64,000 nt of DNA from Pseudoxanthomonas japonensis (GTDB taxonomy: Bacteria > Pseudomonadota > Gammaproteobacteria > Xanthomonadales > Xanthomonadaceae), in the NCBI RefSeq assembly GCF_010093445.1, contig NZ_PDWW01000022.1, positions 1-64,000 of the forward strand, in the 5' to 3' direction. Position 1 is the stretch's first letter. Every line of letters begins with the position of its first letter. The notes beneath the pieces are model-generated. The model ran no database searches and was not told where the DNA came from. It worked only from the letters and a program-made list of their open reading frames with translations. Both the position numbers and the translations under genes were made by a program. Below, piece after piece: positions 1-64,000 of this stretch.

Positions 1-127
1 CGCCACCGAAACGCTCCGCGCCGATCTTCGTCAGCGCCGCCGTCAGCGTCGTCTTGCCGTGGTCAACGTGACCAATCGTGCCCACGTTCACGTGGGGCTT
101 GGTGCGTTCGAACTTACCCTTTGCCAT
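1..127 (-). CDS. tuf: Elongation factor Tu, N-terminal part (runs off the left edge)
   Basis: EF-Tu is the GTPase that delivers aminoacyl-tRNA to the ribosome. Only the first 42 codons lie in the window. They read [20 protein letters not shown] followed by [13 protein letters not shown], which contains the P-loop GHVDHGKT of translational GTPases. The start is the ATG at 125-127 on the minus strand. Upstream are tRNA-Tyr, tRNA-Gly and tRNA-Thr, the same kind of tRNA-tuf cluster seen in many proteobacteria, so the tRNAs and tuf are probably co-transcribed. Which tuf copy this is cannot be told, because the rest lies outside the window. Confidence 0.97.
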
Positions 128-163
128 GGCTGCTGGTTCTCGAGTGGATCAAATGGATGGAAG

Positions 164-239
164 TGGTGCTCACGAAAGGAATCGAACCTTCGACCTCCTC
201 CTTACCAAGGAGGTGCTCTACCGACTGAGCTACGTGAGC
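164..239 (-). tRNA. tRNA-Thr (anticodon GGT)
   Basis: A 76-nt cloverleaf on the minus strand with a GCTCACG acceptor stem, a CCTCC/GGAGG anticodon stem around TTGGTAA, and an encoded CCA end at 164-166. It is the last tRNA before tuf. Confidence 0.95.
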
Positions 240-290
240 GTGAAACCGGTTGTGTTGCCTGGATTGCCGCTGGTCCTGCGCGGTGTTCAG

Positions 291-364
291 TGGAGCGGGA
301 GACGGGAATCGAACCCGCACTAGTAGCTTGGAAGGCTACAGTTCTACCATTGAACTACTCCCGC
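291..364 (-). tRNA. tRNA-Gly (anticodon TCC)
   Basis: A 74-nt cloverleaf with a GCGGGAG acceptor stem, a GTAGC/GCTAC anticodon stem around CTTCCAA, a GGTTCGATTCC T-arm and an encoded CCA. It is the middle member of the Tyr-Gly-Thr-tuf cluster. Confidence 0.95.
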
Positions 365-402
365 ACCGGGAGACCACTACAACGCGAAACAACAACAAAA
401 AC

Positions 403-488
403 TGGTGGAGGGAGGTGGATTCGAACCACCGAAGGCGTAAGCCAGCAGATTTACAGTCTGCCCCCGTTGGCCGCTTGGGTATCCCTCC
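403..488 (-). tRNA. tRNA-Tyr (anticodon GTA)
   Basis: An 86-nt class II tRNA with a long variable arm, a GGAGGGA acceptor stem, an anticodon loop CTGTAAA and an encoded CCA at 403-405. It is the first of three tRNAs reading towards tuf. Confidence 0.95.
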
Positions 489-596
489 GGGATCACCGGA
501 CTGACTGGGCCAAGGGCCAAATCAAACCAGGGTGAAACAGCCCGAGATTTTGGCGTGTGCCGGCACGTCTGTCAACGCGTCCGCGACACTTTTTTC

Positions 597-1688
597 TCAG
601 ACGTTGAACCGGAAATGCAGGACGTCGCCTTCCTGCACGCGATATTCCTTGCCTTCCAGCCGCAGGCGGCCCGCGTCGCGGGCACCGGCTTCGCCCTTGT
701 ACTTGAGGAAGTCGTCGAACGCGATGGTCTCGGCGCGGATGAAGCCCTTCTCGAAATCGGTATGGATCACGGCTGCGGCCTGGGGAGCGGTGGAGCCCGC
801 CCGCACCGTCCAGGCGCGGACTTCCTTCACGCCGGCGGTGAAGTAGGTCTGCAGACCCAGCAGGGTGTAGGCGGCGCGGATCACCCGGTTCAGCCCCGGC
901 TCGTCCAGACCCAGGTCGGTCAGGAAGGCGTCGCGATCGGCATCGTCGAGCTGGGACAGCTCTTCCTCGATGGCGGCCGACACCGGCACCACCTGCGCGC
1001 CCTCGGTGGCGGCACGGGCCCGCACGGCCTCCAGGTGCGGATTGTTCTCGAACCCGTCCTCCAGCACGTTGGCCACGTACATCACCGGCTTCAGCGTCAG
1101 CAGGAACAGGTCGCGGACCAGCGCCTTTTCCTCGTCGTCCAGGCCCAGCGCGCGGCCCGGCTTGCCGTCGTTGAGGCCGGCCTGCAGCTTCTGCAGTACG
1201 GGCTTGCGGGCGATGGCGTCCTTCTCGCCCGCCTTGGCCGAACGCTCGGCGCGGTTCAGCGCCTTCTCGACACTCTCCAGATCGGCCAGCGCCAGTTCGG
1301 TATCGATGGTGTCGATATCCGACAGCGGATCGATGCGGTTGTTGACGTGGATGACGTCGTCGTTCTCGAAGCAGCGCACCACGTGGGTGATCGCGTCCAC
1401 CTCGCGGATATGCGCCAGGAACTTGTTGCCGAGGCCTTCGCCGCTGGCGGCGCCCGCCACCAGGCCGGCGATGTCGACGAATTCCACCGCCGTCGGGATC
1501 ACCTTCTGCGGCTTGACGATCTCGGCCAGCTGGTTGAGGCGCAGGTCCGGCACCGGCACGACGCCCACGTTCGGCTCGATGGTGCAGAACGGGAAGTTGG
1601 CCGCGGCGATACCCGCCTTGGTCAGCGCATTGAACAGGGTGGACTTGCCAACGTTCGGCAGGCCCACGATGCCGCATTTGATGCCCAT
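597..1688 (-). CDS. ychF: Redox-regulated ATPase YchF (OLA1 family)
   Basis: YchF is a ribosome-associated P-loop ATPase of the Obg/OLA1 family, linked in other bacteria to translation and stress responses. The protein is 363 residues, the usual family length. It starts [19 protein letters not shown], where GLPNVGKST is the G1 P-loop. The G3 region DIAGLV follows, and the C-terminal TGS-like domain ends [11 protein letters not shown]. An upstream in-frame extension to 1754 is possible but would run through a repetitive GGAATGGGGAAT block, so the ATG at 1686-1688 was chosen. pth lies directly upstream on the same strand, the order seen in many gammaproteobacteria. Confidence 0.96.
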
Positions 1689-1697
1689 ATCTGGTTC

Positions 1698-1772
1698 CGG
1701 GAATGGAGAATCGGGAATGGGGAATGGAAAAGCCGCGCTTTCCCGATTCCCCATTCCCCATTCCCTATTCCC
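1698..1772. repeat. Palindromic GGAATGGGGAATGG intergenic repeat between ychF and pth
   Basis: Tandem copies of GGGAATGGGGAATGG are followed, after a short GC spacer, by the inverse CCATTCCCCATTCCC form, making a large imperfect palindrome. Such blocks are common between genes in Xanthomonadaceae. The right end (1765-1772) reaches into pth and supplies its last codon and TAG stop. Confidence 0.8.
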
Positions 1773-2346
1773 GCTTCGTGTGCAACCGCGTCATCGCATC
1801 CATGAAGTTGCCGGCCACCGCCAGCGGCAGCACGTCCATCGCGTCGTCGATCGCCCGCGCGATCAGGATTTCGTCGTCCTTGCCCGGCTTGCCCAGCACC
1901 CACCCCGTCACCCGGTCCTTGTGGCCGGGATGGCCGATGCCGATGCGCAGGCGATGGAACTTGCCGTGCCCGAGGTGCTGAATGGTGTCGCGCAGGCCGT
2001 TCTGGCCGCCGTGCCCACCATCGAACTTCAATCGCGCGGCGCCCGGCGGGAGGTCGAGCTCATCGTGCGCCAGCAGCGCCTCTTCCGGCGCGATCTTCCA
2101 GAAGCGTAGCGCCGCCGCAACCGACTTGCCGCTGAGGTTCATGTACGTGGCCGGCTTCAACAGCCACACCGGCTGGCCGGCGACCACGACCTTCGCGGTC
2201 TCGCCGAACAGCTTGCTGTCCAGGCCGAACCGCTCACCCTGCCGTTCCGCCAGGGCGTCGACAAAATGGAACCCGGCGTTGTGCCGGGTTCGGGCATGTT
2301 CGGCACCGGGATTGCCCAGTCCGACGATGAGGCGCAAGCCTGCCAT
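1765..2346 (-). CDS. pth: Peptidyl-tRNA hydrolase
   Basis: Pth hydrolyses peptidyl-tRNAs that drop off the ribosome and so recycles tRNA. The protein is 193 residues, matching the family. It opens [20 protein letters not shown], followed by [13 protein letters not shown], where the family's catalytic His sits. [10 protein letters not shown] and HDELDLPPG are further signature motifs. The ATG at 2344-2346 was preferred over an upstream start five codons earlier because it begins the conserved beta strand. The last codons and stop lie inside the repeat shared with the ychF intergenic region, so the extreme C-terminus (KRE) may be repeat-derived. rplY is upstream and ychF downstream. Confidence 0.96.
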
Positions 2347-2362
2347 GGGGACGCATCGCACA

Positions 2363-2388
2363 CCCTCGCCCGCCGGAGCGGGCGAGGG
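2363..2388 (-). terminator. GC-rich hairpin between rplY and pth
   Basis: A perfect 11-bp stem, CCCTCGCCCGC paired with GCGGGCGAGGG around a 4-nt loop, lies 9 nt beyond the rplY stop. No run of T follows, so it may be an attenuator or RNA-stability element rather than a full terminator. Confidence 0.5.
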
Positions 2389-2397
2389 TTCACGCGA

Positions 2398-3051
2398 TTA
2401 CTTGTCGTCCTTCTTGGCGACCTTGGAGGCCGGCACTTCGGCCGTCTCGGCCGGCGCTTCCTCGACCTCTTCCTTGCCGTGCTTGGCGATCACGACGGCG
2501 ACGTCGTGTTCCTTGCCCAGCTTCAGCTCGGGGATGACCACGCCGGCCGGCAGCTTGACGTCGGACAGGTGGACCACCGCGCCGATGGCCAGGTCGGCCA
2601 GGTCGATCTCGATGAATTCCGGCAGGTCCTTCGGCAGGCACTCGACGACGACTTCGTTCAGTTCGTGGGTGACCACGACCTCGGCGGACTTGCCGGCCGG
2701 CGACTTGTCTTCGTTGAGGAAGTGCAGCGGCACCGCGGTGCGCAGCGTCTCGTTCTCGTTCACGCGCTGGAAGTCCAGGTGCATGATCTGCTGCTTGAAC
2801 GGGTGGCGCTGCATGTCGCGCAGCAGCACCTTCTGGATGTCGCCGTTGAGGCTCAGGTCCAGGATCGACGAGTAGAACCAGTCGTGCTGGGAGGCCAGCC
2901 AGACTTCGTTGTGGTTCAGCTGGATGCTGACCGGCTTCAGTTCGCCACCGTAAACGATGGCAGGCACGGTGCCCGCGTGACGGAGGCGGCGGCTCGCACC
3001 CTTACCCTCGTCTGCGCGGCGCTCGACCTTGATTTCATGCGTCTTAGCCAT
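2398..3051 (-). CDS. rplY: 50S ribosomal protein L25, long (Ctc) form
   Basis: L25 binds 5S rRNA. At 217 residues this is the long, two-domain form related to the general stress protein Ctc, not the short 95-residue enteric form. The N-terminal domain (about residues 1-95) begins MAKTHEIKVERRADEGKGAS with RRLRHAGTVPAIVYGG. The C-terminal TL5-like domain includes LPEFIEIDLADLAIG. The tail (about 190-217) is acidic and Ala/Glu-rich. It sits between prs and pth, the common gammaproteobacterial order, and a strong hairpin follows its stop. Confidence 0.95.
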   Translation of the reverse strand: MAKTHEIKVERRADEGKGASRRLRHAGTVPAIVYGGELKPVSIQLNHNEVWLASQHDWFYSSILDLSLNGDIQKVLLRDMQRHPFKQQIMHLDFQRVNENETLRTAVPLHFLNEDKSPAGKSAEVVVTHELNEVVVECLPKDLPEFIEIDLADLAIGAVVHLSDVKLPAGVVIPELKLGKEHDVAVVIAKHGKEEVEEAPAETAEVPASKVAKKDDK

Positions 3052-3165
3052 GTTGATTCACTACCTAGGTTGTTGGACCGCCTCATGGCGATCTGATGAA
3101 AGGTTCACCCGCGACCAGATGAACCCGGAAAGCCACGCCCCGGCGAACCGGCGCGCAGCGGAGAC

Positions 3166-4125
3166 TCAATCCACGTACAGCGAACTGACCGACTCGCCGA
3201 AGGCGATGCGGCGGATCGTTTCCGCCAGCAGTTCCGCCACCGACAGCTGGCGGATCTTGCTGCAGCCCTGCGCCTGCGGCGAGAGCGGGATGGTGTCGGT
3301 GACGACGAGTTCGTCGAGCACCGAGTTGTTCAAGTTGTCCACCGCCGGGCCCGAGAGAACGGGGTGGGTGCAGTACGCCGCCACCTTGTTGGCGCCGTGC
3401 TGCTTCAGCGCGGCCGCGGCAGCGCAGAGCGTGCCGGCGGTATCGACGATATCGTCCACCAGCACGCAGTCCTTGCCTTCCACGTCGCCGATGATGTTCA
3501 TCACCGTGGCCACGTTGGCGCGCGGACGGCGCTTGTCGATGATCGCCAGGTCGGCGTCGTCGAGGCGCTTGGCGACCGCACGGGCGCGCACCACACCACC
3601 CACGTCCGGCGACACCACCAGCAGGTTCTCCGTGCCGTAGGCGCGCCAGATGTCGGCCAGCAACAGCGGAGAGGCATACACGTTGTCGACCGGGATATCG
3701 AAGAAGCCCTGGATCTGGTCGGCGTGCAGGTCGACCGTCAACACGCGATCCGCATTGACGGCGCCGAACATCTTCGCCGCCACCTTGGCCGTGATCGGCA
3801 CGCGCGAGGAGCGCATGCGGCGATCCTGGCGGGCGTAGCCGAAGTACGGCACCACCGCGGTGACGCTGCTGGCCGATGCGCGCTTCAGCGCGTCGATCAG
3901 GACCAGCAGCTCCACCAGGTTCTCGGCGCTCGGCGCGCAGGTCGGCTGCACGACGAACACTTCCTGACGGCGCACGTTCTCCTGGATCTCGACCTGGACT
4001 TCGCCGTCGGAGAAGCGGGAGACCAGCGCCTTGCCCGGCCGCACGCCCAGCTCGCGGCAGATGCTGTTCGCCAATGGCTTGTTGGCGTTGCCGGAGAACA
4101 CGAGCAGGTTACGTTCGTCTTGCAT
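3166..4125 (-). CDS. prs: Ribose-phosphate pyrophosphokinase (PRPP synthetase)
   Basis: Prs makes PRPP from ribose 5-phosphate and ATP, feeding purine, pyrimidine, NAD, His and Trp synthesis. The protein is 319 residues, typical for class I. Visible motifs are [17 protein letters not shown] (regulatory flexible region), [11 protein letters not shown] (catalytic and ATP loop) and the PRPP-binding loop [15 protein letters not shown]. The start [19 protein letters not shown] is standard. It lies 33 nt downstream of tRNA-Gln and ispE on the same strand, so tRNA processing probably cuts the common transcript just upstream of prs. Confidence 0.97.
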
Positions 4126-4158
4126 GGTGTCGTCTCGGCGGATGCGGCTGGACTGGAT

Positions 4159-4234
4159 TGGCAGGGGCGGAAGGATTCGAACCTACGAATGCCGGGATCA
4201 AAACCCGGTGCCTTAACCACTTGGCGACGCCCCT
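4159..4234 (-). tRNA. tRNA-Gln (anticodon TTG)
   Basis: A 76-nt cloverleaf with an AGGGGCG/CGCCCCT acceptor stem, a CCGGG/CCCGG anticodon stem around TTTTGAT, discriminator G and an encoded CCA. The T-stem has one T-T mismatch. Its first nucleotide (A at 4234) and second (G at 4233) are also the last two bases of the ispE TAG stop codon. It sits between ispE and prs on the same strand. Confidence 0.94.
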
Positions 4235-5123
4235 AGGCGTTTTTCTCCGTCCCGCGAGCCTGCGCCAGCGCATCCAGCAGCGGCGAGCGCGCCGCGCCCT
4301 CCACCGCCCAGGCACGAAGCCCGGCAGGCAGTGACGCCAGCGCATCCTCGGCAGAGGTCCGGTCGGCGAACTCCACGAAGCAGCCGCCGCCGGAACCGGT
4401 CAAACGTGGCGTACCGATGTGCGACAGGGCCTGGAAGACCGCCTCGATGGCAGGCTCCCGGCGACGCACCACCGGCTCGAACGCGTTGCCGAGCAGTGAT
4501 CCCGAAACGAAGTCCGATATTTTCGCGGGTGCAGCATCACGCGTCAAATCCGGTGACGCGAAAAGGGCCGCCGTCGGCACATGGATGCCCGGATCGACCA
4601 GCAGATACCAAGCGGGCGGCAGGGTCAGCGGCGCCAGAATCTCGCCCACGCCTTCAGCCCACGCATTCTCGCCACGGACAAAGACCGGCACGTCCGCCCC
4701 TAGCTGCAACCCCAGCGACACTAGCCGGTCCGGCGTCAGACCGCAGCCCCACATCTGATCAAGGGCGACCAGCACGGTCGCGGCATCCGACGATCCGCCA
4801 CCGAAGCCACCGCCGGCCGGAATGCGTTTTTCAACGCCAATGTCGACACCTTTGCCGATATTGGCTTCTTTTTTCAGCAGCTTGGCAGCACGGACAACCA
4901 GATCCTCGGCCTCCGGGACGCCCGGAACGGACTCTCCTACCCGCCGGATCTCGCCATCTGCCCGGACCCGCAGGTGGATCGTGTCCCCCCAGTCCAGCAG
5001 CCGGAAGACGGTCTGCAGCAGGTGATAGCCATCGGCACGACGTCCGACGATCTGCAGGGTCAGGTTGAGCTTGGCCGGCGCCGGCCAGGCCGACCAGCCG
5101 TCCGCCGCGGGGAACGCACTCAC
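4233..5123 (-). CDS. ispE: 4-diphosphocytidyl-2-C-methyl-D-erythritol kinase
   Basis: IspE is the GHMP kinase of the non-mevalonate isoprenoid pathway. With the chosen start it is 296 residues. Motifs are [20 protein letters not shown] (motif 1), [17 protein letters not shown] (ATP-binding glycine loop) and [13 protein letters not shown] (motif 3). The start is taken as the GTG at 5121-5123, whose GTGA overlaps the lolB stop. A second GTG six codons upstream (5139-5141) is also in frame. The stop codon overlaps the 5' end of tRNA-Gln by two bases. It belongs to the lolB-ispE-tRNA-prs unit. Confidence 0.95.
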
Positions 5124-5770
5124 TGCGGCGCCAGTTGCCACTGGTCGACGGCGACCTTGACCGTCGCGCCCTGCCGGCGCGCCTCCATGCGGCGCGGCAT
5201 GACCGGCTGGGCGCCCTCGGCCGGGAACCAGTCCAGATAGTCCACCCGCCAGCCCTGCTGGGTCAGGGTCCGCAGGCGGCCATCGGTGTCGTATTCCACA
5301 CCGTCGACGGAAGCGGAAGGATCAGCCACGCCACGGGCCCAGTGCACCATCGACGCGACCGGGATGTCCCAGCCGGTCGCCTCGCGCAGCAGGCGATCCG
5401 CATCGGCGCCCTCGCGTGGCCCACCTTCCAGCCCGTCCAGCCGTGCGGCCCGGGTCTGCAGGTCGCCGCCCAGGCGCCAACTCTGGCGGGTGACCGGCGC
5501 GCTCAGCGCGACCTGGTAACCCGTGCCCGTCTGCTGCCAGTCGATCCGGCCACTGCCGCCCTTCCCGTTCGCATTGACCGCCACCCGGCCGGCGAACGAC
5601 CAGTCCGGCCGCGACGCCAGCCAGGCCGCGCGGGTGGCCTGCGCCGCCTGTGCCGCCGCCAGCGCCTCCGGGTCGCTCAGCGCCGGCGAATCCACGGCCG
5701 GACCGCGCGTGGCGCAGCCCGCCATCGACAGGGCCGCCAGCCCCGCCAGCAGGAATCCTGGAACCTTCAT
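5120..5770 (-). CDS. lolB: Outer-membrane lipoprotein receptor LolB
   Basis: LolB accepts lipoproteins from the periplasmic carrier LolA and inserts them into the outer membrane. The protein is 216 residues with a lipoprotein signal [19 protein letters not shown], Cys19 being the acylation site. Later regions such as [20 protein letters not shown] and GRIDWQQTG match the LolB beta-barrel half. Its start forms an ATGA overlap with the TPR gene upstream and its stop overlaps the ispE start, so the three genes are translationally linked. The lolB-ispE pairing is common in gammaproteobacteria. Confidence 0.93.
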
Positions 5771-7452
5771 GCGCCTGTCTTCTCCAGCGCCCGCAGCAGC
5801 GAGCGGTTGTCGGGGTCGAGCTTGCGCGCCTCGTCGAAGTAGCGGCGCGCCTCGTCCTTCTGTCCCATCACCCACAGCACCTCGGCCACGTGGGCGGCGA
5901 TCTCGGGGTCCTTCTGCAGCGTGAACGCGCGCCGCAGCTCGACCAGCGCTTCCGCATTGCGGCCGAGCCGGTACAGCACCCAGCCATAGCTGTCGATGAT
6001 GGCCGCGTCGTCCGGTACCGCGGTGCGCGCACGATCGATCAGTTCCAGCGCCTCCTGGTAGCGCGTGGTGCGATCGGCCAGCGTGTAACCGAGCGCATTG
6101 AGCGCGGCCACGTTGTCGGGCTCGATGACCAGGATGCGGCGGAAATCGGCCTCCGCATGGTCGATGCGGTCGCGCCGCTCCCACGCCAGCCCGCGCGAAT
6201 ACAGCAGCGCCAGATCGTCAGGGTAGGCGGCCAGTCCGCGCGCGAAGACTTCCAGTTCGCCCTCGTCCTGCTCATCCTGCTGACGCAGTTCGGCCTCCAT
6301 CAGATAGGCGTCGCGTCGCGTGCCGTCCTCGACACTGGCGTCGCCCTGCAGCGCGCGCGCTTCGGCGAAGGCTTCGTCCCTGCGCCCCAGGTCGAACAGC
6401 GTCTTCAGCGCGCGCAGGCGCGCGTCGGCGCGCTGGTCGCCAGCGGGCACGCTGCGATACCAGGTGAGCGCCTCGTCGCGCTTTTCCAGGAACTCGGCCA
6501 TCTGGCCCAGCAGCAGGCGGCGGTCCGGACTGTATTCGGTCGGCTGGTCCGTGCCGGCCGTTTTCAGTTCCTGGTACAGCGCGTCCAGCGCGGTCTTGTC
6601 ATCGGCCCTGGCCAGCAACTGCGCACGCAATCCGTAGGTCAGCGTGTCCTGGGGACCCTGCCCCATGGCGCGCGCGGCCGCGGCGGGATCGCCCAGCCGG
6701 TCGTATTCCTCGGCCAGCTTGAGCCGCAGCGCCGGATCGGTGGCCGCCTTGGGCAACAGGCCATCCAGCACCGCGCGCGCTTCCTGCTTGCGGTCTGCCT
6801 GCAGCAACTGGCTGGCCTGCAGCAGCGCCACCGCCGGTTCGCCCGAGAAGCGCTTCATCACGTCGGCGACCATGCGTTCGGCCAGCGCCGGCTGGTCCAG
6901 CTGCTGCGCCAGGCCCGTGAACGCAAGCCAGGGCTGCAGCTTGTCGGGAATCGCCCGCTCGTCCACCAGTTCCTTCAGCAGCCGCGGCGCCAGCGCCGGG
7001 TCCTTGCTGCCGCTCCCCAGTGCCGTCAGCGCATAGCGCCAACCCAGGTCGTCGGCATCCTTCATCAGCGCGGCCAGTTCCCGTCGCGCAACCCGCGCCT
7101 GGCCCTGGCGCATCGCCAGCGTCGCTTCGGCGCCGCGGAGGGCCAGCGTCCGCGGCGACCGTGCCTTCCAAAGCTTCAGCGCTTCAGCGGCACGGGCATC
7201 GTCCTTGGCCAGCAGGGCGATGCGGGTGGCGCGCTCGGCCAACCCGGCATCGTCGCCCCGCTTCGCCGCGTCGAGGTACCAGCGCGCCGCATCCGGCAAC
7301 TGGCCGGCCTGCAGGGCGAATTCACCCGCCATGACCGTGGTCAGTGCATCGTCCCGCGCGGTGCCCGGCGGTGCAGCGGGTGCCGCATTCGCGGACGGCA
7401 TGGCGACCGCGAGGACCAGCGCGGCGATCCCAGTACGAATCATTTCGGGCAT
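5767..7452 (-). CDS. Exported tetratricopeptide-repeat protein
   Basis: A protein of about 561 residues built almost wholly of helical TPR-like repeats. For example, the segment around DNVAALNALGYTLADR and the following DAAIIDSYGWVLYRLGRNAE match the TPR signature. The N-terminus has a signal peptide ending MPSANA, so the protein should be periplasmic. The exact role is unknown; similar proteins sit next to lolB in related genomes and may act in envelope assembly (inference). Starts at 7452 (ATG), 7443 (ATG) or 7461 (GTG) are all possible; 7452 is chosen. hemA diverges upstream. Confidence 0.85.
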   Translation of the reverse strand: MPEMIRTGIAALVLAVAMPSANAAPAAPPGTARDDALTTVMAGEFALQAGQLPDAARWYLDAAKRGDDAGLAERATRIALLAKDDARAAEALKLWKARSPRTLALRGAEATLAMRQGQARVARRELAALMKDADDLGWRYALTALGSGSKDPALAPRLLKELVDERAIPDKLQPWLAFTGLAQQLDQPALAERMVADVMKRFSGEPAVALLQASQLLQADRKQEARAVLDGLLPKAATDPALRLKLAEEYDRLGDPAAAARAMGQGPQDTLTYGLRAQLLARADDKTALDALYQELKTAGTDQPTEYSPDRRLLLGQMAEFLEKRDEALTWYRSVPAGDQRADARLRALKTLFDLGRRDEAFAEARALQGDASVEDGTRRDAYLMEAELRQQDEQDEGELEVFARGLAAYPDDLALLYSRGLAWERRDRIDHAEADFRRILVIEPDNVAALNALGYTLADRTTRYQEALELIDRARTAVPDDAAIIDSYGWVLYRLGRNAEALVELRRAFTLQKDPEIAAHVAEVLWVMGQKDEARRYFDEARKLDPDNRSLLRALEKTGA

Positions 7453-7520
7453 GAACGTCACGTCGGCCGTAAAATGGCGGCCCTGATATGAGCCAGCAGC
7501 TTACTGCAAGCGCCTGAACG

Positions 7521-8778
7521 ATGACGTTGTGGGTCCTCGGATTGAACCACCAGACCGCGCCGGTCGACCTGCGCGAACGGGTGGCATTCGACGCCGGCAC
7601 GGTGCCGCACGCGTTGTCGTCGCTGCGGGCGCTGCCCGACGTGGTCGAAGCCGCCCTGCTCTCCACCTGCAACCGCACCGAGCTGTACGCGGTGGCCGAA
7701 AACGGCGACGTGCTGGCGAGCTGGCTGGCGACCCACGCCGAAGGGCTTGAAGGCTATCTCTATCGGCACCGCGACGCCGACGCCGTCCGCCACCTGTTCC
7801 GCGTCGCGACCGGGCTGGATTCGATGGTGCTCGGCGAGCCGCAGATCCTCGGCCAGGTGAAGGACGCCTGGGCCACGGCGCGGGAACACGGCGCGCTCGG
7901 CAACCGCCTCGACCGCCTGTTCCAGCAGACCTTCGCCGTGGCCAAGCGCGCGCGCACCGACACCCGCGTCGGCGCCAACCCGGTCTCGGTCGCCTCCACC
8001 GCCGTGCGCCTGGCGCAGAACTCCTTCGCCCGCCTCAGCGAGTCCACGGTGCTGCTGGTCGGCGCCGGCGAAACCATCGAACTGGCGGCCAAGCACTTGA
8101 GCGAAGGCAAGGTGCGCCGGCTGCTGGTCGCCAACCGCACCTTGGCGCACGCGCAGGAACTGGCCACCCGCCACGGCGGCTACGCCCTGCCCTTGACCGA
8201 ACTGGAACGCCACCTGGCCGAAGCCGACGTGGTGTTCTCCGCCACCGCCGCGCGCGAGCCGGTGGTGCTGCAGGCGCAAGTGGCCGCCGCACTGGCCAAG
8301 CGCAAGCACAAGCCGATGCTGCTGTTCGACCTGGCCGTGCCGCGCGACATCGAGGCCTCGGTCGCCGAACTGCGCGATGCCTACCTCTACACCGTCGACG
8401 ACCTGGAACGTGCGGTCGAAGACAACCGGCGTGGTCGCCGCGAGGCGGCAGACGCTGCCGAAGCGATCATCGACGTGCAGGTCGGCCGTTTCATGGAGCA
8501 CCTGCACGCCGGTTCGCGCCAGGAACCGCTCAAGCGCCTGCGCGCACTGGGCGAATCCACCCGCGAGGACGTGCTGGCGAAGGCCCGCCAGCAACTCGCC
8601 AACGGCCGCGAGCCTGCGCAGGTCCTCGAATTCCTCGCCCACACGCTGACCAACCGCCTGCTGCATCCGCCGACCGCGGCACTGCGCGAAGCCGCCATGA
8701 GCGGCGATGCCGAACTCGCGCGCGCCGCCGATCGCCTGTTTCCCGCGCAGCCGCCCTATTCCCACCTGAAGAAAGACG

Positions 8779-8801
<23 letters not shown>
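7521..8801 (+). CDS. hemA: Glutamyl-tRNA reductase
   Basis: HemA reduces Glu-tRNA(Glu) to glutamate-1-semialdehyde, the first committed step of C5-pathway tetrapyrrole synthesis. The protein is 426 residues. The N-terminus [20 protein letters not shown] holds the family signature, and LLSTCNRTE carries the catalytic Cys50. The NADPH domain includes [17 protein letters not shown], and the C-terminal dimerisation helix ends near residue 420. The start is 68 nt from the divergent TPR gene. The 3' end overlaps prfA by 23 bases, the usual hemA-prfA arrangement. Confidence 0.97.
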
Positions 8802-9864
<1,063 letters not shown>

Positions 9865-9901
9865 GTCGGAAACCGGGGCGACGCACCCCAAGGAACCCAC
9901 G

Positions 9902-10420
9902 ATGAGCCTCCTGATCACCCGCGCCACCGCCGATGATGTCGACACCATCGCGCCGCTGTTCGACCTGTACCGCGTCTTCTACGGCAAGCCGTCGGACCCG
10001 GCGCTGGCACGGGACTTCATCCGGGCCCGCATGACGCGTGGCGAGTCGGTGATCCTGCTGGCGTCCGTCGACGGCGCAGCCGTGGGCTTCACCCAGCTCT
10101 ATCCTGCGTTCTCCTCGGTCAGTGCCGCGCACGTCTGGATCCTCAACGACCTGCTGGTGCTGCCGGACGCGCGCCGCAACGGCGTGGCCCGCGCCCTGCT
10201 GTCGGCGGCCGCGGACTTCGCCCGCGCCGATGGCGCGTTGCGGCTGGAACTGGAAACCGACCACGACAACGTCACCGCACAGGCGCTGTACCGCGCGATG
10301 GGCTGGACACCGTACGACGGTACCCTGCGCTTCCGCCTGTCGCTCCAGCCAACGGCTTGCGCCGGTTCTCCCGATGTGGGAGCGACGTCAGTCGCGATCT
10401 CGGCGCCTGTTCGCGACTGA
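9902..10420 (+). CDS. GNAT-family N-acetyltransferase
   Basis: A 172-residue GNAT acyltransferase. Motif A is visible as NDLLVLPDARRNGVARALL (acetyl-CoA pyrophosphate loop, R-x-x-G/A type), followed by LRLELETDHDNVTAQALYRA and MGW typical of motif B. The substrate cannot be told. The last roughly 15 residues, after about position 158, are encoded by one arm, loop and part of the second arm of an inverted repeat, which also supplies the TGA stop. The native C-terminus therefore probably ended near LSLQP. It follows prfA by 37 nt. Confidence 0.88.
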   Translation: MSLLITRATADDVDTIAPLFDLYRVFYGKPSDPALARDFIRARMTRGESVILLASVDGAAVGFTQLYPAFSSVSAAHVWILNDLLVLPDARRNGVARALLSAAADFARADGALRLELETDHDNVTAQALYRAMGWTPYDGTLRFRLSLQPTACAGSPDVGATSVAISAPVRD

Positions 10421-10432
10421 CGTCGCTCCCAC
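10376..10432. repeat. REP-like palindrome with GTGGGAGCGACG arms
   Basis: Two perfect 22-base inverted arms (10376-10397 and 10411-10432; first arm starts GTGGGAGCGACGTCAGTCGC) surround a 13-nt loop. GTGGGAGCGACG elements of this kind are dispersed in Stenotrophomonas and Xanthomonas genomes. It overlaps the 3' end of the acetyltransferase gene and contains its stop codon. Confidence 0.9.
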
Positions 10433-10543
10433 ACCTGTCGCTGCATCAGGCTTGTTTCGCACAGTCGCCAGTCGCTAGGCTGCCACCCATGATGGTCGAC
10501 GCGCCTTCCACCGCCAAATGCATGCGTGAACCGCGCGATCGCG

Positions 10544-12265
10544 ATGACCGCTGACGATCCGCGCAACGAGCGCACGCGACTGCGGCTGCACGTGCAGCAG
10601 CAGCCGCAGGACTTCATCGCCTGGGTGATGCTGTCGGACGCGGAACTCGATCACGGCGACGCCGACGCCGGACGCCGCGCCGCCGAGCGCGCACTGGATC
10701 TCCGCCCGCGCCATCCGGAAGCGCTCGCACGACTCGGCCGCAGCCACTGGCTGTCGGGCCGCCACGTGCAGGCCGCGCAGGCGTTGAGCGATGCCGCCGC
10801 ACAGGCACCGCAGCATCCCGGCATCGCGCTGTGGCTGGGCCATGCACTGGAAGACGCCGGTGAAGCGGAAGCCGCCGCGCAGGCCTACGAGCATGCGTAC
10901 AGGCTGGTGCCGGGCGAGCCGGTGTTCGCCGCCCATCTGTTGAACTGGCGCCGCAAGCTCTGCGACTGGCGCGACCTGGACCTGCTGTCGGCGCAGGTGC
11001 GCCGCGCGGTGCGCGACGGGAGCGGTGTCGTCGAGCCGTTCGCGTTCCTGAGCGAAGACGCCACCGCGGAGGAGCAGCTCGCCTGCGCCCGTCAGCGCGC
11101 GCACGCGCTGGCGTCGGTCATCCGCCCATTGCCGCCTGCACCGCGCTCGCCGGAAGACGCACCGCTGCGTCTCGGCTTCCTGTCCAACGGCTTCGGCGCG
11201 CATCCCACCGGCCTGCTGACCGTGGCGTTCTTCGAAGCGTTGCAGGCACAGGGCATGGTGGCGCACCTGTTCGCCCTCACGCCGGACGACGGCAGCCCGA
11301 TCCGGCAACGGCTGGCGGCGGCGACGCAGGTGCATGACGTCGCCGGACAACCGCATGCGCGCATCGCGCAGGCGATCCGCGACCAGCGCATCGACGTGCT
11401 GTACGACCTGCGCGGCTGGGGCGGCGGCGGCACGCCGGAAGTACTGGCGATGCGACCTGCGCCAGTGCAGGTGAACTGGCTGGCCTATCCCGGCACCTCC
11501 GGCGCGCCCTGGATCGATTACGTGCTGGCCGATCGCTTCGCCCTGCCCGATGGACTCGTACCGTCGTACAGCGAAACCGTCGCCTGGCTGCCCGATGCTT
11601 TCCAGCCCTCGGACACGCGTCGCGCGGTCGACACGCCGCCCTCGCGTGCCGAATGCGGGCTCCCCGACGGCGGCGTGGTGTATGCCTGTTTCAACAACAG
11701 CTACAAGTTGAATCCGCGCAGCATGGCGCGGATGTTCGACGTCCTCGCCCAGGTCGACGGCAGCGTGCTGTGGCTGCTGTCCGGACCGGGTCGCGCCGAC
11801 GACCGCCTGCGCACAGCGGCGCAGGCACGTGGCGTGGATCCGGTGCGCCTGGTGTTCATGCGCAAGCTGCCGCATGCGGAGTACCTGGCGCGCTACCGGC
11901 ACGTCGACCTGTTCCTCGATACGCATCCCTACAACGCGCACACCACCGCGTCCGACGCGCTGTGGGCGGGCTGCCCCGTGCTCACCTGCCCGGGTACGAC
12001 GTTCGCCGCGCGCGTCGCCGGCAGCCTCAACCACCATCTCGGCCTGCACGACATGAACGTGGCCGACGACACTGCCTTTGTCGCCACCGCCGTCCGGCTG
12101 GGCCACGATGCCGCTGCCCGTGGCGACCTGCGCACCCGCTTGCGGAACGCCATCGCGGACTCCCCGCTGTTCGACATGCCGCGGTTCGCGGACGGCTTCA
12201 TCGACGTCGCCCGCCGCATGGCTGACCGGCACCGCAAGGGCCTGCCTCCCGCATCGCTCGACTGA
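10544..12265 (+). CDS. O-linked GlcNAc transferase-like protein (SPINDLY/GT41 type) with N-terminal TPRs
   Basis: A predicted cytosolic glycosyltransferase of about 573 residues. Residues 1-130 are TPR-like helices (for example RHPEALARLGRSHWLSGRH). The catalytic part (about 215-540) has the GT41 features LRLGFLSNGFGAHPTG, PAPVQVNWLAYPGTSGAPW (donor-site loop), VYACFNNSYKLNP and FLDTHPYNAHTTASDALWAG. The family transfers a sugar from a UDP or GDP donor to Ser/Thr of proteins; the bacterial targets are mostly unknown. A GTG six codons upstream (10526) is an alternative start. No sugar-synthesis genes are nearby. Confidence 0.88.
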   Translation: MTADDPRNERTRLRLHVQQQPQDFIAWVMLSDAELDHGDADAGRRAAERALDLRPRHPEALARLGRSHWLSGRHVQAAQALSDAAAQAPQHPGIALWLGHALEDAGEAEAAAQAYEHAYRLVPGEPVFAAHLLNWRRKLCDWRDLDLLSAQVRRAVRDGSGVVEPFAFLSEDATAEEQLACARQRAHALASVIRPLPPAPRSPEDAPLRLGFLSNGFGAHPTGLLTVAFFEALQAQGMVAHLFALTPDDGSPIRQRLAAATQVHDVAGQPHARIAQAIRDQRIDVLYDLRGWGGGGTPEVLAMRPAPVQVNWLAYPGTSGAPWIDYVLADRFALPDGLVPSYSETVAWLPDAFQPSDTRRAVDTPPSRAECGLPDGGVVYACFNNSYKLNPRSMARMFDVLAQVDGSVLWLLSGPGRADDRLRTAAQARGVDPVRLVFMRKLPHAEYLARYRHVDLFLDTHPYNAHTTASDALWAGCPVLTCPGTTFAARVAGSLNHHLGLHDMNVADDTAFVATAVRLGHDAAARGDLRTRLRNAIADSPLFDMPRFADGFIDVARRMADRHRKGLPPASLD

Positions 12266-12290
12266 CCCGCGAGTGCGCTACCCTGCCGGC

Positions 12291-12809
12291 ATGAGCCATG
12301 CCGATGCCTTGATCCCCCTGCACCTCTGCGTGCTGACCGTGTCCGACAGCCGCACGCTCGCCGAGGACCGCTCCGGCGACTACCTCGTCGAGGCGCTCAC
12401 GCAGGAAGGCCACCAGCTGCATGACCGCGCCCTGCTGCCCGACGACCGCTACCGCCTGCGCGCACAGGTTTCGCAATGGATCGCCGATCCCGCCGTCGAC
12501 GGCATCCTGGTGACCGGCGGCACCGGCTTCACCGGCCGCGACTCCACGCCCGAAGCGCTGCTGCCGCTGCTCGACAAGGAGATGCCGGGCTTCGGCGAAC
12601 TGTTCCGCCATGTCAGCGTGGAGGAAGTCGGCACCTCATCGCTGCAGTCGCGCGCGTTCGCCGGCCTGGCCAACCAGACCTTCCTCTTCTGCCTGCCCGG
12701 CTCCACCTCGGCCTGCCGCACGGCGTGGGAGAAGATCATCCGCGCCCAGCTCGATGCCCGCACCCGCCCGTGCAACCTGGCGACGCTGCGTCCCCGTTTG
12801 AAGGAATGA
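12291..12809 (+). CDS. moaB: Molybdopterin-binding protein MoaB
   Basis: A 172-residue MoaB/Mog-type protein of molybdenum cofactor synthesis, which binds and adenylates molybdopterin or is a close paralogue of the adenylating enzyme. The start is the ATG of MSHADALIPLHLCVLTVSDS, giving the classical family beginning LTVSDSRT. The pterin-binding motifs DGILVTGGTGFTGRDSTPEA and LPGSTSACRTAW are intact. Other moa/moe genes are not in the window. It lies 25 nt after the GT41 gene on the same strand. Confidence 0.93.
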   Translation: MSHADALIPLHLCVLTVSDSRTLAEDRSGDYLVEALTQEGHQLHDRALLPDDRYRLRAQVSQWIADPAVDGILVTGGTGFTGRDSTPEALLPLLDKEMPGFGELFRHVSVEEVGTSSLQSRAFAGLANQTFLFCLPGSTSACRTAWEKIIRAQLDARTRPCNLATLRPRLKE

Positions 12810-12825
12810 GCAAGGAGCGCCCGCC

Positions 12826-13164
12826 ATGTCCCTCGATGCCACCCTGCGCCTGCTCACCAAGGCCAGCGGCCTGACCGCCGCCGACCTCGCCGCCGCCATC
12901 CCGCGTGCCGGCGTGGCCACGGTGAAATCCTGGCTCGCCGGCGAGAAGATGCCCGGCGGCGACCAGCTCGCCGCACTGGCGCGCGCGTTCGGCGTCCCGG
13001 CCGGCGCGCTGCTGTCGGAACTGGCAACGACGCTGGACCCCGCCCGCACGCAGGGCGAACACGACCTGCTCGCCGCCTATCGCGCGCTCACCACGCGCCA
13101 GCAGGGCGCGCTGCTGGAAGTCGCCCGCGGCATGGCCGGACACAAGGCCCGTCGCAAACGCTGA
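12826..13164 (+). CDS. Small helix-turn-helix (XRE-like) protein
   Basis: A 112-residue protein whose N-terminal 65 residues resemble a Cro/XRE helix-turn-helix (TAADLAAAIPRAGVATVKSW then LAGEKMPGGDQLAALARAFGV). The remaining part is helical and ends in a basic KARRKR tail. Residues 75-105 (EHDLLAAYRALTTRQQGALL) resemble regions following HTH domains in other regulators. It is probably a transcription regulator, but the target is unknown. It lies 16 nt after moaB and 27 nt before the PPK2 gene, likely in one transcript. Confidence 0.75.
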   Translation: MSLDATLRLLTKASGLTAADLAAAIPRAGVATVKSWLAGEKMPGGDQLAALARAFGVPAGALLSELATTLDPARTQGEHDLLAAYRALTTRQQGALLEVARGMAGHKARRKR

Positions 13165-13191
13165 TCCCCCATCACCGCACAGGACACCGCG

Positions 13192-13971
13192 ATGAAACCG
13201 CTGAAGCGCAAGGACTACGAAGCCCGGCTCAAGCCGCTGCAACTGGAACTGGCGGCGATGGCGCGCTGGGCGTCGCACTGCGGCGCCCGCATCGTGGTGG
13301 TGATGGAGGGCCGCGACACCGCCGGCAAGGGCGGCGCGATCGGCGCGATCACCGAACACCTCAATCCGCGCCAGTGCCGCGTGGTGGCGCTGCCCAAGCC
13401 CAGCGAGCGCGAAGCCACGCAATGGTATTTCCAGCGCTACATCTCGCATCTTCCCGCCGCCGGCGAGATCGTCCTGTTCGACCGCAGCTGGTACAACCGC
13501 GCCGGCGTCGAGAAGGTCATGGGCTACTGCAGCGACGAGCAGCACGCGCGCTTCCTGCAGCAGGCGCCGGTATTCGAACGCGGCATCACCGACGACGGCA
13601 TCCTGCTGTTCAAGTACTGGCTGTGCGTGGACCAGGCACAGCAGGAAGAACGCTTCGCCGAGCGCGCCGAAGAACCGCTGAAAAGCTGGAAGCTGTCGCC
13701 GATCGACCTGAAGGCGCGCGAGCGCTACGCCGACTACACCGCCGCGCGCGAGACCATGCTCGAGGCCACGCACACGAAGCATGCGCCGTGGACCTTGGTC
13801 GACTTCAACGACCAGCGCACCGGGCGGCTGACCCTGATCCGCGACCTGCTCGACCGCCTGCCCGACACGCAGGTGCCGCTGGAGCCGCTCGGCCTGCCGC
13901 CGCTGAAGGGCAAGCTGCACAAGGAACGCTACGGCGTGCTGAAACCGATCAAGCCGCAGCGCGGCGGCTGA
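13192..13971 (+). CDS. ppk2: Polyphosphate kinase 2 family protein
   Basis: PPK2 enzymes transfer phosphate between polyphosphate and nucleotides, usually driving NDP or NMP phosphorylation. The protein is 259 residues with one PPK2 domain, so class I-like. Walker A is VVMEGRDTAGKGGAI (about 36-50), the Walker B and lid region is LFDRSWYNRAGVEKVMGYC, and PLKSWKLSPIDLKARERY is a further family signature. Whether it prefers ADP, GDP or AMP cannot be read from the sequence. It lies between the HTH gene and a small exported protein. Confidence 0.93.
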   Translation: MKPLKRKDYEARLKPLQLELAAMARWASHCGARIVVVMEGRDTAGKGGAIGAITEHLNPRQCRVVALPKPSEREATQWYFQRYISHLPAAGEIVLFDRSWYNRAGVEKVMGYCSDEQHARFLQQAPVFERGITDDGILLFKYWLCVDQAQQEERFAERAEEPLKSWKLSPIDLKARERYADYTAARETMLEATHTKHAPWTLVDFNDQRTGRLTLIRDLLDRLPDTQVPLEPLGLPPLKGKLHKERYGVLKPIKPQRGG

Positions 13972-13974
13972 CCG

Positions 13975-14385
13975 GTGCGGCGGTCATGGATGGCCACGCT
14001 GTGGCTGCTGGCTGCACCGGCGATGGCGCAGGACGCGGCCACGCCCGCTGAGGATCCGCAGGCCACGACGCTGGAGACGATGGTCGTCCGGCCGGAACCG
14101 GAGGAAGTGGTGGACCTCTACCGCTTCAGGAATCCCGTCGAGGTCGAATCCGGCGCGCTCGGCCGCAGCTGGAAGGAACCCACCAGCCTGGAGCAGCTGG
14201 GCAAGAACGGCGGCATCGTGCCGGTCCTCGTCGGGTTGGCGGCACGCCAGGTGCAGAAGGGCGCGCGCAAGATCCCGGGCTGGAAGGAACCGGAACAGCC
14301 CGCCGTCGCGCGCCCGCCACCGCTGGACGACGCACAGGCCGCCCGCGCACTGCGCCTCTACGAATCAAACGAGCCGTCACGGTGA
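13975..14385 (+). CDS. Small exported protein of unknown function
   Basis: A 136-residue protein with a signal peptide ending AAPAMA before QDAATPAEDP. The mature part contains LETMVVRPEPEEVVDLYRFR and a Pro/Arg-rich C-terminus. No known domain was recognised. The TTLETMVVRP start resembles the plug-proximal leader of TonB-dependent receptors, but the rest does not fit one. The chosen GTG start (13975) is 3 nt after the PPK2 stop; an ATG at 13990 would shorten the signal peptide. It is probably periplasmic. Confidence 0.65.
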   Translation: MRRSWMATLWLLAAPAMAQDAATPAEDPQATTLETMVVRPEPEEVVDLYRFRNPVEVESGALGRSWKEPTSLEQLGKNGGIVPVLVGLAARQVQKGARKIPGWKEPEQPAVARPPPLDDAQAARALRLYESNEPSR

Positions 14386-14457
14386 CAGCGGCATAGCCGG
14401 CAAACCGGCGCGCATCCCCCGCGCGTGTCGTGCGCCGTGCGCCACAGCGACACCCCG

Positions 14458-14736
14458 TCAGCCGGTGACGAAGCCTTCGTTCACCGGCCCGGACCATGCC
14501 TCGCGCACGACCGATTCGACGCGTGCGGCAGGCGGCCCCTGGTGCAGCCACGCCTCCAGCGCATCCAGCGCATCCAGTGCGCCAGCGTCTCCCTCGGCGA
14601 TCACTTCCACACGGCCATCCGGCAGGTTGGTCGCACGACCGCTCAAACCGAGATCGAGCGCGCGCTCGCGCGTCGATGCACGGAAGAACACGCCCTGCAC
14701 CTTGCCGCTGACGAGGAAGCGCGCCGCCGCCATCAT
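14458..14736 (-). CDS. acyP: Acylphosphatase
   Basis: A 92-residue acylphosphatase, which hydrolyses carboxyl-phosphate bonds such as in acetyl phosphate or 1,3-bisphosphoglycerate. The signature [20 protein letters not shown] contains the catalytic Arg, and [20 protein letters not shown] contains the catalytic Asn. The length is typical. The start ATG (14734-14736) overlaps the stop of the TlpA-like gene as ATGA, so translation is probably coupled. Confidence 0.93.
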
Positions 14737-15305
14737 GCGTTCGCGGCGGGACCGCCCGCGGCGGCGATGGCGGCTTCGATCTCCTTGCCGGTCACCGGAC
14801 CGAGGAATTGCTTGGCGACCTTGCCGTCCGGCGCGATCAGGTAGGTCAGCGGCAGGCCGCGCGGCGTAGCGAAGTCGGCCGGCGGGTTGTACACGTCGAG
14901 GATGGCGACCGGATAGACGACCGGCCGTTCGGCGAGGAACGCCTTCAGTTCGTCCGCCTCGATCTCTTCGTACGCCAGCCCGATCACTTCGATGTGGTCG
15001 TTGTCCTTGTCCAGCGCGGACAGGTCGGGCATTTCCTTCAGGCAGGGCGCGCACCAGGTCGCCCAGAAGTTCACCACCACCCACTTGCCGCGGTGCGCCG
15101 CCAGCGTGTAATCGGCGCCGTCCAGCGTCGTCACCTGCAGCGTGGGCAGCTCGGCGGTGCGGTCGGCGGCCTTCTGCGTCGCGGGGTCCACCGCCTGCAC
15201 GTGCGCCTCGATCGCGGGCGACGACGCTTCCGAAGGCGCCGAACCGGCATTGCAGGCCGCCAGCGTCAGCACGACGGCGAGCGACAGGGAAGACACGGAC
15301 TTCAT
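14733..15305 (-). CDS. TlpA-family thioredoxin-like lipoprotein
   Basis: A 190-residue envelope thiol protein. The lipoprotein signal ends LTLAAC (Cys18). A thioredoxin fold follows from about residue 52, with the active site [19 protein letters not shown] (Cys85, Cys88). The cis-Pro region is [14 protein letters not shown]. It probably keeps periplasmic cysteines reduced or aids cytochrome c maturation; the particular partner is unknown. It overlaps YihY upstream and acylphosphatase downstream by ATGA in both cases, forming a compact three-gene unit. Confidence 0.9.
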
Positions 15306-16579
15306 GCAGGCTCCTGGCAGGGTTCGGTGAACAGGTCGCTGACGCGCTTCTTCAGCAGTTCGCGCAAGGGCATGCGCAGGTCGTCCAGCGCGCGGCGCGC
15401 GGAGCAGCCCAGCGCATCGTCATGGAACGGCAGGTGGGCCTCGGCGACCGGGATGCGCAACTGGCAGGCTTCGTACAGGTCGCACAGCGTCAGGTCGTCC
15501 AGGTCGCGCGCCAGCAGCCATTCGCCTTCCTCGTCGCGGCGCAGCAGGTTGATCTCGGCCAACTGGCCCAGCATCTGCTGGATCAGCGAGTCGGTCAGCA
15601 TCGGCTCCATCGCCAGGATCTGGTCGCTGTGCAGCCCCTTGCCCGTTTCACGCGCCTGCGCGAAGCGCCCCAGCATGCGCAGCAGGCCATAGATCTCGTA
15701 ACCCAGCGGCAGCCGCAGCGCCACCGGCTGATAGCGGAAGGCCGCCATGCCGGAGGCCAGCGAGGCGCCCAGCAGCACCGCCACCCAGCACAGGAAGATC
15801 CACAGCAGCAGGATGGGTGCGGCGGCGACCGCGCCGTAGATCTTCTGGTAGGTGTTGAAGCTGCCCAGGTACACGCCCAGGCCCCACTTCGCCAGTTCCA
15901 GCAGCACGGTGGCCAGCAGCGCGCCGGCCACGGCGTAACGCCACTTGATGGTCCGGTGCGGCACCACGCGGTAGATCACCACGATCGCGGCCAGTTCGAT
16001 CAGCACCGGCGCCACGCTCAGCGACAGCGTCTGCAGCCAGCGGCCGCCGTCGGTGGAGAACACCGGCAGTGCATAGAAGCGGGCCGACAGCGCCAGCGAG
16101 GCCGCAGCCATCAGCGCACCCAGCGTCAGCACGGTCCAGTACACCAGGAAGCGCGACAGCTTCGGGCGTGCGCTGTGCACGCGCCAGATGCGGTTGAACG
16201 TGGCCTCGATGCTGTTGAGGGTGATCAGCAGCGAGACCACCAGCGCGATCACGCCCACCGCCGTCAGCTTGCCGGTGTTGGCCAGGAAGCCGTCCAGCTT
16301 CGCCTTCAGCCCGGCCGCCGCGCCCGGCAGGAAGTTGGCGAAGATGTAGTCGCGCAACGACGCGCTCCATTCCTGGAACACGGGGAATGCGGACAGCACG
16401 CCGAACACCACCATCGCCAGCGGCACCAGCGCGAACAGGGTGGTGTAGGCCAGCGAGCCCGCGGCCTGGAACAGGCGGTCGTCGAGGAAACGCTTGGCCA
16501 GGAAGCGGAAGAACGTGCCCATGCGCGCGCGGTCGCGCACGCGGTCGGTCCAGCGGTTCAACGAATCCAGGGGCTCCAT
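15302..16579 (-). CDS. YihY family inner-membrane protein
   Basis: A 425-residue integral membrane protein of the YihY/BrkB family (formerly mislabelled ribonuclease BN). The N-terminal half has about six hydrophobic segments, including [20 protein letters not shown] (the family signature), [17 protein letters not shown] and [20 protein letters not shown]. The C-terminal 130 residues are soluble and look like a winged-helix extension ([20 protein letters not shown]). The function is unknown; a role in envelope transport is only suspected. It heads the TlpA-acylphosphatase unit and diverges from wrbA. Confidence 0.88.
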
Positions 16580-16655
16580 GGCGGAAGGGTAACCGATGCG
16601 TCATGGAGGCGACATCGCCGATACTGGGCGCCTTCCACGCAATGAAGATGGTCCG

Positions 16656-17252
16656 ATGCCCGAGATCCTGGTGCTCTACTACAGCCGCGGCGGGTCCGTG
16701 GCGCGGCTGGCGCGGCAGATCGCACGCGGCGTGGGCGAAGTGGACGGCATGTCCGCGCGCCTGCGCACGGTGCCGCCGGTGGCGGCGGTGACGCAGCAGG
16801 CCGCGCCGCCGGTGCCCGAGGACGGCGCACCCTACGTGGACCGGCAGGACCTGGCCGACTGCAGCGGCCTGATCCTCGGCAGCCCCACCCGCTTCGGCAA
16901 CATGGCCGCACCGGTCAAGCACTTCATCGACGGCCTGGGTGCGGAATGGGCCAGCGGCACGCTGGTCGGCAAGCCGGCGGCGGTATTCACCTCCACCGCC
17001 ACCCAGCACGGCGGGCAGGAATCCACGTTGCTGTCGATGCAGGTACCGTTGCTGCACCACGGCTGCGTGATCGTCGGCATTCCCTTCACCGAGCCGCAGC
17101 TCAGCAGCACGCGCACCGGCGGCACGCCGTACGGCGCCAGCCATGTCGCCGGCGGCGAGGACGATCCGCAGCCCAGCGAGGAGGAAGCCGCCCTCGCACG
17201 CGCCCTCGGCCGTCGCGTGGCCGACATCGCCCGCCGGCTGGAGGCGCGCTGA
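16656..17252 (+). CDS. wrbA: NAD(P)H:quinone oxidoreductase, WrbA type
   Basis: A 198-residue flavodoxin-fold quinone reductase. The FMN loop is LVLYYSRGGSVARLARQIA, and the second flavin segment is ILGSPTRFGNMAAPVKHFID. The later HGGQESTLLS and GGTPYGASHVAG match WrbA. WrbA reduces quinones by two electrons and so limits oxidative stress. The ATG at 16656 was preferred over an in-frame one 20 codons earlier because it begins the flavodoxin strand. Its stop overlaps the next gene by one base (TGATG). Confidence 0.92.
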   Translation: MPEILVLYYSRGGSVARLARQIARGVGEVDGMSARLRTVPPVAAVTQQAAPPVPEDGAPYVDRQDLADCSGLILGSPTRFGNMAAPVKHFIDGLGAEWASGTLVGKPAAVFTSTATQHGGQESTLLSMQVPLLHHGCVIVGIPFTEPQLSSTRTGGTPYGASHVAGGEDDPQPSEEEAALARALGRRVADIARRLEAR

Positions 17253-17584
17253 TGGAACGCTCGCGCCTGGTCCTCGCCGGCCTGCTGCAGTTGCTGGCCA
17301 TCCTGTACGCGCTGTGGTTCTGGGGCGACCGCCAGTACACGCTCGCGCTGCTGGTCTTCAGCCTGCCGCCCATCGTGCTGATGATCGGCGTGATGACGCG
17401 CCGGCGCACGGCGGCGTTCTGGGCCGGGGTGCTGGCGCTGTTCTGGTTCTCGCACGCGGTGATGGTGGCCTGGGCCGATCCGGTGAAGGCGAAGTTCGCG
17501 TGGGTGGGCATCGTGCTGTCCATCGGCATCGTGCTGGCGACCAGCTGGCCCGCGTTCGCCAAGCGGTTCGGCAGGAAGGGATGA
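17252..17584 (+). CDS. DUF2069 membrane protein
   Basis: A 110-residue protein with about four hydrophobic segments: LVLAGLLQLLAILYALWFW, LALLVFSLPPIVLMIGVM, AAFWAGVLALFWFSHAVMVA and FAWVGIVLSIGIVLATSW. It matches the DUF2069 family, which often follows wrbA. The function is unknown. Start and stop overlap both neighbours (TGATG and ATGA), so it is translated as part of the wrbA operon. Confidence 0.85.
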   Translation: MERSRLVLAGLLQLLAILYALWFWGDRQYTLALLVFSLPPIVLMIGVMTRRRTAAFWAGVLALFWFSHAVMVAWADPVKAKFAWVGIVLSIGIVLATSWPAFAKRFGRKG

Positions 17585-18288
17585 CGCGCCTCGCACTTGC
17601 GCTGCTGCTGGGCCTGCTGGCGCCGTGCGCGTGGGCGCAGGACGAGGTCTGCGAACCTGCCGATGCCGGGCGCGCGGAGAACCGCGACGGAACCGTGCTG
17701 ACCGCAATGACCGAGTGCGTCCCGCCCGGGCTGCGCCGCCATGTCGCCACGCTCACCTGCGAGGCGGGACGCGTCTGCGACCGGCTGGAGCTCACGCAGG
17801 AGGTGGCCTACAACCGCATGGGCCACGTCGACCTGGTGGACCTGGACCAGGACGGGATGTACGAGGTCGAGGTCCGTGGCATGTGCGGCGCCGGGCCGAA
17901 CTGCGAAGGCGATGTCTACCGGATCGATCCGGCCACGCGGACGCTGCAGCACTTCTTCAGCGGCGGCTACTACGAGCTGCAGGTCATCGACGGCTGGCTG
18001 GTGGAAGCCGGGCGCAGCAGTTGCTGCAGCTGGGAATTCCATCTGTGGCAGCTGGATGCACCGCACGACCTGCCGCTCGAGTACGACACCATGGACCTGA
18101 TGGTGCAGGTGGATGCCAGCGGGGACGACGACGGCACCGTCACCGGGGTGACCTGCACGTTCACCCGGCAAAGCGGCGATAATTCGCAGGTGGTGGCCCC
18201 GCCCTCGCGCGCGCTGGAACGGATCTGCGAGCACTACGGCGAGCCCTACGAACTGACTTCCCCGGATACAACGCCAGGCGCGCCGTGA
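17581..18288 (+). CDS. Exported protein of unknown function
   Basis: A 235-residue protein with a clear signal peptide, MTRLALALLLGLLAPCAWAQ. The mature part has ten or more cysteines. A segment GHVDLVDLDQDGMYEVEVRG resembles the calcium-binding DxDxDG repeat found in FG-GAP-like proteins, and SSCCSWEFHLWQL follows. No full domain was recognised. It is probably periplasmic and disulphide-bonded. The start overlaps the DUF2069 stop (ATGA). The next gene begins 20 nt downstream. Confidence 0.7.
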   Translation: MTRLALALLLGLLAPCAWAQDEVCEPADAGRAENRDGTVLTAMTECVPPGLRRHVATLTCEAGRVCDRLELTQEVAYNRMGHVDLVDLDQDGMYEVEVRGMCGAGPNCEGDVYRIDPATRTLQHFFSGGYYELQVIDGWLVEAGRSSCCSWEFHLWQLDAPHDLPLEYDTMDLMVQVDASGDDDGTVTGVTCTFTRQSGDNSQVVAPPSRALERICEHYGEPYELTSPDTTPGAP

Positions 18289-18308
18289 GCGCCGGCAGGA
18301 GCCTTGAG

Positions 18309-18794
18309 ATGGACGAGCTGCTGATCGTCACCACCGGTGGCACGATCGACAAGATCTACTTCGATGACAAGTCCGACTACCAGATCGGCGATCCGCAGAT
18401 CGGCATGATCCTGCGCGAGCTGGGGGTGACGTTCCGCTTCACGGTCATCCCGATCCTGCGCAAGGATTCGCTGCACATCACCGACGAGGACCGCGAGCTG
18501 GTCCGCGCGACCATCGCGGCGCAGCCGACGAAGCACGTGCTGGTGACGCACGGCACCGACAGCATGGTGCAGACGGGCCATGTGCTGGCCACCATCCCGG
18601 ACAAGACCATCGTGATGACCGGCGCCCTCAGCCCGGCCCGCTTCCGCGGCTCGGACGCGGAGTTCAACATCGGCTGCGCCATCGGCGCGGTGCAGTCGCT
18701 GCCGACGGGCGTGTACATCGCCATGAACGGGCGGATCTGGGATCCGGCGAAGGTCAGGAAGAACGTGGCGGCGAACCGGTTCGAGGCGGTCTGA
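18309..18794 (+). CDS. Asparaginase N-domain protein (short, single-domain)
   Basis: A 161-residue protein equal to the N-terminal catalytic domain only of type I/II L-asparaginase (usually about 330 residues). Both threonine motifs are present: VTTGGTIDK near the start and VLVTHGTDSM near residue 80. The C-terminal domain that completes the active site in true asparaginases is absent. Enzymatic activity is therefore doubtful; it may act as a homomer or on other amides. The ATG at 18309 has a GGAG Shine-Dalgarno. A GTG eight codons earlier overlaps the previous stop. A decayed second copy lies at 19.4-19.6 kb. Confidence 0.8.
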   Translation: MDELLIVTTGGTIDKIYFDDKSDYQIGDPQIGMILRELGVTFRFTVIPILRKDSLHITDEDRELVRATIAAQPTKHVLVTHGTDSMVQTGHVLATIPDKTIVMTGALSPARFRGSDAEFNIGCAIGAVQSLPTGVYIAMNGRIWDPAKVRKNVAANRFEAV

Positions 18795-18821
18795 GCCGCA
18801 CGCATCCACGCTCCAGCAACG

Positions 18822-18847
18822 ACAAGGCCCGCTGATGCGGGCCTTGT
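18822..18847 (+). terminator. Hairpin terminator after the asparaginase-like gene
   Basis: An 11-bp perfect stem, ACAAGGCCCGC with GCGGGCCTTGT around a TGAT loop, lies 28 nt after the stop. The stem is strong but the following T-run is weak. An almost identical hairpin follows the decayed gene copy at 19666-19691. Confidence 0.7.
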
Positions 18848-18924
18848 GCGTTACGGAAGAAGGAATGCTTCTCCGATCTCAACTCTAGAATCGTAAAGCC
18901 TGCTACGACACGGGGCTCCCGGGC

Positions 18925-19290
18925 CTACGGCGGCGAGATGACATAGGCGCAGAGGTCTGCCGAGGTCGGGACGGCCTTTGCCCCCATGGCCTCGTAGAGC
19001 GAGATTGCGCGGTGATTGCTTGCGCGCACATTGTTGACCACCAGCTCCCGGCACCCCTTGTCGCGTGCCTTCTTCCGCAAGCGCTCGATCACCATGCTGC
19101 CGTAGCCCCGCGAGCGCTGCCTGGAATCGATCTCGATCTTTTCCAGCACAAAGCTCGCCCCGGGCTCGAACCAGCCATGGGCACGCCCTACCCGGCGGCC
19201 GGCGAGCCACGGCTCGACGACATAGTGCCGCCGCTGCTCGCTCTCTTCGAAGCGCCAGTCTGTTTTCAATTGGAGTTGGTTTGCTTTCAA
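18925..19290 (-). CDS. GNAT-family N-acetyltransferase
   Basis: A 121-residue GNAT domain. Motif A is EKIEIDSRQRSRGYGSMVIE (R-x-x-G-x-G/S loop), followed by ELVVNNVRASNHRAISLYEA and MGA, the usual motif B. The N-terminus lacks the first strands of a full GNAT fold, so the protein is short for the family. The substrate is unknown. It lies on the opposite strand between the intact and the decayed asparaginase-like genes, so it probably arrived with the rearrangement that duplicated them. Confidence 0.8.
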   Translation of the reverse strand: MKANQLQLKTDWRFEESEQRRHYVVEPWLAGRRVGRAHGWFEPGASFVLEKIEIDSRQRSRGYGSMVIERLRKKARDKGCRELVVNNVRASNHRAISLYEAMGAKAVPTSADLCAYVISPP

Positions 19291-19397
19291 TGATGGCCTA
19301 TTGGGCTACGGTGGCCGCACGCCTGACTCAGGCCGGACCGCTTCGCGGGAACGGCCAAGGGAAACAGGGGTCGGAGAACGGGGGCGCAGAGTACCTT

Positions 19398-19637
19398 GTC
19401 CAAGCTGATCCGCGCGTGTATCGCGGGGCAGCCAAAGAGGTACGTGCTGGTGACGCATGGCTCGGACAGCACGCGGACCGGCCATGTGCTGGCGTCCATC
19501 GCGGCTCGGGCGCGGCGTTCAACATCGGCGCGGTGCAGTCGCTGCCCACGGACGTGTACATCGCCATGAACGGATGGATCCGGGATCCGTCGAAGACGAG
19601 GAAGAACGTGACGGCCAATCGGTTCGAGGCGCTTTGA
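19398..19637 (+). pseudogene. Decayed second copy of the asparaginase-like gene
   Basis: This stretch aligns with the 3' half of the gene at 18309-18794. One frame reads YVLVTHGSDSTRTGHVLASI; after a deletion, another reads AFNIGAVQSLPTDVYIAMNG and ends TANRFEAL before TGA. About 50 bases that encode the IPDKTIVMTGALSPARFRG segment in the intact gene are missing, which shifts the frame. No start region is left. The sequence after the stop, including the hairpin, also matches. It is a tandem duplication remnant. Confidence 0.88.
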
Positions 19638-19665
19638 CGGCGCGGCGCTACTGGTCACAGCAACG

Positions 19666-19691
19666 ACAAGGCCCGCGCATGCGGGCCTTGT
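19666..19691 (+). terminator. Duplicate hairpin terminator
   Basis: ACAAGGCCCGC and GCGGGCCTTGT pair around a CAT-containing loop. It is the same stem as at 18822-18847 and is preceded by the same CAGCAACG bases, so it was copied together with the decayed gene. Confidence 0.7.
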
Positions 19692-19799
19692 GATTCATGA
19701 GGCGGGAAAATGGTCTATGGCCCTTATTTCCAAGTGCTTATCTGCGGGTAGAGCGTAGCGAGTGTGGTAGGCATCTAACGCCTTATGTCTTTGAACTTC

Positions 19800-20917
<1,118 letters not shown>

Positions 20918-20996
20918 CCATTCATCGGAAGACAGTTGCTGAACTAAGCCGAACCGCGAAGCGGCTGGGAGTTCCTACGAAAAAGTGGACACCTAT

Positions 20997-21214
20997 TCAC
21001 TGCTGGCATTGCTCGAACTCAATCGGTGATCGATAGCCCAGTGCCGGGTGCAGGCGCCGGTGGTTGTAGAACTGGATGTAGTCGTTGACGGCCATGCGCA
21101 GCGAGCGATCACTGTTGAAGCGGTGGCGATGATACATGTCCGACTTCATCGGCTTGCTCCATGACTCCATGTGTGCGTTGTCGTTCATGCGACGCGGCCG
21201 GTTGAACGATGCCG
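20997..21214 (-). pseudogene. IS3-family transposase remnant (C-terminal end of OrfB)
   Basis: About 72 codons that match the end of an IS3-family integrase-core transposase: [20 protein letters not shown] then [20 protein letters not shown] and [20 protein letters not shown] with a stop at 20997. The rest of OrfB and all of OrfA are missing. A GTGGACACC-containing sequence at about 20984-20992, just outside the stop, may be the right-hand inverted repeat. The left side stops exactly where the membrane-protein gene ends (21215). Confidence 0.85.
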
Positions 21215-21775
21215 CTAAGGCTGCGGTCTCGGCCTGGCCGCGCGGTACTGACCCCTGTCGCCCACACGCGACCCGCCCGGATCGCCATTCGTACAGATGA
21301 CGCCCCCACAGATCACGGCATCCGAGGCGTAGAACGCTTGGACGACCGGCACAGCGTCTTCGTAACGCTGGAGCTCTTCCTTCGTGGCGGCGAGTTCGCG
21401 CCGGTAGTAACCCAATACCGTCCAGCCGACGACAAGTACCATCAGCAGGATGGCCCCGGCGGCGCCGAGCCACCCCCAAACCGTTCTGCCGGCGCTCCGC
21501 AGTTGTGCGGATGCCCCGGATACCGCGCGACCGTACTCCGCGGCCATCGGCGAAACGGCCTCTTTGGCATCCAGTGCGATGCGGTTGCCCGCCCCCTCCA
21601 CGATGGCGGCAATGTCGCGACGGAACTGCGCGACCTCCTGTCGCAGCGACTGCACCCGATCGTTAATCGCCGCGCTCATGCGCGCCTCGCGCTGGACCAT
21701 CTCGGCGCGCAGCATCATCAGGGTCTTGATGGCATCTACGGGCATGACCGCGGGTGCAGCGTTGACGTCATCCAT
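21215..21775 (-). CDS. Single-pass membrane protein of unknown function (third gene of the lysozyme operon)
   Basis: A 186-residue protein. Residues 1-95 are helical and charged ([20 protein letters not shown], coiled-coil-like). One transmembrane segment, [20 protein letters not shown], is followed by a tail with [13 protein letters not shown] that has two cysteines. It follows the lysozyme gene by 51 nt and has a perfect AAGGAGGT Shine-Dalgarno, so it is part of that operon. The stop abuts an IS3 remnant, so the last residues may be changed. No family was recognised with certainty; it may be a secretion accessory or second immunity protein (inference). Confidence 0.7.
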
Positions 21776-21826
21776 GACACCTCCTTGTTTCCGACATCCG
21801 TCTTGACGGGCTCTTCAGGTGCTCGA

Positions 21827-23278
21827 CTAACGCGCCATCTGCCGATCCTGAGCCTGGGCCTGTTCCGCCGCCTGATGCTGCGCGAGCAATCGTTCACCCT
21901 GGCCTTCTATGTGCCGACCTTCCGCGGAGCGCGCGAATTCGGTGGCCACACGATCGACCAAGGCACTGTCGCCCGACAGGATCGCCGCGAGGTAACGCTC
22001 GGCCACTAATTCGTTGAACGCTCCGGGTGGGTGGTGATGCATACCTTGTCGCTCATTCAAGCCCTGGTCTCGCCCTTGTCCCGGCGGTTGCTGCGGCTGC
22101 TGCTGCGCATCGCGAAGCTCCCTACGACGCAGCACCTCAGTCGCTTCCTGTAGCCCCTGCTCAACGGCACGGGAATTGACTGCGTCGCGGGTACGCTCAT
22201 CGGCCAATCCATTGGCGGGTGCGATGTCCGCGCTATTCTGGAATTGGCGAACGGCATCCTGCGTAGAGTTGTCGTAACTACGACTGACGCCCAGCGGCCG
22301 ACCATTGCTGCCTCGAAAACCTAGTCCCCTTAGCTGTTCCTGCAACTCGGCAACCGAATCGCCGCGCTCACCGGGGCGGAGAACTCCGTCGTTCAAAGGT
22401 CCGTACAAGTCCATTATGGTCTTGAGCTTGAAGTTTGGATTGGCCCGCAATGTATCGTCCCGAACCCGGTCGAGTAGTGCTTGATCTACCACTCCCGTCT
22501 GCGGCTCAATGCCTACCTCGCGCTGATAGGTTCTCACGGCCTGTTCGGTCGAGCGCCCGAAGTCGCCGTCGGGTGACAGAGGCCGGCCGGCAGCATCACC
22601 AATGTTCAAAGCGGCAAGGTACTGTTGCAGCTCGAAGGCGCGAGCGCTCGCGTCGCCGCGCTGGATTGGCATATCGGCCTGGCGCACTTCCTGCGCCAGC
22701 ACCAGATCTACACCGTTGCGTCTGACCGATGTGACCAGGTCACCTATGGCCGGCTCCCAATCGCGTGCAAGCACTGCAATATCAGCCGCTCGATCAACGC
22801 CATTCACTATCCTGCGGGCGTTGAAGTAATCGGAACGATCGTCGGCGATGTAGTCATCCAGTCCGCGCCCCGTGAACAGGCCATCGCGCATGCCGACAAC
22901 GAGAACCCGGGAAGCCACCTCCGGATCCGCTGCGAGGGAAGGATCGAGCGCAAGTTCGTCGCCTTGCCCGATTGCCCGACCGACATTCCGGTAGTTCGGC
23001 CAGTGCGTCACATGTGCGTAACCTCGCCCAAAGTATTCCTCACCCCCTTTGTAGCCACCCTGCTCATTACCCTCATAGCCTCTTCGTGCTGCTTGCTTGC
23101 GACCATGAACCTCTTCGGGGCTGGTGAAATCCTGGCTTTCATGTTCTGCGGTCGCCAATACGTATGCGATCTGTCGCTCGTTCGTGACTCCTTCTTCCAG
23201 ACAGGTCTGTACGATAAGGCGAACTGCCTGGTCGCGGGTTATCGGGGATGGCGCGCTACGCCCGTATCCGTCGCTCAT
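21827..23278 (-). CDS. GH19-type peptidoglycan hydrolase with two peptidoglycan-binding domains; likely secreted antibacterial effector
   Basis: A 483-residue protein with no N-terminal signal peptide. Residues 15-180 resemble the GH19 chitinase/lysozyme fold: catalytic-type Glu in LATAEHESQDF (E45), then EEYFGRGYAHVTHWPNYRNV. Two peptidoglycan-binding-1 repeats follow: about 212-275 (LSPDGDFGRSTEQAVRTYQ) and 300-368 (RGDSVAELQEQLRGLGF). The C-terminal tail is Gln-rich (390-405 and 465-483). The layout resembles X. citri type IV secretion effector XAC2609, but I do not see the canonical XVIPCD motif. The start ATG overlaps the lipoprotein stop (ATGA) with a GGAG Shine-Dalgarno. Confidence 0.82.
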   Translation of the reverse strand: MSDGYGRSAPSPITRDQAVRLIVQTCLEEGVTNERQIAYVLATAEHESQDFTSPEEVHGRKQAARRGYEGNEQGGYKGGEEYFGRGYAHVTHWPNYRNVGRAIGQGDELALDPSLAADPEVASRVLVVGMRDGLFTGRGLDDYIADDRSDYFNARRIVNGVDRAADIAVLARDWEPAIGDLVTSVRRNGVDLVLAQEVRQADMPIQRGDASARAFELQQYLAALNIGDAAGRPLSPDGDFGRSTEQAVRTYQREVGIEPQTGVVDQALLDRVRDDTLRANPNFKLKTIMDLYGPLNDGVLRPGERGDSVAELQEQLRGLGFRGSNGRPLGVSRSYDNSTQDAVRQFQNSADIAPANGLADERTRDAVNSRAVEQGLQEATEVLRRRELRDAQQQPQQPPGQGRDQGLNERQGMHHHPPGAFNELVAERYLAAILSGDSALVDRVATEFARSAEGRHIEGQGERLLAQHQAAEQAQAQDRQMAR

Positions 23279-24057
23279 TGTGGATCTCCTTCCAGTTTCA
23301 TCCATGAATCATCGAAGATTTCCTTACTCTCCAGCGCGTTCTCGCCGCAGGTTGTGTAGTCCCTGCTCGCCAACACCACCGCAGTATTTTCTCTAATTCC
23401 TATCACTTTCTCACCGCGATCGCATGGCCCGCTGCGATACCAAGCAAACAGACGGCCATCGACGATGCGGGAAAGCGAATGCCATTCCATCAGTTTCGCG
23501 AGCGATTTGTTCTCCACCAATCGCCTGGCGTTCGCGTCATAGAGAAAATAGGTGTACGAAGGATCGCCGTAGGTACCGTCGGAGCCACTCCAGACAACGA
23601 CATCTTCATGTCCATCAACATTGATGTCCGACAGCATGACGCCGTGTCGACCTTTGGCAAACCCTTCAGCCAGCGACCCCCGATAGCCCGTCTCTTCTGG
23701 CCGATCCGGTGGGACCGCCTTCGGAATCCAGACTTCCGGGAGCAACAACGTCTGCTGGCGCAGCGTAGAGGTCGAGATCGTCAGCCGCGCATTGCTACAG
23801 ATCAGCCTGTTTATCATTCGATCTGAACAGCCATCCGTTTGCAGGATGATCCTGGCATCACCAAGACTCATCTCCATGAACCCGCTGTCGTCAGGCAGGT
23901 CCTCGGCGTACATCGGCTCCAGCTCAGCCTCTTGGGCAGCACCAGGATGTACATTCGCGACGCTTTGGCAACCTGACAGCATCGCAACGGCCAACACACC
24001 GACAAGGTGCTCGTGCCAGTGCCACCACGGCCCAATCGCTCCCCTGCATCGCTTCAT
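23275..24057 (-). CDS. Lipoprotein, probable inhibitor (immunity protein) of the adjacent lysozyme
   Basis: A 260-residue lipoprotein: after KRCRG and a Trp/His-rich start comes VLAVAMLSGC with acylation Cys30. The central motif SDINVDGHEDVVVWSG (about 143-158) is a DxNxDGxxD calcium-binding loop like that in XAC2610, the known inhibitor of effector XAC2609. The C-terminus contains several Cys. The ATG at 24055-24057 was chosen over an upstream start (24138) to give a proper lipobox position. It is first in the operon, ahead of the lysozyme, which fits an immunity gene that protects the producer's periplasm. Confidence 0.78.
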   Translation of the reverse strand: MKRCRGAIGPWWHWHEHLVGVLAVAMLSGCQSVANVHPGAAQEAELEPMYAEDLPDDSGFMEMSLGDARIILQTDGCSDRMINRLICSNARLTISTSTLRQQTLLLPEVWIPKAVPPDRPEETGYRGSLAEGFAKGRHGVMLSDINVDGHEDVVVWSGSDGTYGDPSYTYFLYDANARRLVENKSLAKLMEWHSLSRIVDGRLFAWYRSGPCDRGEKVIGIRENTAVVLASRDYTTCGENALESKEIFDDSWMKLEGDPQ

Positions 24058-24180
24058 GAGCCCATGGCCGCAACGGGCTAGAACCACTCGCGTGCTTGCT
24101 CGCGCATAAAAAGCGGGAAGAAAATATTCGCAAGACACTGCACAACCTCCTGTCGGGTTCTGCCATCCCTAGCTTCAGGA

Positions 24181-24199
24181 GCGATCGTCATTCGATCGC
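24181..24199. promoter_or_regulatory. GCGATCG dyad upstream of the lysozyme operon
   Basis: A perfect 7-bp inverted repeat, GCGATCG and CGATCGC with a TCATT spacer, extended on both sides by GGA/TCC. It lies about 125 nt before the lipoprotein start inside an AT-richer, gene-free stretch (24058-24388). It could be an operator or a small hairpin. The rest of this stretch holds only the terminator at 24325-24350. Confidence 0.35.
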
Positions 24200-24324
24200 C
24201 TCCGCTTCTGTCTACACCGCATTAGAGGGAAATGCATTTACGAACTTCACTGAAGCACGTTTTTCAGGAAAATCTGCTCCATAAGAATGTGAGTGTCACG
24301 CCCTGCTCAAGCCGGCCCCAAAGT

Positions 24325-24350
24325 AGAACCCCGGCCAAAGCCGGGGTTCT
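24325..24350. terminator. Rho-independent hairpin after the protease gene
   Basis: AGAACCCCGGC pairs with GCCGGGGTTCT around a CAAA loop, 39 nt beyond the protease stop (minus strand). T-rich bases lie on the plus side, so it may work in both directions. Confidence 0.75.
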
Positions 24351-24388
24351 TTATTCGCATCCCTGCTCGCTCCCTCAGAAACTGATCT

Positions 24389-26179
24389 TTAGAACGTGAT
24401 GCTCCAACTGTTGATGTAGCCGGTATCCGCCGCCGCACGGTCGCGCGCGCGCAGGCGCCAGTTGCCGTTGAGCGCTTCGCTGGACAGGTTGACCGTGTAG
24501 GTCTGGTTGATGTTGTCGGCGCTGCCGCCGGTGCGGTTGTGCAGCACGTACACCGACCCGTCCGGCGCCAGCAGGTCGACGATCAGGTCGCCCTTGTACG
24601 TGTGCACGATGTTCACCGCCACCTGCGCATTGCTCGGCGCATTGCCCGTGCGGCCCGACACCGCGATGGTGCTGGTCACCCCCGTCGCGTTGTTGTCGGG
24701 AATGCTGACATCGGTGCCGTTGGTATAGGTCTGCACACCGCCCACCGGCGGCGTGCCGCCCTGCGCCGCGACCACCGCCGCGTCCGCATCGACGATGCCC
24801 GCACCGCACCCACCCGAACACGTCCCCGGCAACGGCCGCGCCGTGTTCTTGATGATGGTTTCCACCTGCGCCGGGGTCAGCGGCGACGGTGCGGCGGCCT
24901 GCATCAACGCCACCACGCCCGCCACGTGCGGCGCCGCCATCGACGTGCCGTTGTACGACGCATAGCTGGCGCTGCCCGGCGTGGTGGTGCCGGTGTTGAG
25001 CGTGGACAGGATGCTCGCACCCGGCGCCGAGATGTCGATGCCCGTGCCGTAGTTGGAGAAGCTGGCGCGCGAACCCGCCGACGTCGTCGCCGCCACGGCG
25101 ATCACGTTGGGGCAGTTCGCCGGCACCGCCGTGGACACGTTGGCGTTGCTGTTGCCCGCGGCCACCACGACGGTCGTGCCGCGACCCACGGCCCCGTTGA
25201 TCGCGTTCTGGTACGTCGTCGAGCACGAGCCGCCACCGCCCAGCGACATGTTGATCACTTCGGCCGGATTGGCGTTGGCGGGAATGCCGCTGACCGTGCC
25301 GCCCGAGGCCCAGGTGATGGCATCGGCGATGTCCGAGGTCAGGCCACCGCAGCGGCCCAGCACGCGCACCGGCACCACCTTGGCGCCGAACGCGGTACCG
25401 GCCACGCCGGTGCTGTTGTTGGTGACCGCCGCCACCGTGCCGGCCACGTGCGTGCCGTGCCAGCTGGAGTTGCTGACCGGCGAACCGCTGTAGCACTCGT
25501 TCGCCACCGGGTTCCAGTCGCCTTCGTCGTTCGGATTGGAATCGCGGCCGTTGCCGTCGCGCGAGACGAACGTGTCGCTGATGAAGTCGTAGCCCGGCAG
25601 GATGTTCGCGTTGAGGTCGGCATGGTTGGTGATGCCGGTGTCGATCACCGCGACCACCACGCCCGCACCGGTGGACTTGTCCCAGGCCGACCGCACGTTG
25701 ATGCCGGACGCCGTGGTGCCGAAGCCCCACTGTTCGGACAGGCGCGGATCGTTGGGCGTCAGCGTCGGATACATGCGCTGGTCGACTTCCACGTACTCCA
25801 CGTTGGGATCGGCGGCGAGCTGGCGCATCAGCGACTCGGCTTCCACGCGGTCCAGCTTGCGGTCGGCGCGCACCACGTCCGCGCCACCGGCGGCCAGGCG
25901 ACGCAGCTTCTCCAGCCCAAGCGCGCGACCGCCGCGCTTGGCGACACCGGTGCTGGCGGCGGCACTCAGCGAACGCTGCAGCTGCGTCGCATTGGTGCTC
26001 TCGCTGCTGCCGTCGCGGTACTTCACGATGAAGCGGTCGTAGCCGCCGGGCTCTTCCACCTGCAAGCCGCTCATGTCGACGCGACCGGCCATCGCCGGCA
26101 GCGCATACAGCGATGCGAGCACGGCGGACGACAGGCACAGCAGGCGCACACGCGAACCACGCTTTGCAAATCCGGACAT
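24389..26179 (-). CDS. Secreted subtilisin-like serine protease (S8) with C-terminal P/proprotein domain
   Basis: A 596-residue preproprotease. A signal peptide runs to about residue 31 (SLYALPAMA). A propeptide of about 110 residues contains VKYRDGSSESTN, and the S8 domain has Asp180 (VVAVIDTGITNHAD), His241 (WHGTHVAGTVAAV), oxyanion Asn343 (VVVAAGNSN) and Ser413 (NGTSMAAPHVAGVVALMQAA). The C-terminal 100 residues (DVSIPDNNATGVTSTIAVSG, VVDLLAPDGS-like) form a P domain. Such proteases are secreted by the type II system in Xanthomonadaceae. The start has a GGGAGAG Shine-Dalgarno. It stands alone with a terminator behind it. Confidence 0.95.
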   Translation of the reverse strand: MSGFAKRGSRVRLLCLSSAVLASLYALPAMAGRVDMSGLQVEEPGGYDRFIVKYRDGSSESTNATQLQRSLSAAASTGVAKRGGRALGLEKLRRLAAGGADVVRADRKLDRVEAESLMRQLAADPNVEYVEVDQRMYPTLTPNDPRLSEQWGFGTTASGINVRSAWDKSTGAGVVVAVIDTGITNHADLNANILPGYDFISDTFVSRDGNGRDSNPNDEGDWNPVANECYSGSPVSNSSWHGTHVAGTVAAVTNNSTGVAGTAFGAKVVPVRVLGRCGGLTSDIADAITWASGGTVSGIPANANPAEVINMSLGGGGSCSTTYQNAINGAVGRGTTVVVAAGNSNANVSTAVPANCPNVIAVAATTSAGSRASFSNYGTGIDISAPGASILSTLNTGTTTPGSASYASYNGTSMAAPHVAGVVALMQAAAPSPLTPAQVETIIKNTARPLPGTCSGGCGAGIVDADAAVVAAQGGTPPVGGVQTYTNGTDVSIPDNNATGVTSTIAVSGRTGNAPSNAQVAVNIVHTYKGDLIVDLLAPDGSVYVLHNRTGGSADNINQTYTVNLSSEALNGNWRLRARDRAAADTGYINSWSITF

Positions 26180-26349
26180 CAGACTCTCCCTCAATGATGG
26201 AAACGAAAAGCCGCCAACGCGGCAATGGCCCGGTCGAGGGCGCATGGCAGATACGGGAGGGGGTGGACAGGCGGTTGCGTTCGACCGGATGCACGTCGTG
26301 CAAGGCACGACGCAGGAACGAAGCTAGCGGATTGCGCGAACGTGAATCA

Positions 26350-26373
26350 GCGATGAAAGACACACTTCATCGC
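26350..26373. promoter_or_regulatory. GCGATGAA dyad upstream of the protease gene
   Basis: A perfect 8-bp inverted repeat, GCGATGAA and TTCATCGC with an 8-nt spacer, lies about 170 nt upstream of the protease start. It overlaps a second small dyad, ACTTC-GAAGT. It is a candidate operator in the gene-free region 26180-26659. That region also has an AT-rich hairpin GCGAAT/ATTCGC near 26476-26492 and no other recognised element. Confidence 0.35.
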
Positions 26374-26659
26374 GAAGTGTTGCAAACGTAATCATCGGAA
26401 TACATGCATGAAGCGATGGTCACCGGTAGACATCGCCTTGTAGATTCATTTACGTCGTGTGTGCGTGACGAGTGCGAATTTTTTATTCGCATGCGCATGC
26501 GTCGACGACGCAACAAACAGAGCTCGGTGCCGGTGGAAGATGTCGCTACCGATTCGCTTAAGAGCCGATACCCGCAACTACCTATGTGACTCGCCATGGC
26601 GTGATCGAGGATGTATTGATGCTGCGCAAGACCACGACAACGATGGAGGAGACAGCAAG

Positions 26660-27205
26660 ATGAAGGGATGCAAGCTGGTGTGTCTGCTGGCCATGGTCAC
26701 CGCATGTGCGGGATGCCGCGCGTCGATGCCCTCCACGATGCCCGGGGATGACCAGGCGGAGACGCAGGTGGGGACCGCCGCTCTGACCCGATTGCCGGAC
26801 GTTGTTACCGGTGTCTGGTATCCCGATGATGCGGAGGGCGCCTCGGGATGCGAAAGATATCGGGCGCTATCGCGTACCGTGCGCACGTAGCGCACGCATG
26901 AAGGAATCGATATTGTCCCGGTCGGTAGCTTGGTGATAGCGCCGGATCTGATTCACGCATTCGCTGAGTACGGCGAAGGCAACTTCCACGTCGTCGAACA
27001 TGTCGAGCCCGAAGGCAGTGGCGCATGGCGTATCAGGGCGCGGCTCGGCCTGGATGTGATGCCGGATGAGCCGTCAGAGGAGAATCTTGTCGTATCCCGG
27101 CTGTCGCTGCACGGGGACAAACTCCTCTGGCGGCCGGAGGGGGAACTCGGGACGCCCTCGGTGATGTACTCCAGATGCGAGGCGGCACGCGAAGACGGCG
27201 AATAG
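26660..27205 (+). pseudogene. Small lipoprotein gene broken by an in-frame TAG
   Basis: The 5' part starts MKGCKLVCLLAMVTACAGC, a lipoprotein signal with GGAGG upstream (about 26646), and continues TGVWYPDDAEGASGCERYRA to a TAG at 26888-26890. The same frame then stays open for 105 codons, including VGSLVIAPDLIHAFAEYGEG and ENLVVSRLSLHGDKLLWRPE, and ends AAREDGE. So one 181-codon gene appears cut by a single stop. A sequencing error is possible. The function is unknown. Confidence 0.65.
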
Positions 27206-27318
27206 GCCCCGTAACGTCCTGCAACACCATGCGAGCCGTCGCCGTTTACCGCCCAGGCGACCGCAAGGCCATGTCGATACGGGCCACAGCCGGCTCGTAT
27301 CGACGACGGCGCATGGGC

Positions 27319-28425
27319 TCAGTCGCGCAGCTTCACCAGCCAGCCATGGCGGTCTGGCAGGCGGCCGTACTGGATGTCGGTGAGTTCCTTGCGGATGCCC
27401 ATCGTCACCTCGCCGGCGGGTGCGGCGAGGTCGCCGACCTCGAAGCCCTTGCCCTTCAGCTGGCCGATCGGCGTGATCACCGCGGCGGTGCCGCAGGCGA
27501 ACACTTCGACGATGTCGCCCGAGGCGACGCCCTGCTTCCATTCGTCGATGGAAATCCTGCGCTCCTCGACGGTGTGGCCGCGGTCGCGCGCGATCTGGAT
27601 GATGCTGTCGCGGGTGATGCCTTCCAGGATGCTGCCCGACAGTTCCGGGGTGACGATGCGGCCGTCCTTGTAGACCAGGAACACGTTCATGCCGCCCAGC
27701 TCTTCCAGGTACTTGCCTTCCACCGGGTCGAGGAACAGCACCTGCGAGCAGCCCTGCGCCTGCGCTTCCTGCTGCGGCAGCAGCGAGGCGGCGTAGTTGC
27801 CGCCGCACTTGGCGGCACCGGTGCCGCCCTTGCCGGCGCGCGCATAGTCCTCGGACAACCAGATCGCCACCGGCGACACGCCCTTGGCGAAGTACGCGCC
27901 GGCCGGGCTGGCGATGACGTAGTAGCCGGCCTGCTGCGCGGCGCGCACGCCGAGGAAGGCCTCGGTGGCGATCATGAAGGGACGGAAGTACAGGCTGGTC
28001 TCCGGCGCCGACGGCACCCAGTCGCCATCGATGGCGACCAGCTGGCGCAGCGACTCGACGAATTCGTTGACCGGCAGCTGCGGCAGCGCGAGGCGCGCGG
28101 CCGAACGTTGCAGGCGCTTGCCGTTGGCATCGGGGCGGAACGTCCAGATGGAACCGTCGGCATGGCGGTAGGCCTTGATGCCTTCGAAGATCTCCTGGCC
28201 GTAGTGCAGCACGGAGGCGGCCGGATCGAGCGAGAGCGGACCGTAGGCGCGCACTTCGGCGTCGTGCCAGCCCTGCGCCTTGTCCCAGGTGATGGCGACC
28301 ATGTGGTCGGTGAAGTGCAGGCCGAACCCGGGGCTGGCGAGGATGGCGTCGCGCTCGGCCGGTGTACGGGCCTTCTCGTTGCGGGTCACGCGGTAGGTCA
28401 ACGGGGCGGCGTTCATCACGTTCAT
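27319..28425 (-). CDS. ilvE: Branched-chain amino acid aminotransferase
   Basis: IlvE transfers amino groups between Val/Leu/Ile and 2-oxoglutarate, using PLP. At 368 residues it is of the longer, eukaryote-like class II type rather than the 309-residue enteric one. Motifs are LHYGQEIFEGIKAYRHADGS, the PLP-lysine region GAAKCGGNYAASLLPQQ, LEELGGMNVFLVYKDG and ACGTAAVITPIG. The start MNVMNAAPLTYRV is preceded by GGAAGG; a second ATG three codons in is also possible. sufT lies 42 nt upstream on the same strand. Confidence 0.95.
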   Translation of the reverse strand: MNVMNAAPLTYRVTRNEKARTPAERDAILASPGFGLHFTDHMVAITWDKAQGWHDAEVRAYGPLSLDPAASVLHYGQEIFEGIKAYRHADGSIWTFRPDANGKRLQRSAARLALPQLPVNEFVESLRQLVAIDGDWVPSAPETSLYFRPFMIATEAFLGVRAAQQAGYYVIASPAGAYFAKGVSPVAIWLSEDYARAGKGGTGAAKCGGNYAASLLPQQEAQAQGCSQVLFLDPVEGKYLEELGGMNVFLVYKDGRIVTPELSGSILEGITRDSIIQIARDRGHTVEERRISIDEWKQGVASGDIVEVFACGTAAVITPIGQLKGKGFEVGDLAAPAGEVTMGIRKELTDIQYGRLPDRHGWLVKLRD

Positions 28426-28467
28426 CTCTTCCTTCCTGACGGGTTCTGCGGTGGCGAGCGCGGCGGC

Positions 28468-29019
28468 TCAGAGCATGCCGGTTTCCAGCTTGGCGGCATC
28501 GGACATCATGTGGCGGCCCCACGGCGGGTCGAACACCAGGTCGACGTCGGCCTCGGCGATGGTGGGGATCATTTCCAGCTTGCTGCGCACGTCGTCGACC
28601 AGGATCTCGCCCATGCCGCAGCCGGGCGCGGTCAACGTCATCTTGACCTCGACGCCGCGCTGGCCGTCGTCGCGCGTGGTGAGGTTGGCCTCGTAGACCA
28701 GGCCGAGGTCGACGATGTTGAAGGGGATTTCCGGATCGAAGCAGGTGCGCAGCTGGTTCCAGACCGCGGCCTCGACGTCCTCGTCGCTGGCGTTGTCGGG
28801 CAGCGACAGCGGTTCGGTCGGCTCCTTGCCGATGGCGTCGCCGTCCTTGCCGGCGATGCGGAACAGGTTGCCCTCGACGAAGACGGTGTAACTGCCGCCC
28901 AGCGCCTGGGTGATGTAGCCGTAGCTGCCGGCCGGCAGGGTGACGAGTTCGCCCTGCGGCACCAGCACGGCAGCGCAGTCGCGGGAGAATTGGACGGGTT
29001 CGCTGCTGCGGGAGTACAT
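28468..29019 (-). CDS. sufT: Putative Fe-S cluster assembly protein SufT
   Basis: A 183-residue protein. The N-terminal half (about 1-85) is a small beta-rich domain including LPAGSYGYITQALGGSYTVF. The C-terminal half is a MIP18/DUF59 domain: IPFNIVDLGLVYEANLTTRD, LTAPGCGMGEILVDDVRSKL and VFDPPWGRHMMS. This layout defines SufT, thought to help load Fe-S clusters onto some enzymes. The ATG at 29017-29019 starts MYSRSSEPVQFSRD; a start 12 codons upstream is less likely. No other suf genes are in the window. Confidence 0.9.
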   Translation of the reverse strand: MYSRSSEPVQFSRDCAAVLVPQGELVTLPAGSYGYITQALGGSYTVFVEGNLFRIAGKDGDAIGKEPTEPLSLPDNASDEDVEAAVWNQLRTCFDPEIPFNIVDLGLVYEANLTTRDDGQRGVEVKMTLTAPGCGMGEILVDDVRSKLEMIPTIAEADVDLVFDPPWGRHMMSDAAKLETGML

Positions 29020-29129
29020 GCCGGACCAGATGGGGGCGCGCGTGGGGCGCTGCAAGACGGCCTATTGTAGCGCCCGCGCTCCCGCGACCGCGTTCAGGCC
29101 GTATCCTTGGCGGCCCTGCCGGAGTCTCC

Positions 29130-29543
29130 ATGTCCCCCGCCCCGCGTCGCATTCCCCGCTGGTTGCTTCCCGTGATGCTCGTCGTGGCCAGCGCCTGCGT
29201 GCTGGTGGTCTGGGTGTCGCTGGCGCTCTACCTGGAGCGGCAGACCGGCTGGATGGCCCTGCTGGTCGCGCTGGACGTGGTGCTGGTGCTGCGCCTCGGC
29301 GGGATGGCCGCCGGCACGCGCCGCGCGATGCTGGCCGCAGCGGTCACGGTCGCGGTCTCGGCGCTGGCGCTGTGGACCGTGTCGGCCACGCAGCTCGGAT
29401 TCGCGTTCGGACTGGCGCCCTGGGAATCCGCCCTGCGCCTGGGTGCGCACCACGGCTGGACACTGATTTCCCTCAGCACGACGCCGCTCGATGTCCTGGC
29501 CATGGTCGCGGCCCCGCTGCTGGCGGCCTGGTGGACGCGCTGA
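29130..29543 (+). CDS. Small integral membrane protein of unknown function
   Basis: A 137-residue hydrophobic protein with about four membrane segments: WLLPVMLVVASACVLVVWVS, WMALLVALDVVLVLRLGG, AAAVTVAVSALALWTVSA and LDVLAMVAAPLLAAWWT. No family was recognised. It stands alone between the divergent sufT and the convergent pntB. A strong bidirectional terminator follows at 29616-29640. Confidence 0.7.
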   Translation: MSPAPRRIPRWLLPVMLVVASACVLVVWVSLALYLERQTGWMALLVALDVVLVLRLGGMAAGTRRAMLAAAVTVAVSALALWTVSATQLGFAFGLAPWESALRLGAHHGWTLISLSTTPLDVLAMVAAPLLAAWWTR

Positions 29544-29615
29544 CGGCGCTCCATCCCTGCGACACCGCGGCATCTGTGCGAGGACAGTGCTGATACGGCG
29601 CTCCGTGTCCCGCAA

Positions 29616-29640
29616 AAAAGCCGGGCAGTGCCCGGCTTTT
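29616..29640. terminator. Bidirectional Rho-independent terminator
   Basis: AAAAGCCGGGC and GCCCGGCTTTT form a strong stem around AGT. It lies between the convergent membrane-protein gene and pntB and has A- and T-runs on either side, so it can stop both. Confidence 0.9.
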
Positions 29641-29669
29641 TCCCTGGCTTCACCTGCTGATACGTGGGC

Positions 29670-31057
<1,388 letters not shown>

Positions 31058-31061
<4 letters not shown>

Positions 31062-31567
31062 GCCCGGCTCCCTTCCGACGACGACGCGGATTGCTTGTCC
31101 AACCGATGGTGTTCGCGCATTTCGATGGCGGTCTTCAGCAGGCCGACCATGCCCAGGCCGAAGGCCATCAGGCCCAACGAGAGCTGGTTCACCACCGTGG
31201 AATCGGCCAGGTAGGCGCCGGCCAGGCCGCCAGCCATCGCGCCCAGCGCATAGAGCGCGAGCAGCGCCAGCATCCAGCGCCCCTTGCGCGCGTCCTGCCA
31301 GACGCGCCGCGAGACCTCGTTCTGCGTGCGCGTCGGATCCTGCAGCGAGGACAGGCCGATGCCGACACCGGCATACAGCAGCACATAGTTGGCGTCGTCG
31401 AAGACCGGCGACCAGCCGTCGGCCCCAGCCGTGGCGATCGAGAGGGCCGCCTTCACCGCATACCCCACTGCGACCAGCAGTGCGGGGTATTGCAGGTAAC
31501 TGACCCACTGGAAGACGTCGCGGACCGACAGCGGCTGGCGTGCAGGCATCACCGGCACGCTGCTCAC
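31058..31567 (-). CDS. Membrane protein encoded between pntAb and pntB
   Basis: A 169-residue protein with about four membrane segments: YLQYPALLVAVGYAVKAALS, NYVLLYAGVGIGLSSL, WMLALLALYALGAMAGGLAG and NQLSLGLMAFGLGMVGLLKT. The function is unknown. The start is taken as the GTG at 31565-31567, which overlaps the pntAb stop (GTGA); an ATG at 31547-31549 is the alternative. It overlaps pntB by ATGA at its other end, so it is translated with the transhydrogenase subunits and may be an accessory of the complex (inference). Confidence 0.8.
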
Positions 31568-31860
31568 TTGCCACCCGCGGGCTTGCTGCTCTTGAACATC
31601 TCCAGCATGCGCTCGGTGACCACGTAGCCGCCGGCGGCGTTGCCCGCGCCCAGCAGCACGGCGATGAAGCCGATGGCCTTTTCCAGCGTGGTGTCGGCGT
31701 GGCCCAGCACGACCATCGCGCCGATCAGCACGATGCCGTGGATGAAGTTGGAGCCGGACATCAGCGGCGTATGCAGGATCACCGGCACCCGCGAAATGAT
31801 CACGTGCCCGGCGATGGCCGCCAGCATGAAGATGTACAGCGCCACGAACCCGTCGCTCAT
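31564..31860 (-). CDS. pntAb: NAD(P) transhydrogenase subunit alpha-2 (membrane part of PntA)
   Basis: A 98-residue protein equal to the membrane domain of PntA. It starts MSDGFVALYIFMLAAIAGHV and has the signature RVPVILHTPLMSGSNFIHGI plus IVLIGAMVVLGH. A separate alpha-2 subunit marks the three-gene type of transhydrogenase. The ATG at 31858-31860 was preferred to an in-frame start 24 codons upstream. Its usual partner pntAa is about 2 kb away, on the far side of a plus-strand gene cassette. Confidence 0.94.
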   Translation of the reverse strand: MSDGFVALYIFMLAAIAGHVIISRVPVILHTPLMSGSNFIHGIVLIGAMVVLGHADTTLEKAIGFIAVLLGAGNAAGGYVVTERMLEMFKSSKPAGGK

Positions 31861-32024
31861 CCGCTCCCCCATCCTGTCTGCATGTAGTGGTTGCCGCGCG
31901 GCGCTGCCGCGGCGGCCCCGCATCATAACCATACCTGAACCCGCCAGGGACCCGATGCCATCGCGTCAACCGATGCCGATGCGGGGCGTTTCCATGCCTG
32001 CACCCCACCTCCAAGGACCCGATC

Positions 32025-32360
32025 ATGAAGCGCCTGTCTCTGCTGGGTTTGTCCATCCTGCTGCTGTCCGCCACCGGTGGCGCCTTCGCCGGCGACCTGG
32101 GCGACCGCATCGACCACCGCCTCGACCGTCGCGGCGACCGCGTCGAACATCGCCTGGACGTGCGTGGCGACCGCATCGAGCGCCAGTTCGACCGCCGCGC
32201 GGACCGCGCCGCGCAGCAGGGTCATCCGCACAAGGCCAACCAGCTGGAACGCCGCGGCGACCGCATCGACGCGCGCCTGGATCGCAAGGGCGAGCGCGCC
32301 GAGGCGCGCTGGGACCGTCGCGGCGACCGCATCGATCGCCGCCTCGACCGTCGCGGCTGA
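32025..32360 (+). CDS. Exported protein of 11-residue charged repeats
   Basis: A 111-residue protein with a signal peptide ending TGGAFA. The mature part is made of 11-residue repeats of the form GDRIDxRLDRR (GDRVEHRLDVR, GDRIERQFDRR, and again near the end), giving an alternating Asp/Arg pattern that should form a long amphipathic helix. At DNA level these are 33-base repeats rich in CGTCGCGGCGACCGCATCGA. The function is unknown. It diverges from pntAb and precedes the sigma-factor gene by 23 nt. Confidence 0.75.
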   Translation: MKRLSLLGLSILLLSATGGAFAGDLGDRIDHRLDRRGDRVEHRLDVRGDRIERQFDRRADRAAQQGHPHKANQLERRGDRIDARLDRKGERAEARWDRRGDRIDRRLDRRG

Positions 32361-32383
32361 TTCACGGCACCGGCCGCTAAGCT

Positions 32384-32953
32384 ATGTTGGTGAGCACCCC
32401 TTCCAGTCCGCTGCAGGAAACGTCGTCGCCCGCGCCGCTGGCGGCGACGATCGACCTGTTCCTGGCGGATATCGGACCGCGTGCGTTCCGCTTCGCCGAG
32501 GCCGGCCTGCGCCATCACGAGGACGCGCTGGACGCGGTGCAGGACGCGATGATGAAGATGCTGGCCTATCGCGAGAAGCCGGCCGAGGAGTGGTCGCCGC
32601 TGTTCTGGAGCATCCTGCGCCGGCGCATCGTCGACCTGCAGCGCCGCGCCGGCTTCCGCCTGCGCTGGCTGCTGCCGACCGGCGACCGCGGCGAAGAAGG
32701 TCCGGTGGACTGGGCGCCGGACCACGGTGCCGGCCCCGCGCAGGCGCACGACCAGCGCGAAGCCTACGCACGGCTGGTGCAGGCCCTGCGCGTCCTGCCC
32801 AACCGGCAACGCGAGGCCTTCACCCTGCGCGTACTGGAAGAACTGGATGTCGCCGACACTGCGCGCGCGATGGGTTGCTCGGAGGGATCGGTGAAGACTC
32901 ACCTGTCCCGCGCGCGCGACGCACTGCAGAAACAACTGGAGGAATTCCGATGA
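32384..32953 (+). CDS. ECF-type RNA polymerase sigma factor
   Basis: A 189-residue sigma-70 family protein. Region 2 includes FAEAGLRHHEDALDAVQDAM and SPLFWSILRRRIVDLQRRA. Region 4 includes LVQALRVLPNRQREAFTLRV and DTARAMGCSEGSVKTHLSRA (helix-turn-helix). It probably controls its own operon and envelope genes. The stop overlaps the next gene, a single-pass membrane protein, by ATGA, a typical sigma/anti-sigma arrangement. The target promoters cannot be told. Confidence 0.88.
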   Translation: MLVSTPSSPLQETSSPAPLAATIDLFLADIGPRAFRFAEAGLRHHEDALDAVQDAMMKMLAYREKPAEEWSPLFWSILRRRIVDLQRRAGFRLRWLLPTGDRGEEGPVDWAPDHGAGPAQAHDQREAYARLVQALRVLPNRQREAFTLRVLEELDVADTARAMGCSEGSVKTHLSRARDALQKQLEEFR

Positions 32954-33345
32954 ACCCCGCCCACGACAACGGCCATGACGTGGACCGGCAGGCCCGTCGC
33001 CTGCACCAGGCCGCACTGGCGCAAGTGTCGCCGCAGACGCTGATGCGCCTGCGCGGCGCGCGCCATGAGGCTGGCCTGCAGGCGTCGCCCGGTCGTGGCC
33101 GCACATGGCGCTGGTTGACGGCGACCGCGTTCTCGGCGGTGCTGGCAGTGGGCATCGGCCTGCAATGGCTGCCCCGCACCCCGGCCGTTCCCGCGTCGAC
33201 CCCGGTGGCCGCCGCCGTCCCGTCCGATGGCGATGCCATCGCGGACGAACTGGGCGTCGCCGGCACGTTCGACGAGGATCCCGATCTTTACCTGTGGCTG
33301 GCCTCTGCCGAGGCACAGCCCCTTGCCATGGAGTCGACCCGATGA
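32950..33345 (+). CDS. Single-pass membrane protein, possible anti-sigma factor
   Basis: A 131-residue protein. The N-terminal 55 residues are soluble, one transmembrane segment (WLTATAFSAVLAVGIGLQWL) follows, and the C-terminal part is acidic (ELGVAGTFDEDPDLYLWLAS). Its position and topology suit an anti-sigma factor, but no zinc-binding HxxxCxxC motif is visible, so this is inference. It overlaps the sigma gene and the DUF3106 gene by ATGA at both ends. Confidence 0.65.
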   Translation: MNPAHDNGHDVDRQARRLHQAALAQVSPQTLMRLRGARHEAGLQASPGRGRTWRWLTATAFSAVLAVGIGLQWLPRTPAVPASTPVAAAVPSDGDAIADELGVAGTFDEDPDLYLWLASAEAQPLAMESTR

Positions 33346-33785
33346 AGGTCCTTGCCCTTCGTGTCCTTGCCCTCGGCCTGGCACTCGCAGCCGGCCAAGC
33401 GCTCGCCCAGACATCCCCTGCCCCGCTGCCGACGTGGGACAAGCTGACGCCGCAACAGCGCGAGGCGTTGATCGCGCCCGTGCGCGACCGCTGGAACCGG
33501 GAGCCGGAAGATCGGGCCCGCATGCTGGAACGTGCGCAGCGCTGGCAGGCGATGACGCCCGAGCAGCGCGCGCAGGCCCGCCATGGCATGAAGCGTTTCG
33601 AGGACATGAGCCCCGGCCAGCGCCGCGAGGCGCGCGCCCTCTACGGCCACATGAAGACGCTGACGCCAGAACAGCGCAACGCATTGCGCGAGCAGTGGAA
33701 GAAGATGACGCCCGAGCAGCGCGAGGCCTGGATGCGCGACAACGCACCGCCGCCGCGCGACCGCGACCGGCGGCCGGAGCACTGA
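33342..33785 (+). CDS. DUF3106 periplasmic protein
   Basis: A 147-residue protein with a signal peptide ending GQALAQ. The mature part repeats the motif LTPEQRxAxxxxW (for example LTPQQREALIAPVRDRW and MTPEQRAQARHGMKRFEDMS), the mark of DUF3106. The C-terminus is Pro/Arg-rich. The function is unknown. DUF3106 genes often follow a sigma/anti-sigma pair in this group and may be part of an envelope response. The stop is only 4 bases from the convergent pntAa stop. Confidence 0.82.
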   Translation: MKVLALRVLALGLALAAGQALAQTSPAPLPTWDKLTPQQREALIAPVRDRWNREPEDRARMLERAQRWQAMTPEQRAQARHGMKRFEDMSPGQRREARALYGHMKTLTPEQRNALREQWKKMTPEQREAWMRDNAPPPRDRDRRPEH

Positions 33786-33789
33786 CGGA

Positions 33790-34896
33790 TCAGGCGGCGG
33801 CGTTCGCCGCCGCTGGCCGCTCCGGCCACACCGTCTTCGCCAGCAGTTCGTCGTCCCAGTCGAACTGCAGCGCGCCGTCCTTGACGAACAGCGCGACGAA
33901 ATTCAGTACGTTGCGGGCGTACATCTCGCTGGCGTGCACGGCACCGAGGCTGGCGAGATTCAGCGGGCCGGCGATCGTCACGCCGTGGTGCGCATAGGTT
34001 TCGCCGGGACGGGTCAGTTCGCAGTTGCCGCCGGTTTCGGCGGCGAGGTCGACGATGACGCTGCCGGGCTTCATGCCGTCGACCATCGCCGTGGTGATGA
34101 TCTTCGGCGCGGGCCGACCCGGCACGGCGGCGGTGCAGACCACCACGTCGATGCCCTTGAGGTGATCGGCCAGGCGCTGCTGCTGCAGCGCGCGTTCTTC
34201 TTCGGTCAGCTGGCGGGCATAGCCGCCCTCGCCTGCCGCGCTGACGCCGAGATCGAGGAACTTGCCGCCCAGCGATTCGATCTGTTCGCGCGTCTCCGGG
34301 CGCACGTCGAAGCCCTCGACCTGCGCGCCGAGCCGCTTGGCGGTGGCCACGCCCTGCAGGCCGGCGACGCCGGCGCCGACGATCAGCACCTTGGACGGCC
34401 GGATCGTGCCGGCCGCCGTGGTCAGCATCGGGAAGAAGCGCGGTGCCAGCTGCGCGGCGATCAGCACCGCCTTGTAGCCGGCCATGCCCGCCTGGGAGCT
34501 CAACACATCCATCGCCTGTGCACGCGTCGTGCGCGGCAGCCGTTCGAGCGGGAACGCCTGGATGCCCTTCGCCTGCAGCGCCTCGGCACGCGCCGCGTCC
34601 GCCGTGGGCTGCAGCACGCCGACCAGCGTGGCGCCGGTCTTGAAGTCCGCGATGGCGTCGGGTGACGGCGGCTGCACGCACAGCAGCAGGTCGGCGCTGT
34701 CGCGGCCCTGCGCGTCGACGAGTCCGGCGCCGGCATCGGCGTAGGCCGCATCGACGAAACCTGCGCCATCGCCGGCGCCGCGCTCCACGAGCACGCGCGC
34801 ACCGGCGGCGATCAGCTTCTTGACGGTTTCCGGTGTCGCGGCCACGCGGCGCTCGCCGGCCGCGGCTTCCTTCAGTACCCGAACTTCTACCGCCAT
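33790..34896 (-). CDS. pntAa: NAD(P) transhydrogenase subunit alpha-1 (soluble part of PntA)
   Basis: The NAD(H)-binding domain I of transhydrogenase. The protein is 368 residues, related to alanine dehydrogenase. It starts MAVEVRVLKEAAAGERRVA. SSQAGMAGYKAVLIAAQLAP and the Rossmann loop KVLIVGAGVAGLQGVATAKR are visible, and MKPGSVIVDLAAETGGNCEL is a family signature. In most genomes it lies directly before pntAb. Here a 1.8-kb plus-strand cassette separates them, and pntAa instead follows a DUF1631 gene by 74 nt. Confidence 0.95.
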   Translation of the reverse strand: MAVEVRVLKEAAAGERRVAATPETVKKLIAAGARVLVERGAGDGAGFVDAAYADAGAGLVDAQGRDSADLLLCVQPPSPDAIADFKTGATLVGVLQPTADAARAEALQAKGIQAFPLERLPRTTRAQAMDVLSSQAGMAGYKAVLIAAQLAPRFFPMLTTAAGTIRPSKVLIVGAGVAGLQGVATAKRLGAQVEGFDVRPETREQIESLGGKFLDLGVSAAGEGGYARQLTEEERALQQQRLADHLKGIDVVVCTAAVPGRPAPKIITTAMVDGMKPGSVIVDLAAETGGNCELTRPGETYAHHGVTIAGPLNLASLGAVHASEMYARNVLNFVALFVKDGALQFDWDDELLAKTVWPERPAAANAAA

Positions 34897-34970
34897 TGCG
34901 CCCCTCGTCGTTAGGTCACCCGAGCGGCGATGCTAACAGAGCGCGGCAGCGCCGCGCGGAGGCGATCCGG

Positions 34971-37292
34971 TCAGGCGGGCGCGGCAGCCGAGGGAACCGG
35001 TTCGAGGCGTTCGATCACGCCCTGCATGGCACTGTCGAACGCATCCTCGCTCTGGTGCGTGCGCAGGCGGCCCAGCCGCACCATCGCCGCCAGTTCTTCC
35101 GGCGACGCCACGCAGAACCGCACGCCGCGACGGTTGACGAACAGCAGGCGCGAGGAGATCGGGCTGACCCACGACAGCTTGCCGGCCTGCACCTTGTTGT
35201 CCTTGTCGATGAAGTCCAGCCAGGTGCCGATCGGCAGGCCGCGGAAATGGTCCGCATCGCTGTGGTCGAAATCGAGCGTATCGGCCCCCGCCACCAGCTG
35301 GATCGGCGTGGTCTCCTCATCGACGACCGGCTTGGGCAACACCACCTGCGGCAGTTCCGGCAAGGCCTTCTCCAGGTCCGGGCGCGCGGCGGCCACGGCC
35401 TGCAGCGTGTCGTGCAGCGCGTCGACCGCACCGGCGGCGGCGTCCTGGTTCATGCCGACGCTGGCGAACACCTTGAGCATCTGCGGGCGCCAGGCCTGCA
35501 GCCACGGCTTGCCGACCACGTGGCGCTGCGCCTCGGTCAGTTCCTCGAGCACGCCATCGGCCAGCGCCAGCGATTCGCGCAGGCCGTCGCCTTCGTCGCC
35601 TTCGCGCAGCACCGTCATGGTGACGTGGTGCGCCCAGGGCTGGCGCAGGAAGTCCTCGATCGCCTGCGGCACGCGGCGGTCGGCCAGGCGCTCGTCCAGT
35701 TCGGACGTCATGCGCGCGCGCGCGGCTTCCAGGCGCTCTTGGCCACGCTGGATCTCGGCGGCGCGGCGTTCGGCGATCTCGATGCGCCGGCGGTGCTGTT
35801 CCAGGAACGCGCGGAACTCCTCTTCCAGCGTGAGGAAGATCGCCAGGTTCTCGTTGAATTCGGCGACCAGGCGGTCGACGACCTCCTCCACCTTGGTCAG
35901 CAGCGTGCGCTCGGCGGCGCTCTCGCCGTTGTTGCCCTCGCAGGCCTCGGCCAGCACGTTGAGCAGGCGGCGCGCCGGATGGGTCTTCTGCACGAACATG
36001 CGGCGGTCCAGCAGCGCCACCTTGACGAACGGCACCACCAGGCGGCCGATCAGTTCGCGCGGGCGGCCTTCCAGGTCGCGTTCGTCCAGCATCACATCGA
36101 ACAGCATGCCGACCAGGTCGATGGCGTCCTCGTCGACCGGCGCGAGGCGCGCCTGCGACGGATCCACGCCCAACTGGGTGGCGCTGCTCAGCACTTCGTT
36201 CTTCAGCCGCTGCGACAGCGACTCGCCGGTGTCGCCGATGGCCGCCCGCAGCGTCGCGCTGGGCGAGGCCTGCAGCAGCGACAGCACCGACAGCATCTCG
36301 CGCTGCGACAGGTCGCGCTGGCGGGGATCGACGGCGCGCGCCTCCGGCGCATCGGCGGCATCGCGGCCGCGCCGGGACTCCTGCAGCAGGTGGTGCAGGG
36401 CTTCCAGCAGCACGCCCTGCGCACCGGGCGCGGATCCGTAGCCCGCTGGCGCGTCGCCGAAGCCCGCCGCGGCCGGCGCGGCCTGGGTGGCCTGCAAGCC
36501 ACGGCTGACGCCTGCCATGCGGTTGAGGAATCGCGCCGCCCACGCGGGTGCGCCGGGCTCTTCGCCTTCGCCCGCGGCATCCAGGTCCTGCACCGCTTCG
36601 CCCACCGACGATGCGGCGGCGGCCGGCGGCCGGCGTGCCGGCAGTTCCGGCATCACGCCGACCTGCATCAGGCGCTGGTCGAGCGATGCGTAGATGCGGG
36701 CGATGGCGGGCACCAGGTCGCGCTCGCACAACTTGATCACCACCAGCCGGACGTCGGGCGCCAGGTCGCAGGCGACGAAGGCCTGGTGGACGGCGACACC
36801 GATGTGCTCCGGGCCGATGGGATTGAGGTCGCTGTCGAGCGTGATGTCGCCGGCGATCCAGCCGAGCCGGCGGTCCAGTCGCCCCAGCACGGGCTTGCAC
36901 TCGCGCTGGATGACGCTGGCGAGATTGCGCACTGCCAAGCGCGACTCGAGTTCCTGTTCGGACACCAGACTCAACGTATCGTCCGCCGACTCCAGGAACA
37001 CGCGCTCCGCGGGCGACGGCTGGCCCGCCTCGAGCGCCTTCCACGAACGCTGCAGCTGGCCGCGGAAACGCCCGATGATGTCCTCGCGACGACGGCGCAG
37101 TTCGCGCATCGCGTCGAGGAACGCCATCTGCGAAGGACCCGCGCGTTCGGCGCGGTCGAACAACGCATCGTCGAACCGGCCCAGCGCCACCGCGAAGGCA
37201 TCGACCAGCGGCGGGACGGAGGCGTCGCGCGCCTGCTCCAGCAGGCGCGTGTCGCGCCCGGGGCGGTCGGCGATGTTCAGGACATTCGACAT
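34971..37292 (-). CDS. DUF1631 family protein (copy A)
   Basis: A 773-residue soluble, mostly helical protein. Shared blocks with copy B at 37.5-39.7 kb include DAIDLVGMLFDVMLDERDLE, RRLLNVLAEACEGNNGESAA and VEEVVDRLVAEFNENLAIFL. The C-terminal 110 residues (GTWLDFIDKDNKVQAGKLSW then RLLFVNRRGVRF) look like a PilZ-type beta barrel, suggesting c-di-GMP binding or a related role (inference). The ATG of MSNVLNIADRPGRD was chosen; the long upstream extension is not conserved-looking. No function is established. Confidence 0.82.
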   Translation of the reverse strand: MSNVLNIADRPGRDTRLLEQARDASVPPLVDAFAVALGRFDDALFDRAERAGPSQMAFLDAMRELRRRREDIIGRFRGQLQRSWKALEAGQPSPAERVFLESADDTLSLVSEQELESRLAVRNLASVIQRECKPVLGRLDRRLGWIAGDITLDSDLNPIGPEHIGVAVHQAFVACDLAPDVRLVVIKLCERDLVPAIARIYASLDQRLMQVGVMPELPARRPPAAAASSVGEAVQDLDAAGEGEEPGAPAWAARFLNRMAGVSRGLQATQAAPAAAGFGDAPAGYGSAPGAQGVLLEALHHLLQESRRGRDAADAPEARAVDPRQRDLSQREMLSVLSLLQASPSATLRAAIGDTGESLSQRLKNEVLSSATQLGVDPSQARLAPVDEDAIDLVGMLFDVMLDERDLEGRPRELIGRLVVPFVKVALLDRRMFVQKTHPARRLLNVLAEACEGNNGESAAERTLLTKVEEVVDRLVAEFNENLAIFLTLEEEFRAFLEQHRRRIEIAERRAAEIQRGQERLEAARARMTSELDERLADRRVPQAIEDFLRQPWAHHVTMTVLREGDEGDGLRESLALADGVLEELTEAQRHVVGKPWLQAWRPQMLKVFASVGMNQDAAAGAVDALHDTLQAVAAARPDLEKALPELPQVVLPKPVVDEETTPIQLVAGADTLDFDHSDADHFRGLPIGTWLDFIDKDNKVQAGKLSWVSPISSRLLFVNRRGVRFCVASPEELAAMVRLGRLRTHQSEDAFDSAMQGVIERLEPVPSAAAPA

Positions 37293-37476
37293 GCGCAGGG
37301 GTCCCGCCCGGGGGGGCGAAGGAAAGGTGGGGGAGGCGGACGGGGATCCGCAGCGACATCGTAGGAAATCCGGCTTGCGGACGACCGTGATGGCCTCGGC
37401 AGTTTGATGTCGCGCACCACGATACCCCACGCACAACCGCCGCGGCACGCGGCTTGCATGCGCGCCATCCGCCGCG

Positions 37477-39660
37477 TCAGGGCGCGGCCGGCGCCACAAG
37501 GCGGTCCACCACGCCCTGCATGGCGCTGTAGAAGGCGTCCTCGTCGCGATGCATTCGCACGCGGCCCAGTTGCGCCATGACCGCCAGTTCCTGCACCGAC
37601 GCGACGCAGATGCGCGCACCCGCGCGGTTGACGAACATCATGCGGCGCGAGAACGGACTGATCCAGCTGAGCCGCCCGGCCTGGACGCGATGGTCCTTGT
37701 CGACGAAATCCAGCCAGCTGCCCTCGCGCAGGTGCTGGAAGTACTCGGTCATGACCGGGTCCAGATGCTGCAGCCCCTCCATCCACTCCTGCGCCTCCAG
37801 CAGGCCGGGCAGCACGGTGGTCGGCGCGGATGTCGCGGGCGCAGCCGGCGTCGGCGGTGCGGCGTGTTCCGCCGCCTGGTGGGGCGCGACCAGGCGCGAG
37901 AACAGCTGCTCCCGCAGGGCGGCGATGGCGGGACGCGCCTGGCCCGACGCCATCCACATGGGTTGCAGCCAGTCCAGCGCGGCGTGCCAGGCGCGCACGT
38001 CCTGGCGGACCTGGGCGTCGTCGACGGCGCGCAGCAGGCCGTCCAGCATCATCGGCGCGGCCTGCGGCTTGTTCAGCGCCTGCATGCGCGCCGCGTACGC
38101 AGGCCACCCGGCGAGCAACACGTCGCGCATCGGCGCCGGCACGTCCGTACCCTGCAGGCGCGCGTCCAGCGAGGCGGCGAAACCGGCCAGCACGTCGGCC
38201 TCGGCGTCGCGCGCCTGCTGTTCGGCCGCCAGCGCCTGCTCCACCTTCTCCGCTTCCGCGCGGTAATGGACATAGAAATCGTTGAAGTCGCTCCGTGCGG
38301 CGCGGAACACCGACTGGCTTTCGTCGAAGTCCGCGACGAGGCGCTGCACGGTGTCCTTCACCTTTTCCAGCAACAGGCGCTGTGCATCGTTCTCGCCCGG
38401 GTTGCCGTCGCACGCCTCCACCAGCAGGTTGAGCAACCGTCGCGCCGAATGGCTGGCCTGCAGGAACAGCTTGCGGTCCTGCAGCGCGACCTTCGTCATC
38501 GGCGCCATCAGGCGCCCGAGCACATGCACCTGCTCCTCGCCCAGGTGGCTTTCGCGGAAGATCACCTCGAACAGCATGCCCACCAGGTCGACGACGTTCT
38601 CGTCCGCTTCCGAAATCGCCACCGCTTCCGGCGCCACGCCCAGCTGCGCGGCCTGCAGGAAGATCTGCTGCTTGAACGCCGCCTGCAGCTGCCGCGGATT
38701 GGCCAGCACTTCGGCATGCACTTCCGGCGAGGCGATCTGCAGCAGCGTCAACGCCACGATCAGTTCCCGCTGCGACAGCGAGGTGCGTGCGCCCGCCGCA
38801 CGCGCCATGCCCTGCTCCCGTGCCCGCTGGTGCCGCGACTCCTCCAGCAACTGGTGCAGGGCCGGCGGCAGGGTCGCGGCATCGGCGGAGGCGGCGGCCT
38901 CGTGATCCTCATGGTCCCATTCGACGAAGAAGCGCGTCATCCAGTCGGGCTCGCTGGAGGCTTCATCGCCGCTGCTGGGAATCGCCTGCGCGCGCCGCAT
39001 CCTCGGCCCGGTACTGTCCTGCGGCCCCAGCCGGCGCACCAGCCGCGCATGCAGGTTTTCGTAGATCGGACCCAGCACCTCGACGAACTCGCGAGCGCAG
39101 CACTGCACCGCAAGGGCGCGAACGTTGCCCGGCAGCGACGCCGCCGCGAAGCCCCGGTACACCGCCATCGCGATGCGCGACGGCGAATACGGCGCGCTGT
39201 CCGGCGTGAGCCGCACGCCCATGTCCAGCCAGGTCAGATAACCGTTCAGGCGCAGCAGCTCGGACTGCCACTCGCGCGAGATCGCCTCGGCCAGGTGCTC
39301 GGTCGCCAGCCGCACGTCGAGTTCGTCCTCCTCGACCAGCCCCAGGCCGCGGACGCTGCCGGCCGGCTCCTCGCCGAACCGGACCGCCGCGGCTTCGCCG
39401 TCCGCCGCGATCCGCCACGCCGATGCCATGTCCTCACGGAATCCGCGCAGGATCGCCTCGCGGCGGTCCTTCAGCGCCAGCAATCCTTCCAGGTAGGGGC
39501 CGCGATCCAGTTCCATCCGCTCCAGCCGGTCCAGCATGGGCTGGCGCAGCCCGTCCACCACGTCGGCGAACGCCGCTTCCAACGGCGGCTGCATCGCGTC
39601 ACGCAACAGCGCGACAAGCTGGTTGCCGGTAGTGGGGAGAGGCGGCGGCGTGGTGGGCAT
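37477..39660 (-). CDS. DUF1631 family protein (copy B)
   Basis: A 727-residue paralogue of the downstream gene. It has NVVDLVGMLFEVIFRESHLG, RRLLNLLVEACDGNPGENDA, VKDTVQRLVADFDESQSVFR and the C-terminal barrel-like GSWLDFVDKDHRVQAGRLSW with RRMMFVNRAGARICVAS. The N-terminal region differs more than the C-terminal one. The two genes lie on the same strand 184 nt apart and are an old tandem duplication. A role in cell-surface or cyclic-di-GMP-related regulation is possible but unproven. Confidence 0.82.
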   Translation of the reverse strand: MPTTPPPLPTTGNQLVALLRDAMQPPLEAAFADVVDGLRQPMLDRLERMELDRGPYLEGLLALKDRREAILRGFREDMASAWRIAADGEAAAVRFGEEPAGSVRGLGLVEEDELDVRLATEHLAEAISREWQSELLRLNGYLTWLDMGVRLTPDSAPYSPSRIAMAVYRGFAAASLPGNVRALAVQCCAREFVEVLGPIYENLHARLVRRLGPQDSTGPRMRRAQAIPSSGDEASSEPDWMTRFFVEWDHEDHEAAASADAATLPPALHQLLEESRHQRAREQGMARAAGARTSLSQRELIVALTLLQIASPEVHAEVLANPRQLQAAFKQQIFLQAAQLGVAPEAVAISEADENVVDLVGMLFEVIFRESHLGEEQVHVLGRLMAPMTKVALQDRKLFLQASHSARRLLNLLVEACDGNPGENDAQRLLLEKVKDTVQRLVADFDESQSVFRAARSDFNDFYVHYRAEAEKVEQALAAEQQARDAEADVLAGFAASLDARLQGTDVPAPMRDVLLAGWPAYAARMQALNKPQAAPMMLDGLLRAVDDAQVRQDVRAWHAALDWLQPMWMASGQARPAIAALREQLFSRLVAPHQAAEHAAPPTPAAPATSAPTTVLPGLLEAQEWMEGLQHLDPVMTEYFQHLREGSWLDFVDKDHRVQAGRLSWISPFSRRMMFVNRAGARICVASVQELAVMAQLGRVRMHRDEDAFYSAMQGVVDRLVAPAAP

Positions 39661-39801
39661 TGCGTCGTTCGATCGGCCAGATGGTCCACGGCGCTCCGTA
39701 TCGACTCACGGTTCCGTGCGTAGCAGAGGACCGTAACGCATCCGCTGCGATTAAACTCGTGCATCGATACTGTGCACTGCATCCCACTATAAGGCGACTC
39801 C

Positions 39802-40383
39802 ATGCCCACTGAAAGCCTGCTGCAGGCACTGGACGCGCGACGTTCCGTGCCGTCGAAGCAACTGGGGGAACCCGGCCCCGATCCCGCCACGCTCGCGCGC
39901 ATGCTGGCCTCGGCCGTGCGCGTGCCCGACCACGGCAAGCTGGTGCCGTTCCGCTTCCTCCATATCCACGGCGATGCACGCCACGCACTGGGCGACCGGC
40001 TGGCGGCCCGCACGCGCGCGCTCGACCCCGACGCACCCGACGCGGCAGTGGAGAAGGACCGTGGCCGTTTTTCCAGCGCGCCGGACATCATCACGGTGGT
40101 CGCTCGCCTCACGCCCGGCCACAAGGTGCCCGAACAGGAACAGCTGCTCACCGCGGGCAGCGTCTGCTTCGCCCTGCTGCAGGCGGCGCAGGCGCTCGGC
40201 TTCGGCGCGCAGTGGCTGACCGGCTGGATGGCGTACGACGACCATGTCGCCGGGTTGCTGGGGCTCGCACCGAACGAGAAGGTGGTCGGCTTCATCCACA
40301 TCGGCACGCCGCGATTGCAGGCGCCCGAGCGCGAGCGGCCGGATCCCACCGCGCTGCTGACCGAGTGGACGCCCGATGCCTGA
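39802..40383 (+). CDS. Nitroreductase family protein (YdjA-like)
   Basis: A 193-residue FMN-dependent nitroreductase. The FMN-binding N-terminus LQALDARRSVPSKQLGEPGP and ASAVRVPDHGKLVPFRFLHI match YdjA. LTAGSVCFALLQAAQALGFG and NEKVVGFIHIGTPRL complete the fold. It uses NAD(P)H to reduce nitro or quinone compounds; the true substrate is unknown. It overlaps the exonuclease gene by 8 bases and so is probably co-transcribed with it. The upstream 140 nt separate it from divergent DUF1631. Confidence 0.9.
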   Translation: MPTESLLQALDARRSVPSKQLGEPGPDPATLARMLASAVRVPDHGKLVPFRFLHIHGDARHALGDRLAARTRALDPDAPDAAVEKDRGRFSSAPDIITVVARLTPGHKVPEQEQLLTAGSVCFALLQAAQALGFGAQWLTGWMAYDDHVAGLLGLAPNEKVVGFIHIGTPRLQAPERERPDPTALLTEWTPDA

Positions 40384-41296
40384 AGCGCTCCACCCGCGCC
40401 CGCTCTACCTGGTCGATGCCAGCCTGTACGTGTTCCGCGCCTGGCATTCGATGCCGGACGAATTCCAGGACGCAGACGGCTGGCCGACCAATGCGGTGCA
40501 CGGCTTCGCGCGCTTCCTGCTGGAACTGCTGGAAAAGGAACGTCCGGCGCACATCGCCATCGCGTTCGACGAGGCGCTGGACAGCTGTTTCCGCAATCGC
40601 CTGTATCCGGCGTACAAGGCCAACCGCGACCCCGCACCGGAAGAACTCCGCCGCCAGTTCACCCATTGCAAGGCGCTGTGCGCCGCGCTCGGCCTGAGCG
40701 TGCTGGCGCATGGGGAATACGAAGCGGACGACCTGATCGGCAGTGCGCTGCATGCGGCGCGTCCGCAGGGATTCCGTGGCGTCATCGTCTCGGCCGACAA
40801 GGACCTGTCGCAGTTGCTGCAGGAACACGACGAGCAGTGGGATTTCGCGCGCGGCCAGCGCTGGGGCATGGCCGGCGTGAAGGCCCGTCACGGCGTGGAG
40901 GCGCGACAGATCGCCGACTACCTGGCGCTGACCGGCGATGCGGTGGACAACATTCCCGGCGTGACCGGCATCGGCGCGAAATCCGCCGCGGTGCTGCTCG
41001 CGCATTTCGGCGACCTGGACACGCTGCTGAGCCGCATGGACGAAGTGGCCTTCCTGCGCCTGCGTGGCGCCGCCACGATGGCCGTCCGCCTGCGCGAGCA
41101 ACGCGAACACGCGCTGCTGTGGCGGCAGCTGACGACCATCGCGCTGGATGCGCCGCTGGGCGACATCGCCACCGGCCACGAGCGCGGCCAGGCCGATGGC
41201 GACATGCTGTCCGCGCTGTCGGATGCCCTGCGCTTCGGGCCGATGACGCGACGGCGGTTGCGTGTGGCGGCCGGCCTCGAAGATCCCGCCTACTGA
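40376..41296 (+). CDS. 5'-3' exonuclease / flap endonuclease (PIN-like, ExoIX or Pol I N-domain type)
   Basis: A 306-residue protein equal to the 5' nuclease domain of DNA polymerase I, standing alone. The acidic metal-binding residues are visible in YLVDASLYVFRAW, IAIAFDEALDSCFRNRLYPA and HGEYEADDLIGSALHAAR, with VIVSADKDLSQLL. The helix-hairpin-helix is DNIPGVTGIGAKSAAVLLAH. It would remove RNA primers or 5' flaps. Whether it corresponds to enteric Xni cannot be settled. Confidence 0.9.
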   Translation: MPEALHPRPLYLVDASLYVFRAWHSMPDEFQDADGWPTNAVHGFARFLLELLEKERPAHIAIAFDEALDSCFRNRLYPAYKANRDPAPEELRRQFTHCKALCAALGLSVLAHGEYEADDLIGSALHAARPQGFRGVIVSADKDLSQLLQEHDEQWDFARGQRWGMAGVKARHGVEARQIADYLALTGDAVDNIPGVTGIGAKSAAVLLAHFGDLDTLLSRMDEVAFLRLRGAATMAVRLREQREHALLWRQLTTIALDAPLGDIATGHERGQADGDMLSALSDALRFGPMTRRRLRVAAGLEDPAY

Positions 41297-41336
41297 TCGT
41301 CTGTCAAACGTCACCCGTACCCGCTAGCATCGCGGC

Positions 41337-41903
41337 ATGGACGAACGCGACGACGACAAGCGCAAAGTGCCTGCCGAGGTGGTCTGGCAGGGCAAATACC
41401 AGCGGATGATGGTCCGCGGCACGTGGGAGTACGTCGAGCGCGCGCACGCGGGCGGCCTGGCGGCGATCATCATCGCGGTGACGCCGGACGACGACGTGCT
41501 GTTCGTCGAACAGTTCCGCGTGCCGCTGCAGGCGCGCACCATCGAGATGCCGGCGGGCCTGGTGGGCGACATCCATGCCGGCGAGTCGATCGAGGTGTCC
41601 GCGATCCGCGAGCTGGAAGAGGAAACCGGCTGGACCGCCGACCATGCGGAGGTGCTGATGATCGGCCCCACCTCGTCCGGCAGCAGCAGCGAGAAAATCG
41701 CCTTCGTCCGCGCCACCGGCCTGCGCAAGGTCGGCGAAGGCGGTGGTGATGGCGACGAGGACATCACCGTTCACGCGATTCCGCGCGCGAGCGCCGCCGC
41801 ATGGCTCGCTCGGAAAATGGGCGAAGGCTACGAACTGGATGCCAAGCTGTGGGCCGGCCTGTGGATGATCGACCACACCCTCGACGGCACGCCGCGCAGC
41901 TGA
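41337..41903 (+). CDS. Nudix hydrolase, ADP-ribose pyrophosphatase-like
   Basis: A 188-residue Nudix protein. The Nudix box is complete: GDIHAGESIEVSAIRELEEE followed by TGW, fitting GX5EX7REUXEEXGU. The upstream EQFRVPLQARTIEMPAGLVG is typical of ADP-ribose pyrophosphatases. It would hydrolyse ADP-ribose or a related nucleoside diphosphate. It lies 40 nt after the exonuclease gene and ends 4 nt from the convergent DUF4019 gene. Confidence 0.93.
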   Translation: MDERDDDKRKVPAEVVWQGKYQRMMVRGTWEYVERAHAGGLAAIIIAVTPDDDVLFVEQFRVPLQARTIEMPAGLVGDIHAGESIEVSAIRELEEETGWTADHAEVLMIGPTSSGSSSEKIAFVRATGLRKVGEGGGDGDEDITVHAIPRASAAAWLARKMGEGYELDAKLWAGLWMIDHTLDGTPRS

Positions 41904-41907
41904 GTCC

Positions 41908-42393
41908 TCAGGCGGCCTTGACGCCGTAGCCGGCCAGGCGCCACACGCCCTGCTCTTCGTGCCGCAGCGTCACCACTTCGCGATGCGGCGCTTCCGCTGC
42001 ACCGAACGACACGGAAAACTCCAGCCGCGCGTAGGTTCCGGGCAACCATTGCACATGCCCCTCCGGCCGGTCGACCCTGATCGCCGTCCATCGCCGGCCC
42101 GTGCCGCAGCCCAGCACCCCGTGGCGGTGGGTCAGCGAATCGATGAAGGCATCGCGCGGCATGGATTGCCGGAAGGCTTTCGATGCCGCGTCCCACAGCA
42201 CCTCGTGCTGGCCTTGCTCGATGGCCTTGATGAACCGCATCGCCGCCATGCCCAACCGCGTGATGTCGACATCCTCCAGCCCCACCCTGCCTGCGTCCGC
42301 CTGCATCGCTTCCATCGTCATCGCCGTACACGCCCCGTCGTCCGATCGTCGCCGCGCGGTGGCGCGGCATTCATCCGAGTCGTTCGTATGCAT
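41908..42393 (-). CDS. DUF4019 protein
   Basis: A protein of up to 161 residues. The segment FIKAIEQGQHEVLWDAASKA then FRQSMPRDAFIDSLTHRHGV and REVVTLRHEEQGVWRLAGYG matches DUF4019, a small alpha/beta (cystatin-like) fold. The start is uncertain: the ATG at 42391-42393 (MHTNDSDE) or 42319-42321 (MTMEAMQAD); neither has a strong Shine-Dalgarno and no signal peptide is visible. The function is unknown. It is convergent with the Nudix gene and downstream of the hydrolase gene. Confidence 0.7.
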   Translation of the reverse strand: MHTNDSDECRATARRRSDDGACTAMTMEAMQADAGRVGLEDVDITRLGMAAMRFIKAIEQGQHEVLWDAASKAFRQSMPRDAFIDSLTHRHGVLGCGTGRRWTAIRVDRPEGHVQWLPGTYARLEFSVSFGAAEAPHREVVTLRHEEQGVWRLAGYGVKAA

Positions 42394-42449
42394 GTGCGGC
42401 GACCGGACAGCGGGCGCCGCGACGGCGGCCGGCCTTGTGACGGGGATCG

Positions 42450-43349
42450 CTAGTTTCCGGCCAGGTGCGCACGGAAGAACGCGAGCGTGCGCTGCCACGA
42501 CAGTTCCGCGGCCACCTGGTCGTAGCGCGGGGTGGTGTCGTTGTGGAAACCGTGGTTCACGCCTGGATAGACGTGTGCGGCGTACACGACGCCAGCCGCC
42601 TTCAACTGCTGTTCGTAGGCCGGCCATCCCGCATTGACGCGCGTATCGAGTTCGGCGAACTGCAACAGCAGCGGCGCCTTGATGCGGGCCGCTTCCTCGG
42701 CGGAGGGCTGGCCGCCGTAGTACGGCACGCCGGCATCGACCAGGTCGGCCAGCCGCGAGGCGAGCAGATTGGTCACGAGGCCGCCGAAACAGAAGCCGAC
42801 CACGCCGAGCTTCCCGTTGCCGCGCGGCAGTGCGTCGGCGAAGCGCGCGGCGGCCTCGAGATCCGCGAGGACCTTGGCGCGATCCAGCTTGGCCTGCATC
42901 TCGCGACCGCTGTCGTCGTTGCCTGGATATCCGCCGAGCGGATACAGCGCATCCGGCGCGAACGCAATGAACCCTGCGACCGCCAGCCGGCGCGCGACGT
43001 CTTCGATATACGGATTGAGCCCACGGTTCTCGTGCACCACCAGCACGACCGGGTAACGCCCTTCCGCGCGCGGCGCCGCCAGCAGGCCGCGGCCTTCGCC
43101 GTGGCCTTCCGGTGCGGGAAACGTGCGGTAGACCGTGGTGATGCGCGGATCATCGGCGGCGACCTGCGCGGCGAACGCGTACTGCGGCGTCAGCGCGGCC
43201 AGCAGTGCGGCGGCCGTGGTGCCGCCGACAGCGAACTGCGCCGCGCCAGCGAGGAAGCCGCGCCGGTCGACGCGGCCGTGCACGTAGTCGTCGTACAGGT
43301 CGAGCACGCGCTGGTCGAACGCGGCAGCTTCTTTGCGGTGTCCGTCCAT
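42450..43349 (-). CDS. Exported dienelactone hydrolase family protein
   Basis: A 299-residue alpha/beta hydrolase with a twin-arginine signal: [20 protein letters not shown], so it is probably exported folded. The nucleophile is Cys187 in [11 protein letters not shown], as in dienelactone hydrolase. The acid is in [19 protein letters not shown] and the His in [17 protein letters not shown]. The natural substrate is unknown. The start ATG (43347-43349) has GGGAGCG upstream. It follows proline iminopeptidase by 34 nt. Confidence 0.92.
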
Positions 43350-43383
43350 CGTGCGCTCCCGGGAATGGTCTGATGACGTTGAA

Positions 43384-44325
43384 TCAGGCGAATGCGTCGG
43401 TCGCACGCACCAGCGCGTCGACGTTCTCCGCTTCGAACGCGGAGTGGCCCGACGCCGGCGTGATCTCGAGTTTCGCCTTCGGCCAGGCCTTGTGCAGCTC
43501 CCACGCATTGGCGATCGGACAGACCACATCGTAGCGGCCATGCACGATGACACCCGGGATGTCGGCGATGCGCGAGGCATCGCGCATCAACTGGTCTTCG
43601 ACCTCGAAGAAGCCGCCGTTGACGAAGTAGTGGTTCTCGATGCGCGCGAAGGCCAGTGCGAACTCCGGTTCCTCGTGGCCGCTGACGAAATCGGCGTCGA
43701 CGTGGAGGAAGCTGGTCGCGCCTTCCCACACGCTCCACGCCTTCGCCGCGGCCAGGCGCGTGGCGTTGTCGTCCGAGGTCAGGCGGCGATGGAACGCGGA
43801 GATCAGGTCGTGGCGTTCGACCGACGGAATCGCGGTGATGTAGTGCTCCCACGCATCGGGGAACAGGCGGCTGGCGCCTTCCTGGTAGAACCACTCCAGT
43901 TCCCAGCGGCGCAGCATGAAGATGCCGCGCAGCACCAGTTCGGTGACGCGCTGCGGATGGGTTTCGGCATAGGCCAGTGCGAGCGTCGAGCCCCAGCTGC
44001 CGCCGAACACCTGCCAGCGCTCGATGTCCAGCTTGTCGCGCAGCTTCTCGATATCCGCCACGAGATCCCATGTGGTGTTGTCCACCAGGTCCGCGTGCGG
44101 CGTGGACCGCCCGGAACCGCGCTGGTCGAACAGCACGATGCGGTACTTGGCCGGATCGTGGAAGCGCCGCATCTTCGGGCTGCAGCCGGCGCCCGGCCCG
44201 CCATGCAACAGCACCACCGGCTTGCCCTGCGGATTGCCGCACTGTTCGTAGTACAGCGTGTGGCGGTCGTCGACCTTCAGCGTGCCGGTGTCGAAGGGCT
44301 CAAGCTCGGGATACAGCGTGCGCAT
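43384..44325 (-). CDS. pip: Proline iminopeptidase
   Basis: An alpha/beta hydrolase of 313 residues (peptidase S33) that cuts N-terminal proline from peptides. The oxyanion-forming [29 protein letters not shown] and nucleophile Ser110 in [16 protein letters not shown] are all family signatures. The catalytic Asp lies in [17 protein letters not shown] and His in TPASGHSAF. It lies 30 nt after prmC on the same strand and before the dienelactone hydrolase gene. Confidence 0.95.
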
Positions 44326-44355
44326 GGGCGGCAGTCCTGGATGAAAGCGGACAGT

Positions 44356-45228
44356 CTAGCGGCTGCGATCGTGCCCTTCCGTTACGCGCCCAAGGGTCAC
44401 CCTGTCGCGCTGCTCGATATCCGTCTCCGTCGCAACGTCGACGAAGCCCGCCGCGAGCAGCAACGCGCGGATCGCCTCGCCCTGGTCCCACCCGTGCTCC
44501 AGCAGCAGCCAGCCGCCGGGCAGCAGGTATGCAGGCGCCGTCGCCACGATCTCGCGGATGGCGTCCAGGCCATCGGCGCCGGATGACAGTGCAGCGGGGG
44601 GCTCATAGCGCAGGTCGCCCTGCATGAGATGCGGATCGCCATCGGCGATGTAGGGCGGGTTGCTGGCGATCAGGTCGAAGCGTTGGCCGGCCAGCGGTGC
44701 CAGCCAGCTGCCCTGGCGGAACGCGACGTTGGCGATGCGGTTCGTTTCCGCGTTCGCCTGCGCGACCCGCAGCGCATCCCCGCTGAGGTCGGTTGCCACC
44801 ACCTGCGCCAATGACCGTTCGCTGGCCAGTGCGAGCGCAATGGCGCCGCTGCCGGTGCCGAGGTCGGCGACGCGCAGCGGCCGGTCGTCCGGCAGCCGCT
44901 CCAGCGCCAGTTCGACCAGCCGCTCGGTCTCCGGGCGCGGGATCAGCGTGGCGGGCGACACCTGCAGGTCCAGCGTCCAGAAGCCGCGCCGGCCCAGCAG
45001 GTAGGCCAGCGGCTCGCCCGACGCTCGCCGGGCCAGCCATGCGTCAAGGGTCGCTGCGCCGGAGGCCGGCAACGGATCGTCGCCATGCGCGAACAGCCAG
45101 GCCCGGTCGCGCCCCAGCACATGCAGCAGCAGCTGCTCGGCCTCATGGCGGGCATCCGGCCCTGGAAGGCGGGCGGCGGCGGCGCGCAGGGCCAGGTCGA
45201 GGCGGGCGGTGGGCAGGTCGGCAGGCAT
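44356..45228 (-). CDS. prmC: Release factor glutamine methyltransferase
   Basis: PrmC methylates the Gln of the GGQ motif in release factors, here most likely the RF1 encoded at 8.8-9.9 kb. The protein is 290 residues with the chosen start [12 protein letters not shown]. Motifs are the SAM loop [20 protein letters not shown] and the catalytic NPPY at about 190-193 ([17 protein letters not shown]). ATG at 45235-45237 is an alternative start. It is separate from prfA, unlike in E. coli. Confidence 0.92.
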
Positions 45229-45504
45229 CGCCCGCATGGTACCGGGCCGCGCCGGCCCGGACGCAGCCGCTTCGCCGCGACGCACCATCATGGTGCCCTA
45301 TGGCGTATGGACATCGCGCCCGCTGCCATGTGCTGCCCAAAGGCGGCGTGGAACCGCGTCGTTCACGGCAGTGGCACGGACTCCCAGAGCGGGCCAATCG
45401 TCAGCGTCCGCATCGAGAAATCCACAAGTCATTGAAAAATAATGATTTCACCACCAAGTAGCCGCTGATCCTCTTGTACGCGTTCAACGTGGGACGCCTT
45501 ATCG

Positions 45505-45541
45505 ATAGTCAACAGCTATCTATTCAATTCCATTAATCGAT
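45505..45541 (+). promoter_or_regulatory. Candidate OxyR-binding site upstream of ahpC
   Basis: ATAG at 45505-45508 and CTAT at 45516-45519 are separated by 7 nt, as in the OxyR half-site. After 7 more nt comes a weaker pair, ATTC (45527-45530) and CGAT (45538-45541), with the right spacing. It lies 75-111 nt before the ahpC start. The rest of 45229-45615 is gene-free. Confidence 0.65.
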
Positions 45542-45615
45542 TTGAGATATCAATAGTCCCTGCCTACCATGGCGCCATCGCTTCACCACACCCACTCCAC
45601 TCACGAGGATCTTCC

Positions 45616-46179
45616 ATGTCCCTGATCAACACCGCGGTCCAGCCGTTCAAGACCACCGCCTTCCACAACGGCGAATTCGTCGAAGTCACCGACGGCACGC
45701 TGAAGGGCAAGTGGTCGGTCCTGATCTTCATGCCGGCCGCCTTCACCTTCAATTGCCCGACCGAAGTGGAAGACGCCGCCGCCAACTACGCCGAGTTCCA
45801 GAAGGCTGGCGCCGAGGTCTACATCGTCACGACCGACACGCACTTCTCGCACAAGGTGTGGCACGAAACCTCCCCGGCGGTGGGCAAGGCCCAGTTCCCG
45901 CTGGTCGGCGACCCGACCCACCAGCTGACCCGCGCCTTCGGTGTGCATATCGAGGAAGAAGGCCTGGCCCTGCGCGGCACCTTCGTCATCAACCCGGAAG
46001 GCGTCATCAAGACCGCCGAGATCCACAGCAACGAGATCGCCCGTGACGTGTCGGAGACCCTGCGCAAGCTGAAGGCCGCGCAGTTCACCGCCGCCAACCC
46101 CGGCCAGGTGTGCCCGGCCAAGTGGAAGGAAGGCGCGCAGACGATCGCCCCGTCGCTGGACCTGGTCGGCAAGATCTAA
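45616..46179 (+). CDS. ahpC: Alkyl hydroperoxide reductase, peroxidase subunit
   Basis: AhpC is a typical 2-Cys peroxiredoxin that reduces H2O2, organic peroxides and peroxynitrite. The protein is 187 residues. The peroxidatic Cys47 is in AAFTFNCPTEVEDAAANY and the resolving Cys166 in ANPGQVCPAKWKEGAQT. It is re-reduced by AhpF, encoded 362 nt downstream. The start ATG has GAGGA upstream. Regulation by OxyR is likely from the candidate site before it. Confidence 0.98.
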   Translation: MSLINTAVQPFKTTAFHNGEFVEVTDGTLKGKWSVLIFMPAAFTFNCPTEVEDAAANYAEFQKAGAEVYIVTTDTHFSHKVWHETSPAVGKAQFPLVGDPTHQLTRAFGVHIEEEGLALRGTFVINPEGVIKTAEIHSNEIARDVSETLRKLKAAQFTAANPGQVCPAKWKEGAQTIAPSLDLVGKI

Positions 46180-46226
46180 GGAATCTCACAACACCCTGCA
46201 GAGTGGGTGCAGCCCTTGAGTCTCGC

Positions 46227-46324
46227 TCGTGGTGAGCTTGTCGAACCACGCTTTTCAAGGAAAACCAAGGCTGCCGTGGCCTGTCGATCCACACCAAGAG
46301 CGTGGTTCGACAGGCTCACCACGA
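46227..46324. repeat. Pair of inverted REP elements between ahpC and ahpF
   Basis: CGTGGTGAGCTTGTCGAACC at 46228-46247 and, in inverse orientation, GTGGTTCGACAGGCTCACCA near 46302-46321 form a large stem around a spacer of about 50 nt. It is a common dispersed Xanthomonadaceae repeat with TCGACAGGCTCACCACG core. It lies just after the ahpC stop and may act as an RNA-stability element. Confidence 0.8.
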
Positions 46325-46409
46325 ACGGGGTATTGCCGAGAGTTTCCTCGGGCGTTTCCGCCCATCGCATCACGTCACCTCCGGGCCGCTGGCCCGGAGC
46401 TGACCCGGA

Positions 46410-46497
46410 CGTTTGCAGCAGCGGCATGCGCCGCTCGCCGGTTCCCTCCTCCCTGACCGGCCTCTCTCCCCCCCGGCGCATGCCGCTCCTGCAAACG
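46410..46497. repeat. 23-bp inverted repeat before ahpF
   Basis: The arms at 46410-46432 (starts CGTTTGCAGCAGCGGCATGC) and 46475-46497 are inverse copies with one mismatch. It ends 44 nt upstream of the ahpF start. With the REP pair it gives the 362-nt ahpC-ahpF gap two large stems. Confidence 0.75.
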
Positions 46498-46541
46498 CCT
46501 GACCTTCCTTTCCCCCGATTTCCTCTACGGAGACGTTCGCC

Positions 46542-48128
46542 ATGCTGGACGCCAATCTGAAGACGCAGCTCACGGCCTACATGGAAAAGGCCGTGCGCCC
46601 GATCCACATCACTGCGCACCTGGACGACAGCGCCGGCTCCGCCGAACTGCAGGCGTTGTTGAAGGACTTGCAGGAGGTCTCCGACAAGATCACCGTCACC
46701 GAGCAGCGCGGCGGCGAACGCACGCCGTCGTTCGCGCTGACCTCGCCCGGCCACGACATTCACCTGACCTTCGCCGGCCTGCCGATGGGCCACGAGTTCA
46801 CCTCGCTGGTGCTGGCGCTGCTGCAGGTTGGCGGACACCCATCGAAGCTGGCGCAGGACGTGATCGAACAGATCCGCTCGCTCGACGGCGACTACCGCTT
46901 TGAAACCTATTTCTCGCTGTCGTGCCAGAACTGCCCGGACGTGGTGCAGGCACTGAACCTGATGGCGGTGCTGAACCCGAAGATCCAGCACGTCGCCATC
47001 GACGGCGCCCTGTTCCAGCAGGAAGTCGAGCAGCGCGAAGTGATGTCGGTGCCGACGATCTTCCTCAACGGCGAGGTCTTCGGCGCTGGCCGCATGGGTG
47101 TGGAAGAGATCGTCGCCAAGCTGGACACCAACGCCGGCAAGCGCGACGCCGAGAAGATCAAGGCGAAGGCGCCGTATGACGTGCTCGTCGTCGGCGGTGG
47201 TCCGGCTGGCGCGTCCGCGGCGATCTATGCCGCGCGCAAGGGCATCCGCACCGGCGTGGCGGCCGAGCGCTTCGGCGGCCAGGTGCTGGACACGATGGCC
47301 ATCGAGAATTTCATCTCCGTGCCGTACACCGAAGGCCCGAAACTGGCCGCGGCGCTGGAGCAGCACGTCAAGGACTACCAGGTCGACGTGATGAACCTGC
47401 AGCGCGCGGAGAAGCTGGTGCCGGCAGGCAAGGACGGACTGGTCGAAGTGCAGCTCGCCAACGGCGCGTCGCTGCGCTCGAAGACGGTGATCCTGTCCAC
47501 CGGCGCACGCTGGCGGCAGATGAACGTGCCCGGCGAGAACGAGTACCGCAACAAGGGCGTGGCCTACTGCCCGCACTGCGACGGCCCGCTGTTCAAGGGC
47601 AAGCGCGTGGCGGTGATCGGCGGCGGCAACTCCGGTGTCGAGGCGGCGATCGACCTGGCCGGCATCGTGGCGCACGTGACCCTGATCGAATTCGACAGCC
47701 AGCTGCGCGCCGACGACGTGCTGCAGCGCAAGCTGCGCAGCCTGCCGAACGTGCGCATCGTCGCCAGCGCGCAGACCACCGAAGTCCTCGGCGACGGCAG
47801 CAAGGTCACCGGCCTGGTCTACAAGGACCGCACGGGCGGCGACACGTACCGCGTCGAACTCGAAGGCATCTTCGTGCAGATCGGCCTGCTGCCGAACACG
47901 GAATGGCTGAAGGGCGTGGTGGACCTCAGTCCGCGCGGCGAGATCATCGTCGACGACCGTGGCCAGACCAGCGTGCCGGGCGTGTTCGCCGCCGGCGACG
48001 CCACCACGGTGCCGTACAAGCAGATCGTCATCGCCATGGGCGAGGGCTCGAAGGCCGCGCTGAGCGCGTTCGACCACCTGATCCGCACGTCGGCGCCGGT
48101 GGAAACCCCGGACGCGGTCGCGGCATGA
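46542..48128 (+). CDS. ahpF: Alkyl hydroperoxide reductase, flavoprotein subunit
   Basis: AhpF passes electrons from NADH through FAD and two disulphides to AhpC. The protein is 528 residues. The N-terminal thioredoxin-like domain has Cys128 and Cys131 ([11 protein letters not shown]). The FAD loop is [20 protein letters not shown], the second disulphide Cys343/Cys346 ([11 protein letters not shown]), and the NADH loop [20 protein letters not shown]. The start has GGAGA upstream. It lies between ahpC and oxyR, the known Xanthomonas order. Confidence 0.98.
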
Positions 48129-48196
48129 TGCATGGGCGCGGACCGCACTGTCCGCGCCGCGTCGCACGCAAGGCGGTTCCCTGAGGGAGGAGTCCG

Positions 48197-49156
48197 ATGA
48201 ACCTGCGCGATCTCAAGTACCTGGTGGCCTTGGCCGACCACAAGCATTTCGGTCGCGCCGCCGCCGCGTGCTACGTCAGCCAGCCCACGCTGTCGACCCA
48301 GATCAGGAAGCTGGAAGACGAACTCGGCGTGCCGCTGGTCGAGCGCGCGCCGCGCAAGGTCATGCTGACGCCGGCCGGCCGCGATGCCGCCGACCGCGCG
48401 CGCCGCATCGTCGCCGAAGTCGAGCAGATGAAGGAGGCCGCGCGCCGCAGCCAGGACCCGGAGGCCGGCACGGTGCGCCTGGGCATCTTCCCCACGCTCG
48501 GTCCCTACCTGCTGCCGCACGTGGTGCCACGCCTGCGCGCGCGCTTCCCGCACCTGGAGTTGCTGCTGGTCGAGGAAAAGAGCGACGTGCTGCTCGCGCG
48601 CCTGCGCGAAGGCAAGCTGGATGCGGGCCTGCTGGCATTGCCGGTCACCGACGACCAGTTGCATACCGAATTCCTGTTCGAAGAGCCGTTCGTGCTGGCG
48701 GTACCGGAGTCGCATCCGTTGGCGACGCGCGATTCGCTGAGCCTTGCGGAACTGTCGCAGCAGCAGTTGCTGTTGCTGGAGGACGGACATTGCCTGCGCG
48801 AGCAGGCGCTGGACGTGTGCCGCCTGTCGGGCGCCAACGAAAAGTCCGAGTTCCGCGCCACCAGCCTGGAGACGCTGCGGCAGATGGTGGCGGCCGACGT
48901 CGGCATCACCCTGCTGCCGACGCTCGCGGTGAAGCCACCGGTCGCGCGCTCGGACAACATCCACCTGCTCGGCTTCAGCGATTCGCACCCGAGCCGGCAG
49001 ATCGCCATGGTGTGGCGCAAGAGCTCGGCGATGAGCGAGTTCCTGCAGCAGCTCGCACAGGTGTTCCGCGAACTGCCGCAAGGCCTGTTCGAACCCGACG
49101 CGCCGGTGCCCCGCGCACCCGCGACGCCTGAACACACGGCGACCCACGCGGCTTGA
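48197..49156 (+). CDS. oxyR: Hydrogen peroxide-sensing regulator OxyR
   Basis: OxyR is a LysR-type activator that senses H2O2 by disulphide formation. The protein is 319 residues. The helix-turn-helix is HFGRAAAACYVSQPTLSTQI. The sensor cysteines Cys199 and Cys208 sit in LLLEDGHCLREQALDVC, at the same numbering as in E. coli. It follows ahpF by 68 nt and likely regulates ahpC through the site at 45505-45541. The start has GGGAGGAG upstream. Confidence 0.97.
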   Translation: MNLRDLKYLVALADHKHFGRAAAACYVSQPTLSTQIRKLEDELGVPLVERAPRKVMLTPAGRDAADRARRIVAEVEQMKEAARRSQDPEAGTVRLGIFPTLGPYLLPHVVPRLRARFPHLELLLVEEKSDVLLARLREGKLDAGLLALPVTDDQLHTEFLFEEPFVLAVPESHPLATRDSLSLAELSQQQLLLLEDGHCLREQALDVCRLSGANEKSEFRATSLETLRQMVAADVGITLLPTLAVKPPVARSDNIHLLGFSDSHPSRQIAMVWRKSSAMSEFLQQLAQVFRELPQGLFEPDAPVPRAPATPEHTATHAA

Positions 49157-49267
49157 AGCCGCCGCGCTTCCGGGCTACGGTAGAAGCGCAAATCAGGACT
49201 CCGATGGGCGACGCCGCAATGCGTCGCCCGTTTCCTTTGCGCGACCCTAAAAACCACAGAGAAACCC

Positions 49268-49708
49268 ATGAACAACACCCGCACCAGCGGCCTGCCGCCC
49301 TCCCTGCCCCCGCTCGTCGTTTCCAGCCGCGACCTGTCCCGCCTGGAAGCCCTGCTCGACACGCCCGTCTTGCGCCGCCACCCCGCCGCGCTGGCATTGA
49401 TGGACGAACTGAACCGCGCCGACGTGCGCACGCCGGACGACATGCCGGACAACGTGGTGACGATGCACTCGCGCGTGGAATGCGAGGACGAGCTCACCGG
49501 AGAACACCATCGCCTGACCCTGGTGTATCCCCACGAAGCGAATGTCGAGACCGGTCTGGTCTCCGTGCTCGCGCCGGTCGGCAGCGCCCTGCTCGGACTG
49601 GCCGTGGGTCAGACGATCGACTGGCAGGCGTCGGGCAACCGACCCTTGCGCCTGCGGGTCACCGCGATCGAATACCAGCCGGAAGCGAGTGGAGATCTGC
49701 ATCGCTGA
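49268..49708 (+). CDS. rnk: Nucleoside diphosphate kinase regulator (Rnk/GreA-like)
   Basis: A 146-residue Rnk-type protein that binds RNA polymerase like GreA's C-terminal domain. It starts after an unrelated Pro-rich stretch; the core is RVECEDELTGEHHRLTLVYP then VSVLAPVGSALLGLAVGQTI, and DWQASGNRPLRLRVTAIEYQ ends it. The Rnk family affects nucleoside diphosphate kinase levels and transcription. It follows oxyR by 111 nt and may be the orfX known after oxyR in Xanthomonas (inference). Confidence 0.88.
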   Translation: MNNTRTSGLPPSLPPLVVSSRDLSRLEALLDTPVLRRHPAALALMDELNRADVRTPDDMPDNVVTMHSRVECEDELTGEHHRLTLVYPHEANVETGLVSVLAPVGSALLGLAVGQTIDWQASGNRPLRLRVTAIEYQPEASGDLHR

Positions 49709-49793
49709 TTGCTTGCTGGATCGACATGCGGAACGTTGTCGACGCTCGAACTCAGTTGGCTCGCGGCAATTTGTATGAGTGGTGGGAGATGGT

Positions 49794-49821
49794 GCCGCTC
49801 GCCGCGGAGGCGGCGAGCGGC
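49794..49821 (+). terminator. GC-rich hairpin after rnk
   Basis: GCCGCTCGCCG and CGGCGAGCGGC form an 11-bp stem with a 6-nt loop, 86 nt beyond the rnk stop. No T-run follows. It lies in the gene-free stretch 49709-50138. Confidence 0.45.
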
Positions 49822-49925
49822 GCCATGTGTCTGAGACAGAAAACTCCTCCCGCCAGGCCATCAACAGCAGAACCCATCGCGGATGTGGCAACCGCCGACG
49901 CGGTGCGACTACATGGACTCCGTTG

Positions 49926-49986
49926 CCCCTCACCCCAACCCCTCTCTCCCACAGGGACTTCCTTCGGTCGCCGCAGGGAGAGGGCC
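49926..49986. repeat. CCCCTCACCCCAACCCCTCT-type intergenic repeat
   Basis: A CCCCTCACCCCAACCCCTCT block followed by an inverted GGGAGAGGG gives a loose palindrome of a kind scattered through Xanthomonadaceae. The remainder of 49709-50138 shows no gene or other element I recognise. Confidence 0.5.
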
Positions 49987-50138
49987 TTGAATCGCGCGAC
50001 CATGGCCAACAAGGCTCTCCCTGCGACAAGCCACACCATGCCAAAACAAAGCCAATTTCCACCCCTCGCCACAAACCCTCGCACCGGGGGACAAGGCATA
50101 CTTCCCCTCCCCATCCTGCGCCAACGCCGAGCCACCGC

Positions 50139-51104
50139 ATGAATTCCGCCGCCCCCAGCAAACTCCAGCAACTCCGCGAACTCTCCGTCGTCGTCGCCGA
50201 CACCGGCGACTACGACGCCATCAAGCGCCTCAAGCCGGTGGACTGCACCACCAACCCGACGCTGGTGAAGAAGGCGCTGGACCTGCCGGTGTACGCCGAT
50301 CTGATCGAGGAACAACTCGCCTGGGCACGTGCGCAGGGCGGCGGCGCATCGTTGGTCGATGAGGTCGTGGACCGCCTGACCGTCGGCGTAGGCGCCAAGC
50401 TCGCCGGCCTGATTCCCGGCCGCGTCTCCACCGAAGTCGATGCCGACCAGGCCTACGACACCGCCGCCACCGTCGCCAAGGCGCGCAAGTTCGTGCAGAT
50501 GTACGCCGACCATGGCATCGGCCGCGACCGCATCCTGATCAAGGTCGCCTCCACCTGGGAAGGCGTGGAAGCCGCGCGCGAGCTTCAGGCCGAAGGCATC
50601 GACTGCAACCTGACGCTGATCTTCAACCCGACCCAGGCCATCGCCTGCGCGGAAGCCGGTGCGTTCCTGATCTCGCCGTTCGTGGGCCGCATCCTCGACT
50701 GGTATGTCGCCAACGGGCAGACACCGGCGAGCATCGACGAGGACCCGGGCGTGGTGTTCGTGCGCGGCGTCTACGCCGAGTTCAAGCGCCGCGGCTCGCC
50801 GACGGTGGTGATGGGCGCCTCGTTCCGTTCCACCGCGCAGATCGAAGCGCTGGCCGGCTGCGACCGCCTGACCATTTCGCCCGACCTGCTGGAAAAGCTG
50901 GAACAGGAAACCGGCGACCTGCCGCGCAAGCTGTCGCCTGGTGCCGCTGAAGCGGTCACCGCCGCACCGGTGACGGCGGAGAGCTTCGCCGCCGCGATCG
51001 AGGCCGATCCGATGGCCAAGGAAAAGCTGGCGAGCGGCATCGACGCCTTCGCCAAGGACCTGCAGGCCCTACGCGCGACCATCCGCGGGAAGCTGTCGGC
51101 GTAA
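50139..51104 (+). CDS. tal: Transaldolase
   Basis: Transaldolase exchanges a dihydroxyacetone unit in the pentose phosphate pathway, with sedoheptulose 7-phosphate and glyceraldehyde 3-phosphate. The protein is 321 residues. The Schiff-base Lys135 is in [20 protein letters not shown], preceded by [14 protein letters not shown] and followed by [20 protein letters not shown] and [11 protein letters not shown]. The start ATG (50139) was taken because sequence upstream is low-complexity and repetitive. It stands alone. Confidence 0.97.
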
Positions 51105-51114
51105 CGTCCTCCCG

Positions 51115-51140
51115 CCCCGCCGTCCCGCGCGACGGCGGGG
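51115..51140 (+). terminator. Hairpin after tal
   Basis: CCCCGCCGTC and GACGGCGGGG form a 10-bp stem with a 6-nt loop, 11 nt after the tal stop. There is no T-run, so termination may be weak. Confidence 0.5.
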
Positions 51141-51176
51141 CTGGTGCCCAACCGGCGGAAGCGGGATGATCCGCGC

Positions 51177-52145
51177 ATGCGCCCTCTTCTGCTGTCATGC
51201 CTGTTGCTGGCCGCTCCGCCGGCCCTCGCCGCACCGGACCAGGTCCGGCTGGTCTTCGTCGGCGACATCATGGTCGCCGAGACGCCGGGCGAACTGATCG
51301 CCCGAGGGGGCGATCCCTTCGCGCCGTTCGCGCCGCTGCTGGCCGCGCACGACGTGCGCATCGGCAACCTGGAGTGCGTGGTCGCGACCACCGGCACCGC
51401 GGAAGAAAAGCCGTACACGTTCCGCGCCGATCCACGCAGCCTGCCGGTGCTGAAGCGGCACTTCGACGCCGTGTCGCTCGCCAACAACCACTCCGGCGAT
51501 TTCGGCAAGGCGGCCTTCGCCGAACAGCTCGACCTGCTGGAGAAGGCGGGCCTGCCCTACTTCGGCGGCGGGCGCGATGCCACCCGTGCGCATGCACCGT
51601 GGATCGTCGAACGCAACGGCCTGCGCATCGCGCTGCTGGGCTACGTGGAGTTCAAGCCACGCTCGTTCGAGGCCGACGCCACCCGCCCCGGCGTCGCCTG
51701 GAGCGGCGAGGACGACGATGTGATCGAGGACATCCTGGCCGCCCGGCGCGTGCACCATGCCGACATCGTGATTCCCTACCTGCACTGGGGCTGGGAGGAT
51801 GAACCCGACCCCAGCCCACGCCTGCGCGCCTTCGCGCGTCGCATGATCGATGCCGGGGCCGACATGGTGGTCGGCGGCCATCCGCACGTCACCCAGGGCG
51901 CCGAGTACTACCGCGGCAAGCCGATCGTCTACAGCCTGGGCAACTTCCTGTTCAACGGCTTCGACACGCCGGCCACGACCACCGGCTGGGTGTTGTCGGC
52001 GACGGTCGGCCGCGACGGCGTGGTGGACTGGCGCACGCACGTGGCCAGGCTCGATGCCGACGGCGTGCCGCACCCGGACGCGGCCGCCGCCAGTCCCTGC
52101 GCCAGTCCGGACCGGCAGTCCGTCCGCCAGTGCACGGGGGAATGA
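51177..52145 (+). CDS. CapA family protein (PGA capsule-type metallophosphatase)
   Basis: A 322-residue exported protein with a signal peptide ending PALAAPD. The CapA/PGA_cap domain follows: VRLVFVGDIMVAETP, GNLECVVATTG, VSLANNHSGDFGKAAF and ADIVIPYLHWGWEDEP with MVVGGHPHVTQGAEYY and VYSLGNFLFNGF. In Bacillus, CapA helps in poly-glutamate capsule anchoring; in Gram-negatives the role is unknown. The ATG at 51177 was preferred to the one 11 codons upstream because it gives the signal peptide. It is 1 nt from the next gene. Confidence 0.9.
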   Translation: MRPLLLSCLLLAAPPALAAPDQVRLVFVGDIMVAETPGELIARGGDPFAPFAPLLAAHDVRIGNLECVVATTGTAEEKPYTFRADPRSLPVLKRHFDAVSLANNHSGDFGKAAFAEQLDLLEKAGLPYFGGGRDATRAHAPWIVERNGLRIALLGYVEFKPRSFEADATRPGVAWSGEDDDVIEDILAARRVHHADIVIPYLHWGWEDEPDPSPRLRAFARRMIDAGADMVVGGHPHVTQGAEYYRGKPIVYSLGNFLFNGFDTPATTTGWVLSATVGRDGVVDWRTHVARLDADGVPHPDAAAASPCASPDRQSVRQCTGE

Positions 52146-52146
52146 C

Positions 52147-52536
52147 ATGAACGCATGGCACCCGCTCGCGGCGTTCGCCGCACTTGCGTTCGCCGGGCAG
52201 GCGCAGGCCGCCAGCGTGCGCTGCCACATCATCTACGGTGGCGAGGAATTCACGGTCGATGCGGCGCCGACGGCCGATCCGTACCGCGCAACCGGCACGA
52301 AGGTCGGGCGCTACTTCGAATTCAAGCCGGTCTACGTGGACCGCACGGCGACCGGCCAGGCGATCAAGGTGTACGTGTACGGCATGACCACGGGCCAGCC
52401 GGTGCTCATCCATGCGGCGACGCACGCGCCGCCCTTCTCCGATCGCCGCGGGCGACCGGGCTTCACCGGTTTCCACGCCGTGTACGAGCCCACCAAGAGC
52501 AGCGAACTGCAGTACTGGTGCGAACACCTGCCCTGA
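52147..52536 (+). CDS. Small exported protein of unknown function
   Basis: A 129-residue protein with a signal peptide ending GQAQA. The mature part has two cysteines, one near each end (SVRCHIIYGGEEF and LQYWCEHLP), which could form a disulphide, and is beta-strand-rich. No domain was recognised. It lies 1 nt after the CapA gene, so the two are likely co-transcribed and may work together in the periplasm. Confidence 0.7.
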   Translation: MNAWHPLAAFAALAFAGQAQAASVRCHIIYGGEEFTVDAAPTADPYRATGTKVGRYFEFKPVYVDRTATGQAIKVYVYGMTTGQPVLIHAATHAPPFSDRRGRPGFTGFHAVYEPTKSSELQYWCEHLP

Positions 52537-52551
52537 GGCAGGCGCGACCGC

Positions 52552-53202
52552 TCAGGCCTCCAGCCCGATCGGGCAGCTCACGCCCGTGCCGCCGAGGCCG
52601 CAGTAGCCGTTCGGATTCTTCGCCAGGTACTGCTGGTGGTAATCCTCGGCGTAGTAGAACGGCGGTGCCGGATACACGACTTCGGTCGTGATGCCGCCGT
52701 AGCCCGCCGCCTTCAATTGCTGCTGATAGGCCTGCAGGCTCGCTTCCGCAGCCGCCTGCTGTTCCGGCGTGTGGCAATGGATGCCGGAGCGGTACTGGGT
52801 ACCGACGTCGTTGCCCTGGCGCATGCCCTGCGTGGGATCGTGGCTTTCCCAGAACACCTGCAACAGGCGTTCGAACGACACCTGCGCGGGGTCGTACACG
52901 ACGCGCACGACTTCGTTGTGGCCGGTCTGGCCGGAACAGACCTCTTCGTAGATTGCGTTCGGCGTGCCGCCGCCGGCATAGCCGACCGACGTGCTGTACA
53001 CGCCGGGCACGTTCCAGAACTTGCGCTCGGCGCCCCAGAAGCAACCCAAGCCGAATTCGACCTGCTGCAGACCTTCGAACGCACCCTGCAGCGGATGTCC
53101 GTTGACGAAATGCACGTTGTGCAGCGGCAGCGGCGTGCTGCGACCGGGCAGCATGTCTTCCGCGCGCGGCATGCGCTGCTTGTAGGCTCCGATACCCAGC
53201 AT
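52552..53202 (-). CDS. msrA: Peptide methionine sulfoxide reductase A
   Basis: MsrA repairs methionine-S-sulfoxide in proteins. The protein is 216 residues. The catalytic Cys54 is in [20 protein letters not shown], followed by [32 protein letters not shown] and [17 protein letters not shown]. The recycling cysteines lie near the end ([13 protein letters not shown]). It belongs to the group with an N-terminal extension of about 45 residues. It follows the convergent exported gene by 15 nt and may support the ahp/oxyR oxidative-stress group. Confidence 0.96.
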
Positions 53203-53230
53203 GGCGAACCTCGTGGTCGTGGGCGACGGA

Positions 53231-53500
53231 TCAGGCGGGCAGGATGCCCAGGCCTTCGTCGTCGCCTTCCAAGATGGGGCCGTCGTCGCGCGATTCCAGC
53301 CCCAGCGCCTTCACGACGTCCTGCGCCTCGGGGAACGCTGTGTCCGGCACGCAGACCCGCAGCACGCCGAACAGGGGCAGTTCGCCCATGCCGCCCAGCA
53401 GGGATTCGCCGAACACGAACGCGGGAATCTCCGCCTCCTCCAGCGCGTGCTTCACCAGGTGGGCGTCGAACAGGTTGTCGGCCAGGTAGACCACGCGCAT
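53231..53500 (-). CDS. DUF2007 protein (putative signal-transducing protein)
   Basis: An 89-residue protein beginning [20 protein letters not shown], followed by [20 protein letters not shown] and [20 protein letters not shown]. This matches DUF2007, a small ferredoxin-like domain. The function is unknown. It lies 28 nt upstream of msrA on the same strand and 37 nt after the GST gene. Confidence 0.82.
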
Positions 53501-53537
53501 GGGATTCGTCCTCCGCAACCAGCCTACAGCACGCCCG

Positions 53538-54206
53538 TCAGCGCGGCGACCGCAGCGCCTCGGTGGCGGCCACGGATTCGGTTTCCACGGCGGCGGCGGC
53601 CCGCCATTCCCGCATCGCCGGCAAGGCGAACAGCGCCTGCATGTAGCGGTGCGCCGTGTCGTCCACCGCCACGCCATAGCCGTCGAAGCGGATCGCCACC
53701 GGCGCATACATCGCGTCGACGATGCCGAACTCGCCGCACAGGAATTCCCCATGCTCGCCATGTGCCGCGCGCAACTGGCGCCACAGAGCCTGCACGCGGT
53801 CGATGTCGGCCTGCGCGGCCGCATCCCACCGGTAGGCATCCGGCGTGCGCCGGCTGTTCATCGGCAACTGCGTGCGCAGCGCGACGAAGCCCGCATGCAT
53901 TTCCGCCGCGGCGGCGCGGGCCAGCGCGCGCACTGCGCGGTCCGCCGGCCAGCCGCGTCCGTCGAGCCAGCGCTCGTTGGCGTATTCGCAGATCGCCAGC
54001 GAATCCCAGACCCGGACATCGCCATCGTGCAGCGCCGGCACCTTGCCCGTGGGCGAATGACGGCGCACGTCGGCCGCGAACGCGGGCGTGTCCAGCAGCA
54101 GCCGGACTTCCTCGAACGCCACGCCGAAGTGCCGGAGCAGCAGCCACGGGCGCAACGACCAGGACGAGTAGTTCTTGTTGCCGATGACCAGGACCGGGAG
54201 GCTCAT
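53538..54206 (-). CDS. Glutathione S-transferase family protein
   Basis: A 222-residue GST. The N-terminal thioredoxin-like domain starts MSLPVLVIGNKNYSSWSLRP, with the glutathione-binding SPTGKVPALHDGDVRVWDSL and AICEYANER. The C-terminal helical domain follows from about residue 90. The NYSSWSLRPW start is typical of a Zeta/YfcF-like bacterial group. The substrate is unknown. It is divergent from glnS; the 95-nt gap holds both promoters. Confidence 0.9.
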   Translation of the reverse strand: MSLPVLVIGNKNYSSWSLRPWLLLRHFGVAFEEVRLLLDTPAFAADVRRHSPTGKVPALHDGDVRVWDSLAICEYANERWLDGRGWPADRAVRALARAAAAEMHAGFVALRTQLPMNSRRTPDAYRWDAAAQADIDRVQALWRQLRAAHGEHGEFLCGEFGIVDAMYAPVAIRFDGYGVAVDDTAHRYMQALFALPAMREWRAAAAVETESVAATEALRSPR

Positions 54207-54301
54207 GCCGGGCTCCATGCGCGCGAAGGCCGTTCAGGATAGACCAGCGGGTCGCCGGGACCGGCTAAACTTGCGGCTTTCCACGTACCCGCGCCCTTCC
54301 G

Positions 54302-56059
<1,758 letters not shown>

Positions 56060-56134
56060 GGCCGGCGCCTTTCACCGCTTCTTGAGGGCAGGAAAGGCAG
56101 GCTGCGCGCACCACCACCGAGGAAGGAGTCCGCC

Positions 56135-56554
56135 ATGACCCGCATCGCGCTGCGCCTGTTGCCTGCCCTGCTGTCCTGCCTGTTCCTGTTCTCGCTGTCG
56201 GGGTGCGCGGCACCCGCGTCCTCCGATGGCGCGACGACGGAGCCACCGGCCACCGTGACGCCGGCACCCAAGCCGACCGGCGGAAACCAGCCAGCGCGCG
56301 AGGCCGGCGCGATTACCGTGGACTACGCCTGCACGACCAGCGCCGACTGCGCGGTGAAGAACGTCGGCAACTGCTGCGGCGCGATGCCGGCCTGCGTCAA
56401 CAAGAACAGCCCCACCGATCCGCAGGGCGTGCAGGCGCAGTGCGCCGCCAGCGGTCGCATGGGTATCTGCGGCTTCGCCGACGTGAGCGCCTGCCAGTGC
56501 GTCAGCGGCCGCTGCGAATCCGATTCCTCCGTTGCGAAGTTGCCTGCCCAGTAA
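56135..56554 (+). CDS. Cysteine-rich lipoprotein of unknown function
   Basis: A 139-residue protein with a lipoprotein signal SCLFLFSLSGC (Cys24). A Pro/Thr-rich linker is followed by a compact domain with about ten cysteines: ITVDYACTTSADCAVKNVGN then CCGAMPACVNK, GMGICGFADV-like and ACQCVSGRCE. It looks like a secreted disulphide-rich fold. No family was assigned. Its TAA stop overlaps the next gene start by one base (TAATG), so the two are co-translated. Confidence 0.7.
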   Translation: MTRIALRLLPALLSCLFLFSLSGCAAPASSDGATTEPPATVTPAPKPTGGNQPAREAGAITVDYACTTSADCAVKNVGNCCGAMPACVNKNSPTDPQGVQAQCAASGRMGICGFADVSACQCVSGRCESDSSVAKLPAQ

Positions 56555-57114
56555 TGCTCTACCAACAGATCCACCTGACCCTGCCCGCCTGGACCCATGA
56601 CCTGGTCGATCCGGCGACGACCTACGCCAGCGACGAAGACAAGGTCGCGCTGGCCATCGACCTGTCGCGCCGCAACGTGGACGCCAACAGCGGCGGACCG
56701 TTCGGTGCGGTCGTGTTCGGCCCCGACCACCGCGTGATCGCGCTCGGCGTGAACCGCGTGATGCCGCACACCTGCTCGCTGGCGCATGCGGAAACCATGG
56801 CCTACATGCTGGCGCAGCAGCGCCTGCAGACGCCGCGCCTCAACGACGTGCTGGCGCCGGTCGTGCTGGCGACGTCGTCGCAGCCTTGCTGCCAGTGCTA
56901 CGGCGCCACCATCTGGGCCGGCATCGACCGCCTGCTGATCGGCGCGCGCGCCGAGGACGTGATGGAACTGACCGAGTTCGACGAAGGCCCGCTGCCGGCC
57001 AACTGGATCGGCGAGCTCAACCGGCGCGGCATCGAGGTCGTGCGCGACCTGTGCCGCGACGATGCGCGCGCCGTGCTGAAGCGCTACGGCGAACAGGGCG
57101 GCGACACGTACTGA
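56554..57114 (+). CDS. Nucleoside or tRNA deaminase family protein (guanine-deaminase-like)
   Basis: A 186-residue zinc-dependent CDA-fold deaminase. The zinc motif is HAETMAYMLAQ (H-A-E) with SSQPCCQCYGATIWAG (PCxxC-type, here PCCQC). The start segment NSGGPFGAVVFGPDHRVIAL resembles guanine deaminase and TadA-like enzymes. The substrate is not fixed by sequence; the long C-terminal region (DEGPLPANWIGELNRRGIEV) fits guanine-deaminase relatives. It overlaps the lipoprotein stop by one base. Confidence 0.82.
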   Translation: MLYQQIHLTLPAWTHDLVDPATTYASDEDKVALAIDLSRRNVDANSGGPFGAVVFGPDHRVIALGVNRVMPHTCSLAHAETMAYMLAQQRLQTPRLNDVLAPVVLATSSQPCCQCYGATIWAGIDRLLIGARAEDVMELTEFDEGPLPANWIGELNRRGIEVVRDLCRDDARAVLKRYGEQGGDTY

Positions 57115-57202
57115 GCAGCGCACGGAGAAGCCCTCCCCCGGCTTCTCCTGTACCCTGTCTGTGCGGCAGGAGCCGCAGCCATCCGCTTCACGCGACCGCG
57201 CC

Positions 57203-58255
57203 ATGTCATCGACGACCGGCCTGCTGGCTTATTGCCGCCAGGGATTCGAACCCGAACTTGCCGCCGAACTGACCGAGCGCGCTGCGCTGGCCGGATTCGC
57301 CGGTTATGCCCGCGCGCAGCGCAACGATGGCCATGTCGTGTTCGTATGCGAGCAGGCCGAGGCGCTGGACCGTGCGCTGCCGTGGCGCGACCTGATCTTC
57401 GCCCGGCAGAAGCTGCGCCTGCTCGCCGAACTGCGCGGCATCGATCCGAAGGACCGCATCACGCCGATCCTCGCCGCACTGTCCGGTGCCGGGCGCTACG
57501 GCGACCTGTGGGTCGAGCATCCGGATTCCGACAGCGCCAAGCCGCTTGCCGGGCTGGCGCGCAGCTTCGGCAACGCGCTGCGTCCTGCGCTGCGCAAGGC
57601 GGGTTTTTTGACCGAGAAGGACGATGCGCGTCTTCCGCGCCTGCACGTGGTGTTCGTGCAGGGCGACCATCTGTTCCTCTGCGTCGCCCACACCCGTGAC
57701 AGCGCGCCTTGGGCGCTCGGCATCCCCCGCCTGAAGCTGCTGCCGGATGCGCCGTCGCGCTCGGCGCTGAAGCTGGAAGAAGCCTTCCTGTCGCTGCTCG
57801 ACGACGCCCAGCGCGAGGCGCTGCTGAAGCCGGGCATGACCGCCGCCGATCTCGGCGCAGCACCGGGTGGATGGACCTGGGTGCTGACCCGCCACCACCT
57901 GCGCGTGACCAGCGTCGACAACGGTCCGCTGCGCGAGCACGTGCTGGCGACCGGGCTGGTCGAGCACCTGCGGGCCGACGGTTTCCACTGGAAGCCCACG
58001 CAATCGCTGGACTGGATGGTCTGCGACATGGTCGAACAACCGCGTCGCGTCGCCGAGCGCATGGCGCAGTGGTTCCGCGAGGGCTGGTGCCGGCATGCGG
58101 TGTTCAACCTCAAGCTGCCGATGAAGAAGCGCTGGGACGAGACGAAGCTGTGTCTCGAGCTGTTCGAGGAGCAGGCCGGCCGACCGCTCGAGGTGCGCGC
58201 GCGCCAGCTCTACCACGACCGCGAAGAGATCACGGTGTTCGCCACGCCCGGCTGA
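57203..58255 (+). CDS. rlmM: 23S rRNA C2498 2'-O-methyltransferase
   Basis: RlmM methylates C2498 of 23S rRNA. The protein is 350 residues. The N-terminal THUMP-like part begins TGLLAYCRQGFEPELAAELT. The Rossmann methyltransferase has the SAM loop GMTAADLGAAPGGWTWVLTR, and the family residues DWMVCDMVEQPRRVAERMAQ and NLKLPMKKRWDE. The ATG at 57203 was preferred to 57161 because it begins the conserved domain. It lies about 90 nt after the deaminase gene. Confidence 0.92.
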   Translation: MSSTTGLLAYCRQGFEPELAAELTERAALAGFAGYARAQRNDGHVVFVCEQAEALDRALPWRDLIFARQKLRLLAELRGIDPKDRITPILAALSGAGRYGDLWVEHPDSDSAKPLAGLARSFGNALRPALRKAGFLTEKDDARLPRLHVVFVQGDHLFLCVAHTRDSAPWALGIPRLKLLPDAPSRSALKLEEAFLSLLDDAQREALLKPGMTAADLGAAPGGWTWVLTRHHLRVTSVDNGPLREHVLATGLVEHLRADGFHWKPTQSLDWMVCDMVEQPRRVAERMAQWFREGWCRHAVFNLKLPMKKRWDETKLCLELFEEQAGRPLEVRARQLYHDREEITVFATPG

Positions 58256-58295
58256 CACGTTGCCGGCATTACCCACGCCACCCGAGGGGAAACGG

Positions 58296-59228
58296 ATGAC
58301 GTCGTACCGCTTCATGCAGGCCACCTTCCTTCTGTTCGCCGTGGCACTGGCCGGCTGCACGCATGCGACTCCTGCAGCGAGTACGGAGGCCGACGCCCTG
58401 TACGTCCCACGCGACGTCATCGGCGACGGCGTCTTCAGTGCCGGCATCGAGGGTCCGGCGTTCGGACCCGATGGCGCGCTCTACGCGGTCAGCTTCGGAC
58501 GCGACGGCACCATCGGCCGGGTGACGTTCGACGCGGACGGCAAGGCCAAGGCGACCCTGTTCACGACGTTGCCGGTGGGCAGCACCGGCAACGGCATCCG
58601 CTTCGGCGCCGACGGCTCCATGTACATCGCCGATTACAGCGGCCACCATGTGCTGCGCATCGCACCGGGCGAACGCGACGCGACCGTGTTCGCGCACATG
58701 CCGCAGGCGAACCAGCCCAACGACATCGCGATCTCGCCCGACGGCACGCTGTACGCCAGCGACCCCAGCTGGGCGGACAACACCGGCCAGCTGTGGCGCA
58801 TCGACCGCAGCGGCACGCCGCACTTGCTGGAAAGCGGCATGGGTACGACCAACGGCGTGGACGTCAGCCCCGACGGGAAACGGCTCTACCTCAACGAGAG
58901 CGTGCAGCGGAAGGTCTGGGTGTACGACATCCGCGCCGATGGCAGCATCAGGAACAAGCGCCTGTTGATCGCCTTCGACGACCACGGCCTGGACGGCATG
59001 CGGACCGACGTGAAGGGCAACCTGTACATCGCGCGCTACGGCGCCGGCGTGGTCGCGGTCGTATCGCCCGACGGCAGGCTGCTACGCGAAGTGAACCTCA
59101 AGGGGCAGAAACCGACCAACGTCGCGTTCGGCGGACCGGATGGCCGCACGGTCTTCGTCACCCTGCAGGACCGGGGCGCGATCGAGGCGTTCCGCGCGGA
59201 ATACCCTGGCCGCGAAGCCGGCCTGTGA
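58296..59228 (+). CDS. SMP-30/gluconolactonase-like beta-propeller lipoprotein
   Basis: A 310-residue lipoprotein; the signal ends LFAVALAGC (Cys about 21). The rest is a six-bladed-propeller-like repeat region: GPAFGPDGALYAVSFGRDGT, RFGADGSMYIADYSGHHVLR, NDIAISPDGTLYASDPSWAD and NGVDVSPDGKRLYLNESVQR. SMP-30 proteins are lactonases or use calcium, but the substrate is unknown here. The start has GAGGGGAAACGG upstream. It lies 40 nt after rlmM. Confidence 0.85.
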   Translation: MTSYRFMQATFLLFAVALAGCTHATPAASTEADALYVPRDVIGDGVFSAGIEGPAFGPDGALYAVSFGRDGTIGRVTFDADGKAKATLFTTLPVGSTGNGIRFGADGSMYIADYSGHHVLRIAPGERDATVFAHMPQANQPNDIAISPDGTLYASDPSWADNTGQLWRIDRSGTPHLLESGMGTTNGVDVSPDGKRLYLNESVQRKVWVYDIRADGSIRNKRLLIAFDDHGLDGMRTDVKGNLYIARYGAGVVAVVSPDGRLLREVNLKGQKPTNVAFGGPDGRTVFVTLQDRGAIEAFRAEYPGREAGL

Positions 59229-59300
59229 CGCGGTGCCGTCGACGTCTCAGGTGCTGACACCCTAGCGTGGCAAGATGCCTGCCTGATACGGAGACCGACG

Positions 59301-60023
59301 ATGCTGCCCATCGAACTCAAGGACCCTGCCGCGTTCGGCACCGAGTTCCTGCGACTGACCCTGCTGCAGGGGTTCCAGTCGCTGACCAAGCGCGACCTGG
59401 AACTGCTGATCTTCGTGCTGCTGGAACGCGACGGCGCCATCGGCCGCGACGAGTCCAACTTCACCGTGGCCGGCAAGCTGCGGGTGACGCCGGCCAAGAT
59501 CAAGGCGCTGCGGCGCGACGGCTATGCCCGCTGGCGCGCGCTGGTGCCGGAAGAGCGCGACGCCGCCCTGCAACGCATCGTCGCCAGTGCGCTGACCGAG
59601 GCCAACCTGAAGTCCGGCGCGAAGCATGTCAGCGAGCGCAGCCGCAAAGACGGCTTCCTCGCCATCCGCGTGGAGCACCCGGACGACCACCAGCAGTTCG
59701 AGCAGGCCATCCTCGATGTCGGCGCGTTGCCGGTCTACGAGCGCAACCGTGAGGTCGTGGCAGTGCGCTTCGACACGCTGCTGGCGATCGCCGAGCGCTG
59801 GGGTTACCTGCAACCCGATCCTGCCGCGGTGACCGAGGCACTGAAGCGGCTGACACCCACCGCCGAGGAAGTCGCCGACCTGCTGAAGAAGGACGTCACC
59901 AAGCTGCGCTGGCAGGACGCGCGCAACGCGCTCAACAGCCTGGGTGCCAAAGCGGTGGCCAGCACCGCCGAGGGCGGATTGAAGGGGCTGCTGAAGATCG
60001 TGTTCCCGTTCATTCCTAGCTGA
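59301..60023 (+). CDS. Protein of unknown function with a helical N-terminal domain
   Basis: A 240-residue soluble protein. The N-terminus SLTKRDLELLIFVLLERDGA and NFTVAGKLRVTPAKIKALRR read like a winged-helix or HTH-type fold. The middle (GFLAIRVEHPDDHQQFEQAI) is beta/alpha. The C-terminus from about 195 (TKLRWQDARNALNSLGAKAV) ends in a hydrophobic stretch, KGLLKIVFPFIPS. No family was recognised. It stands alone between a convergent oxidoreductase gene and the propeller lipoprotein gene. Confidence 0.6.
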   Translation: MLPIELKDPAAFGTEFLRLTLLQGFQSLTKRDLELLIFVLLERDGAIGRDESNFTVAGKLRVTPAKIKALRRDGYARWRALVPEERDAALQRIVASALTEANLKSGAKHVSERSRKDGFLAIRVEHPDDHQQFEQAILDVGALPVYERNREVVAVRFDTLLAIAERWGYLQPDPAAVTEALKRLTPTAEEVADLLKKDVTKLRWQDARNALNSLGAKAVASTAEGGLKGLLKIVFPFIPS

Positions 60024-60161
60024 CGGAAACGCGGGCCAGCGAAGGATCCTTCGTACAACGCGACGCTTGCCTGTCGTTCCCGCGGCTTTCGCCAGACGCA
60101 CCTCGGGTCAGGCGACAACCGAGTGACTGTGCTCGCGCAGCCGAACCACGCGGCTTTTTTC

Positions 60162-60244
60162 CGTCGTTCCCGCGAAGGTGGTACCAAGTGACGTTGCTTT
60201 CCACGGACTGACGTCACTGGGTCCCCGCCTGCGCGGGGACGACG
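60162..60244. repeat. CGTCGTTCCCGCGAAGG palindromic repeat
   Basis: A block CGTCGTTCCCGCGAAGG at 60162 onward is followed by an inverse block ending GCGGGGACGACG, with internal AAGTGACGT / ACGTCACTG arms and a small hairpin GTCCCCGC-GCGGGGAC (60221-60240). It is the dispersed CGTCATTCCCGCGAAGG family of Xanthomonadaceae. The rest of 60024-60276 is gene-free. Confidence 0.8.
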
Positions 60245-60276
60245 GTAACGTGCAGACCTGCCTGCACCAACCCGTC

Positions 60277-61398
60277 TCAGCCGATCTCCACGCGCGCTCC
60301 CCCATCACGCGCAGACGCGAAGATCGCATCCAGCACCCGCATGTCGCGCCAGCCTTCCTCGCCGGGAACGCGTGGCGGACGGTGCTCCAGGATGGCCAGC
60401 GCATCGGCATCCATCTGCCGCGCCTGCTGTGCAGGCGTCGCGCCGATCGCCACGTCGAAACGGCGTCCGTCGCTGGCCTCGCCACGCACGCCCTCGTAGG
60501 CCTGGAACGGCGACAGTTCGTACCAGCCCTCCGCGCACTCCGCACGCAGCCGGTTCATGTTCTCGCCGAAACTGGTGGCGCAGTCCGCCGTGACGCCATC
60601 GGGGAACTCGAGACGGAACCGCATCGTCTCGTCGACACCCCGGAAGATCTCCGGGCGCTGTATCGACGACGTCGCCGTCACGGCGATGGGTTCCGTACCT
60701 GCGGTGTAGCGGGCCGCATTCAGCGCGTACACGCCCATGTCGTACATCGCACCACCGCCACGTGCGGGATCCAGCCGCCAGTTGTCGCCGCTGGCGCCGT
60801 CGAATCCGTGGAAGCCGGCCTCGGCGCGGATGCGCTGCAGCGGCCCGAACGGCCGGGACGTCGCCAGCGCCATCACCGCCTGCGTGTTCGGTTCGTGCTG
60901 CATGCGGTAGCCGATCGCCAGTTGCACGCGATGGTGCCGGCAGGCATCGATCATCGCGCGCGCTTCCGTCGCGTCCAACGCCATCGGCTTCTCGCACCAT
61001 ACGTGCTTGCCCGCTGCCGCCGCACGCAGGGTGAACGGCTTGTGCAGATGGTTGGGCAGCACGATGTAGACGACGTCGATGTCGGGGTTGTCGGCGATGC
61101 GGTCGAAGCCGGCATAGTCGTAGACGTTGCGGTCGGGAATCGCATGGCGCCGCTGCCATTCCTCTACCTTGGCGGGCGTGCCGGTGACGATGCCGGCCAG
61201 CCGGCAGTGCTTCGTCATCTGCAGCGCGGGCGCAAGCAGGTCGCGGCTGTAGTAGCCGAGGCCGACCAGTGCGACGCCGAGCGGACGCCTGGTCCCGGCG
61301 CGGACGAAAGGAACCGTGCCGGCCAGGCCGGCAGCGCCGAGCGCACCGAGGACGCGGCGGCGCGATGGATCGGGAAGGACGGGCGCGGCGCTCATCAT
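60277..61398 (-). CDS. Gfo/Idh/MocA family oxidoreductase with twin-arginine signal
   Basis: A 373-residue NAD(P)-dependent oxidoreductase. The Tat signal SRRRVLGALGAAGLAG suggests export folded with cofactor, as for glucose-fructose oxidoreductase. The dinucleotide loop is GVALVGLGYYSRDLLAPALQ. The signature EKPMALDATEARAMIDAC is present, and ARGGGAMYDMGVYALNAARY is the conserved C-terminal core. The substrate is probably a sugar. Start ATGs at 61398 and 61395 are adjacent; GAGGT upstream suits both. It is convergent with the unknown gene upstream. Confidence 0.9.
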   Translation of the reverse strand: MMSAAPVLPDPSRRRVLGALGAAGLAGTVPFVRAGTRRPLGVALVGLGYYSRDLLAPALQMTKHCRLAGIVTGTPAKVEEWQRRHAIPDRNVYDYAGFDRIADNPDIDVVYIVLPNHLHKPFTLRAAAAGKHVWCEKPMALDATEARAMIDACRHHRVQLAIGYRMQHEPNTQAVMALATSRPFGPLQRIRAEAGFHGFDGASGDNWRLDPARGGGAMYDMGVYALNAARYTAGTEPIAVTATSSIQRPEIFRGVDETMRFRLEFPDGVTADCATSFGENMNRLRAECAEGWYELSPFQAYEGVRGEASDGRRFDVAIGATPAQQARQMDADALAILEHRPPRVPGEEGWRDMRVLDAIFASARDGGARVEIG

Positions 61399-61454
61399 GG
61401 ACACCTCGGACGGGGGGGGAACCGTGAGGCTACCGCATGCCGCTCGCGCATGCG

Positions 61455-62642
61455 TCAGCGGGCGCGCTGTCCCGCGGCGTGCCGCCAGAAGAAATCCACC
61501 AGCGGCGGCAGCTTGCCGGCCAGGCCCAGCAGCGGACCGCGCAGCAGGGTCAGGTGCATCTCGTCGGTGGAGAACAGCCGGTTGATGCCGTCGAAGGCGT
61601 AGGCGGCGGTCGCGTTCTCGCTGCGGCGCTGGCGTGCCCAGCGCTCGATGCGATGCGGCGCGGCCCAGTCGGCACGCCGGCCCTGCGCGGCACGGATGCC
61701 GTCGCGCAGCGCGGCGACATCGCGCAGACCGAGATTGACGCCCTGCCCCGCCAGCGGATGCACGACATGCGCGGCATCGCCGGCGACGATGACGCGGCCG
61801 GCGACGTAGTCCTTCGCCAGCTGCCGCTTCAGCGGGAAGGCCGCGCGGGGCGAGGCCGCGTCCACCTGGCCGAGTGTGCCGCCCATGGCCAGCGTCAGTT
61901 CCCGGCCGAATGCGGCATCGTCCAGCGCCAGCACGCGCTGCGCTTCGTCATCCGGCAAGGTCCAGACGATGGAGCTGAGCCCGTCCGCGAACGGCAGGAA
62001 GGCCAGGGGTCCCGTCGGCAGGAAACGCTGCCACGCGGTGTCTTCATGCGGCATGCCGGTACGGACGAACGCCACCACGCCACGCTGCGCGTACTCGTGC
62101 GCAGCGACGTCAAGGCCAGCGAGGCGGCGCAAAGTGGAATCGGCGCCATCCGCCGCCACCGCCAATCGCGCATCGATGCGCGTACCGTCGTCCAGCCGCA
62201 GCGTCACGCCGGCCTCGTCCTGTTCCATCGCCTCCACGCGCGCCGGGCAGCGCACCTGCACGCCGGCCGCCGGCAACGCGGCCCATAGCCGGTCGACCAG
62301 CAGCGCGTTCTCGACGATCCAGCCCAGCTGCGTGCGGCCCAGCGTATCGGCATCGAACCGCAGTTCGCCGCCGCCGCCGGCATCCCAGACCCGCATGCGC
62401 CGATAGGGCTGCGCGCGCGCATCGCGCACGGCGTTCCACACGCCAGCCTCGTCGAGCAGCGCCGCATTGTCGGGCGCGAACGCGTAGACGCGCAGATCCG
62501 GCTGCGCAGGCGACCAGCGTGGCGGCTCGCGGCCTTCCACCAGCACCACCTCGAGTCCTTCGCGCGCCAGCCCCAGGGCGCAGGCAGCCCCCACCACGCC
62601 GCCGCCGACGACGGCGACATCGATCTGTCCACGCCGCTTCAT
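61455..62642 (-). CDS. FAD-dependent ubiquinone hydroxylase, UbiH/UbiF-type (second copy)
   Basis: A 395-residue aromatic-ring monooxygenase. The FAD loop is DVAVVGGGVVGAACALGLAR, the DG motif is LAVAADGADSTLRRLAGL and the GD motif is IVAGDAAHVVHPLAGQGVNL with GLRDVAALRDG. It is a ubiquinone-ring hydroxylase of the UbiH/UbiF/UbiI group; which position it hydroxylates cannot be told. Its ATG overlaps the stop of ubiH upstream (ATGA), so both are expressed together. Confidence 0.9.
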   Translation of the reverse strand: MKRRGQIDVAVVGGGVVGAACALGLAREGLEVVLVEGREPPRWSPAQPDLRVYAFAPDNAALLDEAGVWNAVRDARAQPYRRMRVWDAGGGGELRFDADTLGRTQLGWIVENALLVDRLWAALPAAGVQVRCPARVEAMEQDEAGVTLRLDDGTRIDARLAVAADGADSTLRRLAGLDVAAHEYAQRGVVAFVRTGMPHEDTAWQRFLPTGPLAFLPFADGLSSIVWTLPDDEAQRVLALDDAAFGRELTLAMGGTLGQVDAASPRAAFPLKRQLAKDYVAGRVIVAGDAAHVVHPLAGQGVNLGLRDVAALRDGIRAAQGRRADWAAPHRIERWARQRRSENATAAYAFDGINRLFSTDEMHLTLLRGPLLGLAGKLPPLVDFFWRHAAGQRAR

Positions 62643-63847
62643 GCGGCCTCCCCGCGGCACAACGCCGGTACATCGCCACGGAAGCCCATCGCACCGCCGA
62701 CCAGGAACGACTGCAGCGAGGGCTGCGCATCCACGGCCGCCAGGCCCAGGCTCCGCAGCGGCTTCAACAGCGGCGACGGATTGGCGGTCAGGCGCGCCAG
62801 GCCGTCGGAGAACGCCAGCGTGCGTCCGCGATCCTCGCTACGGCGCGCGGCATAGGCCGCGAGGCTGTCCGCATCACCAGGATCGTCGCGACGGGCGATC
62901 TCCTCGGCCAGCGTCAGCGCATCGCGCAGGCCGAGGTTGAAGCCCTGCGCGCCGACCGGATGGATCGTCTGTGCGGCATTGCCGAGCACGACCGCGCGCT
63001 CGGCGACCAGCCGCTGTGCGACCACGCGGACGATCGGGTACACGCTGCGTTCGCCGCTGCCGATCAGGCGGCCGATGCGCCAGCCGATGGCGTGCTGCAG
63101 ACGTGCCAGCCAGGCCGCGTCGTCCAACGCGGCGACCGCATCTGCGTCTTCCCGCGCGACCCCGTGCACGACGCCCCAGTGGCGGTCGCCACGTGGCAGC
63201 AGGGCGGTCGGTCCGGTATCGCAGAAACGTTCGTACGCGGTGCCGTCCGGTGCCTGCGTGGCACGCACGCGGGCGACGAACATCGTCTGGCCGTAGTCGT
63301 GTTCGTCCACCCCGATGCCGAGCGCCTCGCGCACGGCGCTGCGGGTACCGTCGGCGGCCACGACAAGGCGGGCCTGCAGCGTGCGCTCGCCATCGCCATC
63401 GGCGATCCGCAGCGCACGATGCCCTGCTTCGTCCTGCGCGAAGCCGACGAAGCGTGCCGGCCGATACCGGGTCAGTTGCGACAACCTATCCAGCCGCGCC
63501 TCCAGCGCCTCGCCGAAGTCCCGCGCCACCACCACCTGACCGAACGCGTCGCGACCATAGTCGCCGGCATCGAGTTTCACCCGCCCGAAGTCGCCCTGGC
63601 GACTGATGTGGATGCGCCGGATCGGCCCGGTGGGCGTGCGCAGCCGCTGCATCACGCCGAGCGACGTCAGCGCGTTGACCGTCGCCGCGGCGAAGCTGAG
63701 GTTGCGCTGGTCGAACACGGCGGGCATCTGGCCCGTCGGCGTGGCCTCGACCAGTCCCACATCAAGCCCTTGCCGGTCCAGGGCGATGGCCAGGCTGGCA
63801 CCGACCAGCCCCCCGCCCACGATCACCACGTCATGCCGTTCTGTCAT
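62639..63847 (-). CDS. ubiH: 2-octaprenyl-6-methoxyphenol hydroxylase-type enzyme
   Basis: A 402-residue flavin monooxygenase of ubiquinone synthesis. It begins MTERHDVVIVGGGLVGASLA. The DG motif is LVVAADGTRSAVREALGIGV and the GD-like motif VVLGNAAQTIHPVGAQGFNL followed by GLRDALTLAEE. The family name is well supported; the exact position is by analogy to UbiH, which is usually upstream of its partner. The ATG at 63845-63847 was chosen over an upstream start 36 codons away. The gene to the right diverges. Confidence 0.9.
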   Translation of the reverse strand: MTERHDVVIVGGGLVGASLAIALDRQGLDVGLVEATPTGQMPAVFDQRNLSFAAATVNALTSLGVMQRLRTPTGPIRRIHISRQGDFGRVKLDAGDYGRDAFGQVVVARDFGEALEARLDRLSQLTRYRPARFVGFAQDEAGHRALRIADGDGERTLQARLVVAADGTRSAVREALGIGVDEHDYGQTMFVARVRATQAPDGTAYERFCDTGPTALLPRGDRHWGVVHGVAREDADAVAALDDAAWLARLQHAIGWRIGRLIGSGERSVYPIVRVVAQRLVAERAVVLGNAAQTIHPVGAQGFNLGLRDALTLAEEIARRDDPGDADSLAAYAARRSEDRGRTLAFSDGLARLTANPSPLLKPLRSLGLAAVDAQPSLQSFLVGGAMGFRGDVPALCRGEAA

Positions 63848-63944
63848 GCCGCCATGATAGCGCCCCGCCTCCGGCGCCCCGTCCGTGGGCATGCGATGCA
63901 CGGGCTCCGGTAGAATGCGGGGCTGAGTCTCCGGAACCGTGCCG

Positions 63945-64000
63945 ATGAACACCACTGTCCAACGCGTCCTCGTGCTGACGCTGATCGCCGCCCTGCTGGT
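63945..64000 (+). CDS. Start of an unidentified gene (runs off the right edge)
   Basis: The first 18 codons, MNTTVQRVLVLTLIAALL, are hydrophobic and look like a signal peptide or first membrane helix. It diverges from ubiH; the gap of 97 nt may hold both promoters. Nothing more can be said because the window ends. Confidence 0.55.
   Translation, partial: MNTTVQRVLVLTLIAALL

What the first reader, a model, noticed from the sequence alone, without database searches (positions are those of the whole stretch)
21215..21775. Unassigned membrane protein co-encoded with the lysozyme and its putative inhibitor
Helical charged N-terminal half, one TM segment, and a short tail with two Cys. It is translated with a strong ribosome site in the same operon. 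It may be a second immunity protein or a secretion adaptor, and I know of no described role. Its 3' end touches an IS3 remnant, so it may be truncated.
Basis: inference. Interest (0 to 1): 0.55.

Follow-up and report, generated by a model that had tools for sequence, protein, structure and literature searches.

The report
Membrane partner for injected bacterial toxins
This small membrane protein belongs to an apparently undescribed family that travels with antibacterial toxins and with the motor of a toxin-injecting machine, so it probably hands a non-standard class of toxins to that machine instead of giving immunity.

Summary
The gene is real: window 21215-21775, minus strand, 186 aa, strong ribosome site, one TM helix, Cys156/Cys161. 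It is complete; the IS3 remnant starts at its stop. It is third in an immunity-toxin-membrane protein cassette, and the genome holds four more such cassettes. No family in Pfam or NCBIfam fits. Of 66 distinct members found, 48 directly follow toxins sharing a short C-terminal three-helix domain ("GD domain"), not the known T4SS signal XVIPCD. Another subfamily sits directly upstream of virD4, the T4SS coupling gene, in all nine loci examined; genomes with it often lack XVIPCD (6 of 10, against 4 of 67 other VirB4 genomes) and none of the ten has the T6SS marker. The toxins fall into 14 groups, against a second immunity protein. The protein co-varies with the GD domain (rho 0.69), mainly through its N-terminal half, and weakly with the toxin body (0.31). 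Best reading: a membrane-anchored adaptor bringing GD-tagged toxins to VirD4 (about 0.55). Cassette membership is well supported; binding and transport are inferred. Against it: many GD toxins have no adjacent copy, also in genomes without the virD4-linked one.

The parts
21215..21775 (-). TM-family protein, 186 aa: predicted long helix with TM segment 103-121, C-terminal hairpin with Cys156/Cys161
21827..23305 (-). putative toxin (effector), 492 aa: GH19-like stretch (below Pfam cut-off), two peptidoglycan-binding stretches (above cut-off), GD domain at the C-terminus
   Evidence: no XVIPCD
21851..22030 (-). GD domain of the toxin: predicted three helices, Gln-rich end, proposed delivery tag
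   Evidence: similarity to the otherwise unrelated toxin of PXM01 covers residues 420-492 only, DNA from base 22000
23275..24138 (-). putative immunity lipoprotein related to X. citri XAC2610 (start codon uncertain)
   Evidence: NCBIfam NF047539, 41.6 bits, cut-off 35; lipobox-like LSGC by eye
20997..21212 (-). IS3-family transposase remnant (rve domain) abutting the 3' end of the TM gene; not part of the system
19994..20917 (+). IS110-family transposase beside the remnant; not part of the system

Best explanation
The protein is a membrane-anchored cargo adaptor of a bacteria-killing type IV secretion system. Its N-terminal helical half, in the cytosol, binds the C-terminal GD domain of the toxin encoded just upstream. 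Its TM helix and conserved C-terminal Cys hairpin dock it at the inner membrane next to the coupling ATPase VirD4, which then takes the toxin. A paralogue beside virD4 would serve toxins that have no partner of their own. Shown here: gene linkage to GD toxins and to virD4, a locus where toxin body and immunity gene differ while GD domain and this gene are kept, and co-variation with the GD domain. Inferred: physical binding, membrane topology, docking on VirD4, and export by the T4SS.
For: 1) Of 66 distinct family members 48 directly follow a GD-domain reading frame, 5 sit beside virD4, 13 had neither by this test (the GD model contains many of these same toxins, so this count is partly circular). 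Less circular: a model from 18 toxins recovered 20 of the 34 others and hit nothing in shuffled ORFs. 2) A model of the virD4-linked copy finds ten of 198 Lysobacteraceae genomes at E<1e-60. Nine loci were examined, all with the copy directly upstream of virD4 on the same strand: five that trained the model and four new ones; the tenth was not fetched. These nine VirD4s form one clade of a 19-protein, midpoint-rooted tree, support 0.97. 3) VirB4-positive genomes lacking XVIPCD: 6 of 10 with this copy, 4 of 67 without, p 1.5e-4. All 10 have GD hits at E<=1e-3. 4) 29 of 33 TM-positive genomes have VirB4, p 3e-10. 5) 49 cassettes, 14 toxin groups: TM~GD rho 0.69, TM~toxin body 0.31; 0.65 among 1089 of 1176 cassette pairs with unrelated toxins. 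N-terminal half ~ GD 0.72, partial 0.54 given the C-terminal part. 6) Against Pseudoxanthomonas PXM01: flanking genes 91-95% identical, toxins alike only in residues 420-492, immunity proteins alike only around the lipobox (24 residues), this gene conserved. 7) VipB (T6SS) in 0 of the 10 genomes.
Against: GD hits without an adjacent family member are common: at E<=1e-5, 17 of 36 in genomes with the virD4-linked copy and 25 of 60 in the others; at E<=1e-10, 1 of 16 and 11 of 32, which is opposite to my prediction that lone GD toxins occur only where virD4 has its own copy. Some family members have no toxin beside them. Four TM-positive genomes lack VirB4. Four TM-positive genomes examined have a virD4 with no copy beside it (L093, L102, L103, L104). 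Fourteen of 34 toxins, the two near the own vir locus included, were not recovered at E<=0.01 by the model from 18; their place in the domain rests on alignment and on the wider model. Positive-inside charge does not settle the topology. Linked genes co-vary by shared inheritance, and genomes are related, so correlations and p-values do not prove contact. No binding or secretion was measured.
Confidence: 0.55

Rival explanations
1. A second immunity protein that protects the inner membrane or periplasm of the producer from its toxin.
For: Encoded in the cassette, membrane-anchored, with a possibly periplasmic Cys hairpin.
Against: The family follows 14 toxin groups, one with an AHH nuclease domain, co-varies weakly with the toxin body (0.31), stayed where toxin body and immunity differ, and has a subfamily beside virD4.
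Confidence: 0.08
2. A translocated helper: it is injected with the toxin and inserts in the target's inner membrane, or aids toxin entry or stability there.
For: Close coupling to the GD domain, which could be a pairing surface and not a secretion signal.
Against: One subfamily is adjacent to a machine gene, not to a toxin. Whether the protein carries a secretion signal of its own was not tested.
Confidence: 0.12
3. A T4SS-associated stabiliser, chaperone or regulator that keeps GD toxins inactive or soluble at the membrane before export, without guiding them to VirD4.
For: Same linkage and co-variation as for the adaptor.
Against: Does not by itself explain why genomes with the virD4-linked copy often lack XVIPCD.
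Confidence: 0.17
4. A plasmid mobilisation protein of the MobB kind, or another mobile-element membrane protein by chance next to the toxin.
For: One cassette lies on a mobilisable plasmid of Xanthomonas fragariae.
Against: Matches in two of 72,556 plasmid records; in the one read the gene is in a toxin cassette and not in the mob operon; no relaxase was noticed beside the genome loci read, where toxin cassettes and virD4 loci prevail.
Confidence: 0.02

Closest known systems
X-Tfe/X-Tfi toxin-immunity pairs of the Xanthomonadales-like T4SS (X-T4SS; review PMC6536674, passages read)
   Same: Toxins with peptidoglycan or lipid hydrolase domains, Gln-rich C-terminal tail, upstream immunity lipoprotein (XAC2610 family), VirB4/VirD4 in the genome; by eye no signal peptide in the window toxin
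   Different: C-terminal tag is a predicted three-helix GD domain not detectably related to XVIPCD (hhalign probability 0.5 on its 0-100 scale against six XVIPCDs), and a third, membrane-protein gene follows the toxin
Atypical T4SS effectors lacking XVIPCD (Le1637, XAC2247; PMC10989847, outline, abstract and passages read)
   Same: Toxins homologous to T4SS effectors but without XVIPCD, with a neighbouring immunity protein
   Different: The words 'transmembrane', 'membrane protein' and 'adaptor' occur 0 times in its main text; their C-termini were not compared with the GD domain here
IcmS/IcmW adaptors of the Dot/Icm T4SS (PMC10432156, passages)
   Same: Help a coupling ATPase (DotL) recruit effectors, as proposed here
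   Different: No sequence relation was sought; IcmS/IcmW are soluble (recalled) and part of the machine, whereas here copies accompany single toxins and are membrane-anchored
MobB of IncQ plasmid R1162 (recalled; only listings and unrelated passages seen)
   Same: Small membrane protein that helps a substrate engage a T4SS (recalled)
   Different: Gene beside a relaxase, acts on a DNA-protein substrate (recalled); no sequence test made

Membership tests
X-Tfi immunity protein | Specific to one cognate toxin | tested here: not met
   Same family beside 14 toxin groups; kept where toxin body and immunity differ
X-Tfi immunity protein | Neutralises the toxin | not testable with these tools
   Needs co-expression
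X-Tfe (the toxin next door) | C-terminal XVIPCD (PF20410) | tested here: not met
   No hit in the window toxin up to E 1; 0 matches in the own genome; a local model from six XVIPCDs hits 0 of the last 120 residues of 52 such toxins
X-Tfe (the toxin next door) | Upstream X-Tfi gene | tested here: met
   XAC2610_fam lipoprotein above cut-off
X-T4SS machine | VirB4 and VirD4 encoded in the genome | tested here: met
   VirB4, VirD4 PF02534 E 5e-112; other virB genes by eye only
X-T4SS machine | VirB7 with C-terminal N0 domain | not tested
   A VirB7-like ORF was seen by eye in a sister locus; no domain search was made
X-T4SS machine | Genome carries XVIPCD effectors | tested here: not met
   0 matches in G000
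T6SS effector or chaperone | T6SS in the genome | tested here: not met
   VipB absent in G000 and in all 10 virD4-type genomes; present in 11 of the 33 TM-positive genomes
IncQ MobB-type mobilisation protein | Gene in a relaxase operon | tested here: not met
   Neighbours, read by eye
GD-linked TM family (this report) | Helical N-terminal region, one TM helix, C-terminal Cys pair and Tyr | tested here: met
   C156, C161 and Y177 invariant in 29 diverse members

The most novel reading that the evidence does not exclude
A second lineage of bacteria-killing T4SS exists in Lysobacterales that has largely dropped XVIPCD and uses a different C-terminal tag read by a membrane-anchored adaptor; adaptor copies outside the virD4 locus travel with individual toxins, so each cassette brings immunity, toxin and its own delivery receptor and can plug into host machines.
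Probability: 0.42. Interest if true: 0.82.

Novelty: new variant of a known kind. Interest (0 to 1): 0.7.

Why it matters
How VirD4 picks toxins has been studied through XVIPCD. [quoted passage not shown] This family is a concrete candidate for such an adaptor, or for its counterpart in a sister system. It also makes a hidden class of toxins findable: the XVIPCD model finds none in this genome, while the GD model gives 8 places.

Tried and rejected
Second immunity protein: rejected as toxin-independent. Truncation by the IS3 remnant: rejected. Relaxase or plasmid partner: rejected. T6SS delivery: disfavoured (VipB in 0 of 10 virD4-type, 11 of 33 TM-positive and 44 of 198 genomes). XVIPCD as the tag: rejected. 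GD domain as a known fold: no Foldseek match with E<=0.001 in the PDB; a sequence profile gave 20 PDB matches up to E 1, best 9e-5 over 14 residues, many of them designed helical proteins, taken as chance. My prediction that GD toxins without an adjacent partner occur only in genomes with a virD4-linked copy failed; of twelve lone loci read, four in genomes without that copy (L148, L149, L153, L159) look like intact toxins with no partner, others are at contig ends or broken. Topology from charges: inconclusive. Beyond the order: of 398 genomes of the phylum 22 matched; besides the own genome only one, of another family in the order, is strong (E 3e-22), the other 20 are weak (4e-6 to 8e-4) and were taken as coiled-coil noise, not examined further. 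Promoter and terminator scan: nothing above shuffles; repeat scan of 19200-21300: nothing used. Matches of the protein in Pfam, NCBIfam and PHROGs were weak, in Pfam and NCBIfam all below cut-off. Limits of the GD tests: all 23 distinct hits outside the training loci lie beside a family member (one with a gene between, one divergent), but four are re-fetched training toxins and most loci were fetched because they hold the family. For the co-variation test 17 of 66 rows were dropped (five beside virD4; the rest broken, at contig ends or without a usable adjacent toxin), and some toxins are cut at locus ends, so 14 groups may be too many. Only 16 candidates per genome were scored, so weak members may be missed. 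The 20 vir regions were chosen by me; VirD4 was found in 14 of them.

Full report
The gene. The ORF at 21215-21775 lies on the minus strand and encodes 186 aa. A consensus ribosome site precedes its ATG (by eye). My first search used the wrong strand; the correct one found three paralogues in the same genome, E from 4e-62 to 1.5e-8. The protein has no Pfam or NCBIfam match above cut-off. AlphaFold2 gives one long helix, residues 12-150, then a small hairpin with Cys156 and Cys161; mean pLDDT is only 69. Across 29 diverse members the two Cys and Tyr177 are invariant. DNA similarity to three close relatives ends within two bases of the stop codon, where the IS3-type match begins, so the gene is complete.

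The cassette. Upstream, in the same direction, are a toxin gene (21827-23305; peptidoglycan-binding stretches above cut-off, GH19 match below it) and a lipoprotein of the XAC2610 immunity family. The same genome holds four further sets of putative immunity, toxin and membrane protein: after a 727-aa toxin (C7), a GH19 toxin (C33), a 463-aa toxin (C55), and a 498-aa toxin of unknown type (C34). I read the C7 and C55 toxins as lipases by eye; Pfam gave no match above cut-off for them. The neighbouring immunity genes of these four were judged by position and appearance only.

Relatives. A scan of genome contigs gave 25 loci, named or MAG, nearly all titled with genera that I know as Lysobacteraceae or Rhodanobacteraceae; one plasmid type of X. 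fragariae, in two records, carries a cassette. Of 66 distinct members over all loci held, 48 have a GD-domain reading frame directly upstream, 5 lie beside virD4 and 13 have neither by this test. The GD model used there includes many of the same toxins. Among the 13, the plasmid cassette has its GD toxin one gene away, one has a divergent GD toxin, one has GD at a contig end, one has a toxin that aligns but scores weakly, and others have IS genes or nothing recognisable upstream.

The GD domain. The last 50-60 residues of these toxins align across groups and are predicted as three helices with block pLDDT of 93-98. The domain is not detectably related to XVIPCD (hhalign probability 0.5), whose fold is reported as alpha-alpha-beta-beta-beta (PMC10432156, passage). 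A model from 18 toxins hit, among 8606 ORFs and outside the training loci, only ORFs beside family members, and none in shuffled sequences. It recovers 20 of the 34 other aligned toxins at E<=0.01 and misses 14, among them the two near the own vir locus (E 0.03 and none), so the unity of the most distant ones rests on alignment and on a wider 41-sequence model; that model does find the untrained second one of the two at E 2e-5. None of 52 such toxins hits a local XVIPCD model. Foldseek found no PDB match at E<=0.001.

The machine. Among 198 Lysobacteraceae genomes the family model is matched in 33, XVIPCD in 78, VirB4 in 77, GD in 44 and VipB in 44. The family goes with VirB4 (29 of 33, p 3e-10) and with XVIPCD (30 of 33, p 2e-11). 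The own genome has VirB4 and VirD4 but no XVIPCD and no VipB. Directly upstream of its virD4 lies another family member. A model of five such copies finds ten genomes at E<1e-60 (35 genomes at E<=0.001, most through other family members). All nine loci examined have it directly upstream of virD4 on the same strand: the five that trained the model and four new ones. The tenth, on another contig than its VirB4, was not fetched. These nine VirD4s form a clade (support 0.97, midpoint-rooted tree of 19). Six of the ten genomes have no XVIPCD match; the others have 1, 1, 1 and 4. Of 67 VirB4 genomes without this copy 63 have XVIPCD (p 1.5e-4); three of the four exceptions have only weak VirB4 matches. 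All ten have GD hits, the four new ones with best E from 3e-9 to 6e-7. None of the ten has VipB. In four canonical loci (L103, L104, L106, L110) a different short ORF precedes virD4. Genomes are related by descent, so these p-values are too optimistic.

Not immunity, but linked to the tag. 49 cassettes fall into 14 toxin groups by blastp at E 1e-5. Of 19 toxins scanned, 7 have a Pfam domain above cut-off: peptidoglycan binding (window), GH19 (L013), phage lysozyme (L021), M23/SLT and Lipase_3 (the two of L015, near the vir locus and without an adjacent partner), Tle1-like (L069), AHH nuclease (L084). Distances of the membrane protein follow those of the GD domain (rho 0.69), also among 1089 of 1176 cassette pairs with unrelated toxins (0.65), and follow the toxin body weakly (0.31). 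After removing near-duplicates (35 left) the values are 0.65 and 0.28; the N-terminal half follows GD best (0.72; partial 0.54 given the C-terminal part, against 0.23 the other way), while the C-terminal part is more conserved. A direct case: against Pseudoxanthomonas PXM01 the flanking genes are 91-95% identical; DNA similarity then stops and resumes (81%) from window base 22000 to the end of this gene, and a further gene beyond the IS region is 88% identical. The two toxins are alike only in residues 420-492 (58%), and the two putative immunity proteins only in 24 residues around the lipobox. So toxin body and immunity were exchanged while GD domain and membrane protein stayed.

What does not fit. 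GD hits without an adjacent partner are common with and without a virD4-linked copy: 17 of 36 and 25 of 60 at E<=1e-5; at E<=1e-10 they are 1 of 16 and 11 of 32, opposite to my prediction. Several are intact genes. Adaptors might act in trans, or the partner may be dispensable. Four TM-positive genomes lack VirB4, and four TM-positive genomes have a virD4 with no copy beside it. Topology is unsettled.

Outside the family. In 398 genomes of the phylum the only strong hit besides the own genome was in one genome of another family of the order, where a GD toxin is again directly followed by a family member. The sample holds few genomes of the order.

Conclusion. That the protein is part of a toxin-delivery cassette linked to a VirB/VirD4 machine is well supported; that it is the membrane-anchored receptor handing GD-tagged toxins to VirD4 is the best mechanism, at about 0.55. 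Literature: in the listings of searches (titles and beginnings of abstracts) I saw no description of such a family or domain; PMC6536674, PMC10989847, PMC11253643, PMC10432156, PMC12857230 and PMC6759196 were read as outlines or passages, none in full, and most subscription papers and bioRxiv preprints are not held. 'Not in print' is therefore not shown.

Noticed in passing
window 19380-19640 (+) against 18285-18794 (+): By eye, a degenerate second copy of the 3' part of an asparaginase-like gene lies between that gene and the IS110 element.
   Followed up: no
L018:6565-8430: Downstream of the cassette in Pseudoxanthomonas PXM02 is an ORF whose end closely resembles the putative immunity protein of the different toxin of PXM01 (L017), as if an orphan immunity gene was kept.
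   Followed up: no
L103:6798-7040, L104:11540-11782, L106:12271-12549, L110:11351-11593: Canonical vir loci carry an ORF of 80-92 aa directly upstream of virD4, the position taken by the TM-family member in the other lineage.
   Followed up: no
L084:1104-5054, L085:5776-9798, L087:1683-5651: Very long toxins (about 1300 aa; the one scanned, L084, has an AHH nuclease domain) have the GD domain followed by a Gly-rich tail that overlaps the start of the TM-family ORF as called.
   Followed up: partly
L016:4879-8314 (X. fragariae pYL19): A mobilisable plasmid carries a GD toxin, a 307-aa unknown protein and the membrane protein, so such cassettes may move by plasmid.
   Followed up: partly
L155:868-1005: By eye, a short ORF after a GD toxin resembles the first 25 or so residues of the TM family and may be a broken copy.
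   Followed up: no
L015:5237-7081 and 8524-9861: Two toxins near the own vir locus (M23/SLT and Lipase_3) have GD-type C-termini by alignment but no adjacent partner; the virD4-linked copy lies about 13-18 kb away.
   Followed up: partly
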